From positions 842,161 through 906,160 of the forward strand of contig NZ_FWYF01000002.1 of assembly GCF_900176375.1 (NCBI RefSeq): 64,000 nt of DNA. Direction: 5' to 3'. The position numbers and the translations under genes are program-made. How positions within the stretch are numbered: position 1 is the first letter of the stretch; the number at the start of each line of letters is the position of its first letter. The stretch is from Reichenbachiella faecimaris (lineage in GTDB: Bacteria; Bacteroidota; Bacteroidia; Cytophagales; Cyclobacteriaceae). Under the pieces are notes generated by a model. The model worked only from the letters and a program-made list of their open reading frames with translations. It was not told where the DNA came from and did no database searches. Below, piece by piece: positions 1-64,000 of this stretch.

Positions 1-470
1 AGATTGATATTTGAGCTGGAGCCCAGAGTTTTAAGTGGTTCGGCAATCAGCTCCCATGTTACAGTGTTGCCCGATGAGGTATTTCTGAAAACACGAATGC
101 CAAGGCCAGTATAGGTGAAAAGATCCTTGTGGCCATCACAGTCATAATCTGCTAAAACCATCCAATGCTGGATGTTTTCCGGAAACAAAAATTCGAAGTA
201 GGGCATATAGACGTATGCTGTTCCTGTATTTTCAAAACAGTTGATTTTGTCCGAAGTACGATCAAAGACAACCAAATCTAGGTCATCGTCCCCATCTAAA
301 TCAATCGTCTGATATTGAGCACTATTGAGACCACCAGCAAAGGCCAAACCTAGTGTTTGATCACCCTTGACAACAGTAGGTTGGATCATTTGCAACTCTA
401 TTTGCCCCCAGAGGGTGTGAGCAATAAGAATTTGTAATAAAAAAAAATGGGACAATCGCATCATAATCAT
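1..470 (-). CDS. Exported FG-GAP/VCBS-repeat protein, N-terminal part only
   Basis: The gene runs off the left edge, so only about 156 N-terminal residues are visible. Translation from ATG at 470 gives a signal peptide (hydrophobic stretch ending around HTLWGQ). It is followed by two Asp-rich calcium-loop-like units, DLDGDDDLDLVV and DYDCDGHKDLF, spaced about 50 residues apart. That is the pattern of FG-GAP/VCBS beta-propeller blades in exported Bacteroidota proteins. Two further in-frame ATGs lie within the next 9 bases, so the start is uncertain by a few residues. It is divergent from murF. Substrate and anchoring cannot be judged because the C-terminus, where a sorting domain would sit, is outside the window. 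Confidence 0.75.
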   Translation of the reverse strand, partial: MIMMRLSHFFLLQILIAHTLWGQIELQMIQPTVVKGDQTLGLAFAGGLNSAQYQTIDLDGDDDLDLVVFDRTSDKINCFENTGTAYVYMPYFEFLFPENIQHWMVLADYDCDGHKDLFTYTGLGIRVFRNTSSGNTVTWELIAEPLKTLGSSSNIN

Positions 471-534
471 TAGGCGCCTTCAGGCTATCCGACAATCAAA
501 CCGTCAATAACGAAAATTATTGAGTGCTGGTAAA

Positions 535-542
535 TATATTTG
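535..542 (+). promoter_or_regulatory. Possible -7 element upstream of murF
   Basis: TATATTTG matches the Bacteroidota -7 consensus TAnnTTTG and ends 27 bases before the murF start. No good TTTG -33 partner is seen at the usual 17-23 base spacing, so the assignment is tentative. Confidence 0.4.
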
Positions 543-569
543 TGAGCTGCCATACAAATAACAACAAAT

Positions 570-1850
570 TTGGATCAAACCATTTCTTTCCTTTACGAAA
601 AATTTTTAGCAAGCGAAGGGGTATGTTCAGATACCAGGTCGCTTCAAGAAAATCAAATCTTCTTTGCGCTTAAAGGAGATAACTTTAATGGCAATACTTA
701 TGCCAGTCAGGCGATTGAGGGTGGCGCACTTTTGGCAGTTATCGACGAGTCTCAAGAGGAATCAAGTGACAAGTTTTTTTTAGTTGACGATGTGTTAAAG
801 TGCCTCCAAGAACTCGCTAGTCATCACAGAGATCAATTTGATATTCCCTTTTTGGGAATAACAGGCTCCAATGGGAAGACTTCGACCAAGGAATTGGCGG
901 CGAGAGTTATGAGTGCTGATAGAAAAACCCAATATACAAGAGGAAACCTCAATAATCACATTGGGGTACCATTGACCCTATTGAATATTTCGAGTGATAC
1001 AGAATTTGCGATTATTGAAATGGGTGCCAATCATATAGGAGAGATCGCATCACTTTGCAAAATGGCAAAGCCAACCCATGGCCTGATCACCAATATTGGA
1101 ACGGCTCACATTGGAGAATTTGGTGGACAGGAGGCAATCATTCGAGCAAAAAGTGAGTTGTTTGACTATCTAAGACAGACAGGTGGGATACCCTTTATCA
1201 ATTTGGAAGATAGAGTATTGCAAAACATGTCAAAGCGATTTTCCAATGCGATCACCTATCCAAATGAACTCTGTTCCCTCAAATCAGCTACCCCGTTTGT
1301 GCATTACAAAGATGAGCATGGAGATACACATGCTACAGAAATGATTGGGGCCTATAATTTTCTGAACATCTCAGCTGCCGTGACTATCGGAAATTATTTT
1401 GAAGTAGAAGATCCCTATCGTGCCATAGATGGATATATGCCAGACAACAACCGTTCGCAGATGATTGAAATTGGCTCCAATACGATCATACTAGATGCCT
1501 ACAATGCCAATCCAGATTCTATTCGAGCGGCTTTAGATAATTTGGCCGTAATAGATAGTGCTCATAAAGTAGCCATTCTCGGAGACATGAAAGAATTGGG
1601 TGCGTATGCTGAGGAAGAGCACAGAAAAATTATTGACTATGCTGAAACCTTAAACCTTGACAAGGTGTATTTGGTAGGGAATGACTTTAAAAAGATGCAC
1701 AAGCATGCTAAATCAAAGGCATTTGAAAAAATTGACGAACTAAGTAATCTTCTCCAAGAAGAGCCCTTAACGGCAGCCACAGTTTTAATCAAAGGTTCAC
1801 GAGGGATGAGAATGGAGCAACTTACTAAACGTAGGGATCTATGGACTTAA
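570..1850 (+). CDS. murF: UDP-N-acetylmuramoyl-tripeptide--D-alanyl-D-alanine ligase (MurF)
   Basis: Cytoplasmic ATP-dependent ligase that adds D-Ala-D-Ala to the UDP-MurNAc-tripeptide, the last soluble step of peptidoglycan precursor synthesis. The 426-residue length is normal. The N-terminal Mur substrate domain carries SDTRSL (about 20-25) and FFALKGDNFNG (31-41). The ATP loop GITGSNGKTS is at 96-105, followed by NLNNHIGVPLTLL and EMGANHIGEI, which are typical of MurF. The C-terminal domain contains DAYNANPDS and LGDMKELG. The start is a TTG at 570; no in-frame ATG fits the family N-terminus. Its end overlaps the next gene by 10 bases, so the two are probably co-transcribed. Confidence 0.95.
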   Translation: MDQTISFLYEKFLASEGVCSDTRSLQENQIFFALKGDNFNGNTYASQAIEGGALLAVIDESQEESSDKFFLVDDVLKCLQELASHHRDQFDIPFLGITGSNGKTSTKELAARVMSADRKTQYTRGNLNNHIGVPLTLLNISSDTEFAIIEMGANHIGEIASLCKMAKPTHGLITNIGTAHIGEFGGQEAIIRAKSELFDYLRQTGGIPFINLEDRVLQNMSKRFSNAITYPNELCSLKSATPFVHYKDEHGDTHATEMIGAYNFLNISAAVTIGNYFEVEDPYRAIDGYMPDNNRSQMIEIGSNTIILDAYNANPDSIRAALDNLAVIDSAHKVAILGDMKELGAYAEEEHRKIIDYAETLNLDKVYLVGNDFKKMHKHAKSKAFEKIDELSNLLQEEPLTAATVLIKGSRGMRMEQLTKRRDLWT

Positions 1851-2497
1851 AACCAACTATCAAATTTCTGAATGAGCTTGCAGCCAACAATAACAAAGAG
1901 TGGTTTGACGCCAATAGAAAAACGTATGAATCTTGCCGAAAGGAGTTCTTGGGATTAGTTGGAAATATTATCGGCGAGATAGCCAAGTTTGACCCAGAAT
2001 TGACAGACGTAGACCCCAAGAAATGTGTTTTTAGAATAAATAGAGATATTCGATTTAGCAAAGACAAGACGCCTTACAAAACAAACTTTGGCGCTTTGAT
2101 GGGAGCTAATGGCAAGAAGACAGAAGGCACAGGTTTTTACATTCACCTGTCTCAAGGTCAAAATTTTGCAGGTGGAGGAATTTATATGCCACCACCAGAA
2201 ACTTTGGCAGCTATTCGTCAAGAGATTGACTATAATCCAGATGGATTGAATGCGCTTTTAACATCAAAATCCTTTAAGGAAACCTTTGGCGAAATCAGAG
2301 GGGATAAATTGAAAACCGCTCCAAAAGGATATCCAAAAGACCATCCAAATATTGAATTGTTAAGATTTAAAAGTTTCTATGTGATCGAGGAGTTCAGTGA
2401 GAAAGATCTCACCAAGGATGGGTTTTTTGATGAGCTTATTTCAACCTACAAAAATGCTCATGAGTTCAATAGATTCTTAAAAGAAGCAATTAGTTAA
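1841..2497 (+). CDS. DUF2461 family protein
   Basis: This 218-residue protein matches the DUF2461 (TIGR02453-type) pattern. It has an N-terminal FLNELAANNNKEWFDANRK segment, then RINRDIRFSKDKTPYKTNFGA around residues 66-86 and the GFYIHLSQG/GGGIYMPPPE segment. The family has no established biochemical function and is widespread in Bacteroidota. No signal peptide or membrane segment is visible, so it is probably cytoplasmic. It starts inside the last codons of murF (10-base overlap), which suggests translational coupling, but that does not prove a cell-wall role. Family assignment is confident; function is unknown. Confidence 0.85.
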   Translation: MDLKPTIKFLNELAANNNKEWFDANRKTYESCRKEFLGLVGNIIGEIAKFDPELTDVDPKKCVFRINRDIRFSKDKTPYKTNFGALMGANGKKTEGTGFYIHLSQGQNFAGGGIYMPPPETLAAIRQEIDYNPDGLNALLTSKSFKETFGEIRGDKLKTAPKGYPKDHPNIELLRFKSFYVIEEFSEKDLTKDGFFDELISTYKNAHEFNRFLKEAIS

Positions 2498-2514
2498 AAA
2501 TATTTCTGAAAAGA

Positions 2515-2545
2515 TTTGGTAATATAAAATCATAATCTATTTTTG
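2515..2545 (+). promoter_or_regulatory. Promoter of tRNA-Val (TTTG-N19-TATTTTTG)
   Basis: TTTG at 2515-2518 and TATTTTTG at 2538-2545 are separated by exactly 19 bases, an excellent match to the Bacteroidota housekeeping promoter (TTTG / TAnnTTTG). The predicted transcription start falls a few bases before the tRNA 5' end at 2560. Confidence 0.85.
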
Positions 2546-2559
2546 CACACCCAAATCAA

Positions 2560-2637
2560 GGGCGCTTAGCTCAGCTGGTTCAGAGCACCTCGTTTACACC
2601 GAGGGGGTCGGGGGTTCGAATCCCTCAGCGCCCACCA
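2560..2637 (+). tRNA. tRNA-Val (anticodon UAC)
   Basis: Complete cloverleaf. The acceptor GGGCGCT pairs with AGCGCCC. The D arm is GCTC..GAGC. The anticodon stem CCTCG/CGAGG carries loop TTTACAC, with TAC at 2595-2597. The T-arm loop is TTCGAAT between GGGGG and CCCTC. The discriminator is A at 2634 and CCA is encoded (2635-2637). It has its own promoter and a terminator directly downstream, so it is a monocistronic tRNA unit. Confidence 0.97.
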
Positions 2638-2642
2638 CTTCA

Positions 2643-2675
2643 AAAGCCATTTCGATAACTCGGAATGGCTTTTTT
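2643..2675 (+). terminator. Intrinsic terminator of tRNA-Val
   Basis: The AAAGCCATT / AATGGCTTT stem (9 bp) has a 12-base loop and is followed by a T run, beginning six bases after the tRNA CCA end. Confidence 0.85.
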
Positions 2676-2983
2676 ATGACCAAGATTTTCAGATAATTAA
2701 GAGGAATGAGAGGGATCACAGATCACTCCGTATTTCTAGAGGACTAGACCATCCCAACGTGTAATCCCAGATCTAAAAGTCATTTCGTCGGGAGTACGAC
2801 CAGAGAGATCTCGTTAGCAGGAAGCAGCATGTAAATATCTGGGCAAATTTTTTGTTAAACCCTGAGAAGATCCTTCGCTATGACCCTGTAAGTTTATTCA
2901 GATATCCGAAATATTCCGCCCCAACTTTATAGACTGATCGTAAAAAGTTATAAAGCCTGGATAAAATTATTGTATGGTCTAAT
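2676..2983. other. Gene-free stretch between tRNA-Val and the receiver gene
   Basis: No credible reading frame is seen here on either strand. The only recognisable content is the degenerate palindrome-ended element at 2779-2884. The rest (2676-2778 and 2885-2983) shows nothing I can name. Confidence 0.6.
2779..2884. repeat. Degenerate palindrome-ended intergenic repeat (GTCATTTCG family)
   Basis: The element opens with GTCATTTCGTCGGGAG and an AGAGAGATCTCG segment. It closes with AGAAGATCCTTCGCTATGAC, whose reverse complement begins GTCAT-GCGAAGGATCT. The two ends are therefore imperfect inverted copies of each other. A second, half-length member in reverse orientation is at 18295-18319 (reads GTCATTTCGACG...GAGAAATCT on the minus strand). 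The family name and boundaries are my own reading; the ends are decayed. Confidence 0.5.
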
Positions 2984-3349
2984 TTAGACTTCTTGTTCGG
3001 CTAAGACCTCTTTTACGATTTGAGATAAGTGATCAGGGCTTGCAATAGGTTTCATCACGAATTTGGCCGCACCAGCCTTTATTAGCTCGCGCTCATGCTC
3101 GTAGTGAGAAGAAACCATTATGATAATGGGTCTATGTTCTAGTGCATCAATGGTTGTAAATCCGCTGATCTCAGGCATGTCAACATCTAGGAAAAGGATG
3201 TCTGGTTTCAGCTTATCTATAGCCATCACACCTTCTATCGGGTTGCTGAAGGCACCACCAAACTCTAGAAAGTCTACACGTTTGATGTACTGTTCCAGTA
3301 TCTCATTGAACATCTTGTCATCATCTATACAAACGCAACTGTATTTCAT
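2984..3349 (-). CDS. Single-domain response regulator (CheY-like receiver)
   Basis: The 121 residues make one receiver domain with no output domain. The acidic pair DDD is at 9-11, the phospho-acceptor Asp55 lies in ILFLDVDMPE, the switch Ser80 is in MVSS, and the conserved Lys100 is in FVMKP. The DVDMPEISG signature resembles receivers of the LytTR type, but no DNA-binding domain follows; the stop codon comes directly after the last helix. It presumably relays phosphate to, or binds, a partner encoded elsewhere. No histidine kinase is adjacent. It starts with ATG and stands alone, divergent from the cysteine desulfurase. Confidence 0.9.
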   Translation of the reverse strand: MKYSCVCIDDDKMFNEILEQYIKRVDFLEFGGAFSNPIEGVMAIDKLKPDILFLDVDMPEISGFTTIDALEHRPIIIMVSSHYEHERELIKAGAAKFVMKPIASPDHLSQIVKEVLAEQEV

Positions 3350-3489
3350 TCTAAAACCTTTTCAATCGTCTTATAAAGATAACCCCAATTCATCAGAATA
3401 TGGAAGGCTTGCGCGCACTTAATAGAAAAATAACAATCATTCTTATTGTCTGATTAATTGTTCACTTTTGCCAAAAGTCAAAAAAATCA

Positions 3490-4617
3490 ATGAAGGTATA
3501 TCTAGACAACTCTGCAACCACACCAATGGATCCCGAAGTTTTCGAAGCCATGAAGCCATATTTCCTAGAGAATTATGGTAACCCTTCATCAATCCATTCA
3601 CACGGTCGACAGGCGCGCTCTACTATAGAGAAATGCAGAAAAAAAATTTCGGATTTGCTGAACACTTCGCCTGCCGAGATTTTTTTTACTTCTGGGGGTA
3701 CAGAGGCAGATAATACGGCCATCTGTAGTTCGATAGAAAGTCTTGGTATCAACACAGCTATCACCTCCAAACTGGAACATCATGCCGTATTGCATACGCT
3801 GGAATATCTAGCTAAAGAAAGAAAGGTTGAACTGAAGTATGTTGATGTGGATCAGGACGGTCGAGTTGACATGGAGCATTTGGCCTCTTTACTACAAAAA
3901 AATCCATCATTTGTAAGCCTAATGCACGCCAACAATGAAATCGGAAACCTAAATGATATTCAAGCCATTGGAGATTTAGTAAAAGCTAATGACGGCTACT
4001 TTCATTCGGATACCGTACAGGCCTTGGGCAAGTACGAGCATGATCTATCTGCACTGAAGGCTGACTTTATAGTAGGTGCCGCGCATAAAATTTACGGCCC
4101 CAAAGGATGCGGATTTTTATATATCAATCACGAAACTAAGATAGAGCCTTTTATTCATGGTGGAGCGCAAGAGCGCAACATGAGAGGTGGTACAGAAAAC
4201 GTAGCTGGGATAGTTGGCTTAGCCAAAGCCATGGAAATATCGTATCGTGATATGGACAAAAACCGCCAGCATATTTCTAGCTTGAAGGAACGTATGCTAA
4301 TAGGTCTGAAGAAAAAAATATCAGGTGCTACATTTAACGGTCTTTCAGGAAGTATGGATGAAAGCCTCTATTCTGTAATTAATGTAGGCCTACCTGCCAC
4401 AGATGAAAACGATATGCTGCTATTCAATTTGGATATCAGAGGCATTTCGGCAAGTGGGGGCAGTGCTTGCGCGAGTGGATCAAATATAGGCTCTCATGTA
4501 TTGACTGCTTTAGGAGTAGACCCAGAAAGAGGAGCCATTCGATTCTCTTTCTCAAAATACACCAAGCCAGAAGAGGTTGACTATGCAGTAGATGCATTGG
4601 CTGAGTTGATGAATTAG
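3490..4617 (+). CDS. Cysteine desulfurase (NifS/IscS family)
   Basis: PLP enzyme that removes sulfur from L-cysteine as a persulfide for Fe-S clusters and thiolated tRNA. The 375-residue length fits the NifS/IscS group. The N-terminal YLDNSATTP motif is present, the cofactor lysine is Lys200 in GAAHKIYGPKG, and the catalytic cysteine is Cys327 in the SGGSACASGS loop. HGGAQERNMRGGTENV is the usual substrate-binding segment. No iscR or iscU lies beside it. An Nfu scaffold is encoded 10 kb away at 14235. Its stop codon overlaps that of hemH on the other strand. Whether it is the housekeeping IscS cannot be told from sequence alone. Confidence 0.93.
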   Translation: MKVYLDNSATTPMDPEVFEAMKPYFLENYGNPSSIHSHGRQARSTIEKCRKKISDLLNTSPAEIFFTSGGTEADNTAICSSIESLGINTAITSKLEHHAVLHTLEYLAKERKVELKYVDVDQDGRVDMEHLASLLQKNPSFVSLMHANNEIGNLNDIQAIGDLVKANDGYFHSDTVQALGKYEHDLSALKADFIVGAAHKIYGPKGCGFLYINHETKIEPFIHGGAQERNMRGGTENVAGIVGLAKAMEISYRDMDKNRQHISSLKERMLIGLKKKISGATFNGLSGSMDESLYSVINVGLPATDENDMLLFNLDIRGISASGGSACASGSNIGSHVLTALGVDPERGAIRFSFSKYTKPEEVDYAVDALAELMN

Positions 4618-5621
4618 CTTTTGGCCAATTCACAAACACAGTCTATCCAGGAAGGATGGACATTTAGACTTTCTACCAAGTCCCATCTCTCACCACCCAA
4701 AGCCAGGAAATCTTCTTTGTATGTTTGGCCAACTTCGAAAGTTGTTTCTAAGCAGTCGGCAACAAATGCGGGAGAAAAAGCCAATACCTTCTTATGACCA
4801 GCTTTTGCTAGCTCCGTAAGTACTTCATCAGTGTAGGGTTTGATCCATGGGTCTTTACCTAACCTTGACTGAAAGGCTGTAGATACTTTGTCTTCAGGAA
4901 GACCTAGCTTTTTGGTCATCAATCGAGTAGTTTCAAAACACTGCGCGCGATAGCAGTATCTGTTCTGGCTATGACAAGAATTACAGCAATCACCCAATTG
5001 GCAAGTACTGATTTCAGCTTTTAGAATTTGTCTTTCGGGTAAACCATGATAGCTGAACAAGAAGTGATCATAGTCGTGCTCGTCCATCCAAATCTTTGCA
5101 TTTTGAGCAATTGCTTCCAATAATTTAGGATGATCAAAAAACGGACCTTCAAAATCTATTTTAGGAACCACCTGCCAGCTACTTACTATTTCCATCACCT
5201 TTTGAACCACGGATCCATTAGATGCAGAGGCATATTGGGGAAATAGAGGGATTACTTTGATATGATTAATCCCTGCCTTTTTTAGTTTATCCAGACCCTC
5301 CCGTATGGACGGATTTTGATAGCGCATCGCCAATTCTACTTGGTAGTCATTACCTAATTGCTGTTGCACTGCTTCTGTTAAATCTTCGCCGTAGTATTTG
5401 AGCGGAGAGCCTCGCTCGTCCCAGAGCTTTTGGTATTCTTTGGCCGACTTTGGGCTTCGGAAAGTGGCGATGATCACGTTCACCAAGAACCATCTGGACA
5501 GAAAAGGAATATCAATCACTCTTTCGTCCATGAGAAATTCTCTCAGGTACTTTCTAACATCTTTCACTGATGGGCTATCAGGTGTGCCCAAGTTTACGAG
5601 AAGAATTCCTTTTTTCGCCAT
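4614..5621 (-). CDS. hemH: Ferrochelatase (HemH)
   Basis: Inserts Fe2+ into protoporphyrin IX at the end of haem synthesis. I place the start at ATG 5621 (MAKKGILLVNLGTPDSP), the family N-terminus. The upstream in-frame extension crosses a terminator hairpin and is not coding. The protein is 335 residues. The catalytic His192 lies in FSYHGLPER, and the acidic metal-binding segment DCLETTFEV is near 289-297. A cysteine cluster at about 207-228 (C207, C212, C213, C216, C223, C228) lies before RAQCFETTR and could bind metal or a [2Fe-2S] cluster, as some bacterial ferrochelatases do. The pathway gene hemC is also in the window (40297). Confidence 0.95.
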   Translation of the reverse strand: MAKKGILLVNLGTPDSPSVKDVRKYLREFLMDERVIDIPFLSRWFLVNVIIATFRSPKSAKEYQKLWDERGSPLKYYGEDLTEAVQQQLGNDYQVELAMRYQNPSIREGLDKLKKAGINHIKVIPLFPQYASASNGSVVQKVMEIVSSWQVVPKIDFEGPFFDHPKLLEAIAQNAKIWMDEHDYDHFLFSYHGLPERQILKAEISTCQLGDCCNSCHSQNRYCYRAQCFETTRLMTKKLGLPEDKVSTAFQSRLGKDPWIKPYTDEVLTELAKAGHKKVLAFSPAFVADCLETTFEVGQTYKEDFLALGGERWDLVESLNVHPSWIDCVCELAKS

Positions 5622-5676
5622 GCTGTTATTTTCGATTGCGCAAAGAAAGAAGAGAATATGGATACTGCCAAATAAT

Positions 5677-5708
5677 AAAAAAAGCTCCAGATGGGGAACA
5701 CCTGGAGC
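5677..5708 (-). terminator. Intrinsic terminator or attenuator in the hemH leader
   Basis: On the minus strand, GCTCCAG and CTGGAGC form a 7-bp stem around an 11-base loop, followed immediately by seven T residues. It lies 56 bases upstream of the hemH start codon and reads in the same direction. I find no minus-strand gene between it and the divergent gene at 5865. It therefore either ends a short leader RNA (attenuation of hemH) or terminates an unseen small RNA. Confidence 0.65.
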
Positions 5709-5864
5709 CAGCAGCATTTTGAGAAAAATTAATTATTATGTACTGGCTAAAGTAGCGGGGGGCGATTTACAGATGTTGCCAGATGTATTAAACATCCTGC
5801 CAATCACATTTTGATGGAATAAAATTGTTTGGAATTTGAAACCTATTACATCTAATATTGAGCA

Positions 5865-6251
5865 ATGAACAAAATATTCAAAAATAGGAAGGTTGAATTG
5901 ACTGGAATGTTTGCTTGGAGTTTGCTATCCTTTGCTTCAATAAATATAGCTATTCAACTTTTTCAAAATTTACTATTATCAATTGGGCTTACTGGACTAC
6001 TATGCTGCTTTTTGAATACTTTTTTTCTCTTGGCCTTTTATCAGTATAAACTAAATACAAAAAAGTTGTTTGTTTTCTCTTCGTTATTTGTCTCTCTTAT
6101 TATCACTTACCAAATGGCATTTGATTTTTTTGTCAAGATAAATTCTCCTACCAAGGGATTTATAATTTCTGGTATTGTTGGATGCTCGTTGATTTTCATG
6201 AATATGATTGCTGGTATAATAATTAGAATGATAGCTAATGTTAAAAAATAA
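5865..6251 (+). CDS. Small integral membrane protein, unknown function
   Basis: The 128 residues are mostly hydrophobic, with about four predicted membrane helices (roughly 13-37, 39-57, 66-90 and 99-123). No recognised family motif is seen. The gene is more AT-rich than its neighbours. It overlaps the following gene by 14 bases, and a third gene starts close behind, so 5865-7718 reads as a single three-gene unit. Pairing of a small membrane protein with a membrane-bound HExxH protein suggests a joint envelope function, but that is inference. Confidence 0.7.
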   Translation: MNKIFKNRKVELTGMFAWSLLSFASINIAIQLFQNLLLSIGLTGLLCCFLNTFFLLAFYQYKLNTKKLFVFSSLFVSLIITYQMAFDFFVKINSPTKGFIISGIVGCSLIFMNMIAGIIIRMIANVKK

Positions 6252-6933
6252 CATTTATCTAATTGTGCTTACTTTTTACATGTCCGTCATTGGATTGGAT
6301 GTAATTAAGTTGATAAACCTTGCTCGTAAGCCTACATTAAATATTGATTTGTCAAAATATTTTTTTCGCACTCACATGCTTGTTTTATTCTGCGGAATAA
6401 GCTTAACATTAGTGGCGGTAATATTTGAGGTTAACATATTTGACTATTCCAAACCAATACATTATTCAAATGTTGAGAAAATATCTTTGAAGGATTTTAA
6501 TGGCCTTAAGTTACCTGGCCAAACTCTTCAAGGGGGAAACAAATTTGCATTCATTACTTCAGGAATTGAATTTAAAAAGCACAAGGGAATAGTTAATGTC
6601 AATAGCTATTTTCATCCTGCGAGGTCTTATGTGTATATTGACGATTTACAAAACGATGATTTGTTGAGGCATGAATTGTATCATTTTCATATAACAGAAA
6701 TTTGGGCAAGAATATTTCGGAAAGAAATCTCAAAGTTTAAAGATGTCCCTACCAGCAGTATGCTCAATAAGACATATGTTTATATAGAAGCTAAAAGAAA
6801 TGCCATGCAAGCAGAATATGATTTTGACACAAATCATAGTTACTTGCTGGGCAAACAACTTAAATGGCAGGTTAAAATTGATAGTATGTTGAGTGCGTTA
6901 TCAGCATATGAAAACACCCAAATTCGATTTTGA
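6238..6933 (+). CDS. Membrane-anchored HExxH protein, DUF922-like metallopeptidase candidate
   Basis: This 231-residue protein has two N-terminal hydrophobic helices (about 4-21 and 46-65) and a soluble C-terminal domain. HELYH at 145-149 is an HExxH zinc-site pattern inside LLRHELYHFHITEIWAR. Further on, AMQAEYDFDTNHSYLLGKQ echoes the YDxxTxHG...Q segment that, as I recall, ends the DUF922 family of putative zinc proteases. The glycine of that motif is replaced by serine. The domain would lie outside the cytoplasm if the helices orient normally. It overlaps the previous gene by 14 bases and is AT-rich. Peptidase activity is inferred from the motif only. Confidence 0.65.
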   Translation: MLKNNIYLIVLTFYMSVIGLDVIKLINLARKPTLNIDLSKYFFRTHMLVLFCGISLTLVAVIFEVNIFDYSKPIHYSNVEKISLKDFNGLKLPGQTLQGGNKFAFITSGIEFKKHKGIVNVNSYFHPARSYVYIDDLQNDDLLRHELYHFHITEIWARIFRKEISKFKDVPTSSMLNKTYVYIEAKRNAMQAEYDFDTNHSYLLGKQLKWQVKIDSMLSALSAYENTQIRF

Positions 6934-6968
6934 TTTATATCTTAGCCAAAATCAAAAAAATCAAAAAC

Positions 6969-7718
6969 ATGAAGCACAAAATTGCTCTTTTTATCCTTTT
7001 CAGTTTTATGTTGAGTTGTGGGAATGGCGTTGAGTCAAGGTTTCCAATGGAAAAGCGTTTTTGGAATCCAGAAGATTACAAAGAAGTTTATAGAGAAATA
7101 AGGTTTAACACCCCTGAGGGAGAAAGATACCCTGAGCTAAAAAACCCTGATACAGCACCTGTTTTTAAGAAATTAATTGACCGCCAAAATTATATGGCTG
7201 TTTTGAATGATGAACAATTGGGTCTTAGTCACAGAAATGAGATTGCATCAAATTTTTTTGATGAATTTAGGAGTTATTCAGATGTTTATTACTCGACAAA
7301 TCGCCAAGACAAGTTTGTATATGGCATGGAGTTGGTAGAGTTGTATAAGTTCGGATTAGATTTACAAGTCTATTATTTCAAATTGGGTAATGAAAACATT
7401 TTAAAGGAGTCTGATGATCCTAATTCTTCTAATACAAGGAGGGTTATTAAGTCTAATGAAACTACTCTTTTAAAAAATTACAATAACTACTTAGACTATG
7501 TCAATAAAGAGGATGGTTTCTCTGAGCAAGAGATCAAAGCGTTTTGTGAGGGTATAGACACGGCATTTCCTAAATTGTTTGAGACTTTTCCAAATTCCAA
7601 CTTGAACATTACAAAGAAAAAAGCTGAGCTTATGCTCAATAAAACTAAGAATGATTTGGTGAAAAGTTCGTTAGAGCAACTTCTTAACAGTATTGATGAA
7701 CGGCAGGAGCCTAAATGA
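6969..7718 (+). CDS. Lipoprotein of unknown function
   Basis: I start it at ATG 6969, which gives a lipoprotein signal (MKHKIALFILFSFMLSCG, lipobox LSC, so Cys is the lipidated residue). The longer frame from 6930 would bury that signal. The mature part is about 235 residues, rich in charged and aromatic residues, mainly helical by appearance, with no motif I recognise. It is the last member of the AT-rich three-gene unit with the two membrane proteins before it. An accessory role at the outer or inner membrane is likely; nothing more can be said. Confidence 0.7.
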   Translation: MKHKIALFILFSFMLSCGNGVESRFPMEKRFWNPEDYKEVYREIRFNTPEGERYPELKNPDTAPVFKKLIDRQNYMAVLNDEQLGLSHRNEIASNFFDEFRSYSDVYYSTNRQDKFVYGMELVELYKFGLDLQVYYFKLGNENILKESDDPNSSNTRRVIKSNETTLLKNYNNYLDYVNKEDGFSEQEIKAFCEGIDTAFPKLFETFPNSNLNITKKKAELMLNKTKNDLVKSSLEQLLNSIDERQEPK

Positions 7719-7728
7719 TATTTAATAA

Positions 7729-8217
7729 TTAGTCAGTTGAGTGATAGACTGAACCAAGAATGTTTTTGTACTGGGTCAGTCTCCTTGTCAATGTTTCTTC
7801 GTTTTTATCTGTGTCTAGGTGAAGTTTTTCTCCATTGTCTAGTCTAATATAAGCTTTGAAAATTCTATTTTTAATATCAAACTTGGCACCTGTTCTAGTG
7901 GTTGCCAATGCTTGTTCAGTCACTTGGTTGATATAAAACTTGTCAATAAAATGGAAGGACTCAGGTTGCCCTAATTTCAAGCCTAACAACCAAGTATATT
8001 CTGTATAAGTTTTTGTACCTGGGTCAATTCTCAAACCATATCTTACGAAAATCATCAATACTCCGAGAAGGACTAATAGTAATGACACAAGTACGCTTAC
8101 TAAGGATATATCTGTACTGATGAGAAGAGAAGCCAAAGCGCCAAAAATTAAGACTCCTCCAAAAATTTTGAAATTATGCGGAAAGTAAGATTCTTGTTTG
8201 ATGTCGACAGTTTGCAT
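7729..8217 (-). CDS. Two-helix membrane protein, unknown function
   Basis: The 162 residues include two adjacent membrane helices (about 17-36 and 38-58) near the N-terminus. They are followed by a soluble domain of about 100 residues (YGLRIDPGTKTYTEYTWLLG..., ending SVYHSTD). The layout resembles small PH-like membrane proteins, with a beta-rich domain after a two-helix hairpin, but no family motif is clear. It is convergent with the lipoprotein gene and lies directly downstream of tRNA-Asn, separated by that tRNA's terminator. ATG start at 8217. Confidence 0.7.
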   Translation of the reverse strand: MQTVDIKQESYFPHNFKIFGGVLIFGALASLLISTDISLVSVLVSLLLVLLGVLMIFVRYGLRIDPGTKTYTEYTWLLGLKLGQPESFHFIDKFYINQVTEQALATTRTGAKFDIKNRIFKAYIRLDNGEKLHLDTDKNEETLTRRLTQYKNILGSVYHSTD

Positions 8218-8232
8218 AGATAAATCTAAAAC

Positions 8233-8265
8233 AAAAAAGGCAACTTCCTTTCGAAAATTGCCTTT
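8233..8265 (-). terminator. Intrinsic terminator of tRNA-Asn
   Basis: On the minus strand, AAAGGCAA and TTGCCTTT form an 8-bp stem with a 14-base loop, followed by a short T-rich tail. It begins 6 bases past the tRNA 3' end. Confidence 0.8.
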
Positions 8266-8270
8266 GCTTG

Positions 8271-8344
8271 CTCCTCTTGTTGGACTCGAACCAACGACCC
8301 TCTGATTAACAGTCAGATGCTCTAACCAGCTGAGCTAAAGAGGA
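8271..8344 (-). tRNA. tRNA-Asn (anticodon GUU)
   Basis: Complete cloverleaf on the minus strand. The acceptor TCCTCTT pairs with AAGAGGA. The D arm is GCTC..GAGC. The anticodon stem CTGA/TCAG-type carries loop CTGTTAA, so the anticodon is GTT. The T loop is TTCGAGT and the discriminator is G at 8271. CCA is not encoded (CAA follows), unlike the tRNA-Val in this window. Confidence 0.96.
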
Positions 8345-8654
8345 ATTTTATGTATTAGATATTCGCTTTTGAATAACTCCCTGATTTTGGGACTGCAATA
8401 TTAGCGGCTTCTTTTTAATTCTACAATACATGTCTTCAAAAAAATTTCAAGATTATTTCTGATTCAAATGAATCCCTGATCAATCCGACAAAAAGCGGAA
8501 GTGCTTTTGATATAATCAGACAAAATGGCGCAATAAAATCTATTTTCCACTTGAATACAGCCATAATGGCACTAAAGTAATCAAATTTTCCAGCTGGCAT
8601 ATAATTCGCAATAGGGCTTCATGAATTTATTGTTCAACAAAAAACTAAAATAAA
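8345..8654. other. Gene-free stretch between tRNA-Asn and hsp20
   Basis: This divergent intergenic region has no convincing reading frame. It holds short palindromes: GATTCA-AA-TGAATC at 8461-8474 and GCCATAATGGC near 8562-8572. An imperfect hairpin (AAAAGC/GCTTTT) lies near 8493-8508. These could be regulator sites for the heat-shock gene, but no CIRCE-type element is seen and none is assigned. Confidence 0.5.
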
Positions 8655-9092
8655 ATGTCATTGATTAAGTATAACCCAAGAACCCTAAGAACATTCACTA
8701 CAAACAATCTGTTTGATGACTTGTTCAATGATCGTTTTTTCAATAACGATGTGACTGTTGGAAAATCATTTACCCCACAGGTAGATATTTCTGAAACAGA
8801 TAAGGCATTCGAATTGAGTTTTGCCGTACCAGGCATCAAGAAGGATGAAATCAAGATTGACTTAAATGAAGGTCAATTGATCGTAAGTGGAGAAAGAAAA
8901 TTTGAAGAAAAGAAAGAGGAGAAAAATTTCCATTCTGTTGAAACCAGATATGGCTCTTTCAGCAGGTCTTTTCACTTGCCAGACAACATAGATGCGGATA
9001 AGGTAGAAGCAAAATATGAGGATGGCCTTCTGAACATCACCATCCCTAAGGATGAGAAGAAGATTCAGAAGAAGACCATTGCTATCAAATAA
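8655..9092 (+). CDS. Small heat-shock protein, Hsp20/alpha-crystallin family
   Basis: ATP-independent cytoplasmic holdase. The 145 residues contain a short N-terminal arm (RTFTTNNLFDDLFNDRFF) and an alpha-crystallin domain from about 44 to 135. Its motifs are FELSFAVPGIKKDEIKIDL, GQLIVSGERKFEE, YGSFSRSFHLPDNID and the closing EDGLLNITIPK. The tail IQKKTIAIK ends in the I-x-I motif used for oligomer assembly. Monocistronic, with a strong terminator 25 bases downstream. It lies next to a HtrA protease gene on the same strand, a plausible protein-quality pair though separately terminated. Confidence 0.95.
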   Translation: MSLIKYNPRTLRTFTTNNLFDDLFNDRFFNNDVTVGKSFTPQVDISETDKAFELSFAVPGIKKDEIKIDLNEGQLIVSGERKFEEKKEEKNFHSVETRYGSFSRSFHLPDNIDADKVEAKYEDGLLNITIPKDEKKIQKKTIAIK

Positions 9093-9117
9093 TAGTTAGT
9101 AAGTTGAGGTTGGTTTT

Positions 9118-9159
9118 AACCCCGGCAACTGGCCTCTAGCCTGCTTGTCGGGGTTTTTT
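9118..9159 (+). terminator. Intrinsic terminator of hsp20
   Basis: AACCCCGGCAA pairs with TTGTCGGGGTT (11 bp with one mismatch) and is followed by a run of T residues. Confidence 0.9.
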
Positions 9160-9236
9160 GTTAAATGTTGTTAACATTATTATCCATTAAATTTATATGA
9201 CGTTAATTGGTCGGAACAATGTAAAAACTAAGAGAA

Positions 9237-10724
9237 ATGAATAATAGACAGTTTTTTATTAGAATGGTATTTGCCTCCATGTTGGGTGGAATAGTAGCAC
9301 TAGGTGGATATCAGCTGGTCAAAGAGGATCAGGTTCGTGTGATTCAGGCAGAAAGTCAGCCAGTCAGATTTTCAAATTATGAGCTGGACTCATCTGCAAT
9401 GATAGTTCCAGAAGGGCTCAATTTTGTATATGCTGCTAAAGCAGTAACTCCAGGTGTGGTGCATATTAGAAGTACATTTGAAGGCACATCACGAATGGGG
9501 CAAGGAACCAATCAATTTGATGAATATTTCAGGCAGTTTTTTGGTGACCCACAAGGAGGCAGCCAGCCACAACAGCGCCAATCTATGGGGTCTGGTAGTG
9601 GTGTCATTATTGGTCAAGATGGCTATATAGCCACTAATAATCATGTGATTGAAAATGCCACTGAAATTGAAGTTCTGCTGAATGACAACAGAACTTATAA
9701 AGCAGAAATTGTGGGGACAGACCCTACCACTGATTTGGCTTTGTTGAAAATAGAAGCCTCAGGTCTGCCATTTGTGAAGGTGGGAAATTCTGATCAGGTC
9801 CAAATTGGAGAATGGGTATTGGCAGTTGGGAATCCGTTTGAGTTTAGGTCTACAGTAACTGCAGGCATCATAAGTGCCAAAGGAAGAAACATTAATATAT
9901 TAAGAAATAGGAATAACCTTCAAATAGAATCTTTTCTGCAGACAGATGCGGCAGTCAATCCAGGAAATTCAGGAGGCGCCTTGGTGAACCTAAGAGGAGA
10001 ATTGGTAGGGATAAATACTGCGATTGCCACCCCTACAGGGACTTATGCTGGTTATTCTTTTGCCGTACCATCTAACTTGGTAGACAAAGTATTAGCAGAT
10101 CTAAAAGAGTTTGGTGTGGTACAAAGAGCACTACTTGGAATTAACATAAGGGACGTGAACGCTCAGTTGGCCGAAGATGAAGATTTGAATGTGCTAGAGG
10201 GGGTTTATGTCATCAACGTAAATCCGAACAGTGGAGCAGATGATGCAGGCATTGAAAATGGAGACGTCATCATAGCAGTACAAGGAGAAAAAGTGACCAA
10301 AACCTCTGAGTTGCAAGAGAAAGTAGCTTTGAACAGACCTGGGGACAAAGTAAAAGTAACACTCATCAGAAATGGAAAGGAGAAAACAGTAACTGCTACT
10401 TTGAAAAATACTTTGGGCACCACTACCACAATTGCTTCATCCAACAACATGACGATTCAAGGAGGCACTTTCGCAGACTTGTCTAAAGATGAAAAGGAAA
10501 CATTGAAAATAGAAGGGGGTGCCAAGCTGTTGAACGTAGAAGCGGGCAAGTGGAGAGAAGCTGGCATCAAGGCTGGATTTATAGTCACGGCAGTAGATAA
10601 GCGACCCATTCTTTCCGTAGAAGATTTGTCCAGAGCATTAACAAGAACCAATGACGGATCAGGTTTGTTAATTGAAGGAATGTATGAGGGCGGAGAGAAA
10701 GCCTATTATGGCATTGGCTGGTAA
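9237..10724 (+). CDS. HtrA/Deg-family serine endoprotease
   Basis: Envelope protease that degrades or refolds misfolded exported proteins. The 495 residues start with an N-terminal membrane anchor or signal (about 8-27). The trypsin-like domain follows, with His136 (ATNNHVIEN), Asp166 (TTDLALLKIE) and Ser245 (NPGNSGGALV), so the triad is intact. Two PDZ domains follow, roughly 285-385 (ALLGINIRDVNAQ, GDVIIAVQG) and 400-490 (second, shorter, ending EGGEKAYYGIGW). A Gln/Gly-rich loop (about 105-120) is the usual LA loop. Own terminator downstream. It is of DegP/DegQ type; which one cannot be separated by eye. Confidence 0.95.
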   Translation: MNNRQFFIRMVFASMLGGIVALGGYQLVKEDQVRVIQAESQPVRFSNYELDSSAMIVPEGLNFVYAAKAVTPGVVHIRSTFEGTSRMGQGTNQFDEYFRQFFGDPQGGSQPQQRQSMGSGSGVIIGQDGYIATNNHVIENATEIEVLLNDNRTYKAEIVGTDPTTDLALLKIEASGLPFVKVGNSDQVQIGEWVLAVGNPFEFRSTVTAGIISAKGRNINILRNRNNLQIESFLQTDAAVNPGNSGGALVNLRGELVGINTAIATPTGTYAGYSFAVPSNLVDKVLADLKEFGVVQRALLGINIRDVNAQLAEDEDLNVLEGVYVINVNPNSGADDAGIENGDVIIAVQGEKVTKTSELQEKVALNRPGDKVKVTLIRNGKEKTVTATLKNTLGTTTTIASSNNMTIQGGTFADLSKDEKETLKIEGGAKLLNVEAGKWREAGIKAGFIVTAVDKRPILSVEDLSRALTRTNDGSGLLIEGMYEGGEKAYYGIGW

Positions 10725-10754
10725 AAACCTTTCTTTCTGATACGATTTTAACAT

Positions 10755-10780
10755 AATCCCCGCTCGTTCGGGGATTTTTT
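10755..10780 (+). terminator. Intrinsic terminator of htrA
   Basis: The AATCCCCG/CGGGGATT stem (8 bp, 6-base loop) is followed by T residues. Confidence 0.9.
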
Positions 10781-10788
10781 ATGTATCA

Positions 10789-10820
10789 ATCCTATTAATC
10801 AATAGGATCATCTATTTTTG
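10789..10820 (+). promoter_or_regulatory. Inverted repeat next to a -7 element upstream of the aldehyde dehydrogenase
   Basis: A perfect 8-bp inverted repeat, ATCCTATT-AATC-AATAGGAT (10789-10808), ends 4 bases before TATTTTTG (10813-10820), which matches the TAnnTTTG -7 consensus. The repeat thus occupies the spacer region of the presumed promoter and could be a repressor site. No clear TTTG -33 is visible. Confidence 0.5.
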
Positions 10821-10843
10821 CGGCAACTCTAATTAACACAGAA

Positions 10844-12388
10844 ATGGCAGACAAATTCGGCATAGCGCAAGCACTCAAAAACCTCGGCATTGAGGAACTA
10901 AACATGGGATCAAGCACTGGTTCTAATTGGATCAAATCCAATGGTGCAGTCATAGAATCCTATTCTCCAGCAGATGGAAAATTGATCGGAAAAGTGACTT
11001 CTGGCTCAGAAGAAACTTATGAAGAAATTATTAAAACAGCTTCTGAAGCATTCAAATCTTGGCGACTGGTTCCAGGACCAAAAAGAGGTGAAATTGTTCG
11101 TCAGGTAGGCGAAGCCTTAAGAGAGCACAAAGAAGATTTGGGTAAATTGGTTTCTTACGAAATGGGTAAGTCATACCAAGAAGGATTGGGCGAAGTGCAA
11201 GAGATGATCGACATCTGTGATTTCGCTGTAGGGCTGTCTCGTCAGATGTATGGTTTGACTATGCATTCTGAAAGACCTAGCCATAGAATGTATGAGCAGT
11301 ATCATCCATTAGGTATTGTGGGCATCATTTCAGCCTTCAACTTCCCAGTGGCAGTTTGGGCATGGAACAGTGCTTTGGCCTGGGTTTGTGGAGATGTTTG
11401 TCTTTGGAAACCAAGTGAAAAAACACCAATCACCGCGATTGCCTGTCAGCACATTACAGACAAAGTATTCAGAGCGAATGGTGTTGCTGAGGGTGTAAAT
11501 AATCTGATCATTGGGGATGCAAAAATTGGACAATTGATGTCTAATGATAAGCGAGTGCCTTTGGTCTCTGCCACTGGTTCTACTCGCATGGGTAAGGCTG
11601 TTGGTGAAGCAGTAGGCGCGAGATTAGGAAGAGCATTATTAGAATTAGGTGGAAACAATGCCATCATTATTTCTAAGCATGCCGATTTGGATATGTCTTT
11701 GATTGGTGCTGTTTTTGGTGCCGTAGGGACGGCTGGACAGCGATGTACTTCTACTAGAAGACTCATCATTCACGAAGACATTTATGAGGATGTGAAAAGC
11801 AAATTGAAAAGCGCTTACGAGCAATTGAAAATTGGTAATCCTCTGGATGAGTCCAATCACGTAGGGCCATTAATTGACACACTTGCCGTAGATATGTATA
11901 GTGAGGCGATCAAAAAAGGCAAAGCCGAGGGCTCAAAAGTAGTGGTAGATGGTGAAGTCCTTTCTGGTGAAGGATACGAATCTGGATGCTATGTGAAGCC
12001 AGCCATATATGAGGTAGAAAATCATTTTGAAATTGTACAGCATGAGACTTTTGCTCCTATCCTGTATTTGATCAAATACAAAAATATTGAAGACGCTATT
12101 GCGATTCAGAATGATGTGCCACAAGGATTGTCTTCTGCAATTATGACGCAGAATATGAGAGAGTCAGAAATGTTCTTATCTCATGGTGGTTCCGATTGTG
12201 GAATTGCTAATGTAAACATTGGTACTTCTGGTGCTGAGATTGGTGGTGCATTTGGTGGAGAGAAAGAAACTGGTGGAGGACGTGAGTCTGGATCTGATGC
12301 TTGGAAAGTTTACATGAGACGCCAAACGAACACGATCAACTTTGGTACAGACTTGCCTTTGGCTCAGGGTATCAAGTTTGAGTTTTAA
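10844..12388 (+). CDS. ALDH7-type aldehyde dehydrogenase (aminoadipate-semialdehyde dehydrogenase-like)
   Basis: NAD(P)-dependent oxidation of an aldehyde to the acid. The sequence style (LKNLGIEELNMGSSTG at the start, then YEQYHPLGIVGIISAFNFPVAVWAWN) and the 514-residue length fit the ALDH7A1/antiquitin group, which acts on alpha-aminoadipic semialdehyde in lysine breakdown. The general base is Glu267 (LLELGGNNA) and the nucleophile is Cys301 (GTAGQRCTSTRR). The NAD-binding segment SATGSTRMGK is at 242-251. No other lysine-degradation gene is beside it, so the substrate is inferred. It is cytoplasmic and monocistronic, with an operator-like repeat upstream and a perfect-palindrome terminator downstream. 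Confidence 0.9.
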   Translation: MADKFGIAQALKNLGIEELNMGSSTGSNWIKSNGAVIESYSPADGKLIGKVTSGSEETYEEIIKTASEAFKSWRLVPGPKRGEIVRQVGEALREHKEDLGKLVSYEMGKSYQEGLGEVQEMIDICDFAVGLSRQMYGLTMHSERPSHRMYEQYHPLGIVGIISAFNFPVAVWAWNSALAWVCGDVCLWKPSEKTPITAIACQHITDKVFRANGVAEGVNNLIIGDAKIGQLMSNDKRVPLVSATGSTRMGKAVGEAVGARLGRALLELGGNNAIIISKHADLDMSLIGAVFGAVGTAGQRCTSTRRLIIHEDIYEDVKSKLKSAYEQLKIGNPLDESNHVGPLIDTLAVDMYSEAIKKGKAEGSKVVVDGEVLSGEGYESGCYVKPAIYEVENHFEIVQHETFAPILYLIKYKNIEDAIAIQNDVPQGLSSAIMTQNMRESEMFLSHGGSDCGIANVNIGTSGAEIGGAFGGEKETGGGRESGSDAWKVYMRRQTNTINFGTDLPLAQGIKFEF

Positions 12389-12410
12389 ATATAAAAATTT
12401 CATAACGATG

Positions 12411-12443
12411 AACAGCTCAGGGTTTAAACCCTGAGCTGTTTTT
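12411..12443 (+). terminator. Intrinsic terminator of the aldehyde dehydrogenase gene
   Basis: A perfect 30-base palindrome (AACAGCTCAGGG...CCCTGAGCTGTT) is followed by further T residues. It can form up to a 13-bp stem. Confidence 0.9.
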
Positions 12444-12484
12444 GTTTTGACACTGTGATTTTCAATTTTGATTATATTTAAAAT

Positions 12485-13480
12485 ATGAAAGCATTAACCA
12501 CAGTCTTATCTCTATCCATTCTCTTTTCATGTCAGCCCATGTCTGAAAAGGGAAAACCAGAAGTTGTTCCAGAGTACACGTTACCTGCGACACATAAGCA
12601 CAACAAATGGAGTAGAACCATTGCTCCTGTCCTGTCTGTACCCAGTGGTGCTATAGTGGAAGCCTTTACTGAAGAGGCTACAGATGCACAGTTAAATGTT
12701 AATTCTACTGTGAATGATATGGCGAATGTTTCATTCGACCCGATTCACCCCCTCACAGGCCCCATCTATGTAGAAGAAGCGCAGCCTGGTGATGTCCTCG
12801 CTGTGACCATGCACAAGATAGATGTAGGTGACTGGGGGTGGTCTGCCATTTTTCCGGGGTTTGGTTTTCTGGCGGATACTTATATGGAACCTTATCTTAA
12901 GACGTTCAAGATTGACAGTACAGAAAAAGTGATTCATTTCTCTGATAAGATTAAAATACCGACACGTCCATTTGCTGGTGTGATGGGGGTGGCACCAGAT
13001 ACTGATTCGTTGCTTTCGACTATTCCTCCGAGGGCAAATGGAGGCAATATGGATGACCCAAATATCGTCGAGGGTACCACTGTTTATTTCCCTGTCTTTG
13101 TTGAGGGTGCTTTATTTTCAATCGGTGATGCGCATGCGGTACAAGGGCTGGGTGAAGTGTCCGGTACGGCTGTAGAATCTCCCATGCGATTTGTGTTTGA
13201 GTTGAAGTTGCTGAAAGGGCAAAAACCTTATCTCAATGAACCCCAGTACGAAACGGACGACTATTATGCCGTAACTGCCTTTGGCCCGTCCATTGATATT
13301 GCCACTAAGAAAGCAGTCCAATACATGATTGAGTATTTGGTCAGTGAACATGATTTGAGTAAGGAGGACGCTTACATCCTATGCTCTTTGGCAGGAGATC
13401 TTAAAATCGCTGAGGTAGTTGATGCCCCGAATATGCTCGTGACTATGCATATCTCGAAGGAGGTTTTGGGGGTGAAATGA
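12485..13480 (+). CDS. Acetamidase/formamidase-family lipoprotein
   Basis: This 331-residue protein has a lipoprotein signal (MKALTTVLSLSILFSCQPMS, lipobox FSC). The body matches the acetamidase/formamidase family (FmdA/AmdA): EEAQPGDVLAVTMHKI, DWGWSAIFPGFG, RPFAGVMGVAPD around 163-175, and the metal-site-like GDAHAVQGLGEVSGTAVE around 217-234. Family members hydrolyse short amides to ammonia and acid. Export to the envelope is unusual for the characterised cytoplasmic enzymes but common in Bacteroidota copies, as I recall. The natural substrate is unknown. It stands alone between the aldehyde dehydrogenase terminator and the GIY-YIG repeat locus. Confidence 0.87.
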   Translation: MKALTTVLSLSILFSCQPMSEKGKPEVVPEYTLPATHKHNKWSRTIAPVLSVPSGAIVEAFTEEATDAQLNVNSTVNDMANVSFDPIHPLTGPIYVEEAQPGDVLAVTMHKIDVGDWGWSAIFPGFGFLADTYMEPYLKTFKIDSTEKVIHFSDKIKIPTRPFAGVMGVAPDTDSLLSTIPPRANGGNMDDPNIVEGTTVYFPVFVEGALFSIGDAHAVQGLGEVSGTAVESPMRFVFELKLLKGQKPYLNEPQYETDDYYAVTAFGPSIDIATKKAVQYMIEYLVSEHDLSKEDAYILCSLAGDLKIAEVVDAPNMLVTMHISKEVLGVK

Positions 13481-13509
13481 TTTAATCCCCATCCTAGTTC
13501 GCAATCATT

Positions 13510-13643
13510 CGTCATCACCCGGTTTATCCGGGTGATCCCCTTCGGATTGCACAATGATTGAAAGGGTAGCTCCTACCATTTGCAGATTACCCATTACGGA
13601 TAGCTATCGGAAGTTCCTCCGTCAAACCCATCGGGTAATGACG
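13510..13643 (+). repeat. GIY-YIG-associated palindrome-ended repeat, copy 1
   Basis: 134 bases. The ends CGTCATCACCCG and CGGGTAATGACG are inverted repeats of each other (11 of 12 positions). The left end also forms its own hairpin CACCCGG-TTTAT-CCGGGTG. Internal motifs shared with the other copies are AATGATTGAAA, GATTACCC and CCGTCAAACCCATCGGGTAATGACG-like right ends. It lies 12 bases from the 3' end of the nuclease gene. Confidence 0.85.
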
Positions 13644-13655
13644 GTTAATATATTG

Positions 13656-13955
13656 TTACTTCATTTCACTAATCTCATCAAACAAATCTCTCATTTCAGG
13701 ATTCATTTCATGGATAAGGTTTTCCTTCCACTCTCTCTTATACTTTTTAATTCGCTTTTCTCTATGGATTGCAGACTCAATATCTGTAAAGAATTCATAG
13801 TACAACAAATCAGTACAATTATACTTTTTAGTGAACGAAGCACCGAGACCATTTTTGTGTTCGTAGATTCTATTGTGGAGATTGGAAGTTACACCTGTGT
13901 AAAGAACAGTTCTGTTTTTATTGGAAACGATGTAGATATATCCACCTTTGGCCAT
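13656..13955 (-). CDS. GIY-YIG single-domain endonuclease flanked by repeats
   Basis: I start at ATG 13955 (MAKGGYIYIV), giving 99 residues, the size of stand-alone UvrC-N-like GIY-YIG proteins. The motif appears as GYIYIV (5-10) and LYTGVT (18-23). The catalytic Arg29 is in NLHNRIYEHK and the metal-binding Glu66 is in HREKRIKKYKR. The end ENLIHEMNPEMRDLF matches the family's usual LI..NP close. The nuclease site looks intact. It is bracketed by copy 1 on its 3' side and copies 2 and 3 on its 5' side of a palindrome-ended repeat. I infer it may act on those repeats. No partner gene is in the unit. Confidence 0.9.
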   Translation of the reverse strand: MAKGGYIYIVSNKNRTVLYTGVTSNLHNRIYEHKNGLGASFTKKYNCTDLLYYEFFTDIESAIHREKRIKKYKREWKENLIHEMNPEMRDLFDEISEMK

Positions 13956-13977
13956 GAATAAAAGTAACAATAAACAA

Positions 13978-14090
13978 CGTCATATCCCGTGTTTATCCGG
14001 GCTATCTCAAGCACGGCAGAATGATCGAAAAGTGCAGCTGTCATCTTAACAGATCACCCGAATTCTCCTCTGTCGAAGCGGGTAATGACG
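13978..14090 (+). repeat. GIY-YIG-associated palindrome-ended repeat, copy 2
   Basis: 113 bases in the same orientation as copy 1. The ends are CGTCATATCCCG and CGGGTAATGACG (10 of 12 positions complementary). It shares GTTTATCCGGG, CAGAATGATCGAAAAG, AGATCACCCGAATTC and the right-end block with the other copies. It begins 22 bases upstream of the nuclease start codon, so it probably contains or adjoins its promoter. Confidence 0.85.
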
Positions 14091-14103
14091 TTTTTATTTG
14101 ATA

Positions 14104-14226
14104 GTCATAGCCCTTGTTTGTTGGGGCGATCTCCATTAGGCAGTAGAATGTTTGAAAAGGCAGGGCTCAACACTGACGGATTACCCGAATGTCTTTTCTC
14201 TTCGTCAAAGCCATCGGGTAATGACG
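14104..14226 (+). repeat. GIY-YIG-associated palindrome-ended repeat, copy 3
   Basis: 123 bases in the same orientation, 13 bases after copy 2. The ends are GTCATAGCCCT and CGGGTAATGAC (left end more decayed). It shares AGAATGTTTGAAAAGG, GGATTACCCGAATG and CGTCAAAGCCATCGGGTAATGACG-like blocks, the last nearly identical to copy 1. It ends 8 bases before the stop codon of the nfu gene. Confidence 0.8.
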
Positions 14227-14234
14227 TGCTTTGG

Positions 14235-14837
14235 TTAACCATTTATCGCCTCTACTTCCTGCACCTCAGGTACCATTCTTTTCAGAAGATTTTCGATGCC
14301 TGCTTTGAGTGTGAGGGTAGAGGAAGGACATCCACTACAAGCGCCTTGTAGTACCACTTTCACTTTTCCATCTTCAAAAGAATGGAAATCAATGGCGCCA
14401 CCATCTTGCTCTACTGCAGGGCGGATATATTCGTCCAAGATGCCTTTGATGTTTTCATCTAGATCAGAAACTGGTGCTTTCGGCGCAGCATTTTCTTGCT
14501 TAGGCTCTGCGTAAGGCTGAGAGAGATTCACGGCCAGTTTACCAGACTCCAAATAACCTTTGATGTGTTCTTTGATGCCGTCGCGTACTTCTTCCCATTC
14601 TGTAGCTTCATCTTTCGATACGGTGATGAAGTTGCTCATCACGAATACACCTTTCACAAATGGGAAAGTGAATAACTCTTGCGCCAACTCAGAATTGGTT
14701 GCTCGTTCTGGAGATGGATAATCGAAATTGGTGCCTTCAGGTACCAACATAAAGTTCGCTACAAACTTCAACGTGTTTGGATTCGGATTAGACTCGAAAT
14801 ATATATTTACTGGGGTGTTTGCTACTGCTTCAGACAT
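14235..14837 (-). CDS. Nfu-type Fe-S cluster scaffold/carrier (NifU C-terminal domain)
   Basis: 200 residues in two domains. An Nfu N-terminal domain spans about 10-95 (IYFESNPNPNTLKFVANFML, FPFVKGVFVMSNFITVSK). The NifU C-terminal domain spans about 126-196, with the cluster-binding CxxC at Cys167 and Cys170 (GACSGCPSS). It binds an Fe-S cluster and passes it to target enzymes. Candidate clients encoded nearby include glutamate synthase and L-serine dehydratase, and the cysteine desulfurase at 3490 could supply the sulfur. A Gln/Glu/Ala/Pro-rich linker (about 107-122) joins the domains. ATG start; monocistronic. Confidence 0.93.
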   Translation of the reverse strand: MSEAVANTPVNIYFESNPNPNTLKFVANFMLVPEGTNFDYPSPERATNSELAQELFTFPFVKGVFVMSNFITVSKDEATEWEEVRDGIKEHIKGYLESGKLAVNLSQPYAEPKQENAAPKAPVSDLDENIKGILDEYIRPAVEQDGGAIDFHSFEDGKVKVVLQGACSGCPSSTLTLKAGIENLLKRMVPEVQEVEAING

Positions 14838-14937
14838 CTTCTTTTCTTTTTACTAGAGATTACAAAGATACGAAACACTTAGGTTCTTTGTTTGGTTCAG
14901 TTGAGACTCTTTTGATTTTGAATGGAATAAGCTTGAG

Positions 14938-14983
14938 CGCATCTGTGATGCGTTATTAATCTACCAAGGGCATTTGAAATGCC
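14938..14983. repeat. REP-like pair of 15-base palindromic hairpins
   Basis: CGCATCTGTGATGCG (14938-14952) and GGCATTTGAAATGCC (14969-14983) are both perfect palindromes around a short loop. They share the skeleton NGCATYTGNRATGCN and are 16 bases apart in the nfu upstream region. Two related hairpins at fixed spacing resemble the paired REP elements mobilised by RAYT transposases, but no such transposase is in the window. Confidence 0.6.
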
Positions 14984-15027
14984 AAGGAAATCCAGTTGTA
15001 AGGTAATTGCGACCGAGAAGGGTGAAA

Positions 15028-15654
15028 TTATATTTTTTCAAAAACCATTGTGAAGTTCTGATGCTTAATTGTCAAAAAATCTGATTTAGTAAAATAATCA
15101 TAAGTAAGAGGGTTCTCATCAATTAAGAATTTGAAAATTTCACTATTTCCAGTTCTATTAAAAAGTCGAATTCTATTATTTGGTTCAATTCTATATGAGA
15201 GATTCAACCAATCCATTTTTGATGGTAACGACAATTGTTCTTTGTAAAATCCAACTTGATAATTATCATCAAATAAAACATTACCTCCATCTATTACATT
15301 TTTTAATGCCCAAGAATATCTAGATAGATCAAATTCTCTATTTAATTGATATACAGAATGTCTATAATTAAATACATAAACTATTATTACAATGTAAATG
15401 ATTGGATACACATGCGCTCCAACTTTTTTAAGCTTTAACCAAAAAAATGGCAATGGATAATTGGACTTTATACCTATTTTTCTTCTTTGAAAATATATAA
15501 GAGTCACTAACAAAAATCCAAAAACTAGTATGAAGGTTAAATAACTGAAATTCATATTTGTATCCAGCAATACGGAAATTATAGCTGAAAGACTACATTG
15601 CCTAAGTACAAATACAATCCTGTCAACCCTAGAAATAGTTAAATTCTGATTCAT
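15028..15654 (-). CDS. AT-rich orphan membrane protein
   Basis: The 208 residues carry two hydrophobic helices (about 30-50 and 75-95) and a soluble C-terminal part of about 110 residues. I recognise no family. The gene is clearly more AT-rich than the flanking symporter and nfu genes, with AAA/AAT/ATT-heavy codons, which suggests acquisition or a fast-evolving orphan. ATG start at 15654. It lies 16 bases downstream of the symporter start-distal end on the same strand and may be read from its transcript. Function unknown. Confidence 0.6.
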   Translation of the reverse strand: MNQNLTISRVDRIVFVLRQCSLSAIISVLLDTNMNFSYLTFILVFGFLLVTLIYFQRRKIGIKSNYPLPFFWLKLKKVGAHVYPIIYIVIIVYVFNYRHSVYQLNREFDLSRYSWALKNVIDGGNVLFDDNYQVGFYKEQLSLPSKMDWLNLSYRIEPNNRIRLFNRTGNSEIFKFLIDENPLTYDYFTKSDFLTIKHQNFTMVFEKI

Positions 15655-15670
15655 CTATGGAATTTCAGAT

Positions 15671-17080
15671 TCAATACTTACTCAACTCCCCTTCGCTCTT
15701 GGCGACAAGTGTGGCTACTGTGGCGTCACCAGTTACATTTACGACTGTACGGCACATGTCAAGGATACGATCTACAGGGAAGATGATAGCTACCCAGGCA
15801 GGGTTGAGGCCTACGGATTGTAGGACGATGATCATCATCACCAAGCCAGCACTTGGTGTAGCGGCAGCGCCTATGGATGCTAATGTAGCCGTCAGTACGA
15901 TCGTGAGCTGCTGAGCTACCGTGAGATCCACCATGTGAAGCTGAGCCAGAAAGACTACGGCTACGGCCTGGTACAAACTCGTACCATCCATATTGACAGT
16001 GGCGCCAACTGGCAGCACAAAGCTGGCGATGTTATTGGATACGCCCATATTGTCTTCTACGCATTCTAGCGTGACTGGCAAAGTAGCCGCACTAGAGCTC
16101 GTAGAGAAAGCCAGAAACTGAGCAGGGCTAATGTTTTTGAAAAATTCTTTGTACGACAGTTTCGGCACGAAGAGCCTCATGATCAGTGGGTAAAACACAA
16201 ATACCAAGAAGAACAACCCAGCCAACAAAGTGAGCGAATAGGAACCCAGGCCTAAAAATATTTCAAATACTTCTGCAGGAGTATCTGCCATTTTCGCGAT
16301 CACACCAGCCAGCAAAGCGAAGACAAAATAAGGAGCCGCACCCATCACCATATTTACCATTTTAAGAAAGACCTCGTTCATACTTTGGATAAAATCCACT
16401 ACAGGTTTTTTCTTGTCATCAGGCACCATGACCAAGGTGATACCAAAGAAGATGGAGAAGAAGATGACTTGCAGCATCAAACCATTGTTGGAGATAGAGA
16501 AAATCACATTCTCGGGTACCATGTCTACAATGAATTGTAGCGGACTAACCTCCTTCTGTTTTTGAGCACTGGCCATTCGTTTGGCTACTTCAGCTTTGTC
16601 TTTTTCCGAAAGCTGATTGGCTTTTTGCGCATCTGTGATCAGGTGCTGATAGGCGGGGTCATTGAGATAAGACGCTCCATCTTGTGGGATGCCCATTTTT
16701 TGATCTTGGAGCCAAAGTTCAAAGGCAATTCGATTTTTTACACGTTGGTCTTTCTCAACAAAATTCCCAGGCTTGACTAAGTTAACCAAGAGCAATCCGA
16801 TTCCAACAGCAGCCACTGTAGTGATCATATAAGCACCAAGGGTCTTACCGCCCAATCGACCCAATTTGGACACATCACTTAAGCCTGACACTCCACTAAT
16901 AATAGAAAAGAGCACCAATGGAACAGCAATAAATTTGAGTAATCGAATGAAAATGACGCCAAAGGGATCTATCCAAGTAATAGTAAAATTATTCCAACCT
17001 AAAGCACTAGAAATGAATGCCCAGATGACACCCAAGACTAAACCAATGACTATTTTGATGTGAAGGGGTAAATTTTTCAT
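15671..17080 (-). CDS. Dicarboxylate/amino acid:cation symporter (DAACS/SDF family)
   Basis: Inner-membrane secondary transporter for C4-dicarboxylates or acidic amino acids, driven by Na+ or H+. The 469 residues show the family signatures: the serine-rich hairpin FSTSSSAATLPVTLECVED (about 325-343) and NMDGTSLYQAVAVVFLAQ (about 358-375), the substrate and cation site. Eight transmembrane helices plus two re-entrant loops are expected. An inserted polar segment of about 75 residues (near 110-185: KNRIAFELWLQDQK...SAQKQKEVSP) between helices makes it longer than the E. coli GltP type. Dicarboxylate versus glutamate preference cannot be settled by eye. Confidence 0.93.
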   Translation of the reverse strand: MKNLPLHIKIVIGLVLGVIWAFISSALGWNNFTITWIDPFGVIFIRLLKFIAVPLVLFSIISGVSGLSDVSKLGRLGGKTLGAYMITTVAAVGIGLLLVNLVKPGNFVEKDQRVKNRIAFELWLQDQKMGIPQDGASYLNDPAYQHLITDAQKANQLSEKDKAEVAKRMASAQKQKEVSPLQFIVDMVPENVIFSISNNGLMLQVIFFSIFFGITLVMVPDDKKKPVVDFIQSMNEVFLKMVNMVMGAAPYFVFALLAGVIAKMADTPAEVFEIFLGLGSYSLTLLAGLFFLVFVFYPLIMRLFVPKLSYKEFFKNISPAQFLAFSTSSSAATLPVTLECVEDNMGVSNNIASFVLPVGATVNMDGTSLYQAVAVVFLAQLHMVDLTVAQQLTIVLTATLASIGAAATPSAGLVMMIIVLQSVGLNPAWVAIIFPVDRILDMCRTVVNVTGDATVATLVAKSEGELSKY

Positions 17081-17185
17081 TCTGAGGGTTTTGTTTTACT
17101 AAAGCCAATGCATCAGCCAAAATATGTTAAGCCTAGTTTGATCCTTTTTAATTATCCCATGGATTCTATGGAATTCGCCAAGATA

Positions 17186-18268
17186 CTAAGCTTTTAATAT
17201 TGTAGACTTATTGAGCAGATAAAAATCAAGAATAGTTAAGGCAGACATAGCTTCTACTATAGGTACAGCTCTTGGGACTACACAAGGGTCGTGACGACCT
17301 TTGCCAGAAACAGTTATTTTATTTCCATCCTGATCGACTGAGTCCTGATCTCTCATGATAGTAGCTACTGGTTTGAAGGCTACATTGAAATAAATGTCTT
17401 CTCCATTGGAGATTCCTCCTTGTATGCCCCCTGATAGATTGGTGAGGGTTTTTATCTGATCTCCGTCCTTTTCGATAATGTCGTTGTGTGCTGAACCTTT
17501 CATTTTGGCGCCTTCAAATCCGCTGCCATATTCAAAGCCTTTCACGGCATTGATGCCAAGCATGGCTGATCCGAGTCTTGCGTGTAACTTGTCAAATACC
17601 GGCTCTCCCAATCCAACAGGTGTACCTGTGATTACACCTGTAACTACACCACCCACAGTGTCTCCATTTTTTCTAACACCATCAATGAAAGCGATCATCT
17701 CTTCGGCGATAGTTTCGTCTGGGCAACGCACTATGTTGTTTTCAGTCTTGGAAAGGTCAAGTTCCAGATAAGATTTTTTAGTCTTTAATTCGCCTACTTG
17801 AGACACGTAGGCAAATACCTCAATGCCCAATTGACGCAAAGCCAATTTGGCCAAAGCCCCTGCGGCTACACGAGCGGCTGTTTCTCTAGCTGAGCTTCTG
17901 CCACCTCCTCTATAGTCTCTGATTCCGTATTTTTCTTGATAGGTAAAATCGGCATGAGAAGGCCTAAATGATTTGGCAATATGAGCGTAATCTTTACTTT
18001 TCTGATCGGTATTGTGGATCACCATGGCTATGGGTGTGCCTGTGGTTTTGCCCTCGAATACACCAGATAGAATATCAAAGCTGTCTGGTTCTTTTCTTTG
18101 AGTTGTGATCTTGGATTGACCAGGCTTTCTTCTTTCCAGCTCAGACTGGATAAAGGCTTCATCAACATCAATTCCGGCTGGACAGCCATCGACCGTTACG
18201 CCTATAGCTTTGCCATGTGATTCTCCAAATGTAGTGATCTTGAATAATGACCCGAATGAATTGCTCAT
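17186..18268 (-). CDS. aroC: Chorismate synthase (AroC)
   Basis: Converts 5-enolpyruvylshikimate-3-phosphate to chorismate using reduced FMN, the last common step of aromatic synthesis. The start is ATG 18268 ([19 protein letters not shown]); a TTG one codon earlier is possible. The 360-residue length is normal. Signature segments are [19 protein letters not shown], the [15 protein letters not shown] basic loop, [26 protein letters not shown] and the closing [18 protein letters not shown], where flavin- and phosphate-binding residues lie. Stand-alone; no other aro gene is adjacent. Confidence 0.97.
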
Positions 18269-18294
18269 CAATTGATTTTTTGTATTTATTAGTA

Positions 18295-18319
18295 AGATTT
18301 CTCCTATCGTCGAAATGAC
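18295..18319 (-). repeat. Half copy of the GTCATTTCG intergenic repeat
   Basis: On the minus strand it reads GTCATTTCGACG...GAGAAATCT and then stops, matching the left half of the element at 2779-2884 in reverse orientation. It lies in the gap between aroC and batD. Confidence 0.5.
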
Positions 18320-18395
18320 AAAAACTGACGTTTTGACTAGAGACCAAAATTAAATGAAAATACCTTCTGAAGTGCGATTTTATTAACAGGAAGTC

Positions 18396-19835
18396 CTATT
18401 TTTTGAACATTACCAAAGCGATCAGCCCGATGAGTACGAATATCGCAATGTTGGCCATGCTACGCATTCGGTCTTGGGCATCCAGTGCAGTCAGCTGATT
18501 GCTTTGAATATCCATAGCATCATAAAAGGAGCCCATGTCGTTAGACAGAATGTACTCGTTCTTTTTACTCTCCCCACTTACATTTAGTACAATTTCAGAC
18601 TTTAGCGTATCGTAAGTTTCTGATTTCACATTAAAATAAATGAATTGAAGATAATCCCCAAGGGCATATTCTCCAGGTTCGTTTGGAATGCCATAATAAC
18701 TGAAGGACTTCGTTCCTCTAACTTTGCCATGCCCACGACTGATGTCCTGTCTGATGTTGGGAGAATAGATATCGAAATTATCATCTTCCGTTAGCCTTGG
18801 TTCTCCTATGGCCGAGATGTTTCCTTCTCCTGCTATGTCGAATGAGTAATTGAAGCTTTCACCAGTCTTTAGTGATTCGCTAGAGATTTTTTCTTTTAGT
18901 CTGTAATTACCCACAGTAACGCTTTCTCTCAGAGGATGAGGAGGTAGATCTTTGATAGTGACCTTTTTGGGTTTGGTGCTGAAAGTGACGATTTCCTCCT
19001 GCTTGTTGCGCCCAAAGAAAGTTGGGTTTTTGGCTACTTTATACTTTATCAATTCCAATCCAACTTTCGGAAAATTGATGGTTTCGTTATTGAGTGGATA
19101 GTAGGCTGCCTGAAAGATCTTGAACTGTGTATAGCTCTCTCCATTGATTTCTACAGGTTCTCCAGTGATATTGTCGATATTAAAGTTCTCTTCCCAGCAA
19201 TTGGCGGGTTTGATTTTTTTCATAATTTCAGGAATCTGCTTACTGAGCTCATAGAATCTCATATCTGCTCGATTGTTGCTGGCAACATAAAAGGCCAGAG
19301 TGAGCGTAAACCCCTCTCCAGGATACACGGCAGACTTATCTGTAGTGAGTGCCAAAAAAGCATCTGCCTTGACATCGACAAATTCTTGAGGAGCATTTTG
19401 CCTACCAAAAAGATCCTGAAAGGGGTCAGTTCCAAAGGGGTCATTGCGCTGCCTGCGCTGTGCGGGTGGGCCTACTTTAATTTTTTTGCCCTGTACATTA
19501 TAGTTCTTTCCATTCACTTCCATGGAAAAGGGTTTTATGGTGTATTCGCCTTCTGCTGTAGCCACATAATTTTGTATGATACTTTGAGAAGAACTTCTAC
19601 GGCCGTTAACAAAATTGGTGGATGAAGAGGAGGAAGTACCTCTTTTCACAAATCCAGGAATTTCTGGAAAGGGGGAGTAATTTTCAAGCCTTGCATTGTG
19701 AATCGTGAGTGTAATGGTAAAAGCTTGATTGCTGGCAATTTGATCTGGGCCCAGATCAATACTCACCTGTTGTCCAAGAACTTTAACGCCTGTTAACAAT
19801 AAAATAATTGTGAATAGAAACCCTACTTTCCGCAT
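18396..19835 (-). CDS. batD: BatD-family exported protein
   Basis: 479 residues with a signal peptide (MRKVGFLFTIILLLTGVKVLGQ), a large beta-rich extracytoplasmic part, and one C-terminal membrane helix (about 457-477, ending VMFKK). The N-terminal unit VSIDLGPDQIASNQAFTITLTI, then FPEIPGFVKRGTSSSSS and EYTIKPFSMEVNGK, is the BatD pattern. BatD belongs to the Bat aerotolerance gene set, usually next to VWA-domain batA/batB and a MoxR ATPase; none of these is adjacent here, so it is an isolated copy. Its role in oxygen tolerance is family knowledge and not proven. Confidence 0.85.
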   Translation of the reverse strand: MRKVGFLFTIILLLTGVKVLGQQVSIDLGPDQIASNQAFTITLTIHNARLENYSPFPEIPGFVKRGTSSSSSTNFVNGRRSSSQSIIQNYVATAEGEYTIKPFSMEVNGKNYNVQGKKIKVGPPAQRRQRNDPFGTDPFQDLFGRQNAPQEFVDVKADAFLALTTDKSAVYPGEGFTLTLAFYVASNNRADMRFYELSKQIPEIMKKIKPANCWEENFNIDNITGEPVEINGESYTQFKIFQAAYYPLNNETINFPKVGLELIKYKVAKNPTFFGRNKQEEIVTFSTKPKKVTIKDLPPHPLRESVTVGNYRLKEKISSESLKTGESFNYSFDIAGEGNISAIGEPRLTEDDNFDIYSPNIRQDISRGHGKVRGTKSFSYYGIPNEPGEYALGDYLQFIYFNVKSETYDTLKSEIVLNVSGESKKNEYILSNDMGSFYDAMDIQSNQLTALDAQDRMRSMANIAIFVLIGLIALVMFKK

Positions 19836-19955
19836 GATCGTTTAGAAGAATAAAATTGCTAATCTAAATGATATTTCTTATTTTCAGGTGCAATTTGATG
19901 GATGGCAAACGTGCCATCAGGTTTATTTAATAAAATTTAACAAACCACTTAATCC

Positions 19956-20138
19956 ATGCTGGAATATTCTAAAACAATTCTTTCAAAAGTCAGTTTTGAT
20001 AAAAATTTGTTTGACAAAGAACTAGCAAAAGCAATCAGGCTAGTAGGAAGGGAGCTCGAAGCTCTAAAAAAATGGTGCTACGATAAATTCGGCCATTTGT
20101 ACCGCAGTATTCTGAATAAACATTTTAAATTGATTTAA
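19956..20138 (+). CDS. 60-residue small protein with its own terminator
   Basis: MLEYSKTILSKVSFDKNLFDKE... is a 60-residue, highly charged, probably all-helical protein with no signal or membrane segment. It is well supported as a gene by an ATG start, a clean stop at 20138, a strong terminator 5 bases later, and no larger overlapping frame. Similar MLEY-type small proteins are, to my memory, found across Cytophagales, but I know of no function. It is divergent from batD and precedes the esterase gene. Confidence 0.65.
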   Translation: MLEYSKTILSKVSFDKNLFDKELAKAIRLVGRELEALKKWCYDKFGHLYRSILNKHFKLI

Positions 20139-20143
20139 TATTA

Positions 20144-20171
20144 AGCTCCGAAACTCGGAGCTTTTCTTTTT
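20144..20171 (+). terminator. Intrinsic terminator of the 60-residue protein gene
   Basis: AAGCTCCG-AAACT-CGGAGCTT is followed by TTCTTTTTTT. Confidence 0.9.
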
Positions 20172-20206
20172 TTAAAGCACTCTATTTTTTAGAAACACAT
20201 CTGCCA

Positions 20207-21121
20207 ATGTCTTCAAGAAAACTTAGCACGGTCATGTTATTCATGACCATTATTGTTAGTGCCACTTTCGGTTTCGCACAAACGGATGCTCAGTTGAGGC
20301 GAGTATCCTATACCAGCACAGTAGATGAATCCAGCCGAGAATACTTACTCTATTTGCCGAAAGGCTATGAGGATGACCCAGACAAGAAATGGCCAGTTAT
20401 GTTGTTTTTGCACGGCAATGGTGAAAGGGGTAATGGAAGGACAGAATTAGATTTTGTCATGGTTCATGGCCCACTTTATGAAGCATGGATTCAGAAAAGA
20501 GATTTGCCTTTTATTATTATCGGACCGCAGCTTCCGATGTTTGGTATGGATCACTATGCGGATTATTTAGCCAAGCGCACGCTGGATCAGCTGCCCAGAA
20601 GATTAGAAAAAGGGGTGCCAGAACGTGAGACAAAATGGCAAATTGATACGCTCATGCAGGGAAGCATATCTGACGAGAACTACCCTTACAAAAACTTTGG
20701 CCCACCTATGGGCTGGGAACAGGTAGAGCAGGACTTGGTCAATATGTTGGACTATGTGTCCGAAAATTATCAAACAGATCAATCCAGAGTTTACTTGACG
20801 GGATTGAGTTATGGGGGGTTTGGCACTTGGTATATGGGGAGTAAGTACCCTGAAAGATTTGCAGCCATTAGTCCAGTGGTTGGCTGGGGTCACAAAAATC
20901 TCATGCAGCCACTTGCCGAAAACAAAACACCTATTTGGTGTTTTGCTGGAGGGAGAGATTTAGTGATCCGAGAAAGATACTTTTATCCTGGTCTCAACGA
21001 ATTGGAGCGTTTGGGACATCAGGTAAGATTTACGATCGAATCCGATATGGGCCATGATACTTGGAAGCGCGTGTATGGAGGTGAGGATCTTTATAATTGG
21101 TTTTTAGGCCATCAGAAATAA
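20207..21121 (+). CDS. Exported alpha/beta-hydrolase (esterase/prolyl-oligopeptidase type)
   Basis: 304 residues with a signal peptide (cleavage after GFAQ, about residue 25). The core is an alpha/beta-hydrolase of the LpqC/PHB-depolymerase/prolyl-oligopeptidase kind. The oxyanion segment is MLFLHGNGERGNG (65-77). The nucleophile is Ser201 in LTGLSYGGFGTW, the acid is Asp251 (GGRDLVI) and the base is His283 (DMGHDTW). Substrates in this group include aryl or acyl esters and polyester or xylan side chains, so the actual one is undetermined. It is followed after 25 bases by mscS on the same strand and may share a transcript. Confidence 0.85.
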   Translation: MSSRKLSTVMLFMTIIVSATFGFAQTDAQLRRVSYTSTVDESSREYLLYLPKGYEDDPDKKWPVMLFLHGNGERGNGRTELDFVMVHGPLYEAWIQKRDLPFIIIGPQLPMFGMDHYADYLAKRTLDQLPRRLEKGVPERETKWQIDTLMQGSISDENYPYKNFGPPMGWEQVEQDLVNMLDYVSENYQTDQSRVYLTGLSYGGFGTWYMGSKYPERFAAISPVVGWGHKNLMQPLAENKTPIWCFAGGRDLVIRERYFYPGLNELERLGHQVRFTIESDMGHDTWKRVYGGEDLYNWFLGHQK

Positions 21122-21146
21122 CTTTGCCTTTGTAAATTTGATCATT

Positions 21147-22751
21147 ATGCGAAATATTTTTATTTGCCTCCTTATCATTTGTGCTCAATCTGTATCAGCA
21201 AACCCTGAAGATACGATCACCAGTAGATTGGAAACACCCTATTTGGCACTGAATACTTTTGTGTCGAATGTGGCTGAAGAAAGCTACAATCCTCAGGCGG
21301 CTTCGCTAATATTTAACAGCCCTGGCCTTACAATCAATCAAAAAGTGGAATATGTCAAACGCCTGGAGCGTGTGTTTGAAGGGGCAGGTATTTTCATCTT
21401 CTTTGACAAGGTACCTACCAATCCAGATTACTTTGACTCGCTAAATAATGAAAATAGATATGTAATCAATAGCAGGTATCCTGAAATCTATTTGCAGAAG
21501 CAGAGGGGGCGTTGGCAAATTCAGCCAGATGTCATGGGATCCATTGATCGGGTTCATGAAGAGCTTTTCAAGTTTGACCCCAAGAATTTAATCAATTTAG
21601 AGTTTGAAAAAACTGGTTTGAACGCCCATTTTTTAGGTTTGAAATTATGGCAGTGGTTGGGGATTGTCATTCTATTTGGTGTATGTTTTCTTATCAGATA
21701 TGTCTTCATGATTATTTTCGAGCGAATTTTTATTCGTCTCCTAGATAAAATAGGTCAGCGTCATATCGGGAGCAGGTATATTCTTCCAGTCGCAAAGCCA
21801 GCTGGTATGCTCATGGTTTTCTTTTTCATTGGGGCTTTGTATCCAAGTTTGGAATTGCCAAGATTGATTGGCTTCTATGTAGTGTTGGCTTTGAAAGGTT
21901 TGATCCCCCTATACGGCATGATTGCACTTTATCAAATGACAAGTGTAGTAGATGTTTACCTGACCAGACTAGTCAATAGTACAGAGAGCTCTTTAGACGA
22001 TCAGCTGGTTCCAATAATTAGAAAAGTTTTACGCATTGGTATTGTAGTCATTGGCGGGCTTGTCATCTTGGATGGTTTGGATGTTCCTATTTTGCCGCTC
22101 TTGACTGGTCTTTCAATTGGTGGTTTGGCTTTTGCTTTGGCAGCGCAAGATACGATTAAAAATTTCTTTGGCTCACTGATGATTTTTGTGGACAAACCCT
22201 TTCAGATTGGGGATTGGATAGTATCTGGAGACATAGATGGGATGGTCGAAGAGGTAGGTTTTAGATCTACTCGTATCCGTACGTTTAGAAATTCTGTGGT
22301 GTCCGTGCCAAATGGACAATTGGCTGATAGCACGATTGACAACAATGGATTGAGAAGAATGCGAAGGTTCAGGACCATCATTCAAATCAAATATGACACG
22401 CCACCTCATCTCATAGAGGCTTTTGTAAAAGGACTCAATCGCATCGTGAAGCAGCATCCAAAAACCAATAATGAAAAATATGAAATTCACTTCAACGATT
22501 TGGGCGCGCATTCACTGGATATCTTGTTTTACATCTTTTTTGAAGCAGCCACCTGGACAGAAGAATTGAAATTCAGGCAAGAAATATTACTCGACATTTT
22601 GAGGCTGGCAGAGTACATGGGTGTTGAGTTTGCCTATCCTACTCAAACACTGCACGTTGAAAATATGCCAGGGCATGACTTTTTTGATCCCAAATATATC
22701 AAAGATCAAAAAGCACTTGACAGCAGATTGGATGATTATTTTAAGGTTTAG
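21147..22751 (+). CDS. Mechanosensitive ion channel, MscS family
   Basis: Relieves turgor on hypo-osmotic shock. I start at ATG 21147 (MRNIFICLLIICAQSVSANP, a signal peptide), giving 534 residues. An extracytoplasmic N-terminal domain of about 140 residues precedes three or four membrane helices (about 170-195, 225-250, 260-280 and 305-330). The pore helix region LTGLSIGGLAFALAAQDTIKNFFGSLMIF carries the Gly/Ala-packed TM3. The MscS beta domain (DKPFQIGDWIVSGDIDGMVEEVGFRSTRIRTF) and the C-terminal alpha/beta domain follow. The end overlaps the convergent gene by 11 bases. Confidence 0.93.
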   Translation: MRNIFICLLIICAQSVSANPEDTITSRLETPYLALNTFVSNVAEESYNPQAASLIFNSPGLTINQKVEYVKRLERVFEGAGIFIFFDKVPTNPDYFDSLNNENRYVINSRYPEIYLQKQRGRWQIQPDVMGSIDRVHEELFKFDPKNLINLEFEKTGLNAHFLGLKLWQWLGIVILFGVCFLIRYVFMIIFERIFIRLLDKIGQRHIGSRYILPVAKPAGMLMVFFFIGALYPSLELPRLIGFYVVLALKGLIPLYGMIALYQMTSVVDVYLTRLVNSTESSLDDQLVPIIRKVLRIGIVVIGGLVILDGLDVPILPLLTGLSIGGLAFALAAQDTIKNFFGSLMIFVDKPFQIGDWIVSGDIDGMVEEVGFRSTRIRTFRNSVVSVPNGQLADSTIDNNGLRRMRRFRTIIQIKYDTPPHLIEAFVKGLNRIVKQHPKTNNEKYEIHFNDLGAHSLDILFYIFFEAATWTEELKFRQEILLDILRLAEYMGVEFAYPTQTLHVENMPGHDFFDPKYIKDQKALDSRLDDYFKV

Positions 22752-23412
22752 GTTTAAGCAATTTATACAGTCCAAATATACCTATCCCACTCAAAACTAT
22801 TAACCAAACCAAGTGGTCTTTGGTTTCTAACGCTTCAATAAGAAACGATGCCTGAGACCCTATCCAAATGAATAAAAGAGTGCGTGGCAACATGCCGATA
22901 AGACCGCCAAAAATGAAGGGAGCTAATCTGACACCTGAGATGGCTAAGACAACATTCATTAACCCAAAGGGCAATGCGGGAGAAATTCTGGCCAGAAAAG
23001 TAGTCAACCAGGGCTGTTTTTCGACATTGTCGAATATGGATGCTGATTTTGGGAATCTTTTCTGTATCCAATGACGGGCGTTGTTGTCCATTCTTTGTGC
23101 AAGGAAGAATCCAACTAGCGAGGCCAATTGATAGCTGATAACTACTGGCAAGACGGCCTTGACACCTAAAAAATAACCACCAAGTAATGAGATAAAAGTA
23201 GTGGGAGTAATAGCCAGACCCATGCTAAATATGCTAATAATAAAGAAATATAACCACGAAGAAAGCGTGAATGTCCTTATCCAATCTTCTTCGGCTAGTA
23301 CAACGTAAGTAATGGTCAAAGTAGAAAGCCATGGAATTATTGTCATCCAGATCATAAGGAAGAAAATACCCTTGGGTTTATTGAAATAGGAAGAATTTCT
23401 ATGGTTATTCAA
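22741..23412 (-). CDS. TVP38/TMEM64-family membrane protein
   Basis: 223 residues with five or six membrane helices. The central SNARE-associated-Golgi-type domain has SLLGGYFLGVKAVLPVVISYQLASLVGFFLAQR and the conserved FLARISPALPFGLMNVVLAISGV segment followed by FIFGGLIGMLPRTLLFIWIGS. Family members (DedA/TVP38) are linked to lipid scrambling and membrane potential. The start is a TTG at 23412; the next ATG (23355) would truncate the first helix. It is convergent with mscS, with ends overlapping by 11 bases. Confidence 0.85.
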   Translation of the reverse strand: MNNHRNSSYFNKPKGIFFLMIWMTIIPWLSTLTITYVVLAEEDWIRTFTLSSWLYFFIISIFSMGLAITPTTFISLLGGYFLGVKAVLPVVISYQLASLVGFFLAQRMDNNARHWIQKRFPKSASIFDNVEKQPWLTTFLARISPALPFGLMNVVLAISGVRLAPFIFGGLIGMLPRTLLFIWIGSQASFLIEALETKDHLVWLIVLSGIGIFGLYKLLKPKP

Positions 23413-23566
23413 TTGTGAAAATAGTCTAGACGAAAAAACATGGCGAATATGCGATATTGATTACATTTGTCGCTCAAAATCACAGGAGAATTACTTAAAT
23501 TAAAGTGGTGCTATTCGAAGATAAACCGTTCGATTGAAGGCATCACTGCATATAAAATAAGAAATT

Positions 23567-24706
23567 ATGAAATTTGGTACTAAGGCCATTCATGCTGGTG
23601 TCGAGCCGGATCCAACTACAGGGGCAATTATGACCCCAATTTATCAAACTTCTACCTATGTGCAACCGTCTCCAGGTCAGCACAAAGGATACGAGTATTC
23701 AAGAACCCAAAATCCAACAAGAGACGCCCTTCAAAATAATTTGGCGGCATTGGAAAATGCGAAACATGGATTGTGTTTCGCTTCTGGATTGGCTGCTACG
23801 GATGCGATATTGAAATTGCTGAAACCAGGCGACGAAGTATTGGCATCTAATGACTTGTATGGAGGTACGTATAGAATCTTTACCAAGATTTATCAAGATT
23901 TTGGTATCAAGTTCAAGTTTATTGACATGAGAGATTTGACTCGGATATCAGAGCATTTTTCTAATAAGATCAAGATGGTATGGGCTGAAACGCCATCTAA
24001 CCCCATGATGAATATCATAGATATCAAAGGGCTTTCAGGCGTCTGCAAAAAATTTGGATCCATGTTCTGCGTGGACAACACTTTTGCTACGCCATTTTTG
24101 CAAAACCCATTGGATTTGGGAGCAGACGTAGTATTGCACTCAGTAACTAAATATTTAGCTGGCCATTCGGATGTAGTGATGGGATGCTTAATGACCAACC
24201 ACGATGTGCTGAAGGAAAAATTGGCCTTCATACAAAATTCAAGTGGAGCTGTCACAGGTCCTCAGGATTGTTTCTTGGCACTTAGAGGAATCAAAACCTT
24301 ACACGTCAGAATGCAACGTCATTGTGAAAACGGACGTCGTGTGGCTCATTTTCTAAAATCCCATCCCAAGGTGGGTGAGGTGTATTGGCCAGGTTTTGAG
24401 GAGCACAAAAATCATGACATTGCTAAAAAGCAAATGAGAGATTTTGGAGGTATGATTTCCTTTGTTTTGAAAAACGATAAAATTGCAGACGCCATTAAAG
24501 TGATGGAAAATTTAAAACTATTTGCCTTGGCTGAATCGCTGGGAGGAGTAGAATCACTGTGTGGTCACCCAGCAAGCATGACTCATGCCGCTATTCCTAG
24601 AGAAGAACGAATTAAAGCTGGTCTCAAAGATTCTCTGATTCGTTTGAGCGTAGGCATTGAGGATGTTGAGGATCTAATTGCAGACTTAGAGAAAGCGCTA
24701 GGTTAA
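23567..24706 (+). CDS. Cys/Met-metabolism PLP enzyme (cystathionine gamma-synthase or gamma-lyase)
   Basis: 379 residues of the Cys/Met PLP family. YEYSRTQNPTRDALQ (42-56) is the phosphate/substrate segment contributed by the neighbouring subunit, the cofactor lysine is Lys195 in HSVTKYLAGHSD, and AESLGGVESLCGHPASMTHA is the C-terminal signature. The enzyme links cysteine and homocysteine through cystathionine. Synthase and gamma-lyase are too alike to separate by eye; no metA/metX or cysK neighbour settles it. ATG start, with a strong terminator 20 bases downstream. Confidence 0.9.
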   Translation: MKFGTKAIHAGVEPDPTTGAIMTPIYQTSTYVQPSPGQHKGYEYSRTQNPTRDALQNNLAALENAKHGLCFASGLAATDAILKLLKPGDEVLASNDLYGGTYRIFTKIYQDFGIKFKFIDMRDLTRISEHFSNKIKMVWAETPSNPMMNIIDIKGLSGVCKKFGSMFCVDNTFATPFLQNPLDLGADVVLHSVTKYLAGHSDVVMGCLMTNHDVLKEKLAFIQNSSGAVTGPQDCFLALRGIKTLHVRMQRHCENGRRVAHFLKSHPKVGEVYWPGFEEHKNHDIAKKQMRDFGGMISFVLKNDKIADAIKVMENLKLFALAESLGGVESLCGHPASMTHAAIPREERIKAGLKDSLIRLSVGIEDVEDLIADLEKALG

Positions 24707-24726
24707 GCACTACCTAGAAGAAATTG

Positions 24727-24760
24727 AAAGCCTGATAGCCAAATAGCTGTCAGGCTTTTT
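24727..24760 (+). terminator. Intrinsic terminator of the cystathionine enzyme gene
   Basis: AAAGCCTGATAGC pairs with GCTGTCAGGCTTT (13 bp including one G-T) and is followed by T residues. Confidence 0.9.
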
Positions 24761-24766
24761 ATTTGT

Positions 24767-26290
24767 TTATTTGTCAGGTCTGTTCGACAGCACTTCATTC
24801 ATATCTATAATGACCTCGTCTATCTCTTTGGCTGACTGTCTGATGTATTCTGCTATTTCCTCTCTTTCAGAAGAAATTTCTGTATTAAGTATATCTACCA
24901 AGCCAAGAAGTCTGGCGACTGGGGCACGGGTACGATGCGAATTGTGGTATGCTGCTGCTTTTATTTTCTCACTTTGCTCTACCACTTCTTTGGTTCTTCG
25001 CTCTATTTCATTTTCTAGATTTTGATTGATTCGCTCAAGTTCGCTGCGGAAACGTCTCTGGTTACGATGCATGCGATAGAAGATAATGGCCAATAAACCT
25101 ATGCTGAGGACGAGTAAACCCAGTAGCCAGTTGATGATAATATTCTGACGGTTTTTGAGGTCGAGCCTTTCTATTCTTTCCTCTGCCTGTGAAAGACTGT
25201 TTTCAGCATTAGAGAGTTCAAAATTGATTTGATCAATAGATTTATAAATGGAGTTGATGGCTGCATATTGCGCATTGAGAGATTGGAAGGCCTCTTCTAG
25301 GTTTCCCGATTGCTGATAGTATTGGCGTGCCACCTCCACAAAAACCTCATGAAAAAACTTATTTCGTAGGTTTTTGGAGTAGTACTCAGCCTTTTTTAAA
25401 TGATACCTGGCACTGTCCTTTAAGTTTAGGTTGAAATATGCATCCGCCAGAATGGTATGAAGACCACCTATGCTTTCCACATTGTTTCTTCGTTCAGAAT
25501 ATCCTAAGTCTTCCAGCGCCAACGGAATCATTTTTTCATATTCACGATTTAAGAAATGAAGGTAAGCAAGATTTCCTGTGTTGTTGTAATAGGCATATTC
25601 ATCTTTTCTCTCTCTGGCCAAGGCTATAACAAACTCCAGTATGTTTCTGGTTGCATTTAAACTATCACCTCTGACGCTAGTCAGGGCTGTCATTAAAGTA
25701 GCTTTTCGATTCCATAAAGCCATTTCGAATCTGTTGTATTGTTCTCTTGTTTGAAACAAATCGTAACTTCTGTTTTGCAACAGTTCTTCCATCAGAAGAT
25801 ATCCTTGATCAAAGCGACCCCAATTTGAAAGTGTGTTCACGTAGCTGAGCTTAGCAACTTCCATGAGTATTGGGTTTTCTAAATGTTCAAATCCAGTGAT
25901 GGCTTGTTCTAGCAGATGAGCCGCACGTTCATATTTCCCAAGATGTGTATATAAGATACCTTCAGCCAATTGAAGGTGGTGTAGATAGTTTTCCAGTTTG
26001 TCATGATTGAAAAAACTGGTTTTTGCCTCTATCAATTCCTGCGTAGCTTTTGGTATGTTGCCACCTGCGAGGCGAAGGGACAGGGCGATATGACAAAAGA
26101 AGGTATTGGTGGGGTCACTGTGACTGGCAAGCTTGGTATGATAGTAGTCAGCCGTATATTTATTGTTTTCACCAGGATCAATATTGAGAAAAACTGGTAA
26201 AATGTCATCTTGGATAATCCCGGTTTCCTCAGCCTGTATTGATTGGAATATGCCCCACAGGCCAAACGATAAAAGCAGCGAAATTTTCAT
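24767..26290 (-). CDS. TPR sensor protein ending in a kinase-like DHp domain without an ATPase
   Basis: I start at ATG 26290, which yields a signal peptide (MKISLLLSFGLWGIFQSIQA); the frame upstream is not coding. The 507 residues contain periplasmic TPR-like helices (about 60-345), a coiled coil (350-383), one membrane helix (385-406), a cytoplasmic coiled coil (408-445) and a final helical hairpin (446-503). The hairpin reads like the histidine-kinase dimerisation domain: HNSHRTRAPVARLLGLVDIL (449-468), then the second helix ending EIDEVIIDMNEVL. The stop follows immediately and no N, G1 or G2 ATP-binding boxes exist here or in the adjacent 40 bases. MepB lies upstream on the same strand. 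Confidence 0.8.
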   Translation of the reverse strand: MKISLLLSFGLWGIFQSIQAEETGIIQDDILPVFLNIDPGENNKYTADYYHTKLASHSDPTNTFFCHIALSLRLAGGNIPKATQELIEAKTSFFNHDKLENYLHHLQLAEGILYTHLGKYERAAHLLEQAITGFEHLENPILMEVAKLSYVNTLSNWGRFDQGYLLMEELLQNRSYDLFQTREQYNRFEMALWNRKATLMTALTSVRGDSLNATRNILEFVIALARERKDEYAYYNNTGNLAYLHFLNREYEKMIPLALEDLGYSERRNNVESIGGLHTILADAYFNLNLKDSARYHLKKAEYYSKNLRNKFFHEVFVEVARQYYQQSGNLEEAFQSLNAQYAAINSIYKSIDQINFELSNAENSLSQAEERIERLDLKNRQNIIINWLLGLLVLSIGLLAIIFYRMHRNQRRFRSELERINQNLENEIERRTKEVVEQSEKIKAAAYHNSHRTRAPVARLLGLVDILNTEISSEREEIAEYIRQSAKEIDEVIIDMNEVLSNRPDK

Positions 26291-26331
26291 AGGCGTATTG
26301 GTATTTAAAAATACTAAAAATAGATCAATTT

Positions 26332-26814
26332 CTAAGCATAGTGTGCTGTGACGCTTGCGGCTGAATCCGTGTGTTTTATAAAATATCCAAGCTGCCATGC
26401 TTGTGTTTTGGCGGCCTGTGTGCTACTGGGGTGATTCCAAGGCGGGTATACGCGAAAACCTCGTTTACCTTCCTTATTAGATACAGTGATAATTCCTTTT
26501 TGATCAAGAATTTTTTTTGGGAAAATAAACTGGCCTAAATGTTCTCCAGATACGACGTTGATCACCAGTAGATCAAAATCGTCAGATTCATCTAAGGGCT
26601 GCGTGATCCCTTCAGGCGACCGTTTCCATGTGGTCACGAACTGCCCTACTTTTTTAGGAGTCATTTGAGCATTTCGGCTGATGATTTTCTTTCCATTAAT
26701 TTCAAAGCGACAAGCGCCATATTTCTGGCTTTCTGGTTCTGCTGCGTAGTTTGAGATAATTAGACGATTCGGGTCGTAGAAGCAGGAGTTAATTTTGGCT
26801 AATGTTTGATTCAT
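26332..26814 (-). CDS. MepB-family protein
   Basis: 160 residues from ATG 26814 (a TTG two codons earlier is possible). The pattern YGACRFEINGKKIISRNAQMTPKKVGQFVTTWKRS, DDFDLLVINV, GQFIFPKKIL and GFRVYPPW matches the MepB domain, named after a gene of the Staphylococcus mepRAB locus. Its biochemical role is unknown, and the efflux pump (mepA) and regulator (mepR) are absent here. It is a cytoplasmic, compact, single-domain protein. It sits 41 bases upstream of the TPR-DHp gene on the same strand, which may be chance. Confidence 0.85.
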   Translation of the reverse strand: MNQTLAKINSCFYDPNRLIISNYAAEPESQKYGACRFEINGKKIISRNAQMTPKKVGQFVTTWKRSPEGITQPLDESDDFDLLVINVVSGEHLGQFIFPKKILDQKGIITVSNKEGKRGFRVYPPWNHPSSTQAAKTQAWQLGYFIKHTDSAASVTAHYA

Positions 26815-26844
26815 GTGCAAATCAAGCCATTCAACTTTAAACGA

Positions 26845-26884
26845 AAAAACCCCGATACCTAAACCAACTGGTACCGGGGTTTTA
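26845..26884 (-). terminator. Intrinsic terminator of gltBD
   Basis: On the minus strand AACCCCGGTACC pairs with GGTATCGGGGTT (one mismatch), followed by six T residues. It lies about 90 bases after the gltD stop codon. Confidence 0.85.
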
Positions 26885-26971
26885 ATCCAACAAATGACTT
26901 CCGAAAGGTTGAAGTCCTTACCAACTTCTATATGAGAAAACTACTTAGTATTCTATCTAGATTTATCATTT

Positions 26972-28387
26972 TTATTTGGTTAAGAATTTGTTGACTGAAT
27001 AAGCTGCCTTGCGACCTTCACTAATGGCCCAAACCACTAAGGATTGACCTCTTCTGCAATCCCCTGCCGCAAATACATTTTCTTTGTTTGTACGATACAT
27101 TTCATCCTTGATATTGCCTCGCTCATTGGTTTCTATGCCTAATTCTTCGAGCAATCCTTCTTTTTGAGGGTGCATAAAACCAATGGCCAGATAAGCTCTC
27201 TCACACGGCAAAACCCGCTCGGACCCTTCGATCTCTTCGAATTGGAATGCTGCTTTATCTGTCCATTCTACATCTACTACTCTAAGGCCAGTGACCTCTC
27301 CTTTATCGTTGCCGATAAATTCTTTGGTCAGTACAGACCAATTTCTTTCACAACCTTCTTTCTGCGATGTGGAAGTTCTAAGTATCATTGGCCACTCTGG
27401 CCAGGGATTACCCTCTGTTCTATCCTCTGAAGGCTTGTCTAGCAATTCTATTTGAGTCACACTCTCTGCGCCTTGACGAATAGAAGTGCCCACACAGTCA
27501 GAGCCTGTATCTCCCCCACCTATTACGATTACGTTTTTGCCTTTGGCATTCATCTCGCTTACGATCTCAGTATCCTCGCCTGATACTACTTTGTTTGAGT
27601 TCTTCAAGAATCTCATGGCCAAATGAATACCATTCAATGCTCTACCTGGGATAGGCAAATCTCTAGCTACCGTGCTGCCTGTACAGATAGCTATAGCGTC
27701 GAATTTTGTTTCAATTTCTTTGGCAGTAATGTCTTTACCAATTTCTACGCCACACTCGAATTTCACTCCAGACGCCTTCATCAGATTCACGCGCCTTTCG
27801 ACAACAGTTTTCTCTAATTTGAAATCAGGAATACCAAATCTGAGTAGGCCACCTGGCTGCGTGTCTCTTTCGAATACCGTCACATCATGTCCTTGCTTGC
27901 ATAGCTGATCTGCTGCTGCTAACCCAGCAGGACCCGATCCAATCACAGCCACAGTTTTGCCAGATTTAATGTTTACCGTGTGAGAAGTTTCCCATCCTTG
28001 AGCAAAAGCTTCCTCAGCTATTGTTTTTTCAATATGCTCGATACTCACTGGATCGTTGTTTAGACCCAATACACACGAACCTTCGCACGGCGCCGGACAA
28101 ATTCTACCCGTAAACTCTGGGAAGTTATTGGTGCTCTTGAGGATGCCCCAGGCTTCTTTGAATTCATTACGATAAACGGCGTCGTTGAAATCTGGAATCT
28201 TATTGCCTAGTGGACACCCACTATGACAAAACGGAATCCCGCAGTCCATACATCGAGCGGCTTGCTCATTGGTTTCTTTTGGAGAAACAGGCTTTACAAA
28301 TTCCTTGTAATGCTCCGTTCTTTTTTCTACCTCCTCATAGTCGAGGCTGTGTCTTTTATAAGTCAAAAATCCATCTACCTGTCCCAT
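26972..28387 (-). CDS. gltD: Glutamate synthase small (beta) subunit
   Basis: 471 residues. It feeds electrons from NAD(P)H to the large subunit. The N-terminal Fe-S region has CMDCGIPFCHSGCPLGNKIP (about 41-60) and the CPAPCEGSCVLG segment (about 97-108). An FAD-binding GSGPAGLAAADQL fold is at about 150-162, and an NADPH-binding GGGDTGSDCVGT fold is at about 292-303. The C-terminal flavin close is FAAGDCRRGQSLVVWAI. It starts 1 base after the gltB stop codon, so the two are translated from one message with fixed ratio, as expected for the heterodimer. Confidence 0.97.
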   Translation of the reverse strand: MGQVDGFLTYKRHSLDYEEVEKRTEHYKEFVKPVSPKETNEQAARCMDCGIPFCHSGCPLGNKIPDFNDAVYRNEFKEAWGILKSTNNFPEFTGRICPAPCEGSCVLGLNNDPVSIEHIEKTIAEEAFAQGWETSHTVNIKSGKTVAVIGSGPAGLAAADQLCKQGHDVTVFERDTQPGGLLRFGIPDFKLEKTVVERRVNLMKASGVKFECGVEIGKDITAKEIETKFDAIAICTGSTVARDLPIPGRALNGIHLAMRFLKNSNKVVSGEDTEIVSEMNAKGKNVIVIGGGDTGSDCVGTSIRQGAESVTQIELLDKPSEDRTEGNPWPEWPMILRTSTSQKEGCERNWSVLTKEFIGNDKGEVTGLRVVDVEWTDKAAFQFEEIEGSERVLPCERAYLAIGFMHPQKEGLLEELGIETNERGNIKDEMYRTNKENVFAAGDCRRGQSLVVWAISEGRKAAYSVNKFLTK

Positions 28388-28388
28388 A

Positions 28389-31300
28389 TTATGCGATCTT
28401 TTCTTGTTCTAACTTTTTCTTTTCCAATATCTGCTTGTACTCAGTTGGTATCACCTTCACAAACTTGTTTTTAGCAGTCTCCCATTGATCCAGGATTTTG
28501 AATGCTTTATTGCTCTTGGTATATCTCGAATGCTTGTTGATTTGATCCTGGATATAATCGAAGTCTTCGCTACTAGGCAATTCTAGCTCTACTAGCTCCA
28601 TGTTGCATTTCGAAGCAAAATCGAAGTCTTCTACAAAGATGTAAGCGATACCACCACTCATACCGGCAGCAAAGTTTTTACCTGTTTCACCTAGCACGAT
28701 GACGCGCCCACCAGTCATGTATTCACAACCATGATCTCCAAGACCTTCTGTTACCGCCTGAGCTCCAGAGTTTCTTACTGCGAATCTCTCACCTGCTTTC
28801 CCGTTTACATACAACTCACCTGAAGTGGCTCCATAGAGACATACATTACCTACCAGTATATTGTCTTCTGGCACGATGTCTGATTTTGTATGTGGATAGC
28901 AAACTACCTTTCCTCCAGACAATCCTTTGCCTACATAGTCGTTGGCTTCACCCTCTAAATTAAAAGTGATTCCTTTGGCTAAAAATGCTGCAAAGCTTTG
29001 CCCTGCTGATCCAGTGAATTTCACCTTGATCGTATTTCTATCCAATCCGTCAGGCCCATGGATTTGTGCCAATTCTCCTGACAGCATTGCACCTGTTGTT
29101 CTATTTTGGCTATTGATGGGCACATCAATTCTTACTTTTTCCTTCTTGGTCAGTGCAGGCTGGGCTTCCTTGATCAATTGTCTGTCTAAAACTTTAGTCA
29201 ACTCATGATCCTGATTTTCCAACTTGCATGACAGGTGATCTTTTGGCTTGAATGGATTCTGTAGTAAGGCATCCAAATCGATGTTACCAGCATGATCTTT
29301 TGCTTTCTTTCTGTCAAAGGTTAACAAGTCAGTTCTTCCCACCAATTCGGCTACTGTTTTCACACCAAGCTCTGCCATAATTTCTCTTAATTCTTCGGCT
29401 AAAAAGTTGAAGAAATTTACGATGTGCTCGACCTTGCCAGAGAAGAGTTTTCTCAATTCAGGGTTCTGTGTAGCGACTCCCACTGGACATGTGTTCAAGT
29501 GACATTTTCTCATCATGATGCAGCCCTCTACAACTAATACGGCAGTGGAGACCCCCCATTCTTCAGCTCCTAAAATAGCTGCAATGGCCAAGTCTCGACC
29601 TGTGCGCATTTGGCCGTCAGCTTGGAGTTTCACTTTTTTACGCAAGTCATTTTTCTCAAGTGTTTGGTGCGTTTCTGCCAAGCCAATTTCCCAAGGGATA
29701 CCCGCGTGGTGCACTGAGCTAATCGGAGAAGCTCCAGTACCGCCATCATGACCAGCAATTAATATATTGTCGGCCTTAGCTTTAGCTACACCAGCTGCTA
29801 TCGTACCTACACCAGCCTCAGCCACCAACTTGACGTTGATGTCTGCTTTCTCGTTGGTGTTTTTGAGGTCGTAGATCAATTGCGCTAAATCCTCTATAGA
29901 ATAAATGTCGTGATGAGGAGGAGGTGAGATCAATGATACGCCGGGTGTCGAGTGTCTGATTCTACCAATAGTTTCATCCACCTTTTTGCCGGGCAACTGA
30001 CCACCCTCTCCTGGTTTTGCTCCTTGCGCTATTTTTATTTGAAGTTCGTCTGCATTTACTAGATAGTGTGCGGTGACGCCAAATCGCCCAGATGCTACCT
30101 GTTTGATTGCTGATCGAGACAAGGTGCCGTCAGCATTTGGTGTATATCTGATCGCATCTTCACCACCTTCTCCACTGTTGGATTTACCACCAATCAGGTT
30201 CATGGCCTTGGCAATAGTCGTATGGGCTTCTTCTGATATAGATCCAAAAGACATTGCGCCAGTGGCGAATCTTTTCATGATCTCTGAAGCAGGCTCTACT
30301 TTGTCTATTGAAATAGATTTTTTGCCATTGAACTCGAACATACTTCTCAGTGTAATGTTCTTTTCAGCCTGATCATTGATGGCTTGACTATAAGTTTTAA
30401 ACAACTCGTAGTTACCGCTTCTGGTGGACTTCTGAAGTGAGTGAATGACGTCAGGTGTGAAAAGGTGTCGGACACCATCCCTTTTCCATTGGTACAATCC
30501 GCCAGTTTCTAAATTGGCTTTCTCATTGGCAGGTACAAAAGCCGCTTGATGGTTTTCCAAAACTTCCTTTTCGATTTGCTCGAACCCTTTACCTGAAATT
30601 CTTGAAGGTGTCCCTCTAAAGCACAGATCAGTAACTTCAAGATCTAAGCCAATAATCTCGAAAATCTGAGCTGATTCATAAGACTGAATAGTAGAGATTC
30701 CCATTTTGGAGAGAATCTTCCGCAGTCCATAGCCAATAGATTTCCTATACTGCTCAAACAGCTCATTGCCTGACTGACCCAAAGAAGCACCTTGGTGCAG
30801 GATCGTTTCTACCGTCAGGTATGGATAAACAGCAGTTGCGCCAAATCCAACCAATGTGGCGATATGGTGTGTTTCGACTATATCTCCGCCTTCAATGACT
30901 AAACTCGTCTTAGCTCTGAGTTTTTTCTTCAATAAGTACTGGTGAACAGCACCAGTAGCCAGTAAACTTGGAATACGAACTCTATCAATAGAAACCTCTC
31001 GATTAGATAGAACTAGAATGTTCGCACCAGCTTCTACAGCTCTTGCTGCTTTTTTAGACAACAATTTTAAAGCACTTTGAAGATCGTTGTCTTTGGGGTC
31101 GTATGTAGAATCAATTACCTCAGAGGTGAAACCACTGAATTTCACATTCCTAATGAATTCGAACTCATGGGCAGAAAGCAGAGGATTCTCTATTCTGATT
31201 TTTTGCGCATGCTCTGGCTTGTGTTCTAGAATGTTTTCGCTATTACCCAAGTAATTGATCAAAGACATCACAGATCGTTCTCTGATTGGATCAATTGGAG

Positions 31301-32876
31301 GGTTACTGACCTGAGCGAAAATTTGCTTTACGTATTGAGCCAAATGGGTTGGGTTTTCTCTGAATACAGCAAGTGCCGTATCATTACCCATGGATCCTAA
31401 TGGTTCCGTGCCATTTTTAATCATTGGCTCAAGAATGAACTTAATGTCTTCCTGAGTAAACCCATTGGCAATTTGTTTTTGAAGTAAATCGTCTGCCTGA
31501 AGTGCCTGCTCTAATGGCTTGTCTTTGATAAAGTCAGACAGGTGAATTAAATTTTTCTCTACCCATTCCTGATATGGCTGATCTTTGGCCAGCTTGTCTT
31601 TGATTTCTTGATTGAAAGAAATAGTACCTGTCATCAGATCTACCATGATCATCTGGCCTGGTCCTAATCTCTCGTTTTTCTTGATGAGTTCTGGTGCAAT
31701 TTCCACAGCACCTACTTCTGAACTCAGGATTAATCTGTCATCTTTAGTTGCTATGATTCGAGAGGGTCTCAATCCATTTCTATCCAAACTGGCACCAATA
31801 GTATAGCCATCTGTGTAAACCAATGAAGCAGGTCCGTCCCAAGGCTCGAATATAGTAGAGTGGAATTCGTAGAAGGCTCTTTTTTCTGGTGTAATATCAT
31901 CCTCTTGCTGCCAGGCTTCTGGCACCAGCATGGCCATGGTGTGTTGTAGGCTTCTACCCCCCATGATCAGTAATTCTAAGATGCCATCCAAGTTGGCAGA
32001 ATCCGAAAATTGCATATTACATATTGGTGTCAAAACTGCAATTTCTTCTTCTGTAAAATCAGTGGAAGCCAGTAATGCTTCTCTTGATACCATCTTATTG
32101 ATGTTTCCTTTGATGGTATTGATTTCGCCATTGTGAGCAAGGAAACGGAAGGGCTGTGCGAGTCTCCACTCTGGGAATGTGTTGGTTGAAAATCGAGAGT
32201 GAACCATGGCTGTTGCAGAGGTGTATCGCTCGTCATTCAAGTCTAAATAGTACTGGTTCACTTGCCATGTTCTCAGCTCACCTTTATAAGTAATAGTAGA
32301 ACAGGAGAAAGAAGCAATGTAAAAATCGGACACAGGGTAAGTTTCTCTTACCTTGTGCTCGATATATTTTCTTAGTACGTATAATTTTCTGTTGAGCTCT
32401 TTGCCTTCGTATTCACCCTTTTTTACAAAGAGATGATAGATGGATGGTTCAGACTGTTTAGCAATCTTCCCTATTCTTTTAGAGTCCACGGGGACTCTTC
32501 TTAACCAAATTTTGTCAAAACTTAAAGTTTCGATTGATTCTTGTACAATTTCTAATATGCCTTTTTTGTCATGGCCTTTTGGGACAAACAAAGTGCCCAC
32601 GCCATATTTGCCTTTGGATGGCAGTGTGATTTCGTTTTCTTGAGCTACTTCATTGAAGAAGTTGTATGGCAGCTGGGTCAGTACCCCTGCTCCATCACCT
32701 GTTTCGCCATCTGCTGCTACACCACCACGATGCTCCATTTTTTCGAGCATAGTCAAACCATCTTGTACGATTTGATGGGAGGGAACATTCTTTATCTGTG
32801 CGATAAACCCAATTCCACAAGAGTCTCTTTCAAAGTCCGGAGAGTATAATCCCGTTGTTTTCTGGTAATTTTCCAT
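28389..32876 (-). CDS. gltB: Glutamate synthase large (alpha) subunit
   Basis: 1495 residues, full length. It makes two glutamates from glutamine and 2-oxoglutarate, assimilating ammonia with glutamine synthetase. The N-terminal amidotransferase nucleophile is Cys20 (RDSCGIGFIAQ), exposed after removal of a 19-residue propeptide. The glutamine-site segments HSRFSTNTFPEW and AHNGEINT follow. The FMN/synthase domain includes GAMSFGSISEEAH, GEGGEDAIRY and AGHDGGTGASP. The 3Fe-4S ligands lie in CIMMRKCHLNTCPVG. The C-terminal GXGXG helix domain has GLSGGKVVCYP and GATSGELYVNGKAGERFAVRNSG. First gene of gltBD. Confidence 0.98.
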   Translation of the reverse strand: MENYQKTTGLYSPDFERDSCGIGFIAQIKNVPSHQIVQDGLTMLEKMEHRGGVAADGETGDGAGVLTQLPYNFFNEVAQENEITLPSKGKYGVGTLFVPKGHDKKGILEIVQESIETLSFDKIWLRRVPVDSKRIGKIAKQSEPSIYHLFVKKGEYEGKELNRKLYVLRKYIEHKVRETYPVSDFYIASFSCSTITYKGELRTWQVNQYYLDLNDERYTSATAMVHSRFSTNTFPEWRLAQPFRFLAHNGEINTIKGNINKMVSREALLASTDFTEEEIAVLTPICNMQFSDSANLDGILELLIMGGRSLQHTMAMLVPEAWQQEDDITPEKRAFYEFHSTIFEPWDGPASLVYTDGYTIGASLDRNGLRPSRIIATKDDRLILSSEVGAVEIAPELIKKNERLGPGQMIMVDLMTGTISFNQEIKDKLAKDQPYQEWVEKNLIHLSDFIKDKPLEQALQADDLLQKQIANGFTQEDIKFILEPMIKNGTEPLGSMGNDTALAVFRENPTHLAQYVKQIFAQVSNPPIDPIRERSVMSLINYLGNSENILEHKPEHAQKIRIENPLLSAHEFEFIRNVKFSGFTSEVIDSTYDPKDNDLQSALKLLSKKAARAVEAGANILVLSNREVSIDRVRIPSLLATGAVHQYLLKKKLRAKTSLVIEGGDIVETHHIATLVGFGATAVYPYLTVETILHQGASLGQSGNELFEQYRKSIGYGLRKILSKMGISTIQSYESAQIFEIIGLDLEVTDLCFRGTPSRISGKGFEQIEKEVLENHQAAFVPANEKANLETGGLYQWKRDGVRHLFTPDVIHSLQKSTRSGNYELFKTYSQAINDQAEKNITLRSMFEFNGKKSISIDKVEPASEIMKRFATGAMSFGSISEEAHTTIAKAMNLIGGKSNSGEGGEDAIRYTPNADGTLSRSAIKQVASGRFGVTAHYLVNADELQIKIAQGAKPGEGGQLPGKKVDETIGRIRHSTPGVSLISPPPHHDIYSIEDLAQLIYDLKNTNEKADINVKLVAEAGVGTIAAGVAKAKADNILIAGHDGGTGASPISSVHHAGIPWEIGLAETHQTLEKNDLRKKVKLQADGQMRTGRDLAIAAILGAEEWGVSTAVLVVEGCIMMRKCHLNTCPVGVATQNPELRKLFSGKVEHIVNFFNFLAEELREIMAELGVKTVAELVGRTDLLTFDRKKAKDHAGNIDLDALLQNPFKPKDHLSCKLENQDHELTKVLDRQLIKEAQPALTKKEKVRIDVPINSQNRTTGAMLSGELAQIHGPDGLDRNTIKVKFTGSAGQSFAAFLAKGITFNLEGEANDYVGKGLSGGKVVCYPHTKSDIVPEDNILVGNVCLYGATSGELYVNGKAGERFAVRNSGAQAVTEGLGDHGCEYMTGGRVIVLGETGKNFAAGMSGGIAYIFVEDFDFASKCNMELVELELPSSEDFDYIQDQINKHSRYTKSNKAFKILDQWETAKNKFVKVIPTEYKQILEKKKLEQEKIA

Positions 32877-32967
32877 AATAGATCAAATGCTTACACGAAG
32901 AACCTCACTCATTTTGGGGAAATTGTTGCTTGGGATGCTAACTAGAGGTTTTCCGATTTTGAAGGAG

Positions 32968-32995
32968 TAAAACTATATTTTTTATATATTGCAAA
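32968..32995 (-). promoter_or_regulatory. Possible gltBD promoter
   Basis: On the minus strand TTTG (complement of 32992-32995) is followed after 16 bases by TAGTTTTA (complement of 32968-32975), one base off TAnnTTTG. The spacing is one base shorter than usual. It lies about 90 bases upstream of gltB. Confidence 0.35.
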
Positions 32996-33087
32996 AACTA
33001 AGTATCTAGAAATGATATGAAGTTCAACATTAACCCAATAATGTATAATGAATTGATTGTCAAACTATTACGAACTTAGAAAATACA

Positions 33088-34632
33088 ATGGCCAAAACTT
33101 CACACGCACAGCCACTATTTCAATTAATCCATGCTTTAACCAAATCGGAGAAGCGAAGTTTCAAATTATACGCAGGAAAAGTCAGTGATCCTACAGAAGC
33201 GAAATTCGTAAAGCTTTTCGATGTTTTGGAAGTCATGGAGGTCTATGACGAAGACCAAATCTTCAAAAAAATACCTGAACTCAAGCGTTCTCAGTTGGCC
33301 AACATGAAATCGCACTTGTTTAAACAGGTGCTCATGGTACTGCGCCAGAGCCAAATGAAAACGGATGTAGACATTATGCTGCGTGAGAATCTTGACTATG
33401 TCAGATTGCTATTCAAAAAAGGACTTTACGAGCAAAGCATGAAAATGCTCCAAAAGACCAAGGCAACAGCCAATAACTACAAAAAAAATATCTTCAAACT
33501 GGCCTTGCTCAATTATGAAAAGAACATTGAGAACCAGCAAATGCTCTCATTGGATCAAACCACTTGTTTGAAACTTGATAAGGATACCAAGAGCCTGTTG
33601 CGCAAGATCAATGTGGCTCAAGCTTTTTTTTCGCTGGCACTTCGTATGAAAGCCCACTTTCTCAGAAGTGGTATGGCAAGAAATGAAGATGAGTTGGAAA
33701 AAATCAATAAAATTTTCTACGGCAACTTGCCTGAGCATGATAAGACGCACTTATCTTTTAGTGAGCAGTACAACATGTGTAGAGCTTACTATTGGTTCTC
33801 ATATATCACACAAGACTTCCAGTCCTGTGTGAAATACACAGAGATTTGGGTAAGTATTTTCAAGGAGAGCAATTTGACCCATCTGCGTCACGCGGAATTC
33901 CTCAGAGGGTTGAATAGATTGCTTCAGTCGCTTTTTAGAATCAATGATGTAGATAGATTCAGCATCTACTATGAAGAGCTATTAGAATTTGAAAAATTGT
34001 ACGCCAAAGCAATTGATAGCAATAGCAAGCAGCTGTTGGTAAGGTGCCTCACTATTCAGACTTTAAACAAGTGTTTCCTTGAAGGGGACTTCAAGATGTA
34101 CGGTTCTAAGCTAGAACGTTATCTGGGCAAACTTGAGGAATCTATTGAATACATAGATAGTAATAACCAGTTGGTGGTCTTCTACAAGTCGGCTATTCTT
34201 TATTTTGGACTGGGCAAGTACGAGAAAAGTTTGGAGTACCTGGATCGCGTGATAGACAACAAAAATGATCAGCTCCGTGAGGACTTAAAAAGCTTTGCTT
34301 ATATCTTATACCTCATCGTGCTTTACGATATGCGAGATTTGGAAAATCTCAAAGCCATGAGAAATAGGGCTTTTGTGTATTTGCGTCAGCGCAATATTCT
34401 GGGTCAATTTCACCACATCATTCTACAGTTTTTAAAGAAGACGGAAGATATCATGCCACTAGATGTGAAAGGAGAATTGATCACTTTGCGAACCAGCTTA
34501 CAAGGGCTTTTAGATGACAAATTCGAAGCAAAACCGTTGCTTTACTTTGACATCATGAGCTGGTTAGAGAGTAAGATCACCAGCCGTCCATTTCATGAAG
34601 TAGTGAAGGAATTGGCGGAGAGTAAGCATTAA
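33088..34632 (+). CDS. Helical-repeat protein of unknown function
   Basis: 514 residues, almost entirely helical and TPR-like (for example KSAILYFGLGKYEKSLEYLDRVIDNKNDQLRED). The N-terminus LFQLIHALTKSEKRSFKLYAGK is shared, to my memory, with a widespread uncharacterised Bacteroidota family. No signal peptide or membrane helix is visible, so it is probably a cytoplasmic scaffold. It is divergent from gltB and followed by an unrelated AT-rich gene. ATG start at 33088. No enzymatic motif is seen. Confidence 0.75.
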   Translation: MAKTSHAQPLFQLIHALTKSEKRSFKLYAGKVSDPTEAKFVKLFDVLEVMEVYDEDQIFKKIPELKRSQLANMKSHLFKQVLMVLRQSQMKTDVDIMLRENLDYVRLLFKKGLYEQSMKMLQKTKATANNYKKNIFKLALLNYEKNIENQQMLSLDQTTCLKLDKDTKSLLRKINVAQAFFSLALRMKAHFLRSGMARNEDELEKINKIFYGNLPEHDKTHLSFSEQYNMCRAYYWFSYITQDFQSCVKYTEIWVSIFKESNLTHLRHAEFLRGLNRLLQSLFRINDVDRFSIYYEELLEFEKLYAKAIDSNSKQLLVRCLTIQTLNKCFLEGDFKMYGSKLERYLGKLEESIEYIDSNNQLVVFYKSAILYFGLGKYEKSLEYLDRVIDNKNDQLREDLKSFAYILYLIVLYDMRDLENLKAMRNRAFVYLRQRNILGQFHHIILQFLKKTEDIMPLDVKGELITLRTSLQGLLDDKFEAKPLLYFDIMSWLESKITSRPFHEVVKELAESKH

Positions 34633-34644
34633 AAATAATTCTGT

Positions 34645-35211
34645 GTGGAGAGTACAAAATACAAACCGAGTTACATTTTGTATTTATTAATGTATGTAAT
34701 TTCTTTATTCATTCTTTTTAAGATAGAAATATTAAACTGGTACTTTATTATTTCGGTTACGATTATTTGGCTTGTATTCTTTTATAAAGAAGAGTTCTAT
34801 ATCCATAAAATAGAAAAGTTACGAAAGGAAAAAATTTACACATTGCTATGTGAAAAATACAACGGTGGAAAAGAAACTCCCTCGGGAAACTTTGAAGTAA
34901 TATATTTCGGCGAGGCAGTTCTATTTTCTTATGGATGTATATCAACTAGAGGTGGAATTAGGAATGATTTAAAAATTTTCTGTGAGATAACAGATTTGGA
35001 CGAGCGTTTGAAGACTTTATGTAAGATTCATTTCTATTATGAAAAGCTTGAAGAGAGAGATTGGATACATGTTCCATTCAGTTTTTCTTGGAGGAATTCA
35101 ATCCAATATCTTGCAAAAAATTCAGATAAGAGAATAATTGAAATTAGGACTGAATTAGTCAAGTACATCAATGAGAAATCGAGTGCTACTTCTAGGGAAG
35201 ATAACAATTAA
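34645..35211 (+). CDS. AT-rich orphan protein with N-terminal membrane hairpin
   Basis: 188 residues from a GTG start (an internal ATG at about 34690 is an alternative). Two hydrophobic helices (about 11-24 and 30-47) precede a charged soluble part rich in Lys, Glu and Tyr, with no recognised motif. The gene is distinctly AT-rich next to the 33088 gene. It sits directly before a toxin-antitoxin remnant, so this spot looks like an accessory insertion site. The protein is probably real (continuous long frame, plausible topology), but its function is unknown. Confidence 0.55.
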   Translation: MESTKYKPSYILYLLMYVISLFILFKIEILNWYFIISVTIIWLVFFYKEEFYIHKIEKLRKEKIYTLLCEKYNGGKETPSGNFEVIYFGEAVLFSYGCISTRGGIRNDLKIFCEITDLDERLKTLCKIHFYYEKLEERDWIHVPFSFSWRNSIQYLAKNSDKRIIEIRTELVKYINEKSSATSREDNN

Positions 35212-35252
35212 CAAACCGATTTTATAAATTCAAAAAATCTTATCTTTAAGTT

Positions 35253-35441
35253 ATGTCAACTCAACTAGAAAATAAGAAACTTGATTTGATCCAGTGGCTG
35301 GCGTCTGTAGAGGATGATAACATCTTGAACCAACTGATTGCAATTCGAGAGAAAGAAACCTCTGACTGGTGGATAGAAATTTCGGAAAATGAAAAACAGT
35401 CCATAGAATTAGGTCTGGCAGATGCAGAAAAAGGAACCTAA
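35253..35441 (+). CDS. Small antitoxin-like protein (RelB/ParD-type addiction module)
   Basis: 62 residues, acidic, helical: an N-terminal KLDLIQWLASVEDDNILNQLIAIRE segment and the tail DWWIEISENEKQSIELGLADAEKGT. The closing pattern of the form W..IS..EK..IE.GL.D...G is, as I know it, typical of short antitoxins that precede RelE/ParE toxins. The downstream frame at 35469 is indeed a disrupted ParE-type toxin, 27 bases away. So this is the intact antitoxin half of a decayed module. It has no DNA-binding domain that I can identify. Confidence 0.7.
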   Translation: MSTQLENKKLDLIQWLASVEDDNILNQLIAIREKETSDWWIEISENEKQSIELGLADAEKGT

Positions 35442-35468
35442 AACCCCATTCTGAAGCCCGTAAGATTT

Positions 35469-35775
35469 ATGAGAAGTGGTTATAAAATCAAGTGGACAGC
35501 GCATGCTCTACTTGAATTAGAAGAGACCTATTAACTATCTCGAAGAAAATTGGACGACTAAAGAACTTCAAAATCTTTCTATCGCCATAGAACAAAAAAT
35601 CAAACTTATTTCTCTAAATCCTTATCTTTTTCAGTCCGCAGGAAAAGAGAAACAAATACGTAGAGCCGTCGTAGCTAAGCTCAATAGCATTTATTTCTGA
35701 GTGCAGGAGGATAAGATTGAAATCCTTTCTTTTTATGCCAATCGGAAAGATCCAAACTCAAAAAAATTAGAATAA
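35469..35775 (+). pseudogene. ParE/RelE-type toxin, disrupted by a frameshift and a nonsense codon
   Basis: The reading frame opens at ATG 35469 (YKIKWTAHALLELEET) and stops at TAA 35532. Removing one T at about 35529-35532 restores INYLEENWTTKELQNLSIAIEQ and then NPYLFQSAGKEKQIRRAVV, the ParE/RelE layout. A second lesion is TGA at 35698-35700, inside NSIYF-stop-VQEDKIEILSFYANRKDP. The frame would otherwise end at 35775. Two independent lesions make it a pseudogene unless either is a sequencing error. It follows the antitoxin gene and ends 5 bases from the stop of the convergent Wzi-like gene. Confidence 0.85.
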
Positions 35776-35779
35776 GTAT

Positions 35780-37453
35780 CTAAAAACTCTGCTCCCTAGC
35801 CGCCACATTCAGTCGTATAGATATCGAAGAAAAATTGGTGGAAGAGCTCAATGTAGGATCAGCACTGTCTCGATCTCTATAGATGTGTCTGAGGTCAATG
35901 AACAGATTGTGCTTGAGCATGTAGCTGGCGGTCAGGTCTGCGTACAATTGATCATTTGAAACTCCCTGGCCTATACTGTTGCCATATTCTTGAGTTCTGG
36001 TAGTATAGTCTTTCAGGACGTCTGACCCTAGATTTTGACCAGCGGGATCAGTTCCATATTTGCTCAAGATAAACTTTCCACTAAGGTACAATTTAGGCAG
36101 GGGCTGATAACGTGCGATGAAAACAGCTTCCTTAAAGTTAGCGCCTAGTGGATGGGCTAGTGGTTGTCGATAATGCGCATAGTTGGTAAAAATCGATTCG
36201 TGCGAATAAGTAAATGGCCTGGATACATTGTATTCGGCTTGCAGATCAAGATTGCTGATGCCAAAAGCATTGTAATATTTGCCTCCTAGCTGAACCGAAA
36301 ATTTATTGCCCCACCAGCCATTGCCAGCTTTGAGTTCACTGATCACCATTTCGTCCAAGAGCCCTTGCCCGTAGAACTGTACACCTTTGGCAATATTCCA
36401 TTTCCAATCTATGCCGAACAATGCATTGTCAGGACTTCCAGTATACTGTTCAATAGAGCGATAAAAAATGATTGGATTGAGATAATTCCACTCAAAAGCC
36501 GAACTCGTACTGTCTCCTCTATTGAATATAACAGCTTCAAAAACACCAACATTGAAGTTGTTCGTGATATTGATGCTCAAATGATGAGAGGTTAGAAATT
36601 TCTTTGGAAATTGTTCAGTGCCATTCGAACCAAAGGAACTGAAAGGTGCGTCAGCAACAAGTTCTGTATATAAGTTCGTGTATTGAATGCGCCATACTTT
36701 GGTCTGAATTTTTAAGAAGGTGCTTGGCGCACTAAAGTCTGATAGCAAGAGTGAACGATAGCCATGACCTACGAAGTTCTTATCATACCCAAATTGCAAG
36801 GCAACATGTCTGCTGGCATTGAATGTGAAATAGCCTCGCGCAGTGAAAAAATCTACACCATGATCACCATACTTTTTCCAAAAGGCTTCATTTGGCACCA
36901 CGCCTCTATCAGCCGTATAGTCCTGAACATATTTGGGAAACACAGCTTGAGATTCCTCAATGGTAGAATAAAACCCGATTTTGCCGTCAATGGATCCCCT
37001 GATCTGTGCGCCACGCGTATTGATAAATGGCGTTGAAGGACTCTGACTGTCTCGGCCTGCACTCAGATATAAAATAGGATTGACCCTGAGTTTAAAATCT
37101 TTAGTATTTACATGAAGAAAATCCGCCTTTGATTTATAAATTTTCTTCAGAAACGGTTTTTTAATTCGAACAGAATCCTCACTCCAGTATTCCCAATGAT
37201 CCGTTTTGATGTATTGGGCATTGAATAAATCTTGGGTAGAGTTCAAGAAATCAGCAGAATCCATAGTTGCAACTACATCCGCGGCTCTATAGGGTTTGAA
37301 ACTACTATGTAAGCTTTCGCTAAAGTCTTTGTTCAGCACATCAGCACGATCTATCAAGTGATAATAATCAGCATTCAACGGGGCATAGATGCTTTGGGCT
37401 GAGACCCAATAGGCCGAAAAAACTAGAATTAAGAGGAGTGTATGTTTATTCAT
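35780..37453 (-). CDS. Wzi-like outer-membrane beta-barrel protein
   Basis: 557 residues from ATG 37453, which gives a clean signal peptide (MNKHTLLLILVFSAYWVSAQ). The rest is rich in alternating aromatic beta strands and ends with a C-terminal strand (ISIRLNVAAREQSF). Segments such as GRDSQSPSTPFINTRGAQIRG and NFVGHGYRSLLLSDFSAPS follow the capsule-assembly Wzi family as found in Bacteroidota. Wzi in E. coli is an outer-membrane lectin that anchors capsule. No capsule genes are next to it, so that role is only an analogy. It is convergent with the toxin remnant. Confidence 0.75.
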   Translation of the reverse strand: MNKHTLLLILVFSAYWVSAQSIYAPLNADYYHLIDRADVLNKDFSESLHSSFKPYRAADVVATMDSADFLNSTQDLFNAQYIKTDHWEYWSEDSVRIKKPFLKKIYKSKADFLHVNTKDFKLRVNPILYLSAGRDSQSPSTPFINTRGAQIRGSIDGKIGFYSTIEESQAVFPKYVQDYTADRGVVPNEAFWKKYGDHGVDFFTARGYFTFNASRHVALQFGYDKNFVGHGYRSLLLSDFSAPSTFLKIQTKVWRIQYTNLYTELVADAPFSSFGSNGTEQFPKKFLTSHHLSINITNNFNVGVFEAVIFNRGDSTSSAFEWNYLNPIIFYRSIEQYTGSPDNALFGIDWKWNIAKGVQFYGQGLLDEMVISELKAGNGWWGNKFSVQLGGKYYNAFGISNLDLQAEYNVSRPFTYSHESIFTNYAHYRQPLAHPLGANFKEAVFIARYQPLPKLYLSGKFILSKYGTDPAGQNLGSDVLKDYTTRTQEYGNSIGQGVSNDQLYADLTASYMLKHNLFIDLRHIYRDRDSADPTLSSSTNFSSISIRLNVAAREQSF

Positions 37454-37565
37454 TGATCCGCTTACTTGCAACCCAAATATGTAGTATTAATATAAGAAGT
37501 GGCGCAACTGCTAAAATATTGTTTATCCACACTAAAAACAGCTTAAAGCATTTTTATTTAATAGT

Positions 37566-37596
37566 TTTGCAATTCATTGAGGTTTAAGTACTTTTG
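37566..37596 (+). promoter_or_regulatory. Promoter of rpmE2 (TTTG-N19-TACTTTTG)
   Basis: TTTG at 37566-37569 and TACTTTTG at 37589-37596 are separated by exactly 19 bases, a full match to the Bacteroidota consensus. The implied leader before the rpmE2 ATG is about 70 bases. Confidence 0.8.
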
Positions 37597-37640
37597 CAAT
37601 CCTTTTCGTTAATAGGCGAAAATTTTAACAGAAAAGCACT

Positions 37641-37670
37641 ATGGCAAAAACCATGGCGCACAAAAGATAA
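37641..37670 (+). other. Possible 9-codon leader ORF upstream of rpmE2
   Basis: ATG...TAA encodes MAKTMAHKR and ends 4 bases before the rpmE2 start. It also contains a small hairpin (ATGG/CCAT around an A-rich loop). It may be coincidence, or part of an L31 leader. Confidence 0.25.
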
Positions 37671-37674
37671 AAAC

Positions 37675-37920
37675 ATGAAAAAAGATATTCATCCAGAGTA
37701 TAAAGAAGTAATCTTCTGGGACACGTCAAGTGATTTTAAATTCATGACAAAGTCTACGATGACTTCTGAAGAGACCATCAAGTGGGAAGATGGAAATGAG
37801 TACCCAGTTGTGAAGATTGAAGTTAGTTCTGCATCTCACCCATTCTACACTGGTAAGAAACTATTTGTGGATACTGCGGGTAGAGTTGAGAAATTCAACA
37901 AAAGATACAAGAAAAAATAA
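37675..37920 (+). CDS. rpmE2: 50S ribosomal protein L31, type B
   Basis: 81 residues from ATG 37675 ([20 protein letters not shown]). The longer upstream frame crosses the promoter and is not used. It has no CxxC zinc pair, so it is the zinc-independent type B (YkgM/RpmE2) form, which replaces zinc L31 or is the sole L31 in many Bacteroidota. The closing [14 protein letters not shown] is typical. It is monocistronic with a strong promoter and terminator. Type B paralogues elsewhere are zinc-repressed, but no Zur box is identified here. Confidence 0.97.
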
Positions 37921-37945
37921 TCACCCCTTTCGGGAAAAAAGATTG

Positions 37946-37983
37946 AAGTCTTCAGGATATTTGTTCCTGAAGACTTTTTTATT
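37946..37983 (+). terminator. Intrinsic terminator of rpmE2
   Basis: AAGTCTTCAGGA/TCCTGAAGACTT (12-bp stem, 7-base loop) is followed by T residues. Confidence 0.92.
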
Positions 37984-37991
37984 TCTAGCCC

Positions 37992-39170
37992 ATGAACATC
38001 TCCTTAGCAGACCTATCCCAGCATAGGACTAAGCTATTTCCATTTACACTCACCAGACCAGTGGCCGACCTCAGGGTGGGCATCCTCACTATTCGAGAAA
38101 AGTGGGAAAAGCATTTTAATCAATCCATAAGTTTTCTGGCAGTCCCAGAATTACAGGGAAAATACCCTAAGCCCAAGGGTGAAATTCAATTGATGATCAA
38201 TGGTATTGTTTGTCCAGATGTGGATTTGGTCAATACAATCAAAAATTTGAATGAAAATGAGCTACTACGAAAAGATGGATTGTTTATAGCGGCTAAAGGA
38301 TCATTTGATTCACTAGAAACAAACATCAATCTGCAAGGGTTTATGTCGATAGATTATCAATCAGATTGTACAGCTATCAATAGGAGTTGGGATTTGTTTG
38401 CCAACAATAAAGTACAATTGCAAGCGGATTTTGACCTACTGACTAAAGGCAGAACTTCTCAAAAAATCAGTGATCCACATACCATTGTATATGGTACGAA
38501 CAATGTCTTTCTCGAAGAAGGTGTAGATATCAAAGCAGCTATTCTGAATGCTGAGGAAGGACCAATCTATTTGGCCAAGAATAGTATCGTGCAAGAAGGT
38601 GCTACCATTCGTGGGCCATTCGCTTTGGGCGAAAACTCAAGAATAAACATGAATGCTAAAATCAGAGAAGGCGTGACCATAGGGCCTAATTGCAAGATTG
38701 GTGGAGAGGTGTCTAATTCTATTGTATATGGAAATTCCAACAAAGCACACGACGGCTATCTTGGCAATGCTGTAGTAGGTGAGTGGTGTAATCTGGGAGC
38801 TGATACCAACAATTCCAATCTCAAGAACAATTATGACGAAGTCAATGTCTATGACTTTGAAACGAATGATTTTATAAAAACAGGCTTGCAGTTTTGTGGC
38901 CTATTTATGGGAGATCATTCTAAAACAGCCATCAACACAGCACTGAATACAGGTACTACTATTGGCGTTTGTTCCAATGTATTTGGTAGTGGATTCCCTC
39001 CTACTTATATCCCATCTTTTTCATGGGGCGGACAAGAAAAAATGGTGACGCATAAAATTGAAAAGGCGATAGCAACAGCAAGAAAAGTTTGGGCTCGAAA
39101 GAATATCGAACAGACAGAGGCTGACGAAAAGATATTAAAAACTATCTTTGACCGCTCGACAAAAAAATAG
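37992..39170 (+). CDS. GlmU-like putative sugar nucleotidyltransferase with left-handed beta-helix
   Basis: 392 residues. The N-terminal RTKLFPFTLTRPVADLRVGILTIREKW is the start of the Bacteroidota GlmU-like family: a degenerate nucleotidyltransferase fold. From about 180 onward there are hexapeptide repeats (APIYLAKNSIVQEGATIRGPFALGENSRI-like spacing) forming a left-handed beta-helix, ending in GSGFPPTYIPSFSWGG. Family members are presumed sugar-1-phosphate nucleotidyltransferases, but the N-terminal domain lacks the classical GxGTRxxP loop here, so activity is doubtful. It precedes holB by 2 bases and heads the holB-hemC-cyclophilin run. Confidence 0.8.
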   Translation: MNISLADLSQHRTKLFPFTLTRPVADLRVGILTIREKWEKHFNQSISFLAVPELQGKYPKPKGEIQLMINGIVCPDVDLVNTIKNLNENELLRKDGLFIAAKGSFDSLETNINLQGFMSIDYQSDCTAINRSWDLFANNKVQLQADFDLLTKGRTSQKISDPHTIVYGTNNVFLEEGVDIKAAILNAEEGPIYLAKNSIVQEGATIRGPFALGENSRINMNAKIREGVTIGPNCKIGGEVSNSIVYGNSNKAHDGYLGNAVVGEWCNLGADTNNSNLKNNYDEVNVYDFETNDFIKTGLQFCGLFMGDHSKTAINTALNTGTTIGVCSNVFGSGFPPTYIPSFSWGGQEKMVTHKIEKAIATARKVWARKNIEQTEADEKILKTIFDRSTKK

Positions 39171-39172
39171 TC

Positions 39173-40300
39173 ATGAGATTCGCAGATATTCCCGGACTTA
39201 GCGCAGCCAAGCAGCAGTTGATTCATGCCATCAAAGGCAATCATGTAGCGCATGCCCAACTGTTTTATGGGCAGGAGGGTTCGGCGAATATGGCCTTGGC
39301 TCTGGCCTATGCCACCTACATCAATTGTAAAAACCAAAACGAAACAGATTCATGTGGTACCTGTGAGTCCTGTACCAAAATGGACAAACTGGTTCATCCT
39401 GATTTGCAGTTCGTTTTTCCAGTTAGCTCTACCAAAAGCATAACTGGAAAAAATGTCGTAAGCTCTAGCTATCTCAAAGAATGGCGCACCTTCCTGAATA
39501 CCAATAAGTATGGAACACTGGTTGACTGGAGTGCTCACTATGGAGCGGAAAACAAGCAAGCCAATATTTCTAAAGAAGAAAGTAGAAACATCATCAAATC
39601 TTTGACACTGAAATCATTTGAGGCAGAATACAAAGTGATGATCATCTGGCTGCCAGAATATATGAATATCTCAGCAGCCAATGGCATTTTGAAGATACTC
39701 GAAGAACCTGCAGAGAAGACGCTGTTTCTCTTAGTGACTTGTGAATATGAAAAACTACTGACAACCATTCTTTCAAGATGCCAATTGTTTAAAGTCCCAG
39801 CATTTAGTGATGAAGAGTTACAGCAGTATTTGGTGGACAATAAGGGTGTAGAGGCCGAAAAAGCTAAGAAAATAGCTGCTCTGGCAGAAGGCAGTTTGAG
39901 CGCAGCAGTAGAAAATATTGATAGCACTGAGGACGATGCTCATGTCATGTTTCGTGATTGGATGCGCCAGTGTTGGATCAAAGATTTTACCTCTCTCAAT
40001 GGCACGAATGAATCCTTTAGTAAACTGAGTAAGACGGCTCAAAAACTGTTTCTGCAATATGCACTGAACATGATGCGCCAAGCTGTGGTATCAGAGTATC
40101 TGGTAGATGAAAAGGAAAAACTCAATGAATCAGAAAAGGATTTTGCAGTGAAATTTGGTAAGGCTTTGACCACACACAAGCTCGAACGAATCAGTGAAGA
40201 ATTCAGCAAAGCACATTATCACCTCGAACGAAATGCCAATGTGAAAATATTATTTTTGGACTTGTCGCTCACTGTCGGCAGAATAATGACAGCAGCATGA
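39173..40300 (+). CDS. holB: DNA polymerase III delta' subunit
   Basis: 375 residues. It is the clamp-loader subunit that helps open and load the sliding clamp. The AAA+ module begins FADIPGLSAAKQQLIHAI with HAQLFYGQEGSANMALALAYA where Walker A should be; GQEGSANM lacks the Lys-Thr, as expected for the non-hydrolysing delta'. A zinc module has C52, C61, C64 and C67 (CGTCESC). LKILEEPAEKTLFLLVT and LSRCQLFKVP carry the sensor and SRC motif. It overlaps hemC by 4 bases (ATGA), so the two are translationally coupled. Confidence 0.93.
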   Translation: MRFADIPGLSAAKQQLIHAIKGNHVAHAQLFYGQEGSANMALALAYATYINCKNQNETDSCGTCESCTKMDKLVHPDLQFVFPVSSTKSITGKNVVSSSYLKEWRTFLNTNKYGTLVDWSAHYGAENKQANISKEESRNIIKSLTLKSFEAEYKVMIIWLPEYMNISAANGILKILEEPAEKTLFLLVTCEYEKLLTTILSRCQLFKVPAFSDEELQQYLVDNKGVEAEKAKKIAALAEGSLSAAVENIDSTEDDAHVMFRDWMRQCWIKDFTSLNGTNESFSKLSKTAQKLFLQYALNMMRQAVVSEYLVDEKEKLNESEKDFAVKFGKALTTHKLERISEEFSKAHYHLERNANVKILFLDLSLTVGRIMTAA

Positions 40301-41220
40301 CCATAAAGATAGGAACCAGAGGAAGTAAGCTGGCGCTGTGGCAAGCCTATCATGTGCAGGACTTGCTAAAACAGCAAGGTGCAGATTCAGAAATTATCAA
40401 AATAGAAACCAAAGGAGATCAAATCCTGGACGTGACTATTGCCAAGATAGGGAGCAAAGGCGTTTTTACCGAAGAGATTGAAGAACAGCTCAGAGATGGA
40501 AGAATTGACATTGCCGTGCATAGTGCGAAAGATATGCAGTCTACCTTGCCAGAAGGTTTTGAGTTGATCGCCTTTGGTGAACGGGAAAGATCTCATGACG
40601 TACTGGTCAGTCATAAGTCCATTGATTTGGATGATAAGAACCTTATCTTAGGTACTTCCTCGACTAGACGATTGGCCTTTCTTCAAAAATACTATCCTCA
40701 TATCAAAACAGTACCTGTTAGAGGCAACTTACAAACTCGTATTCAGAAAATGAAAGAGGGGGCTTGTGATGCGCTTTGGTTAGCTTATGCAGGGGTCCAT
40801 CGAATGAAATACGAGGATATGATCGTACATGAATTTGACCCAGAAAGATTTGTTCCAGCAGTTGGACAGGGTAGCATTGCTATTGAAGTTTATGCATCAC
40901 TTGGTCAGGAAAAAAAAGATATTGTTCGTGGAGCAGTCAATCATGAACCTAGTGAAAAATGCTTGATCGCAGAACGATCATTTCTGAAAAAAATGGATGG
41001 AGGTTGTAGCATTCCTGTTTTTGGGTTGGCTACCATTACGGACGAAGTGCTAACTCTATCTGGAGGCATCATTAGTTTGGATGGCAAAACAACTGTTGAA
41101 AAATCTTGCTGCTCTACTACAAACGCCGCTCAAAAAGTAGGAGAAACGTTAGGTGAGTATGTACTCGAAAATGGCGGACGTGAAATACTAGAAGATATTA
41201 GAAAACATCAATTTGGATAA
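40297..41220 (+). CDS. hemC: Hydroxymethylbilane synthase (porphobilinogen deaminase)
   Basis: 307 residues. It joins four porphobilinogens into hydroxymethylbilane, the linear precursor of uroporphyrinogen. The N-terminus IGTRGSKLALWQAYHV, the catalytic Asp in HSAKDMQS (about 79), the basic substrate-binding run SSTRRLAFL and VRGNLQTRIQK, and the dipyrromethane-attaching Cys237 in GGCSIPVFG are all present. It pairs functionally with hemH (4614) in the window although they are far apart. It overlaps holB by 4 bases; the cyclophilin gene starts 2 bases after its stop. Confidence 0.97.
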   Translation: MTIKIGTRGSKLALWQAYHVQDLLKQQGADSEIIKIETKGDQILDVTIAKIGSKGVFTEEIEEQLRDGRIDIAVHSAKDMQSTLPEGFELIAFGERERSHDVLVSHKSIDLDDKNLILGTSSTRRLAFLQKYYPHIKTVPVRGNLQTRIQKMKEGACDALWLAYAGVHRMKYEDMIVHEFDPERFVPAVGQGSIAIEVYASLGQEKKDIVRGAVNHEPSEKCLIAERSFLKKMDGGCSIPVFGLATITDEVLTLSGGIISLDGKTTVEKSCCSTTNAAQKVGETLGEYVLENGGREILEDIRKHQFG

Positions 41221-41221
41221 A

Positions 41222-42097
41222 ATGACTTTGAAGAAGCAATTATTTTTATTTTTTACAATTTCAATGGTATTGAGTGCTTGTGCTCAAGAACAGCGCTCTT
41301 TCGTAGTACAGAAATACACAAAAACGGAAGGAAAGAAGGACTTTTTAGTTACTATCCATACCTCTATGGGAGACATGAAAGCCATTCTCTATGATGAAAC
41401 CCCTTTGCATAGAGACAATTTTTTGAAATTGATAAAGGAGGGGTCTTATGATAGCACCATTTGGCATCGAGTGATTAAAGATTTTATGATTCAAGGTGGA
41501 GGTGTGGATATGAAGCCAAATGCTCCTAAGAAAATAGAAACGATTCCAGCAGAATTTGATGCCAGATTATTCCACGTAAAAGGAGCCCTTGCTGCCGCAC
41601 GTACAAACAACCCAGCAAAAGCTTCTAGTTGGTGTCAGTTTTATATTGTTCAGGGGAAAACCTGGACAAAAGACGAATTGACGATTGATCAGAAAAAGCT
41701 CAATGCTGGCATTGGTCAACTTTTGCAAAATGATCAATTTATCGCACTGCGCGAAGAGCTAGTTGCTCTACAAGAAAAAAGAGATTATGATGGAATAAAT
41801 AAGCTTGTAACAAGCAAGGCGTCATTAATTGAATCTGAACTGGGTATCTCTGTAAGAAAAGAGGTCTCTGATGATCGAATAAATACTTATACCACAATTG
41901 GTGGTACGCCTCACTTGGATGATGCTTATACAGTATTCGGCCAATTGGTCGAAGGATATGAGGTGATTGATAAAATAGCATCAACTCAGTGCGTAAGAGA
42001 CAAACCCGTTGAGGACCTTTACCTTACCATAGAAGTAGAAGAAGTCTCCAAAAAGAAGTTGAGCAAGCAGTTTGGCATCAACTATGTAAATCAATAA
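41222..42097 (+). CDS. Cyclophilin-type peptidyl-prolyl isomerase, lipoprotein
   Basis: From ATG 41222, 291 residues: lipoprotein signal MTLKKQLFLFFTISMVLSACA (lipobox LSAC). The cyclophilin-like domain has VTIHTSMGDMKAILYDETPLHRDNFLKLIKEG, TIWHRVIKDFMIQGG, ALAAARTNNPAKASSWCQFYIVQG and, near the end, DAYTVFGQLVEGYEVIDKIAS. The usual active-site phrase SQF/Q is written SWCQFYIVQ. An insert of about 90 residues (ELTIDQKKLNAGIGQLL...) separates the two halves. It would fold proteins at the envelope. It follows hemC directly. Confidence 0.9.
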   Translation: MTLKKQLFLFFTISMVLSACAQEQRSFVVQKYTKTEGKKDFLVTIHTSMGDMKAILYDETPLHRDNFLKLIKEGSYDSTIWHRVIKDFMIQGGGVDMKPNAPKKIETIPAEFDARLFHVKGALAAARTNNPAKASSWCQFYIVQGKTWTKDELTIDQKKLNAGIGQLLQNDQFIALREELVALQEKRDYDGINKLVTSKASLIESELGISVRKEVSDDRINTYTTIGGTPHLDDAYTVFGQLVEGYEVIDKIASTQCVRDKPVEDLYLTIEVEEVSKKKLSKQFGINYVNQ

Positions 42098-42188
42098 TAG
42101 CTGATTGTTAGTGGATTTGTGGATGAGATTAAAGCGAAACTCCTGAATTTTATCTATTTTGTGAGGCTAACTCAAAAAATAGATCGTC

Positions 42189-42731
42189 TTGCCTATTCTG
42201 GGAGAACAAAAATTGGTCAAAAAATTAAAGGGCGGGTGTCACCAATCTTTCACTACCCTATTCCATTTGTATGGAAAAAAGTTGTATAACTTTTCTTACA
42301 AATACACCCAATCACATGCAGAATCCGAAGAGATTGTTCAAGAAGTTTTCCTCAAAATTTGGAACAAAAGAGATACCATTAATGCGAAGCTTTCTTTTAA
42401 TGCATTTCTAATAACTATTGCGAAAAATCATATTTTCAATAGAATTAAAAAGGAGGCTAGTCGTAGGCAGTATCGCGAACAAATTGAAAAATCAGATCTT
42501 ATAACCAACGAAACAGAAAACAAGATTATTTTTTCCGATCTTGAGCAAATAGCTAGAACTAATATTGAAGACCTCCCACCTAAACGGAAGCAGATTTTTT
42601 TGCTACGAAGAGACTCAGGCTTATCAGTCAAGGAAATAGCTGACAAACTGGGTATAGCCGAAAGTACAGTTGAAAACCAAATGAATAAGGCGATCAAAAC
42701 TTTAAAATCTAACCTTTCAAATATTTCGTAA
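42189..42731 (+). CDS. ECF-type RNA polymerase sigma factor
   Basis: 180 residues with sigma regions 2 (FTTLFHLYGKKLYNFSYKYTQSHAESEEIVQEVFLKIW, about 21-58) and 4 (IEDLPPKRKQIFLLRRDSGLSVKEIADKLGIAESTVENQMNKAIKTL, about 125-172). Region 3 is lacking, so it is ECF class. The start is a TTG at 42189; an in-frame stop lies only 9 bases upstream and no ATG is available, so the TTG is well supported. The downstream FecR protein is its likely anti-sigma factor, and the third gene a TonB receptor with an STN domain, the standard trans-envelope signalling set. Confidence 0.92.
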   Translation: MPILGEQKLVKKLKGGCHQSFTTLFHLYGKKLYNFSYKYTQSHAESEEIVQEVFLKIWNKRDTINAKLSFNAFLITIAKNHIFNRIKKEASRRQYREQIEKSDLITNETENKIIFSDLEQIARTNIEDLPPKRKQIFLLRRDSGLSVKEIADKLGIAESTVENQMNKAIKTLKSNLSNIS

Positions 42732-42796
42732 AAAAGAAAAATCAGAGTGGGTGCTGTTGATACCTAAGCTGTATTTAATGTGTAAACTATAAAGGA

Positions 42797-43777
42797 TTGA
42801 ATTTTTTTAACAAATACAGAGCTTTCAAGGCGGGCCAGCTAACTCAGAAAGAGACTGAGGAGTTTGTGGCATGGATGAATTCTAGAGAAGGGGAGGAAAA
42901 GATCTTAGAGGAAATTGAGGAGGATTGGAATTATCTGGATGCTAAAGAGGCTACAGATGAGACGAGATTGGAATCGATTTTTAGTCAGATTAAAGAGGAG
43001 ACCAAAGAGGAACGTTCACAAAATGCAAGAAATGGCTATTTTTCGAAAATAGCGGCAGCAGTTGCCTTGCTAGTGACATTTGCAGGATTAACATATTTGA
43101 TTTTTCCTGAGTTACAGACCCTAAACCAACCTCATCGCATTGTCAAATCCAATCCAAGCGGTCAAAAATCTACCCATTTTTTACCAGACGGGAGTAAAGT
43201 ATTCCTCAATGCTGAGAGTTCCATTAGCTATTCGGCTGATTTTGAGGGTAGCCTTAGAGAGATAGAATTAAAAGGAGAAGCCTATTTTGAAGTGGCTAAA
43301 AATCCACAAAAACCATTTGTGGTAAAATCTAAACAGTTTTCGACTACAGCGTTAGGGACCGCATTCAATGTCCGGGCTTATGGAGCAGAAAGCAAACTAG
43401 ATATTGCCTTGACAGAAGGAAAAATTAAGGTTGATTCTGAAACCTTAGGTGCTGAATACTACCTGAAGCCAGGTGAGCAACTGAGCTATTCATCCCTATC
43501 AAAAAAGATCGAAAAAATTCCGTTTGATAAAGATGAAATTACTGGTTGGAAAGATGGACTTATTAAATTCAGTGATGCGAATTACGAGGAAGTAAAAAAT
43601 AGATTGGGACGATGGTTTGGTGTGAATATTCATAGTAATAAGCAGCCAGCTGAAGATTGGAGGTATACGGGCGTATTTGAGAATCAGTCACTGGAAATGA
43701 TTCTAGAAGGAATGAAGTTGACAAAAAACTTTGAATATAAAATGGAGCGCAAAAGGGTGGAAATTATGTTTAAATAA
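42797..43777 (+). CDS. FecR-family anti-sigma factor
   Basis: 326 residues. An N-terminal cytoplasmic helical part binds the sigma factor. One membrane helix (about 83-105, KIAAAVALLVTFAGLTYLIF) precedes the periplasmic FecR domain, marked by LPDGSKVFLNAESSISYSADF, REIELKGEAYFEVAKNPQKPFVVKS and TALGTAFNVRAY. The C-terminal domain of about 75 residues (ITGWKDGLIKFSDANYEEV...) resembles the STN-interaction module. The start is a TTG at 42797; no ATG fits. It passes the receptor's signal to release the sigma factor. It ends 9 bases before the receptor gene. Confidence 0.93.
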   Translation: MNFFNKYRAFKAGQLTQKETEEFVAWMNSREGEEKILEEIEEDWNYLDAKEATDETRLESIFSQIKEETKEERSQNARNGYFSKIAAAVALLVTFAGLTYLIFPELQTLNQPHRIVKSNPSGQKSTHFLPDGSKVFLNAESSISYSADFEGSLREIELKGEAYFEVAKNPQKPFVVKSKQFSTTALGTAFNVRAYGAESKLDIALTEGKIKVDSETLGAEYYLKPGEQLSYSSLSKKIEKIPFDKDEITGWKDGLIKFSDANYEEVKNRLGRWFGVNIHSNKQPAEDWRYTGVFENQSLEMILEGMKLTKNFEYKMERKRVEIMFK

Positions 43778-43786
43778 ATATAGCCT

Positions 43787-46705
43787 ATGCCAAAAACCTC
43801 TACCAGACTAATTTTTCTTGGTTTAATATTTTCATATTCCCTATTAGCAGCATCTGGCAGAGAAGGAAAGTATGATAATATTAAAAATACTAAAGTTAGC
43901 TTGGTACTGGAGGAAGCCACTATTGTACAAGCTTTTGAGGCAATAGAAAAACTCACACCATTTAGATTTGCCTACGACATTCACGATGTCGATGCGGACG
44001 TAAGGATTAACAACCCCAAGCAAACGATTCTTCTCGCAGACTTGCTCCTCAAAATTTCTGAAAAAAGCCAACTAAAATTCAAACAAATAAACAAGACCAT
44101 CAACGTTTATAAGGTACGAACAAATGTTGATGCAGCTGATGAGCCAAGGAGACACTTCAAAGTATCAGGAAAAATTCTTAATGAAGAAGATGGCTTACCC
44201 TTGGCTGGCGTATCTGTGCGTGTTAGCGGATCTCAAATAGGGATCATTTCTGATACTGACGGAAATTTTGAACTGACCATTCCAGGTAAAACGGCAAGGA
44301 TTTCTATTTCTTATGTTGGCTTTGAAACGATCAAATTAGATGCAGAATCTTCCATGACAAATTTGCATATCGAAATGAAAACTGATTTGCAAAGCCTAAA
44401 CGATGTAGTTGTTGTAGGGACTCGATTCAACCCAAGGTCAGTTTTAGATTCTCCAGTTCCTATCGACAACATATCCAGCCAGGAGCTGGAAGCCACGGGG
44501 CAGTTGACATTGGATCAAATGATCAATTTCAAAATGCAATCCTTCAATGCTTCTCAGCAAACGGTGTCTGATGCAACTGCTCATTTCAACCCTGCAGATC
44601 TGCGAGGATTAGGTCCAAGTAGAACGCTTGTTTTGATCAATGGAAAACGAAAAAACCCTAGTGCGCTGGTTTATATCAACGACACGCCAGGAAAGGGAGA
44701 AGTAGGAGTAGATATGCAAAGCATTCCTATAGAAGCAGTAGAGCGAGTTGAAATTTTGCGAGATGGCGCCTCGGCTCAATATGGATCTGACGCCATTGCG
44801 GGTGTGATCAATATTATATTGAAAGAGGAGGCAGAGCAGACCACGATCAAGGCTTTTTCGGGTATTACTACCAAGGGTGACGGGTTTAACTATGGGTTTA
44901 GTGCGAATACTGGATTTGACTTACTGGCTGGTGGTTTTTTGAATATTACGACATCCTACAAACAACAAGAGTATACCAACCGAGCAGGAAAACCTGGTGA
45001 AGATAAGTTTTTCGATGAGGAAGGGTTTGAAGAATGGGTGGCAGAAAATCCTGATTTGGGAATGATTGTCGGGCAACCTGATATGAGCACCTTTGATGTG
45101 TTTTATAATGCTGAAGTCCCTTTGAATAACCATTCAGAATTGTATTCCTTTGGTGGTATTACCCTCAGGCAAGGTACAAGTTTTGCCCTGTATAGGACCC
45201 CTTATTGGGTGCCTGATCCAGATCACATTTTTCACAAAGATGATGAAGTGTATAAAGGATTTCACCCAACTTTTGAAACTGACATCAGTGATAGGACCCT
45301 TGGTTTGGGCATTCGAAGTGAAATAAGAGAATGGGACGTGGACATAAGCGCAGTCTCAGGTACCAATACTGTGGCCTATCATATTGGAGAAACCATGAAC
45401 CCAACTTTGGGTAGGCAATCTCCAACTCGATTTGATGCAGGTGGTTATCAGTTTAGGAATTTGATTAACAATATTGATTTATTCAGGCGTATTGACAATT
45501 TTAATATTGGTTTTGGATCAGAATTCAGAACAGAACTTTTTGAAGCTTTTGCAGGTGAAGAGGATTCTTATCAAGGTGGTGGGTCTATCTCCTTTCCTGG
45601 TATAAGACCTGCAGATGAGGTAGACGAAAATCGTTTCAATGTGGGTGTTTACACTGACGTAGAGTTTGACAACAAGGTCATCCTCGTGGGAGGCGCTGCC
45701 AGATTTGAAAACTATGATGATTTCGGAAAAAACTTCACCTGGAAGTTTAACGCTCGGTACAGACCATTTGGTGAGTTGGTGTCTTTAAGGGCTTCTGCCA
45801 GTACTGGCTTTCGAGCACCATCATTGCATCAAATCCATTTGAGCAATGTGCAAACACTGGTGTCTGATGGCACCATATCTAATCAGGGAACATTTAATAA
45901 TAACAGTCCAATTATTCGTGAACTCGAAGTTCCTAATTTGACGCAAGAAAATTCTTTGAACTTCTCAGGGGGCATAACACTTCAGCCTTTCAGAAAACTG
46001 GAGTTTACTTGTGACTATTATGACATACGAGTGAACAACCGAATTTTATTTACAAACGAAATAGGCTCAGACGGAAATCCAAATACGCTTACAGCACTGG
46101 AAGACACACTAAAATCGTATAATGTAACCAGTTTGAAGTTTTTTATTAATGCGGCAGATACCAGAACCAAAGGAGTTGATGGCGTATTGAGCTACAAAGA
46201 AATCACCCTTGGATCAGGCTTGCTGGATGTCAGTTTTGCAGGAAACCTTACCACAACATCTATTGAAAGCGCCATTAGAACTCCAGATCCATTGGCAGCT
46301 TCTGGGAATGAAATATTTAATAGAAAAGAACAGGCAAGAATTTTATCTGCACGACCGTCGAGTAAATTTTTGCTGGCATTGGACTACGGATTAGGAAAAC
46401 TTTCAACAGGACTGCGTTTCACTCGATTTGGAGAAGTCACATGGAGACATGCTACTGATCCACTGAAAGATCAAACCTATTCTTCCAAAATTATTACTGA
46501 TATCAGCATCAATTACAAACTGAGTCAACTGGCATCGTTTGGGATCTCCATAAACAATTTGTTGAATGTTTATCCTGATGAGATAGATGCCAAAGGAGAC
46601 CCATTGACCAATTTGGGCGGGAGGTTTAGATATGCGTGGGAGGTGAATCAATTTGGCTATTTAGGCACTGTCATTTCAGCTAAGCTCAGCGTTAATTTTA
46701 AGTAA
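43787..46705 (+). CDS. TonB-dependent receptor with N-terminal STN signalling domain
   Basis: 972 residues. A signal peptide is followed by an STN (secretin/TonB N-terminal) domain (about 35-105, VSLVLEEATIVQAFEAIEKLTPFRFAYD...). A carboxypeptidase-regulatory-like domain follows (about 122-205, FKVSGKILNEEDGLPLAGVSVRVSGSQIGIISDTDGNFEL), then the plug (about 210-330, GRG-style DLRGLGPSRTLVLINGKRKNP, SAQYGSDAIAGVINIILK), and a beta barrel ending RYAWEVNQFGYLGTVISAKLSVNFK. The STN domain with the ECF/FecR pair upstream makes it a transducer. Its plug style is that of siderophore/cobalamin-type receptors. It is followed by a SusC/SusD pair. Confidence 0.9.
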   Translation: MPKTSTRLIFLGLIFSYSLLAASGREGKYDNIKNTKVSLVLEEATIVQAFEAIEKLTPFRFAYDIHDVDADVRINNPKQTILLADLLLKISEKSQLKFKQINKTINVYKVRTNVDAADEPRRHFKVSGKILNEEDGLPLAGVSVRVSGSQIGIISDTDGNFELTIPGKTARISISYVGFETIKLDAESSMTNLHIEMKTDLQSLNDVVVVGTRFNPRSVLDSPVPIDNISSQELEATGQLTLDQMINFKMQSFNASQQTVSDATAHFNPADLRGLGPSRTLVLINGKRKNPSALVYINDTPGKGEVGVDMQSIPIEAVERVEILRDGASAQYGSDAIAGVINIILKEEAEQTTIKAFSGITTKGDGFNYGFSANTGFDLLAGGFLNITTSYKQQEYTNRAGKPGEDKFFDEEGFEEWVAENPDLGMIVGQPDMSTFDVFYNAEVPLNNHSELYSFGGITLRQGTSFALYRTPYWVPDPDHIFHKDDEVYKGFHPTFETDISDRTLGLGIRSEIREWDVDISAVSGTNTVAYHIGETMNPTLGRQSPTRFDAGGYQFRNLINNIDLFRRIDNFNIGFGSEFRTELFEAFAGEEDSYQGGGSISFPGIRPADEVDENRFNVGVYTDVEFDNKVILVGGAARFENYDDFGKNFTWKFNARYRPFGELVSLRASASTGFRAPSLHQIHLSNVQTLVSDGTISNQGTFNNNSPIIRELEVPNLTQENSLNFSGGITLQPFRKLEFTCDYYDIRVNNRILFTNEIGSDGNPNTLTALEDTLKSYNVTSLKFFINAADTRTKGVDGVLSYKEITLGSGLLDVSFAGNLTTTSIESAIRTPDPLAASGNEIFNRKEQARILSARPSSKFLLALDYGLGKLSTGLRFTRFGEVTWRHATDPLKDQTYSSKIITDISINYKLSQLASFGISINNLLNVYPDEIDAKGDPLTNLGGRFRYAWEVNQFGYLGTVISAKLSVNFK

Positions 46706-46761
46706 TTCAATTTTATTTTTTTTATAGTAGGTGCTAAGGCGTGATTAATGGTACTATATAT

Positions 46762-46798
46762 ACATGGTTGTTATATCCATGTGCTAACGATTGTTAGC
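46762..46798 (+). promoter_or_regulatory. Two inverted repeats upstream of the susC-like gene
   Basis: ACATGG-N9-CCATGT (46762-46782) and GCTAAC-GATT-GTTAGC (46783-46798) abut each other 28 bases before the susC-like start. They could be a regulator site and a leader hairpin. No -33/-7 match is clear between them and the gene. Confidence 0.45.
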
Positions 46799-46826
46799 TG
46801 TATTGTTAAACTCTTAAACCAAACTT

Positions 46827-49715
46827 ATGAAAAAAGTTTACTCAGCATTATTAATAATGCTTATGTTATCGGTTTCTGTAGCCTATGCCCAAAAGACCAT
46901 TTCGGGTACAGTTACGGATGGTTCGTCTGGCGAAGTGCTCGTTGGGGTGAATGTGATTGTAAAAGGTACTGCAACAGGTACGTTGACAGATTTAGACGGA
47001 AACTATCGAATCGAGGTAGCCGACGGGTCTGCATTATTATTTACTTATGTAGGATATGCTACAGCTGAAATTGCTATTGGTGCTGCCAGTACAGTAGATG
47101 TGAGCATGACTGTAGATGTAACCAATTTGGAAGAGGTTGTCGTGACTGGTCTTGCTTCCAGCATCAAAAGAAGTAATTTGGCTAATGCTGTAGCAACAGT
47201 TTCGGGAGAAGAATTAGTTGGAACGACTAATCAACCTACACTGGATGGCGCTCTGTATGGTAAAATGACTGGTGTAAATATTACTGCCAGTTCTGGTGCT
47301 CCAGGAGGAGGTATTGGCGTAAGATTGAGAGGTATATCCTCAATCAAAGGCAATAACCAACCACTTTTCATTATTGATGGAGTTTACCTTAACAACTCTG
47401 AAATTCCAAGTGGTGTTAGAAATGCTTCAGGTGCGAACAGAGGCAATGAAGAGAATTCTGCAAATAGAATTGCTGATTTAGATCCTTCTGATATAGAAAG
47501 TATTGAAGTGCTAAAAGGAGCATCTGCAGCAGCTATTTATGGTACACGAGCTAATGCAGGAGTTGTAATCATTACAACCAAAACGGGAAAAAGTGGAAGA
47601 ACAGATGTTAATTTTTCTCAAGACATAGGATTCAGTAAGGTGCAGCGACTCATTGGCTTGAGAAATTGGACTGCTGCCAGCGTGGCTGCGACTTATGATG
47701 ATGATGAGGCAGCTTTATTTAGTGCGGCAGATCAGCTGTATGATTATGAAGAGGAGATATATGGAGAGACAGGATTAATTACAAATACCAAAATAAGTGT
47801 TTCTGGAGGTAATGAAAAAAGCTCTTTCTATTTGGCTGGATCAACCAGAGATGAAGAAGGAATTATCAAAGGAACTGGCTTTGATCGTAACTCGATTAGA
47901 TTAAATCTAAAGCATAAACTAAGTGATAAGTTGGACATTGCGTTTAATACCAATTATATCAATACCAAAACCAACAGAGGATTTACGGGTAACGAAAATG
48001 AAGGAGGACTTTCCTATGGGTACAACTTGGCTTATACAAGACCATGGTACGACCTGCACCCAGATGAATTTGGTAATTATCCAGATAACCCAACTTCATT
48101 TGGTAATATGCTACTTGTAAGAGATAAAGCTGAAAATAGCGACGAAGTCAATCGATTTATCACAGGTGCTAAAATCAACTACAACATCATTAAAGAAACC
48201 AATACACTTCTTAAATTGACTTTTAATGGGGGTATTGATTACTTTTTGAATGAAACCTATGTCTACGTACCAGAAACCCATCAGGGTCAGGTAGGACAAC
48301 AAAATGGCTTTGTTGGTGTAGGAAAAAATACCTTCAATAACAGAAACTTTCAATCATTTGTAGTCTTTGATAAGTACTTGAATGGGGGTGCACTTAGATT
48401 CAGCACGCAAGCGGGTATTTCATATTTAAAATTTGATCGAAACTTTGTTTACAATCAAGCCACTCAATTGATTCCTGGCCAAACCAGTTTGGAACAAAGT
48501 GGAGCCCGCTCGATAGAGCAGACGAGAGAAAATGACGAAGAATTTGGTATTATTTTTCAGGAAGAGGTCAATTGGGACGATAAAGTTATTGGAACAATAG
48601 GCATGAGAATGGATAAGTCAAGCCTTAATGGAGACCCCAATAAATATTATAATTTCCTAAAGGCCTCGCTTGCTGTCAACATTGCCAATTTTGATTTCTG
48701 GACTTTTGAGCCAATTAGCCAGTTTAAGTTGAGAACAGCATACGGTCAGACAGGTAGCAGTGCTACTTATGGTTCACTTTTTACCAATCTAAATGCAACC
48801 AATATTCAGGGAAATGGTGGAACAACCATTGACCCAAAGAGAGGTACCCCAACGCTATTCCCTGAAACTTCATCAGAGATTGAGTTTGGAGCAGATTTAG
48901 GGTTCTTGGATGGTAAGGTTGGCTTGGAAGCTACTTATTATATAAGAAAGGTAGAAGACCTGCTTTTTGATAGAAGTACACCTACTTCTTCTGGATTTAC
49001 ATCAGAAGTGCTTAATGAAGCCGATTTAGAAAACAAGGGTATCGAACTAGGCTTATCAGCAAGACCAATTTCAAATGATGCGATTCAGTGGACCACTAAT
49101 ATCAATTGGTGGAAAAACCAATCTACCTTAACCAGGTTGGGTGTTGATCCATTCCCTGCACCAGATAATGGTTTTGGTTTAGGGTTGGGTACATTCTATT
49201 TGAGAGAAGGCCATAGAATTACAGCTATTGTACAAAATGATGCGAATGGAGTTGCTACTGATGTGGCTAATACAGAGCCCGATTTTCAAATGTCTTTTAT
49301 GAATCAATTGACATTTCTAAAAAACTTCGACTTTTCCTTTTTGTTACACTGGAAGAAAGGTGGAGATGCTTTGAACTTATCAGCACTTCTGTTGGATGAT
49401 GGAGGTATTAACCCTGAGATAGATGGTAGAGGCAGTCAATATAAGGACACTTATATTGAATCAGCAGCTTATGTGAGACTCAGAGAAGTAGCGCTCTATT
49501 ATAGAGTACCAATGTCCGCACTTGGCTCAGTTAATAAGGTGATTCGTGGAATCAAAGTAGGTATATCAGGCAGAAACCTCTGGACACAAACTGACTATTC
49601 TGGCTATGACCCTGAAGTATCAACCAATGGAAGTGGTGTAATATCAAATGGTTTAGATGTAACGCCGTTTCCAAGCACGAAGCAGTTTTACTTTCATTTA
49701 AACGTCAATTTTTGA
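46827..49715 (+). CDS. SusC/RagA-family TonB-linked outer-membrane protein
   Basis: 962 residues. The signal peptide MKKVYSALLIMLMLSVSVAYAQ is followed by a carboxypeptidase-regulatory-like domain (about 23-95, ISGTVTDGSSGEVLVGVNVIVKGTATGTLTDLDGNY). The plug (about 100-240) has the SusC signature SIEVLKGASAAAIYGTRANAGVVIITTK. The barrel ends SGYDPEVSTNGSG...TPFPSTKQFYFHLNVNF. SusC proteins import glycans, peptides or other large nutrients with SusD as the surface lid; the gene is 18 bases upstream of susD. No STN domain, unlike the preceding receptor. The substrate is unknown. Confidence 0.93.
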   Translation: MKKVYSALLIMLMLSVSVAYAQKTISGTVTDGSSGEVLVGVNVIVKGTATGTLTDLDGNYRIEVADGSALLFTYVGYATAEIAIGAASTVDVSMTVDVTNLEEVVVTGLASSIKRSNLANAVATVSGEELVGTTNQPTLDGALYGKMTGVNITASSGAPGGGIGVRLRGISSIKGNNQPLFIIDGVYLNNSEIPSGVRNASGANRGNEENSANRIADLDPSDIESIEVLKGASAAAIYGTRANAGVVIITTKTGKSGRTDVNFSQDIGFSKVQRLIGLRNWTAASVAATYDDDEAALFSAADQLYDYEEEIYGETGLITNTKISVSGGNEKSSFYLAGSTRDEEGIIKGTGFDRNSIRLNLKHKLSDKLDIAFNTNYINTKTNRGFTGNENEGGLSYGYNLAYTRPWYDLHPDEFGNYPDNPTSFGNMLLVRDKAENSDEVNRFITGAKINYNIIKETNTLLKLTFNGGIDYFLNETYVYVPETHQGQVGQQNGFVGVGKNTFNNRNFQSFVVFDKYLNGGALRFSTQAGISYLKFDRNFVYNQATQLIPGQTSLEQSGARSIEQTRENDEEFGIIFQEEVNWDDKVIGTIGMRMDKSSLNGDPNKYYNFLKASLAVNIANFDFWTFEPISQFKLRTAYGQTGSSATYGSLFTNLNATNIQGNGGTTIDPKRGTPTLFPETSSEIEFGADLGFLDGKVGLEATYYIRKVEDLLFDRSTPTSSGFTSEVLNEADLENKGIELGLSARPISNDAIQWTTNINWWKNQSTLTRLGVDPFPAPDNGFGLGLGTFYLREGHRITAIVQNDANGVATDVANTEPDFQMSFMNQLTFLKNFDFSFLLHWKKGGDALNLSALLLDDGGINPEIDGRGSQYKDTYIESAAYVRLREVALYYRVPMSALGSVNKVIRGIKVGISGRNLWTQTDYSGYDPEVSTNGSGVISNGLDVTPFPSTKQFYFHLNVNF

Positions 49716-49733
49716 TTGAATAAATAAGAAATC

Positions 49734-51092
49734 ATGAAAAAACATATATATAAAATATTCATCTTTCTTTTCATCTTATCAGGATGTGAAATTGATGATC
49801 AGGTCAACCCAAACAATCAGTCCCTAGAAGCTGTGTTGTTGGATGCAAAACATGTGGATTTGAATAACCTTGTTACAGGAATTCTGGCAAGAATGAGAGA
49901 ATCACACGACACCTATGTGACATCATCAGGTACATTGGCTCGCGAGCTTTATTTATTTGATGCTGACCCAAGAAATAGAACTGATTTACTTGGGGCTAAC
50001 GAGGACCAGACCGTCTTGGATAACAATACTTTTTATACTACTGGTCCGTGGAATGAGAGATACAGGACAATTAAAAACTGTAACATACTGGTGGAAGCAG
50101 CAGAAAATGCAAATGAGTCTGTTTCGACCGCAGAACGAAATGGATATATAGCTTTTGCTAATACCATTAAAGCACATCAATTTTTACTACTCATTACGTA
50201 TTTTAATGATAATGGAATAAGGTTAGATGTGGCAGACCCTGATAATTTGGGTACCATCCAAGGCAAATCCACAGTTTATGGAGAAATCGTATCAATTCTG
50301 GATGATGCAGAAACTACTTTGGGAAGTGCAGAATTTGCATTCACATTGACTTCTGGATTTGAGGGGTTTGATACTCCAGCAACTTTTGCCACTTTTAACA
50401 ATGCTTTAGCAGCTAGAGCTGAGTTATATGCAGGAAATTACGCGAATGCGATAACTGAACTAGGAGGCTCATTCATTGATTTGGCTGGTGATTTGACTGT
50501 AGGGCCTAAGATGAGTTTTAGTACTGCTGGTGCGGATATCCTAAATGGGCTCTTTAAGTCTCCAGATCAAAATGGTAATCAGATTGTTGTGAATAATGGC
50601 CATATTAATGATGCAGAGACAGGTGACTTGAGAGTGAGCAATAAAATGGCTCCTCGCGTTTCTGCTACTACCTCAAGTGGAGTTGGAGGCACGCACGAGA
50701 CTCGGTTATATGCGACTAATATTTCTCCTGTTGATATTATCAGAAATGAAGAATTAATCTTAATTCAGGCAGAAGCCATGATAATGAGAAATACAGGTTC
50801 TGACTTGGCTGATGCTGTGACAGCATTGGATATTATTAGAAATGCAGCCAACATAGGGCCTTATACAGGGCTAGTTAATCAAACAGATCTAATTGATGAA
50901 ATGCTACATCAAAGAAGGTATTCTTTATGGGGTGAGGGTCATAGGATGGCAGACTTGAGAAGGTTTGACAGGCTGAATGAAGCTAATGTTCCTGTGGATG
51001 TAATTATGGGTGAAGATGAAGATGGCAATGCCATCGTTATTCCTCAGATCGTATTTACAGAATTCCCTATTCCTGCAACAGAACCAGAATAA
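49734..51092 (+). CDS. SusD/RagB-family surface lipoprotein
   Basis: 452 residues. A lipoprotein signal (MKKHIYKIFIFLFILSGC, lipid on Cys18) is followed by the RagB/SusD helical fold. Typical segments are NERYRTIKNCNILVEAAENA, KAHQFLLLITYFNDN and DIIRNEELILIQAEAMIMRNTGSD, with a C-terminal ALDIIRNAANIGPYTG...HQRRYSLWGEGHRMADLRRF. It binds the substrate at the cell surface and closes over the SusC barrel. It ends the uptake operon, with a strong terminator 23 bases later. No glycoside hydrolase or peptidase follows, so the substrate cannot be inferred. Confidence 0.93.
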   Translation: MKKHIYKIFIFLFILSGCEIDDQVNPNNQSLEAVLLDAKHVDLNNLVTGILARMRESHDTYVTSSGTLARELYLFDADPRNRTDLLGANEDQTVLDNNTFYTTGPWNERYRTIKNCNILVEAAENANESVSTAERNGYIAFANTIKAHQFLLLITYFNDNGIRLDVADPDNLGTIQGKSTVYGEIVSILDDAETTLGSAEFAFTLTSGFEGFDTPATFATFNNALAARAELYAGNYANAITELGGSFIDLAGDLTVGPKMSFSTAGADILNGLFKSPDQNGNQIVVNNGHINDAETGDLRVSNKMAPRVSATTSSGVGGTHETRLYATNISPVDIIRNEELILIQAEAMIMRNTGSDLADAVTALDIIRNAANIGPYTGLVNQTDLIDEMLHQRRYSLWGEGHRMADLRRFDRLNEANVPVDVIMGEDEDGNAIVIPQIVFTEFPIPATEPE

Positions 51093-51114
51093 GCTTGTAA
51101 CCAATCAGATATTA

Positions 51115-51155
51115 AAATGCCTTGTCCTTAATGTTTGGACAAGGCATTTTTTATT
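51115..51155 (+). terminator. Terminator between susD-like gene and sdaAA, probably bidirectional
   Basis: The AAATGCCTTGTCC/GGACAAGGCATTT stem (13 bp) has T runs on both strands: long on the plus strand and four T on the minus strand. It lies between two convergent genes. Confidence 0.9.
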
Positions 51156-51177
51156 TCACTGGCCGTTATCACACTTA

Positions 51178-52074
51178 TCACTCATCATCCAGCATATCAA
51201 TGTCTTGAATCAATACTCTTTTGGAAATGGCCTGTCCGGTTTTTGTGGCAGCTAAGCCACCCATTGCGGTCTCTTTATATCTGGTTTCCATGCTTTGTCC
51301 TACCTCGCCCATGGCCTCAGCACATTCGTCAACAGGGATGACGCTGTCTACGTCAGAGAGGGCAATTTGAGCGGAAGAATTGGCAATTGCAGCAGCACTT
51401 GCATTTCGTACTACACAGGGCACTTCTACCAAGCCTGCCACAGGATCACAAACCAAGCCTAGCATGCACTGCAAAGTAACAGCCACTGCATTAAATACTT
51501 GATCAATGGAGCCACCCAGACAGTACACAATACTACCTGAGGCCATGGCAGCCGCGCTGCCTGTCTCTGCCTGACAACCTCCTACTGCTCCTGCCAGAGA
51601 TGCTTTTTGCTCCAAAATGAGCGCAATACCAGCGCTAATCAAAAGTGCTTCGTAAATTTTTTGATCTGCTACGGTATGAATTTTTTGCATCGTAGTCAGC
51701 ACACCTGGAAGGATTCCAGAGGCTCCTGCTGTGGGAGCGGCTACTACACGTCCCATGCATGAATTAACTTCTTTGGCAGCTAGCGCACTTGATATCAGTG
51801 TTTGAAATTCTTTGGAAAGGACAATTGTTTTATTCTGGGCTACTTTTTTTGCCCCGTTTTTGATCATACCTGAGTGTGAGGACATGTCTTCAGTCAGTCC
51901 TGTCTCCACAGCTTCTTTCATTACCTGATAGGCCTGTCCCAGTCCTGACCAAATAGCTTCCTCAGAAGCTCCTTTTTGCTCAATTTCATATTTCAAGACG
52001 GGCTCAAACAATAGGGCACCCTCTTTTTCACAAAGCGCTTTCCAGCCTTTGAAATCTTCGAATAGAAATGACAT
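51178..52074 (-). CDS. sdaAA: L-serine dehydratase, alpha subunit (Fe-S type)
   Basis: 298 residues. It converts L-serine to pyruvate and ammonia with a [4Fe-4S] cluster. The alpha-type signatures NSCMGRVVAAPTAGASGILPGVLTTM, VGGCQAETGSAAAMASG and the C-terminal CMLGLVCDPVAGLVEVPCVVRNA supply the cluster cysteines, and GLAATKTGQAI closes the domain. The separate beta subunit (SdaAB) is not adjacent, so it must be elsewhere or the protein acts alone. Nfu (14235) is a plausible cluster donor. ATG start at 52074; an unusual pair of exclusive hairpins lies in the 86-base gap to asnS upstream. Confidence 0.92.
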   Translation of the reverse strand: MSFLFEDFKGWKALCEKEGALLFEPVLKYEIEQKGASEEAIWSGLGQAYQVMKEAVETGLTEDMSSHSGMIKNGAKKVAQNKTIVLSKEFQTLISSALAAKEVNSCMGRVVAAPTAGASGILPGVLTTMQKIHTVADQKIYEALLISAGIALILEQKASLAGAVGGCQAETGSAAAMASGSIVYCLGGSIDQVFNAVAVTLQCMLGLVCDPVAGLVEVPCVVRNASAAAIANSSAQIALSDVDSVIPVDECAEAMGEVGQSMETRYKETAMGGLAATKTGQAISKRVLIQDIDMLDDE

Positions 52075-52101
52075 GATGTTTTGGGTTAAATGTCTTCTAA
52101 A

Positions 52102-52146
52102 GTTACTAAGATTCTTGGCTGCATGTGGTTAGTAACAGCCAAGAAT
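52102..52146 (-). other. Two mutually exclusive hairpins between asnS and sdaAA
   Basis: ATTCTTGGCTG (52111-52121) pairs with CAGCCAAGAAT (52136-52146), an 11-bp stem. GTTACTAA (52102-52109) pairs with TTAGTAAC (52129-52136), an 8-bp stem. The stems interleave and share base 52136. The linkers are too short for both to form together, so only one can exist at a time. Neither has a good poly-U tail on the minus strand. Confidence 0.6.
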
Positions 52147-52160
52147 TATTTTCTGTGCGT

Positions 52161-53612
52161 TTAAAACTCAGCGTTTCCAGGAGTTCTTGGGAAAGGAATC
52201 ACGTCTCTGATGTTGGTCATACCTGTCACAAAGAGGATCATTCTTTCGAACCCAAGTCCATAACCACTGTGTGGAGCAGAACCAAACTTACGTGTATCCA
52301 GATACCACCAAAGTTCTTCTTTAGGCACACCCATTTCATCCATTCTTTGTTCGAGCTTATCCAGCCTTTCTTCACGCTGAGATCCACCAATGATTTCTCC
52401 AATACCTGGAAATAAAATATCCATGGCCGCTACGGTTTTGCCATCATCATTTTGACGCATGTAGAAGGCCTTGATGTCTTTTGGGTAATCAGAAAGAATC
52501 ACAGGTTTCTTGAAGTGCTTTTCTACCAAATATCTTTCGTGTTCCGACTGCAAGTCGGCACCCCAGGCATCAATAAGGTACTTGAATTTCTTCTTCTTGT
52601 TTGGCTTGGAATTTCTAAGAATATCAATGGCATCCGTATAAGTGACTCTTTCGAATTTGTTGTCAACCACAAATTTTAAACGATCGATCAGATACAACTC
52701 AGGGCGCTCACTTTCCTTCTTGTTTTTATTCTCTTCTACTTCTCTGTCATGCAAGAATTTTAGATCATCCTGACAGTTGTCCAGAGCATATTGCACCAGG
52801 TATTGAAGCATTTCTTCGGCCAAGTCTGCATTATCGTCTGCATCAAAAAAGGCCATCTCTGGCTCAATCATCCAGAATTCTGCCAAGTGTCGCGTGGTGT
52901 TCGAGTTTTCTGCTCGGAATGTAGGGCCAAAGGTATATATCTGGCCCAAGGCCATAGCAGCCAGCTCACCTTCCAACTGACCTGAAACGGTCAGATTGGT
53001 TTCCTTATCAAAGAAGTCTTGCTTATAGTCTATGGCTCCTTCTTCATTCTTGGGAAGGTTATCCATGTCCAAAGAAGTCACTCTAAACGTTTCACCAGCA
53101 CCTTCAGCATCTGATGCTGTTATTATTGGCGTGTGAATGTTCAAAAACTCTTTATCATTGAAGAACTTGTGTACCGCAAAAATCATGGCGTGACGAATTC
53201 TATAAACGGCACCAAAAGTGTTGGTTCTTGGACGTAGGTAAGCGATCTCTCTCAAAAACTCTAAAGAGTGTTTTTTTGGTTGCAATGGATATTTTTCGGG
53301 ATCGGCTTCTCCCAATATTTCCAACTCCTTTACATGCATTTCTACAGATTGACCTGAACCCTGAGAGGCTACGATATCACCTTTGGCGGCAATACAAGCA
53401 CCCGTGGTCACCAACTTGAGCAACTCCTCAGCTATCTGGTTAGGGTCTGCCACCAACTGCAAATTATTGATTGTAGAGCCGTCATTTAGGGCAATGAATG
53501 CCACATTCTTGTTTTGTCTTTTGGTTCTAACCCACCCTTTCACAAGTAGGCTAGCGCCTACTTCTGCTGTTTTTAAAACCTCTAATACCTTGGTTCGTCT
53601 TTCCGTACTCAC
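52161..53612 (-). CDS. asnS: Asparaginyl-tRNA synthetase
   Basis: 483 residues. It charges tRNA-Asn; a tRNA-Asn gene is also in the window at 8271. It is a class IIb enzyme: the N-terminal OB-fold anticodon-binding domain (about 16-105, [29 protein letters not shown]) is followed by the catalytic core. The core has motif 2 ([28 protein letters not shown]) and motif 3 ([36 protein letters not shown]). The [10 protein letters not shown] end separates it from the aspartyl enzyme. The start is GTG at 53612. The presence of AsnRS means the cell does not depend only on the transamidation route. Confidence 0.97.
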
Positions 53613-53889
53613 GTCTCTCTGATTTTTAATTCAATAATTGCCTGATAATGAAGGCAGAGCGCAAAAAAAAAGTATTTTATGTTCCTGTGCAATTTATTTG
53701 GAGAGGGAAGTCAGAAGCATGAAGTCTGGATCATGGTTTTAGTCAACTTCCGTCTTCTATCTCCAAAATTCTGGCTGTTTCGCCAATTACTCTAATCCTA
53801 ACCATAGGCTCTGGTTGTAGTTTTTGAAACAACTATAGGTTCATATAACGAAAAATTCATTCTCTTTGCGCCAAGCAAAACAAGCAATC

Positions 53890-54885
53890 ATGAAGAAGTA
53901 CGATGTGTATGGAATAGGCAATGCCTTGGTCGATCTAGTGTTCGAAGTTGACGAAAAGTTTCTCTTGGAGCATCAAGTAGAAAAGGGATTGATGACGTTG
54001 GTGGAAGAAGACAGACAGAATGAATTGATCAGCGCAATTGACATTGACGAGAACATGATGAAGGGTGGAGGATCGGCGGCCAATACAGTAGTGGCGACCA
54101 GTCAGTTTGGTGGCAAGTGCTACTACTCATGTAAAGTGTCGAATGATGAATTTGGTCAATTCTTCCTGAAGGATTTGGCGGCAAATCAGGTCGATACCAA
54201 ACTAACTAAGGAAACGGCTCCAGAAGGCATCACAGGAAAATGTTTGGTGATGACAACACCAGATGCAGAACGTACGATGAATACTTTCCTGGGAATTACA
54301 TCAGATTTTTCTGTCCATGAGATAGATGAGGAATCGATCAAACAATCGAAATATATTTATTCTGAAGGTTATTTGGTGCCCTCACCATCTGGTCGTGAAG
54401 CCATGCTTAGAGGTATGCAAATTGCACGTGAAAATGGTGTGAAAGTGGCCTTATCTTTTTCTGATCCTAGTATGGTGAAGTTTTTCAGAACTGAAATGCA
54501 AGAAGTAGTAGGTGATGGAGTTGATTTTTTATTTTGTAATGAAGAAGAGGCCATGCTTTATACAGAAAAAGACAATTTGCTGGAGGCGAGAGAAGAACTA
54601 AAAAAGATTGCCAAACGTTTTGCAATCACTTTGGGTAAAAATGGAGCTACTATTTTTGACGGTGATACCTTCATTGATATAGAGCCCTATCAAGTAGATG
54701 CCATAGATTCTAATGGAGCAGGTGATATGTTTGCCGGAGCTTTTATGTTTGGCATTACCAACGGACATTCCTATGCTGAGGCAGGAAAATTGGCTAGTTT
54801 GGCTTCTTCCAAAGTAGTAGCCCAGTTCGGACCAAGGTTGGAAACTGCTCAGGCCAAGGAGGTGCTAAACTACCTTTTGGGATAG
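53890..54885 (+). CDS. PfkB-family sugar/adenosine kinase
   Basis: 331 residues from ATG 53890 (MKKYDVYGIGNALVDLVFEV); the earlier TTG at 53866 is not needed. PfkB signatures are GGGSAANTVVATSQFGGKCYYSCKV at the start and DSNGAGDMFAGAFMFGI near 279, whose Asp is the catalytic base. The overall order and ALDIVF-type start resemble the adenosine kinase subgroup, but sugar substrates are equally possible. Cytoplasmic. It stands alone between asnS (divergent) and the osmC-like gene. Confidence 0.9.
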   Translation: MKKYDVYGIGNALVDLVFEVDEKFLLEHQVEKGLMTLVEEDRQNELISAIDIDENMMKGGGSAANTVVATSQFGGKCYYSCKVSNDEFGQFFLKDLAANQVDTKLTKETAPEGITGKCLVMTTPDAERTMNTFLGITSDFSVHEIDEESIKQSKYIYSEGYLVPSPSGREAMLRGMQIARENGVKVALSFSDPSMVKFFRTEMQEVVGDGVDFLFCNEEEAMLYTEKDNLLEAREELKKIAKRFAITLGKNGATIFDGDTFIDIEPYQVDAIDSNGAGDMFAGAFMFGITNGHSYAEAGKLASLASSKVVAQFGPRLETAQAKEVLNYLLG

Positions 54886-54948
54886 GTGATCTTCATCATG
54901 AAAGAGAAGATTTTAATTTATTAAAACCTTTTCTTTTTTTGTTCTGAA

Positions 54949-54956
54949 TACTTTTG
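54949..54956 (+). promoter_or_regulatory. Possible -7 element upstream of the osmC-like gene
   Basis: TACTTTTG fits TAnnTTTG and lies 17 bases before the start codon. No TTTG at the proper -33 distance is seen. Confidence 0.4.
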
Positions 54957-54973
54957 ATAAAAATTAATCTAAT

Positions 54974-55381
54974 ATGACATCTTCACTTAGTTACAAAGCT
55001 GATAGCGAATTTGAAGCAACTAATCAAGTGGGCAATACAGTAGCCATTGATATGCACGCTCAAGATGAAAAAAAGGATCAATCACCTATGGATTTGATGC
55101 TTTCAGCAGTAGCGGCATGTGCAGCTGTGGACGTGGTGTCTATGATCAAAAAAAAGCGCAGAACATTTGTGGATTTGAAGGCAGAGACTACGGGTGAACG
55201 AGCGGATACTCACCCTAAAAAATTCACTAAAATCCATATCAAATATTTCATCACTTCACCTGATCTCACCGAGAAGGAGGCAGAAAAGGTGATAGACTTA
55301 GCAGTGAATAATTATTGTAGTGTGGCCTCATCTTTGGATCCAGCTATTGACTTGACTCATAGTTTTGAGATAATTAGATAG
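54974..55381 (+). CDS. OsmC/Ohr-family protein
   Basis: 135 residues, normal length. The OsmC fold is marked by SPMDLMLSAVAACAAVDVVSMIKKKR (about 37-62, with Cys49) and VNNYCSVASSLDPAIDLTHSFEI (about 112-134, with Cys116). These two cysteines are the peroxide-reducing pair of the family, so hydroperoxide reduction is likely. OsmC and Ohr are not separated here; the local sequence matches the YhfA-like subgroup. Cytoplasmic. Its stop codon lies 4 bases from that of the convergent TPR gene. Confidence 0.9.
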   Translation: MTSSLSYKADSEFEATNQVGNTVAIDMHAQDEKKDQSPMDLMLSAVAACAAVDVVSMIKKKRRTFVDLKAETTGERADTHPKKFTKIHIKYFITSPDLTEKEAEKVIDLAVNNYCSVASSLDPAIDLTHSFEIIR

Positions 55382-55384
55382 AAT

Positions 55385-57616
55385 TTACTGGAGAGGGCTG
55401 CTTACAATGTCTAAGTTTCGGTTGACTACGAAATGCACAAGCTGGTCAGATTTTGTTTCAAAATTTTCTTGAGAAAGATCAGTACTGCCCAGTACATGTA
55501 TAGAGTGTTCCCCTGATTTAAGAAAATGCGTGGTGCGATAGGGAGTGGTGGTATTCAAAAATCTTTCATTAGACCATTGGCCTGTATTATTCATTTTGAT
55601 AAGGTAAGAAGCGTATCCATCTTCTACCCTAACAAACTTGCCCGAACTATCCTGAATTCGAGAATAGTTGCCAGTAATCAGATAACCATCTTCCAGTGCT
55701 ACCACTCCTACCAAATCTCCGACTATTTCTTTTTCGTATTTCCAGAGTAGATCCCCAATCACATTATAATTAGCCAATACTATCTGATTTGATTGCGTCA
55801 GGTCTTTGGCTAGATCACGACCATTAAACCCAATCAAGAAAGTGTTGGTCTGTTCTTCGAATTCAATGATTCGAGGAAATTCATCAATAGTCAAATTTCG
55901 CACCATCATTTGGCTACCTTCTTCACTATATGCAAAGAGCGTGTTGATTTTGGCTCCACTCTCCATGTGTGTTCCGTTAAGAACAAAAGTACATCCAGCT
56001 TGACCGCCAACCATGGCAGCCAGAATTGTATGCGAGTCTGCCTTTATGCTGTCCATTTGTAAGGAAAAATCCTTGTACCAGCGTACAGAATGGTTTGGCT
56101 CCACTCTGCAAACGTAGGCAGTAATTAAACTTGATTTATCATCTAAATATATCCCACCCAGATAGGCTGATCCATCAAGATTAGTGGTTTTGTGCATGGT
56201 GATTCTTTCTGCTGGTTGGAGAGCATCTAGATTTGGCCTGCTGATATAGTTTGGGATTGATATTCTGCGATATTTTACAGTACTCTGTATAGAATCAGAG
56301 GTGTACTTGAGCTGAAGTAGCTGCCGTGTATCAGCCAAGTAGTCAGCAAATTGCTTCTGATTGGTAGTTTTTTCTGTTGAAATCATTTTCTGCAAACCAG
56401 CAGTGCCTAAATAATAGTTGTCTATAAATCCCTTATACTTTTGATATGAAAAATCAGTATTTCTGGTTTCCACATGTTGCAAAAGTGTGTCTGATTTTCG
56501 AATAGAGCTCAGCAAATAGCCATAGTGACTGATCTGACGTTCTGGTGAGATTTTCATGGTTTCAGTTGATACCTTATTGAGTTGCTCTTGTATGAGCAAT
56601 TCATGTTTTTTTTCATTGTATAAAAACAAAGGTTCAACAACAGAAATGAGATCATACTTTCTGAGCGTAAACAGAAATTCTTTGTCAACTTCTATAGGTT
56701 CTATTTTTCCATTTAATACATCTTCCTCTACTTGATTGATTTTAGCAGAGATGATCTTTTGGTTTTCTACCATCATGGTTCTGAGTGCCGTGATGTTCTG
56801 ATCGATATAGGCTTTAGTATCATCTACCCACTTGGCATAATTCCATATTGGAATTTGCTGTTGCTTGAGGAAGTTGATTTCTACTGCAAGGCCGTCTAAC
56901 TTATAGATGTTAATGGGGTCAATTTTTATTTCCTGATAATAACCAATGTCGTACCCGTTGGTTTTTTCTTTATATGCGCTGAAGTATTTTAAACTTTCGT
57001 TGTAATTCGACTTTATTTGCTCGAATTCTTCGGACATTTTATCATCATACAATAAATATAGGTCCTTGATAGATGCATGTCGACTGATGATTTTGGTGAA
57101 GATTTGGTTGGCCTTGGAATAATGGGTATAGCTCCTGGTGAAGTCATCATAGATGCCAGGCATATTGATCTCAAATGCTTCCATGTCTTGTCTGGCCATA
57201 AGTATGGCTTTTGAAATTGAATCAAGAGATACAGTGAATTTGCCTTTGTCATCATAGATGGCAAAGTTGATATATTCTTCCTTGTTCTTTTTCACCTCTT
57301 TCTCAGTGATAAATCTCTCGCAATTTTCAAAAGCGGCTTTGGCTAAAGAGATGTTGGCCATGGCTTTTTTGTACCCTGTAATCGGATCGCTTTCTTGAAA
57401 GCGTCTGTTGTAAATCAAGCCTAATTGAAGATACATGCTTGGATTTTCAGGATCTGTTTCTATTAGGTTTTCAAGATTAGCAACACCTACTCCAGGCTCA
57501 TCCTGAAGAATGCCAGGCAATAAATCTTCATATTTTAATTTCCTTTGTGCTTCAATTGTATGTAAGAAGCCTAATTGAAAAATGAATAAAAGAGAAAGTA
57601 AAAATGTCCTTTTCAT
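55385..57616 (-). CDS. Exported TPR and propeller-like protein, unknown function
   Basis: 743 residues from ATG 57616 (a TTG two codons earlier is less likely). Signal peptide MKRTFLLSLLFIFQLGFLHTIEAQ. An N-terminal TPR-like part (about 27-95, EDLLPGILQDEPGVGVANLENLIETDPENPSMYLQLGLIYN) leads into a long helical central region. From about 490 to the end are repeating beta units (LDGSAYLGGIYLDDKSSLITAYV, NQIVLANYNVIGDLLWKYEKEI, IHVLGSTDLSQENF) that look like propeller blades. No enzyme motif. It begins 7 bases after the stop of the OmpA gene and closes the CHAT cluster, so it probably shares its transcript and its envelope site. Confidence 0.75.
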   Translation of the reverse strand: MKRTFLLSLLFIFQLGFLHTIEAQRKLKYEDLLPGILQDEPGVGVANLENLIETDPENPSMYLQLGLIYNRRFQESDPITGYKKAMANISLAKAAFENCERFITEKEVKKNKEEYINFAIYDDKGKFTVSLDSISKAILMARQDMEAFEINMPGIYDDFTRSYTHYSKANQIFTKIISRHASIKDLYLLYDDKMSEEFEQIKSNYNESLKYFSAYKEKTNGYDIGYYQEIKIDPINIYKLDGLAVEINFLKQQQIPIWNYAKWVDDTKAYIDQNITALRTMMVENQKIISAKINQVEEDVLNGKIEPIEVDKEFLFTLRKYDLISVVEPLFLYNEKKHELLIQEQLNKVSTETMKISPERQISHYGYLLSSIRKSDTLLQHVETRNTDFSYQKYKGFIDNYYLGTAGLQKMISTEKTTNQKQFADYLADTRQLLQLKYTSDSIQSTVKYRRISIPNYISRPNLDALQPAERITMHKTTNLDGSAYLGGIYLDDKSSLITAYVCRVEPNHSVRWYKDFSLQMDSIKADSHTILAAMVGGQAGCTFVLNGTHMESGAKINTLFAYSEEGSQMMVRNLTIDEFPRIIEFEEQTNTFLIGFNGRDLAKDLTQSNQIVLANYNVIGDLLWKYEKEIVGDLVGVVALEDGYLITGNYSRIQDSSGKFVRVEDGYASYLIKMNNTGQWSNERFLNTTTPYRTTHFLKSGEHSIHVLGSTDLSQENFETKSDQLVHFVVNRNLDIVSSPLQ

Positions 57617-57623
57617 GGTCAAC

Positions 57624-59723
57624 TTAGATTTTCAATATTTTTAGAACGACTCTTCTATTTTTGGCACGGCCTTCGTCTGTGTCGTTCCCCACTAGAGGCT
57701 GTGCCTCTCCATACCCCACGGGGGTAAAACGCGCACCTACAATTTCGTTTTCCCTTAAAAATTCTACCACACTTTTCGCTCTTCTATCTGATAAGAGCTT
57801 GTTATAGTTGGCAGACCCCACATCGTCAGTATGAGCGGAGATTTCGACCGCCATGGTGGGATTGGCGTACATAAGCCCAACAACACGTAGCAACTCGTCA
57901 TAAGAGTTTTCAGTAAGCTGATCAGAATTGGATTCAAAAAGAATGTCTTTTAGTGTAAGATTAGTGCCGACAAGCAAAGGTTGGAGTTTCATGTCTACTG
58001 CAGCTTCTGTCAAAGTTTCGCCAGTTTCGCTGACAATACCCGTTTCTGTTACATCCAAAACCGTAGTATTGAAGGCGTATCCTTGATCACTTGTTGCTTC
58101 TATTTCATAACGATCCCCTACACGGAGCCCAACAGATTCGTTGCCTTCAACTATGATAGTCTCATCCCGATTTCTGTTTCTGATTCGAACTCTGGATCGG
58201 ACTTTGGAGTTGTTGGTAAGGTCTGCCACATTGATGGTAATTTCTTTTTTCTCTGGAATCAGTTCAATATCCTTTTCAAATGAGGGATACATCATTAAAC
58301 CAGATGCATCAAAAACAAAATACTCACTTTGAAAATGCTTTTTATCAATAATGATTTCATAAGCCTCTCCTAATGGTAGATCCAATTCAAGCTGCCCGCT
58401 GACAGGGTTACTTTCCAAATCCATAAGCATGCTGCGCTGACCTTCCACTTTTACTTTTACAGAAGCGCTAATAGGCTCAAATATTTCTATGTCATAAATA
58501 TTGAGTATCAGCTTGGCACTTTCGTGCAACTCCACATCATATTCGATTTCGCGATACTCATCCACAGCTGTTAGATCATATTGAGTGGCGTAGGTTGTAA
58601 ACCCCGCTCTCCGAAATTCTACATTATAGCTACCACCAACTGCAAGCACAAGGCTAAATTTTCCGTCCTTGGCATTGCTACTTAAAAACATCAATTCCTC
58701 AGAAGTAAATGCATCCCTAACAATAATTTCGGCTGAAAGGCCTTCATGCGTTTTTCCATTTTTCACATAACCTTGAATCACATTATTGCGAAATTGTTGG
58801 AAGCTGGGAGGAATATCCACTTCATAAATATCATTGGTATGGATGTAGTACATCTTATCACCTTGAGCTGCAATACACGGAAATTGATCATTCTCCTCAG
58901 AGTTGACGTAGCTCAATGGGACGGGTGTGGTCCAATCACCAGCATCATCCAAAAATGACTGATGGAGATCGTATTTGCCCAGGCCACCCAATCTGTTGGA
59001 TGAAAATATAAGCGTCCGGTTATCCGCCATGATTCTTGGTGCTTTTTCACAATCTTTATTGATAGGATATGGGAGCTTCGTAGGTCTAGACCATTTTCCT
59101 TCTTTGTCAATTTCAGATTTGTAAATGGCGTAGCAAGTTTGACCAGCTGTCAGATCTCTGAGTTCCTCGTCTTCAGGCCCATCATCATTTACCCGAACGA
59201 AATAAAGGGTTTTCCCATTTGAAGAAATAGAAGGGAAGCCATCAAACCCAGGCGTATTGATAGGCTCTCCAATATTAATCGGACTGGACCAGCCAAACTC
59301 TTCTCTAGTAGAATAGTATATGTCATCTGCCCCTATGCCACCAGAAAACGAGCTAAAGAAGTACATGGTGTTGCCATCAAAGCTGATATTTGGTCCTCCT
59401 ATTAGGTCGTTGTCACTGCCATAGTTGTTTACGCTGTCCACAGGAATTGGGCTTCCCCAATGTCTGTCCTTATCTAAAAGGGCTTCATACAATTTGTAAG
59501 AACCAGTTTGGTTCGACTCAAATATCATGACTTTGCCATCCGCCGAAATGGATGGCGCATATTCAATAGATTCTGTATTAATGTTTTCAACTTTTTTGCT
59601 CGTACGCTTATAGTATGCAAGCGAGTCAAAAGTGGGTGTTGAATCCACGTCCTGTCCTTGGGCTACATGAATCATTACAAGAAATGAGCAGGTAAACCAC
59701 AGCAGGGGATGCAATATTCTCAT
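57624..59723 (-). CDS. PD40 beta-propeller, carboxypeptidase-regulatory and OmpA protein (PorE-like)
   Basis: 699 residues from ATG 59723 (MRILHPLLWFTCSFLVMIHVAQGQ, signal peptide), 5 bases after the CHAT gene stop. PD40/WD40-like blades occupy about 45-320 (SPSISADGKVMIFESNQTG, PNISFDGNTMYFFSSFSGG, PSISSNGKTLYFVRVND, APRIMADNRTLIFSSNRLGG). A carboxypeptidase-regulatory-like domain follows (about 325-415). The OmpA peptidoglycan-binding domain is at the end (about 588-697: LTLKDILFESNSDQL, ISAHTDDVGSANYNKLLSDRRAKSVVEFL, GEAQPLVGNDTDEGRAKNRRV). This is the domain order of PorE of the type IX secretion system, minus the N-terminal TPR. It should link the cluster to the peptidoglycan. Confidence 0.9.
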   Translation of the reverse strand: MRILHPLLWFTCSFLVMIHVAQGQDVDSTPTFDSLAYYKRTSKKVENINTESIEYAPSISADGKVMIFESNQTGSYKLYEALLDKDRHWGSPIPVDSVNNYGSDNDLIGGPNISFDGNTMYFFSSFSGGIGADDIYYSTREEFGWSSPINIGEPINTPGFDGFPSISSNGKTLYFVRVNDDGPEDEELRDLTAGQTCYAIYKSEIDKEGKWSRPTKLPYPINKDCEKAPRIMADNRTLIFSSNRLGGLGKYDLHQSFLDDAGDWTTPVPLSYVNSEENDQFPCIAAQGDKMYYIHTNDIYEVDIPPSFQQFRNNVIQGYVKNGKTHEGLSAEIIVRDAFTSEELMFLSSNAKDGKFSLVLAVGGSYNVEFRRAGFTTYATQYDLTAVDEYREIEYDVELHESAKLILNIYDIEIFEPISASVKVKVEGQRSMLMDLESNPVSGQLELDLPLGEAYEIIIDKKHFQSEYFVFDASGLMMYPSFEKDIELIPEKKEITINVADLTNNSKVRSRVRIRNRNRDETIIVEGNESVGLRVGDRYEIEATSDQGYAFNTTVLDVTETGIVSETGETLTEAAVDMKLQPLLVGTNLTLKDILFESNSDQLTENSYDELLRVVGLMYANPTMAVEISAHTDDVGSANYNKLLSDRRAKSVVEFLRENEIVGARFTPVGYGEAQPLVGNDTDEGRAKNRRVVLKILKI

Positions 59724-59728
59724 AGCAA

Positions 59729-62700
59729 TTAATTCCCTAGTATTACAAAAGCGCCCCAATAATAGGGCTGTTTATATTCTTTTTTTAATGATTTGATAGC
59801 TTCGTGAAAGGCCTCTTTTTTGGTACTTCCATTCATCCAATGGCTATAAAATCTAGACATTAATTTCTGGGTGGTTTCGTCATTTACTTTCCAGAGGCTC
59901 ATGATGAGGTTGTCGGCACCAGCCACAATAAATGCTCGCTGAAGACCATAAACGCCCTCTCCATTTTTCACCTCTCCTAAACCTGTCTCACATGCTGACA
60001 TCACGACCAATTCCGTCTCGTCCAAATTCAGATTCATTGCCTCATAGGCCGTGAGAATGCCGTCTTCGTCGTAAGGGAGTGGTTCGCCTTTAAAGGTTTT
60101 GGATGCACCTGCAAGGAGCAATCCTGAACGGAGTAAAGGATTGAAACGAGCCTCTTGTGTTTGAATGCCTTCATTGGCATCTGCCTTAATCGTCATGTCG
60201 GACATGAAAAATCCATGGGTTGCAATATGAAGTAATTTCGGATTGTTGATATTTTTCACATTGACTTCATTGGCTTCCGCGGCTTCATATTTTTCATATT
60301 TCCAGAAATGCTGATCTAGCGTTTCTGCGATATTATTTATTTCAATCAGAGTACCTGGAAGTGCTGATATGCCCGATTCAAAGCCACGTTCTGCAGATGC
60401 AGAGGTAGCGAGCATTTCGCCAGCACCAAGTTCATAATCGGGGAAGCCAAATATAGAAGCTTTACTCGCTTGTGGTGTTTGATTGGATGTGCTGCTCTCT
60501 GTCAGCTCCTTGGTATTACTCAATAAGTCAATAGCATATTTGTCAAATACATATTCTTTTTGACCAGGGTCATAAAGGGTGTTGATATTGATCTTGTTGT
60601 AGACTCCATCTGAAGACAAATAGATTCTTTTGGTGTCAGTTAAAAATTCATCAATTGGCTCCCAATATTGTCCATACGATCTTGGATTCTCTAGTTTATA
60701 GACGATCATATTTTTGTATTGCTTGAAGTATTTGGATTCCATATTCACACCGTCCTCGACTACTACCAGTTGAGGAAACGTACCTGAAGCCCCTGAGAGA
60801 ATTAGTGCAGCATAATAGATCGAATCATTTTTAGTATTCTTTTTTATTCTCAATATTTCAATGGCTCTTTCCTTGTCTCCAAGTTTCTCTTGAACATCCG
60901 CCCAACTAATGGCTTGCTGATCGTATTCCCCTGCAAATGCTGTAGATATTTTTGAAATCTCTTTTTCCAAAGAATTAGTATTTGCCTGCATAGCAGCTAG
61001 GTCAATATTATTTCTTTCCAGTTCGTCTTTAGATAGATTAAGACTTTTTACCAGCTCTTCTTTGGATGCTTGCCACTCGTTGAACTTGGCAATGAGCGCC
61101 ACATTGCCACTGTTCATGATGGTATTTCTAATTTTGTTGCTGGCGTTCAGCAAGAGTGCTTTTGTTTGAAGTTGCAGATCATACAGATCTGCTAGCATCT
61201 GATTCATCTGGGTTTGATCTCCGCGATGATGATAGACGAACTCAACAGCAAAATCCTGATAAGCTTCAAAAACAGGCTTTATTTTAGCGTAAAAAGCACT
61301 TTTTTCTTCTTCACTGAGTGATGGAAAGTAGTTATTGATACTTTTTAAGTAAGACCTTATCGCTTTTCGGTAATCGTTTTGTGCTCCATCATAGTCCTCA
61401 GTCTTCTGTTTGACAGACGCTAACCCATAGTAAGAATAGGCTATGTCAGGATGGTTGGCATTGAGCAATTTGGAACGCAATTCTACCACTTCTTGAAATA
61501 GATTTTTGGCTTCTTCAAATTGCTCTTGTTCCTGTTTGAGCACGGCCAAATTATAAAGGGTATTGGCATAAGACGGGTGCTGCTTGCCAAAATTCTTTTC
61601 TGCGATTTCTAACGACTCAGTATATAGTTGAGATGCTTTATCATATTCCTCCAGTTCTTCCAGGATCGATGCCAGATTGTGCAAGGTCTTGGAGTACAGG
61701 GGGTGTTCTATTCCTAAAATCACTTTGTCAATTTCAAGTGCTTCCTCTAGTTGTAACTTACTTTTCTCCATTTCACCTTCCATATAATTTAGAGAGGCCA
61801 AGTTTTCCAGAGCAGAAACGTAGTCAATGTGGTTTTTCCCATAGGAGGATTTAAAAATGCTCAATGCATCCTGCAGCCTTACCCTGGCTGCTTTGGTGTT
61901 GCCCATTTTCATATATAAAAGTCCCAGCTCGTTACTGGTGTTGGCATAGTAGATATGTTCCCTGCCCAAGCTATTTTCGTGTGATTTTAGAGATTGAATA
62001 AAATACTCCTCTGCTTCCCCGAAATCTCCCATAGCTCTATTGATTACACCAAGATTGCTAAGCGTATATCCCTTGGATACGTCATCAAAATCTTTTGAAG
62101 CGGTTTTGGTCTGATGCACAGCTACTAAAATCTCCTTTGATTTGGAATATTTCCCCAGCGTAAGGTACAATACACCCAAGTTTTCGAATGATGACAGGTA
62201 AGTGGGGCTTTCTGCTCCAAAAAGCCTTTTTTTAGTTTCCATGGACTGAATCAGCATTTTTTCTGCTAGTGCAAAATCACTGTTTGCCTGTAGGAAGGCC
62301 GCATAGTTACCTAGGAAATTGACATATTCTAATTCAGCTATTTGTGACTGAGATTCATAGAATGGTGTGATTTCTTTATAAAGAGCCTCTGCTTTGGAGA
62401 GTTGATTCATACTGGTATATAGGGAGGCCAATCGAGCCTTTACATCCATGGTCTCACTTTGATGATGAAGGGCCAGTGGAAGTATTTGTTTCAATGTGTT
62501 TTCTGCTTCTGCATATTGACCCATGGCTATTTGTGCTGAAGCTTTTGATTTCAGAAGTGGGACGAGTTGTGGTGTATTGTTTCCGGCCTGAGTGATGGCT
62601 TTTTTGCTCGTATCGAGCGCATCTGCATACAAGCCTTTACCAACCTTGATTAAGGCGATTCCATTCATTGCCAGTAAGTAAGGCTTTAGTGCTGTTGTCT

Positions 62701-63733
62701 CTGACAAGTCAGCGTGTTTTATGATTTTATCAAAAGTAGATTGAGCTAAATCAAAGTTCTCATTCATAAAGTAGATGCTGCCGAGATTTGCCATAGCGAT
62801 TAGATAGGCTGGATCACTGGGGTCAGGGTTTTTGTCTACTACTTGGGACATCAAGTTCTCAGCCTTTTGGAGTTGTCCAGTTCGCTGGTAAAGAAGAGAC
62901 AAATTATTTAGAGCAATCAAATAATCTTCATGATCACTGGCACTTAAATTCTCGAATATGCTGATGGCTGCCTCATAATATTTAACCGCATGATTCATCT
63001 CACCATTTTCTTCGTATGCAGATGCAATTTTGACTTCAATACTAGCTAATTGCTCTGATGAACCTTGCTCTTTGTAAGCTTCATCTAAGGGAAGAAGCGC
63101 CTCAATGGCTTCTTTTGGTTGACCGCTGACCAAACAATAGTCGCCATAGGTATAAAGAATATTTGCATATTCAGGAGATTGTTCTTCAGAACGATCCATG
63201 GTGGAAAGGGCCGATTTGAATAGTGGCTGGCATGCTTCCCATTCCAAAAGGTAGTAATGGGTAATGGCTAAATTGCCATCTACTTCTGCTATTTCCAAAT
63301 CGTCAAGAGTATGAAATTGCAGCAACAAGACTTTAGCTTCTTCTAATGTTTTTTGTGCTAGTTGGAAATTCCCACTGGCAGAGTAGAGCAATCCAATATT
63401 ATAGAGCGTAATGGCATAATTCTCATCTCCAGTTTTTTGTAGTTTGATCAGTAGTTCTTTTTCTTGAGTTGCGTAGCCCAGACCTTCTTCAAAAGTCCCT
63501 TCATCATAGCATATTAGGGCTAATTGACGAAGAATAGGAGCTACGTTTGGGTGATCTGCAGACTCAACCTGCGTGAGTAAATCTAGTGACTTGAGGCAGT
63601 TTTCTTTAGCAGCTGTAAGATTGTAGTTATTATAATCATCTACGCTCTGATTGTATAGGCTATGCCAATCCTGCTGTGCCATGGACATAGTGATCGAACC
63701 ACAAAGAATGATTAAGAAGCAAAAAAATTTCAA
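59729..63733 (-). CDS. Exported TPR-CHAT caspase-like protease candidate
   Basis: 1334 residues. The start is a TTG at 63733, which gives the signal peptide MKFFCFLIILCGSITMSMAQ; no ATG fits. About 19-830 is a long array of TPR repeats, several of the kinesin-light-chain type (for example YASTLYNLAVLKQEQEQFEEAKNLF-like units). After a linking helical region (830-960), the C-terminal CHAT domain (about 1000-1334) carries the catalytic His1173 (HIATHGFF) and Cys1248 (VVMSACETGLGEV), both intact. It ends YYWGAFVILGN. The CHAT domain is a caspase-fold protease domain. Export to the periplasm or surface separates it from the cytoplasmic TPR-CHAT of type III-E CRISPR. It leads the cluster. Confidence 0.9.
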   Translation of the reverse strand: MKFFCFLIILCGSITMSMAQQDWHSLYNQSVDDYNNYNLTAAKENCLKSLDLLTQVESADHPNVAPILRQLALICYDEGTFEEGLGYATQEKELLIKLQKTGDENYAITLYNIGLLYSASGNFQLAQKTLEEAKVLLLQFHTLDDLEIAEVDGNLAITHYYLLEWEACQPLFKSALSTMDRSEEQSPEYANILYTYGDYCLVSGQPKEAIEALLPLDEAYKEQGSSEQLASIEVKIASAYEENGEMNHAVKYYEAAISIFENLSASDHEDYLIALNNLSLLYQRTGQLQKAENLMSQVVDKNPDPSDPAYLIAMANLGSIYFMNENFDLAQSTFDKIIKHADLSETTALKPYLLAMNGIALIKVGKGLYADALDTSKKAITQAGNNTPQLVPLLKSKASAQIAMGQYAEAENTLKQILPLALHHQSETMDVKARLASLYTSMNQLSKAEALYKEITPFYESQSQIAELEYVNFLGNYAAFLQANSDFALAEKMLIQSMETKKRLFGAESPTYLSSFENLGVLYLTLGKYSKSKEILVAVHQTKTASKDFDDVSKGYTLSNLGVINRAMGDFGEAEEYFIQSLKSHENSLGREHIYYANTSNELGLLYMKMGNTKAARVRLQDALSIFKSSYGKNHIDYVSALENLASLNYMEGEMEKSKLQLEEALEIDKVILGIEHPLYSKTLHNLASILEELEEYDKASQLYTESLEIAEKNFGKQHPSYANTLYNLAVLKQEQEQFEEAKNLFQEVVELRSKLLNANHPDIAYSYYGLASVKQKTEDYDGAQNDYRKAIRSYLKSINNYFPSLSEEEKSAFYAKIKPVFEAYQDFAVEFVYHHRGDQTQMNQMLADLYDLQLQTKALLLNASNKIRNTIMNSGNVALIAKFNEWQASKEELVKSLNLSKDELERNNIDLAAMQANTNSLEKEISKISTAFAGEYDQQAISWADVQEKLGDKERAIEILRIKKNTKNDSIYYAALILSGASGTFPQLVVVEDGVNMESKYFKQYKNMIVYKLENPRSYGQYWEPIDEFLTDTKRIYLSSDGVYNKININTLYDPGQKEYVFDKYAIDLLSNTKELTESSTSNQTPQASKASIFGFPDYELGAGEMLATSASAERGFESGISALPGTLIEINNIAETLDQHFWKYEKYEAAEANEVNVKNINNPKLLHIATHGFFMSDMTIKADANEGIQTQEARFNPLLRSGLLLAGASKTFKGEPLPYDEDGILTAYEAMNLNLDETELVVMSACETGLGEVKNGEGVYGLQRAFIVAGADNLIMSLWKVNDETTQKLMSRFYSHWMNGSTKKEAFHEAIKSLKKEYKQPYYWGAFVILGN

Positions 63734-63787
63734 GGCGTTCTTCTTTAAAAAGTTAAAATCCTATTTGTGGGTAATGTTGCATTGTCT

Positions 63788-64000
63788 CTAAAAGAGAATT
63801 TCCCAGTCTATACTATATCGTGCAGTTTCTTTATCATTTATTGGTCGCATATCTACTGTATATGGGCCTCCAGGTTTGTCGGGTACTATGTAGGCTGTGC
63901 CTAGGAGATCATTTGGAGAAAGCACGTCGTGATCCCAGATTTCTATGGCTGCTTGTTCATTGGCGGCTATGCCTGACAATTCCACCTCTAATTCATGTTT
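63788..64000 (-). CDS. C2-domain-like protein, C-terminal part only
   Basis: The frame is open through the right edge, so only about 70 C-terminal residues are seen. AIEIWDHDVLSPNDLLGTAYIV reads like the WDxDxxSxDDxLG strand-loop of a C2 domain, with Asp residues that would bind calcium, and the chain ends YSIDWEILF. It lies 54 bases upstream of the CHAT gene on the same strand and probably belongs to the same unit. Domain call is from the motif; the rest of the protein is unseen. Confidence 0.6.
   Translation of the reverse strand, partial: KHELEVELSGIAANEQAAIEIWDHDVLSPNDLLGTAYIVPDKPGGPYTVDMRPINDKETARYSIDWEILF

Follow-up and report, generated by a model that had tools for sequence, protein, structure and literature searches.

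A solo GIY-YIG nuclease gene bracketed by CGTC-tagged hairpin repeats in Reichenbachiella faecimaris: a candidate enzyme for CGTC-REPs

Known repeat systems and the Reichenbachiella locus

In RAYT/REP systems (REPtrons, with their REPINs), cognate palindromes, dispersed as inverted dimers, stand on either side of a gene whose product, the RAYT, is an HUH/tyrosine transposase. A GIY-YIG enzyme has also been linked to a repeat: according to a 2025 report, Ssn of Neisseria is said to be a small GIY-YIG nuclease specific for the single-stranded dRS3/NTS repeat, reportedly with many homologues that have matching targets, and its role is said to be the cleavage of single-stranded DNA, with an effect on transformation. 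The dRS3 elements are the CGTC-1 elements of the CGTC-tagged REPs (Di Nocera et al. 2013, PMC3733652), a class that occurs in five phyla. As far as the available part of that paper goes, these REPs apparently have no dedicated transposase, and no tyrosine transposase gene flanked by CGTC repeats is reported.

The locus described here lies in a 64,000-nucleotide stretch of the Reichenbachiella faecimaris genome (the whole of the DNA analysed, hereafter the window). It has the layout of a RAYT/REP locus, its gene standing between cognate palindromes that also occur dispersed as inverted dimers, but this gene encodes a GIY-YIG protein rather than an HUH/tyrosine transposase. Its features are:

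13510-13643, plus strand: element 1, a two-hairpin (REPIN-like), CGTC-tagged element of 134 nt, 3' of the gene; short hairpin 13510-13536, long hairpin about 13585-13643
13656-13955, minus strand (ATG at 13955): solo GIY-YIG nuclease gene, 99 aa; open reading frame with a Pfam match
13978-14090, plus strand: element 2, a two-hairpin, CGTC-tagged element of 113 nt, 5' of the gene; hairpins 13978-14005 and 14053-14090
14103-14226, plus strand: element 3, a two-hairpin element of 124 nt in tandem with element 2; left tag AGTC, not CGTC; right hairpin 14180-14226
13510-14226, no strand assigned: proposed whole unit, with CGTC at its left bound and GACG at its right bound

The original prediction, made from the letters of this DNA, described three elements of 113-134 bases in one orientation with inverted-repeat ends, one of them 3' of the gene and two in tandem on its 5' side. 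All of this is present. The three elements share an orientation, with the shorter hairpin on the left, the longer on the right and GTC tags outermost; since the gene is on the minus strand, element 1 falls on its 3' side and elements 2 and 3 on its 5' side. Each element is built of two inverted hairpins with outer GTC tags (for example CGTC-ATCACCCGG..CCGGGTGAT-CCC), and the tag is CGTC at both outer ends of elements 1 and 2, while element 3 has one CGTC and one AGTC. Of the relation that had been proposed between the nuclease and a palindrome, the link between gene and repeat has held; for the unit that would be recognised, however, the CGTC-tagged hairpin (GTCATTACCCG with its complement) is a better description than just the CGGGTAATGACG palindrome.

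The protein has one domain, and its gene is free-standing between two other genes. It matches the Pfam GIY-YIG family with E = 6.4e-17, and in an alignment of 73 sequences, its own included, Y8, Y19, G21 and E66 are invariant and R29 is nearly so, in agreement with the earlier reading of an intact nuclease motif set. An AlphaFold2 model (mean pLDDT 95) places Glu66 within helix 59-71, and residues 72-73 form a turn that leads to helix 74-84; with this motif set and fold, the protein is a GIY-YIG nuclease. Among solved structures, the only sequence matches at E<=0.01 are 1zg2 and 1ywl, small GIY-YIG proteins of the UPF0213/COG2827 group, which are like the window protein in domain and size; the names returned for these structures mention neither a repeat nor a DNA target, in contrast to the pairing seen here. 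PADLOC and NCBIfam gave no match, PHROGs gave two weak matches, both of unknown function, and none of 174 pattern matches in viral contigs was confirmed as a relative. Clustering of neighbouring genes in the flanks of 256 loci found no conserved partner gene; the largest clusters were repeat-derived open reading frames (10 genomes), another GIY-YIG gene (7) and unrelated genes (at most 6). Seven relatives (L031, L055, L056, L063, L078, L081 and L239) have internal stops, so broken copies of the gene are not rare.

The genome from which the window comes (G000) has four GIY-YIG matches, three of them solo genes and one within a 605-residue frame that is taken to be UvrC. A distinct repeat stands on both sides of each solo gene: GTCATTACCCG in the window (A-type), GTCACTGCGAG at C3:410820 and GTCATTTCGA at C4:501750. 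In this genome the A-type hairpin pattern was found 10 times and its reversed control not at all (once over all 59 genomes); the C-type pattern has 30 matches, its reversed control having 0 in this genome and 10 over the 59. In 26 of 35 A-type matches (those of G000, G004, G005 and G007, with 4 from G046 and G048 left out) both of the stem positions left open by the pattern form Watson-Crick pairs; six different combinations occur, which argues that the hairpin has been kept by compensatory change; both positions are standard pairs in 30/35. At 18296-18319, on the minus strand, the window also has a single C-type repeat (GTCATTTCGACGATAGGAGAAATC), the type found on both sides of the C4:501750 gene. 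A palindrome near 12415-12436 was considered as a repeat of the CGTC class and rejected, being a terminator.

The window elements have the features of CGTC-REPs: a tag (CGTC, TGTC or CCTC) outside the stem at one end, an 8-9 bp stem with A and T at positions 1 and 2 (here stems of 8 and 9 bp starting AT), and many copies, mostly inverted dimers, as the 10 A-type and 30 C-type matches attest. In PMC3733652 the class has the same CGTC/TGTC tag outside an 8-9 bp stem starting AT and the same inverted dimers, and several of its families share a genome, as they do here. Some loops at this locus are far above the 4-5 nt of CGTC-REPs, and the unpaired tails are CCC, CTG and CCG where CGTC-REPs have mostly CCA (PMC3733652). 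The window repeat also has a solo GIY-YIG gene as its partner, whereas that paper found no dedicated transposase.

Pairing of gene and repeat across genomes

Relatives of the nuclease were found by protein search in 27/59 genomes (its own included) at E<=1e-8 and, for the phylum, in 134/296 genomes at 1e-12. From named genomes, 80 loci were kept out of at least 540 that were confirmed, and the titles include Fulvivirga, Roseivirga, Pedobacter, Balneola, Sulfurimonas and Thalassotalea as well as records labelled Daviesbacteria and Omnitrophota. With no motif assumed, CGTCATT was the top enriched 7-mer within 250 bp of the gene over 80 loci (36/158 flanks against 25/623). When hairpins with a stem of at least 7 were scanned for each of 256 tags, GTCA was the best, at 3.36 per kb within 300 bp against 0.13 per kb beyond 700 bp, a 25-fold local enrichment; a GTCA-tagged hairpin lay near the gene in 98/156 loci. 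A strict scan for perfect stems had failed to pick up repeat types B and C, so the later tests relied on GTCA 13-mers with no hairpin condition, and a matched pair was defined as two such 13-mers agreeing at no fewer than 11/13 positions across the gene.

By this definition, matched repeats stand on both sides of the gene, within 400 bp, in 150 of the 191 eligible loci (those of 196 with usable flanks, the window's own included), and in 6/177 farther out (700-1100 bp). In a held-out set, fetched after the rules described below had been written and drawn in some cases from genomes that had also given training loci, a matched pair was present in 44/60 loci against 0/58 far-flank controls. Homologues of this subgroup thus usually do have repeats nearby, which the original prediction had made a check on its proposal; the pair is missing in 41/191 loci and in 16/60 held-out loci. 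None was found beside 21 control genes (12 Y1 transposases, 8 NifU-like and 1 UvrC-like) or around the 51 other window open reading frames of at least 100 aa. When the left flank of one nuclease gene was set against the right flank of another, the mark was reached in 603/2721 comparisons, because common repeat families recur. At the level of sequence, these results strongly support a link between nuclease and repeat that is general and more than chance, and they make the solo GIY-YIG subfamily a candidate enzyme for CGTC-tagged repeats. Coincidence, with repeats and small genes both gathering in permissive intergenic DNA, would accommodate the homologues that lack matched repeats (41/191) and the genomes that have repeats but no gene; set against the 25-fold local enrichment, the clean controls and turn-to-repeat rules that hold on held-out loci, it is scarcely credible.

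GIY-YIG enzymes include homing endonucleases, and the presence of the gene between cognate repeat copies in 150/191 loci would suit a homing type of spread, in which the nuclease cuts its cognate repeat elsewhere and repair copies the gene unit in, with the repeats as homology arms. This seems unlikely, since matching hairpins persist on both sides of the gene, so that an occupied site would still be cut, and since the single hairpins in the window are short (27 to about 60 nt) and the 99-aa protein, by Pfam and the AlphaFold2 model, has no domain beyond the catalytic one. The window gene has neither the intron or intein location nor the separate DNA-binding domain of a homing endonuclease gene, and no Rfam family, introns included, matched 13300-14400 at E<=1.

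Another reading would have the repeats moved by a tyrosine (Y1/RAYT-like) transposase, with the GIY-YIG gene as a passenger. Y1_Tnp matches do occur in all 8 genus genomes searched, two of them in the genome of the window (G000:C7:1290675 and G000:C3:384051). Unlike a RAYT/REP locus, however, the window repeat has no HUH/Y1 tyrosine transposase beside it; none of 12 Y1_Tnp loci, taken of 19 matches, has matched GTCA repeats on both sides, and the one G000 locus examined (L327) has no matched GTCA repeats. The passenger reading also leaves unexplained why repeat type follows GIY-YIG residues 71-76 (see below), and PMC3733652, as noted above, reports no tyrosine transposase gene flanked by CGTC repeats; we consider it very improbable.

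The original prediction held that the link would be chance if the repeat occurred in many genomes that lack the gene. Within the genus, A-type repeats are found in 3/3 genomes with an A-type gene (at least 67% identity) and are rare in those without one (1/5), but the exception, G005, has nine orphan A-type matches and no A-type gene that was found. C-type matches are common in genomes with a K[WY]RRxKK gene (G000 30, G005 31, G004 11, G012 15, G052 15, G003 1) and in G007 (6), whose copy of that gene contains a stop; they also occur in G008 (19), G035 (5) and G028 (4), where no K[WY]RRxKK gene was found at E<=1e-8. The orphan repeats of G005, G008, G035 and G028 indicate that repeats can persist or arrive without the gene. 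Dense clusters of C-type repeats are seen in G052:C4 and at G033:C21:48636-49054, the latter with four identical hairpins at a 132-bp period.

Repeat type and the turn after the catalytic helix

Similarity between proteins goes with similarity between repeats across genomes (Mantel r 0.353 over 148 loci; maximum of 1000 permutations 0.088). When repeats were shuffled within genomes (53 genes, 20 genomes), the observed fit of 0.646 lay above both the mean (0.565) and the maximum (0.618) of 1000 shuffles. In an exploratory analysis, the strongest covariation was that of residues 71-76 with the repeat bases after GTCA; in the window protein this predicted specificity turn is KYKREW, comprising the end of the E66 helix and the residues just beyond it. 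An RREKK-like turn accompanies a TTTCGA repeat in four separate protein clusters.

Turn-to-repeat rules were set down before the held-out loci were fetched. A turn of the form x-G-[SNL]-R (GSR-type) was to go with GCGAG, which it did in 9/11 held-out cases against 0/33; an NWH turn went with C[TC]GA in 8/8 against 10/36, and [YW][RSV]R.KK (WRREKK-type) with TTTCGA in 3/4 against 0/40. The rule for KW[KN]R.W (KWKR-type) held in 2/3 against 3/41, and rules e and f of the advance set had zero held-out cases. When the repeat of a held-out locus was predicted from the nearest training protein, with same-genome pairs left out, residues 67-78 scored 0.689, the other 87 residues 0.652, all residues 0.681 and random choice 0.586; the best 12-residue stretch tried was 64-75 (0.694). 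Over the pooled 192 loci, among them the 148 from which the turn had been identified, the partial r was 0.393 for the turn given the rest and 0.126 for the rest given the turn, and pairs alike in the turn only scored 0.660, against 0.456 for pairs alike in the rest only and 0.424 for pairs unlike in both. A striking held-out case is L291, from another family of the phylum, which has the turn KKYPRKWK and the repeat GTCATCACCCGGT, identical to the start of window element 1 past its first C. As judged from sequence comparison, repeat type goes with residues 71-76, a short turn that immediately follows the catalytic helix; on held-out loci that turn is not a significantly better guide than the rest of the protein (paired test: 18 better, 21 worse, p 0.43).

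Differences between relatives and the proposed element

In G005, the closest relative compared, whose NifU-like protein is 99% identical, the unit is missing, and the neighbouring genes are 217 bp apart against 754 bp in the window. This relative has a complete A-type two-hairpin element (L106, G005:C1 about 508310-508451) after an aldehyde dehydrogenase gene, and the corresponding window site is empty. At the C6:374369 element site, 24 bp lie between conserved flanks in G005 against 571 bp in G000, extra DNA that exceeds the element alone; the same site measures 134 bp in G002, a genome with 0 A-type pattern matches. The L007 element site is rearranged in G005, with 2.1 kb of other DNA there, and was therefore not scored as simply empty. 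One element is common to G000 and G005 (L006 about 1501-1608 and L113); its hairpin stems differ (ATTACCCG and ATCGCCTT), as if two repeat families were mixed. No target-site duplication was found at the compared places, where divergence of the flanks precludes alignment across the joint, and excision was not observed.

When gene copies at different places were compared, homology stopped within 8 bp of a tag at 23/57 ends (29 further ends less than 20 bp from the gene were left out), against a mean of 0.11 and a maximum of 0.23 in 300 draws of random loci; with each locus used once per side the count was 12/29. Homology stops at tags, for example, between L239 and L215, L169 and L182, and L238 and L269. 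Genome comparison shows that close relatives differ in the presence of the unit with its gene and of individual elements.

The unit is probably a REPtron-like element reduced to a minimum: a gene for a single-domain GIY-YIG nuclease stands between inverted copies of the CGTC-tagged hairpin cognate to it, and the dispersed two-hairpin elements would be short, non-autonomous copies of the unit. Very probably the nuclease recognises its repeat. It would bind the hairpin, probably as single-stranded DNA, reading it through the 71-76 turn, and would cut at or near the GTC|A tag. The nuclease might also drive the spread of the repeat: such a role for the cut is plausible, given that tags often bound the units and that relatives differ in which units they have. 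Through this cut, copies of the unit and of the short elements might reach new places. To our knowledge GIY-YIG enzymes act by hydrolysis of DNA, and no strand-joining step is known for them, so joining might fall to host repair.

A role like that reported for Ssn must be weighed here, in which the nuclease reads single-stranded repeats to control DNA uptake or recombination (natural transformation); on that view the repeats would mark the genome rather than move in it. Like the window protein, Ssn is reported to be a small solo GIY-YIG protein with a cognate repeat nearby and dispersed; the reported target of Ssn, dRS3, belongs to the CGTC class as its CGTC-1 elements, and the KWKREW turn of L188 is paired with CGTCATTCCCGCGCAGGCGGGAATCCA in a record labelled Gammaproteobacteria. 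Control of transformation alone does not predict that units and elements differ between close relatives or that homology often ends at tags, and as the whole explanation it is possible but somewhat doubtful. The two roles are compatible and do not exclude each other. If Ssn is as reported, this kind of repeat recognition by a nuclease is not new, and the present analysis adds the bracketed unit ending at tags, the presence-absence differences, the link to CGTC-REPs and the turn-to-repeat rule.

The original prediction knew of no published description of such a pairing. This now stands only in part, given the related pairing reported for Ssn and a repeat class that was already described as CGTC-REPs (PMC3733652). 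No paper on GIY-YIG nucleases paired with REPs was found in open-licence PubMed Central, among the matches listed, and the main text of a 2025 REP survey (PMC12306157) contains neither 'GIY' nor 'nuclease'.

More broadly, and tentatively, such units could form a widespread class of autonomous elements of about 0.4-0.7 kb, with a GIY-YIG nuclease as their only gene and CGTC hairpins as their ends, that supplies the missing enzyme of the CGTC-REP superfamily; the post-helix turn would then be a partly readable code from protein to DNA specificity, reused in different branches of the family. With repeat families paired to particular GIY-YIG genes, CGTC-REPs now have a candidate enzyme, and the question becomes testable. 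If confirmed, the turn-to-repeat rule would provide very small nucleases with targets predictable from sequence, and it would account for how several repeat families stay distinct within one genome.
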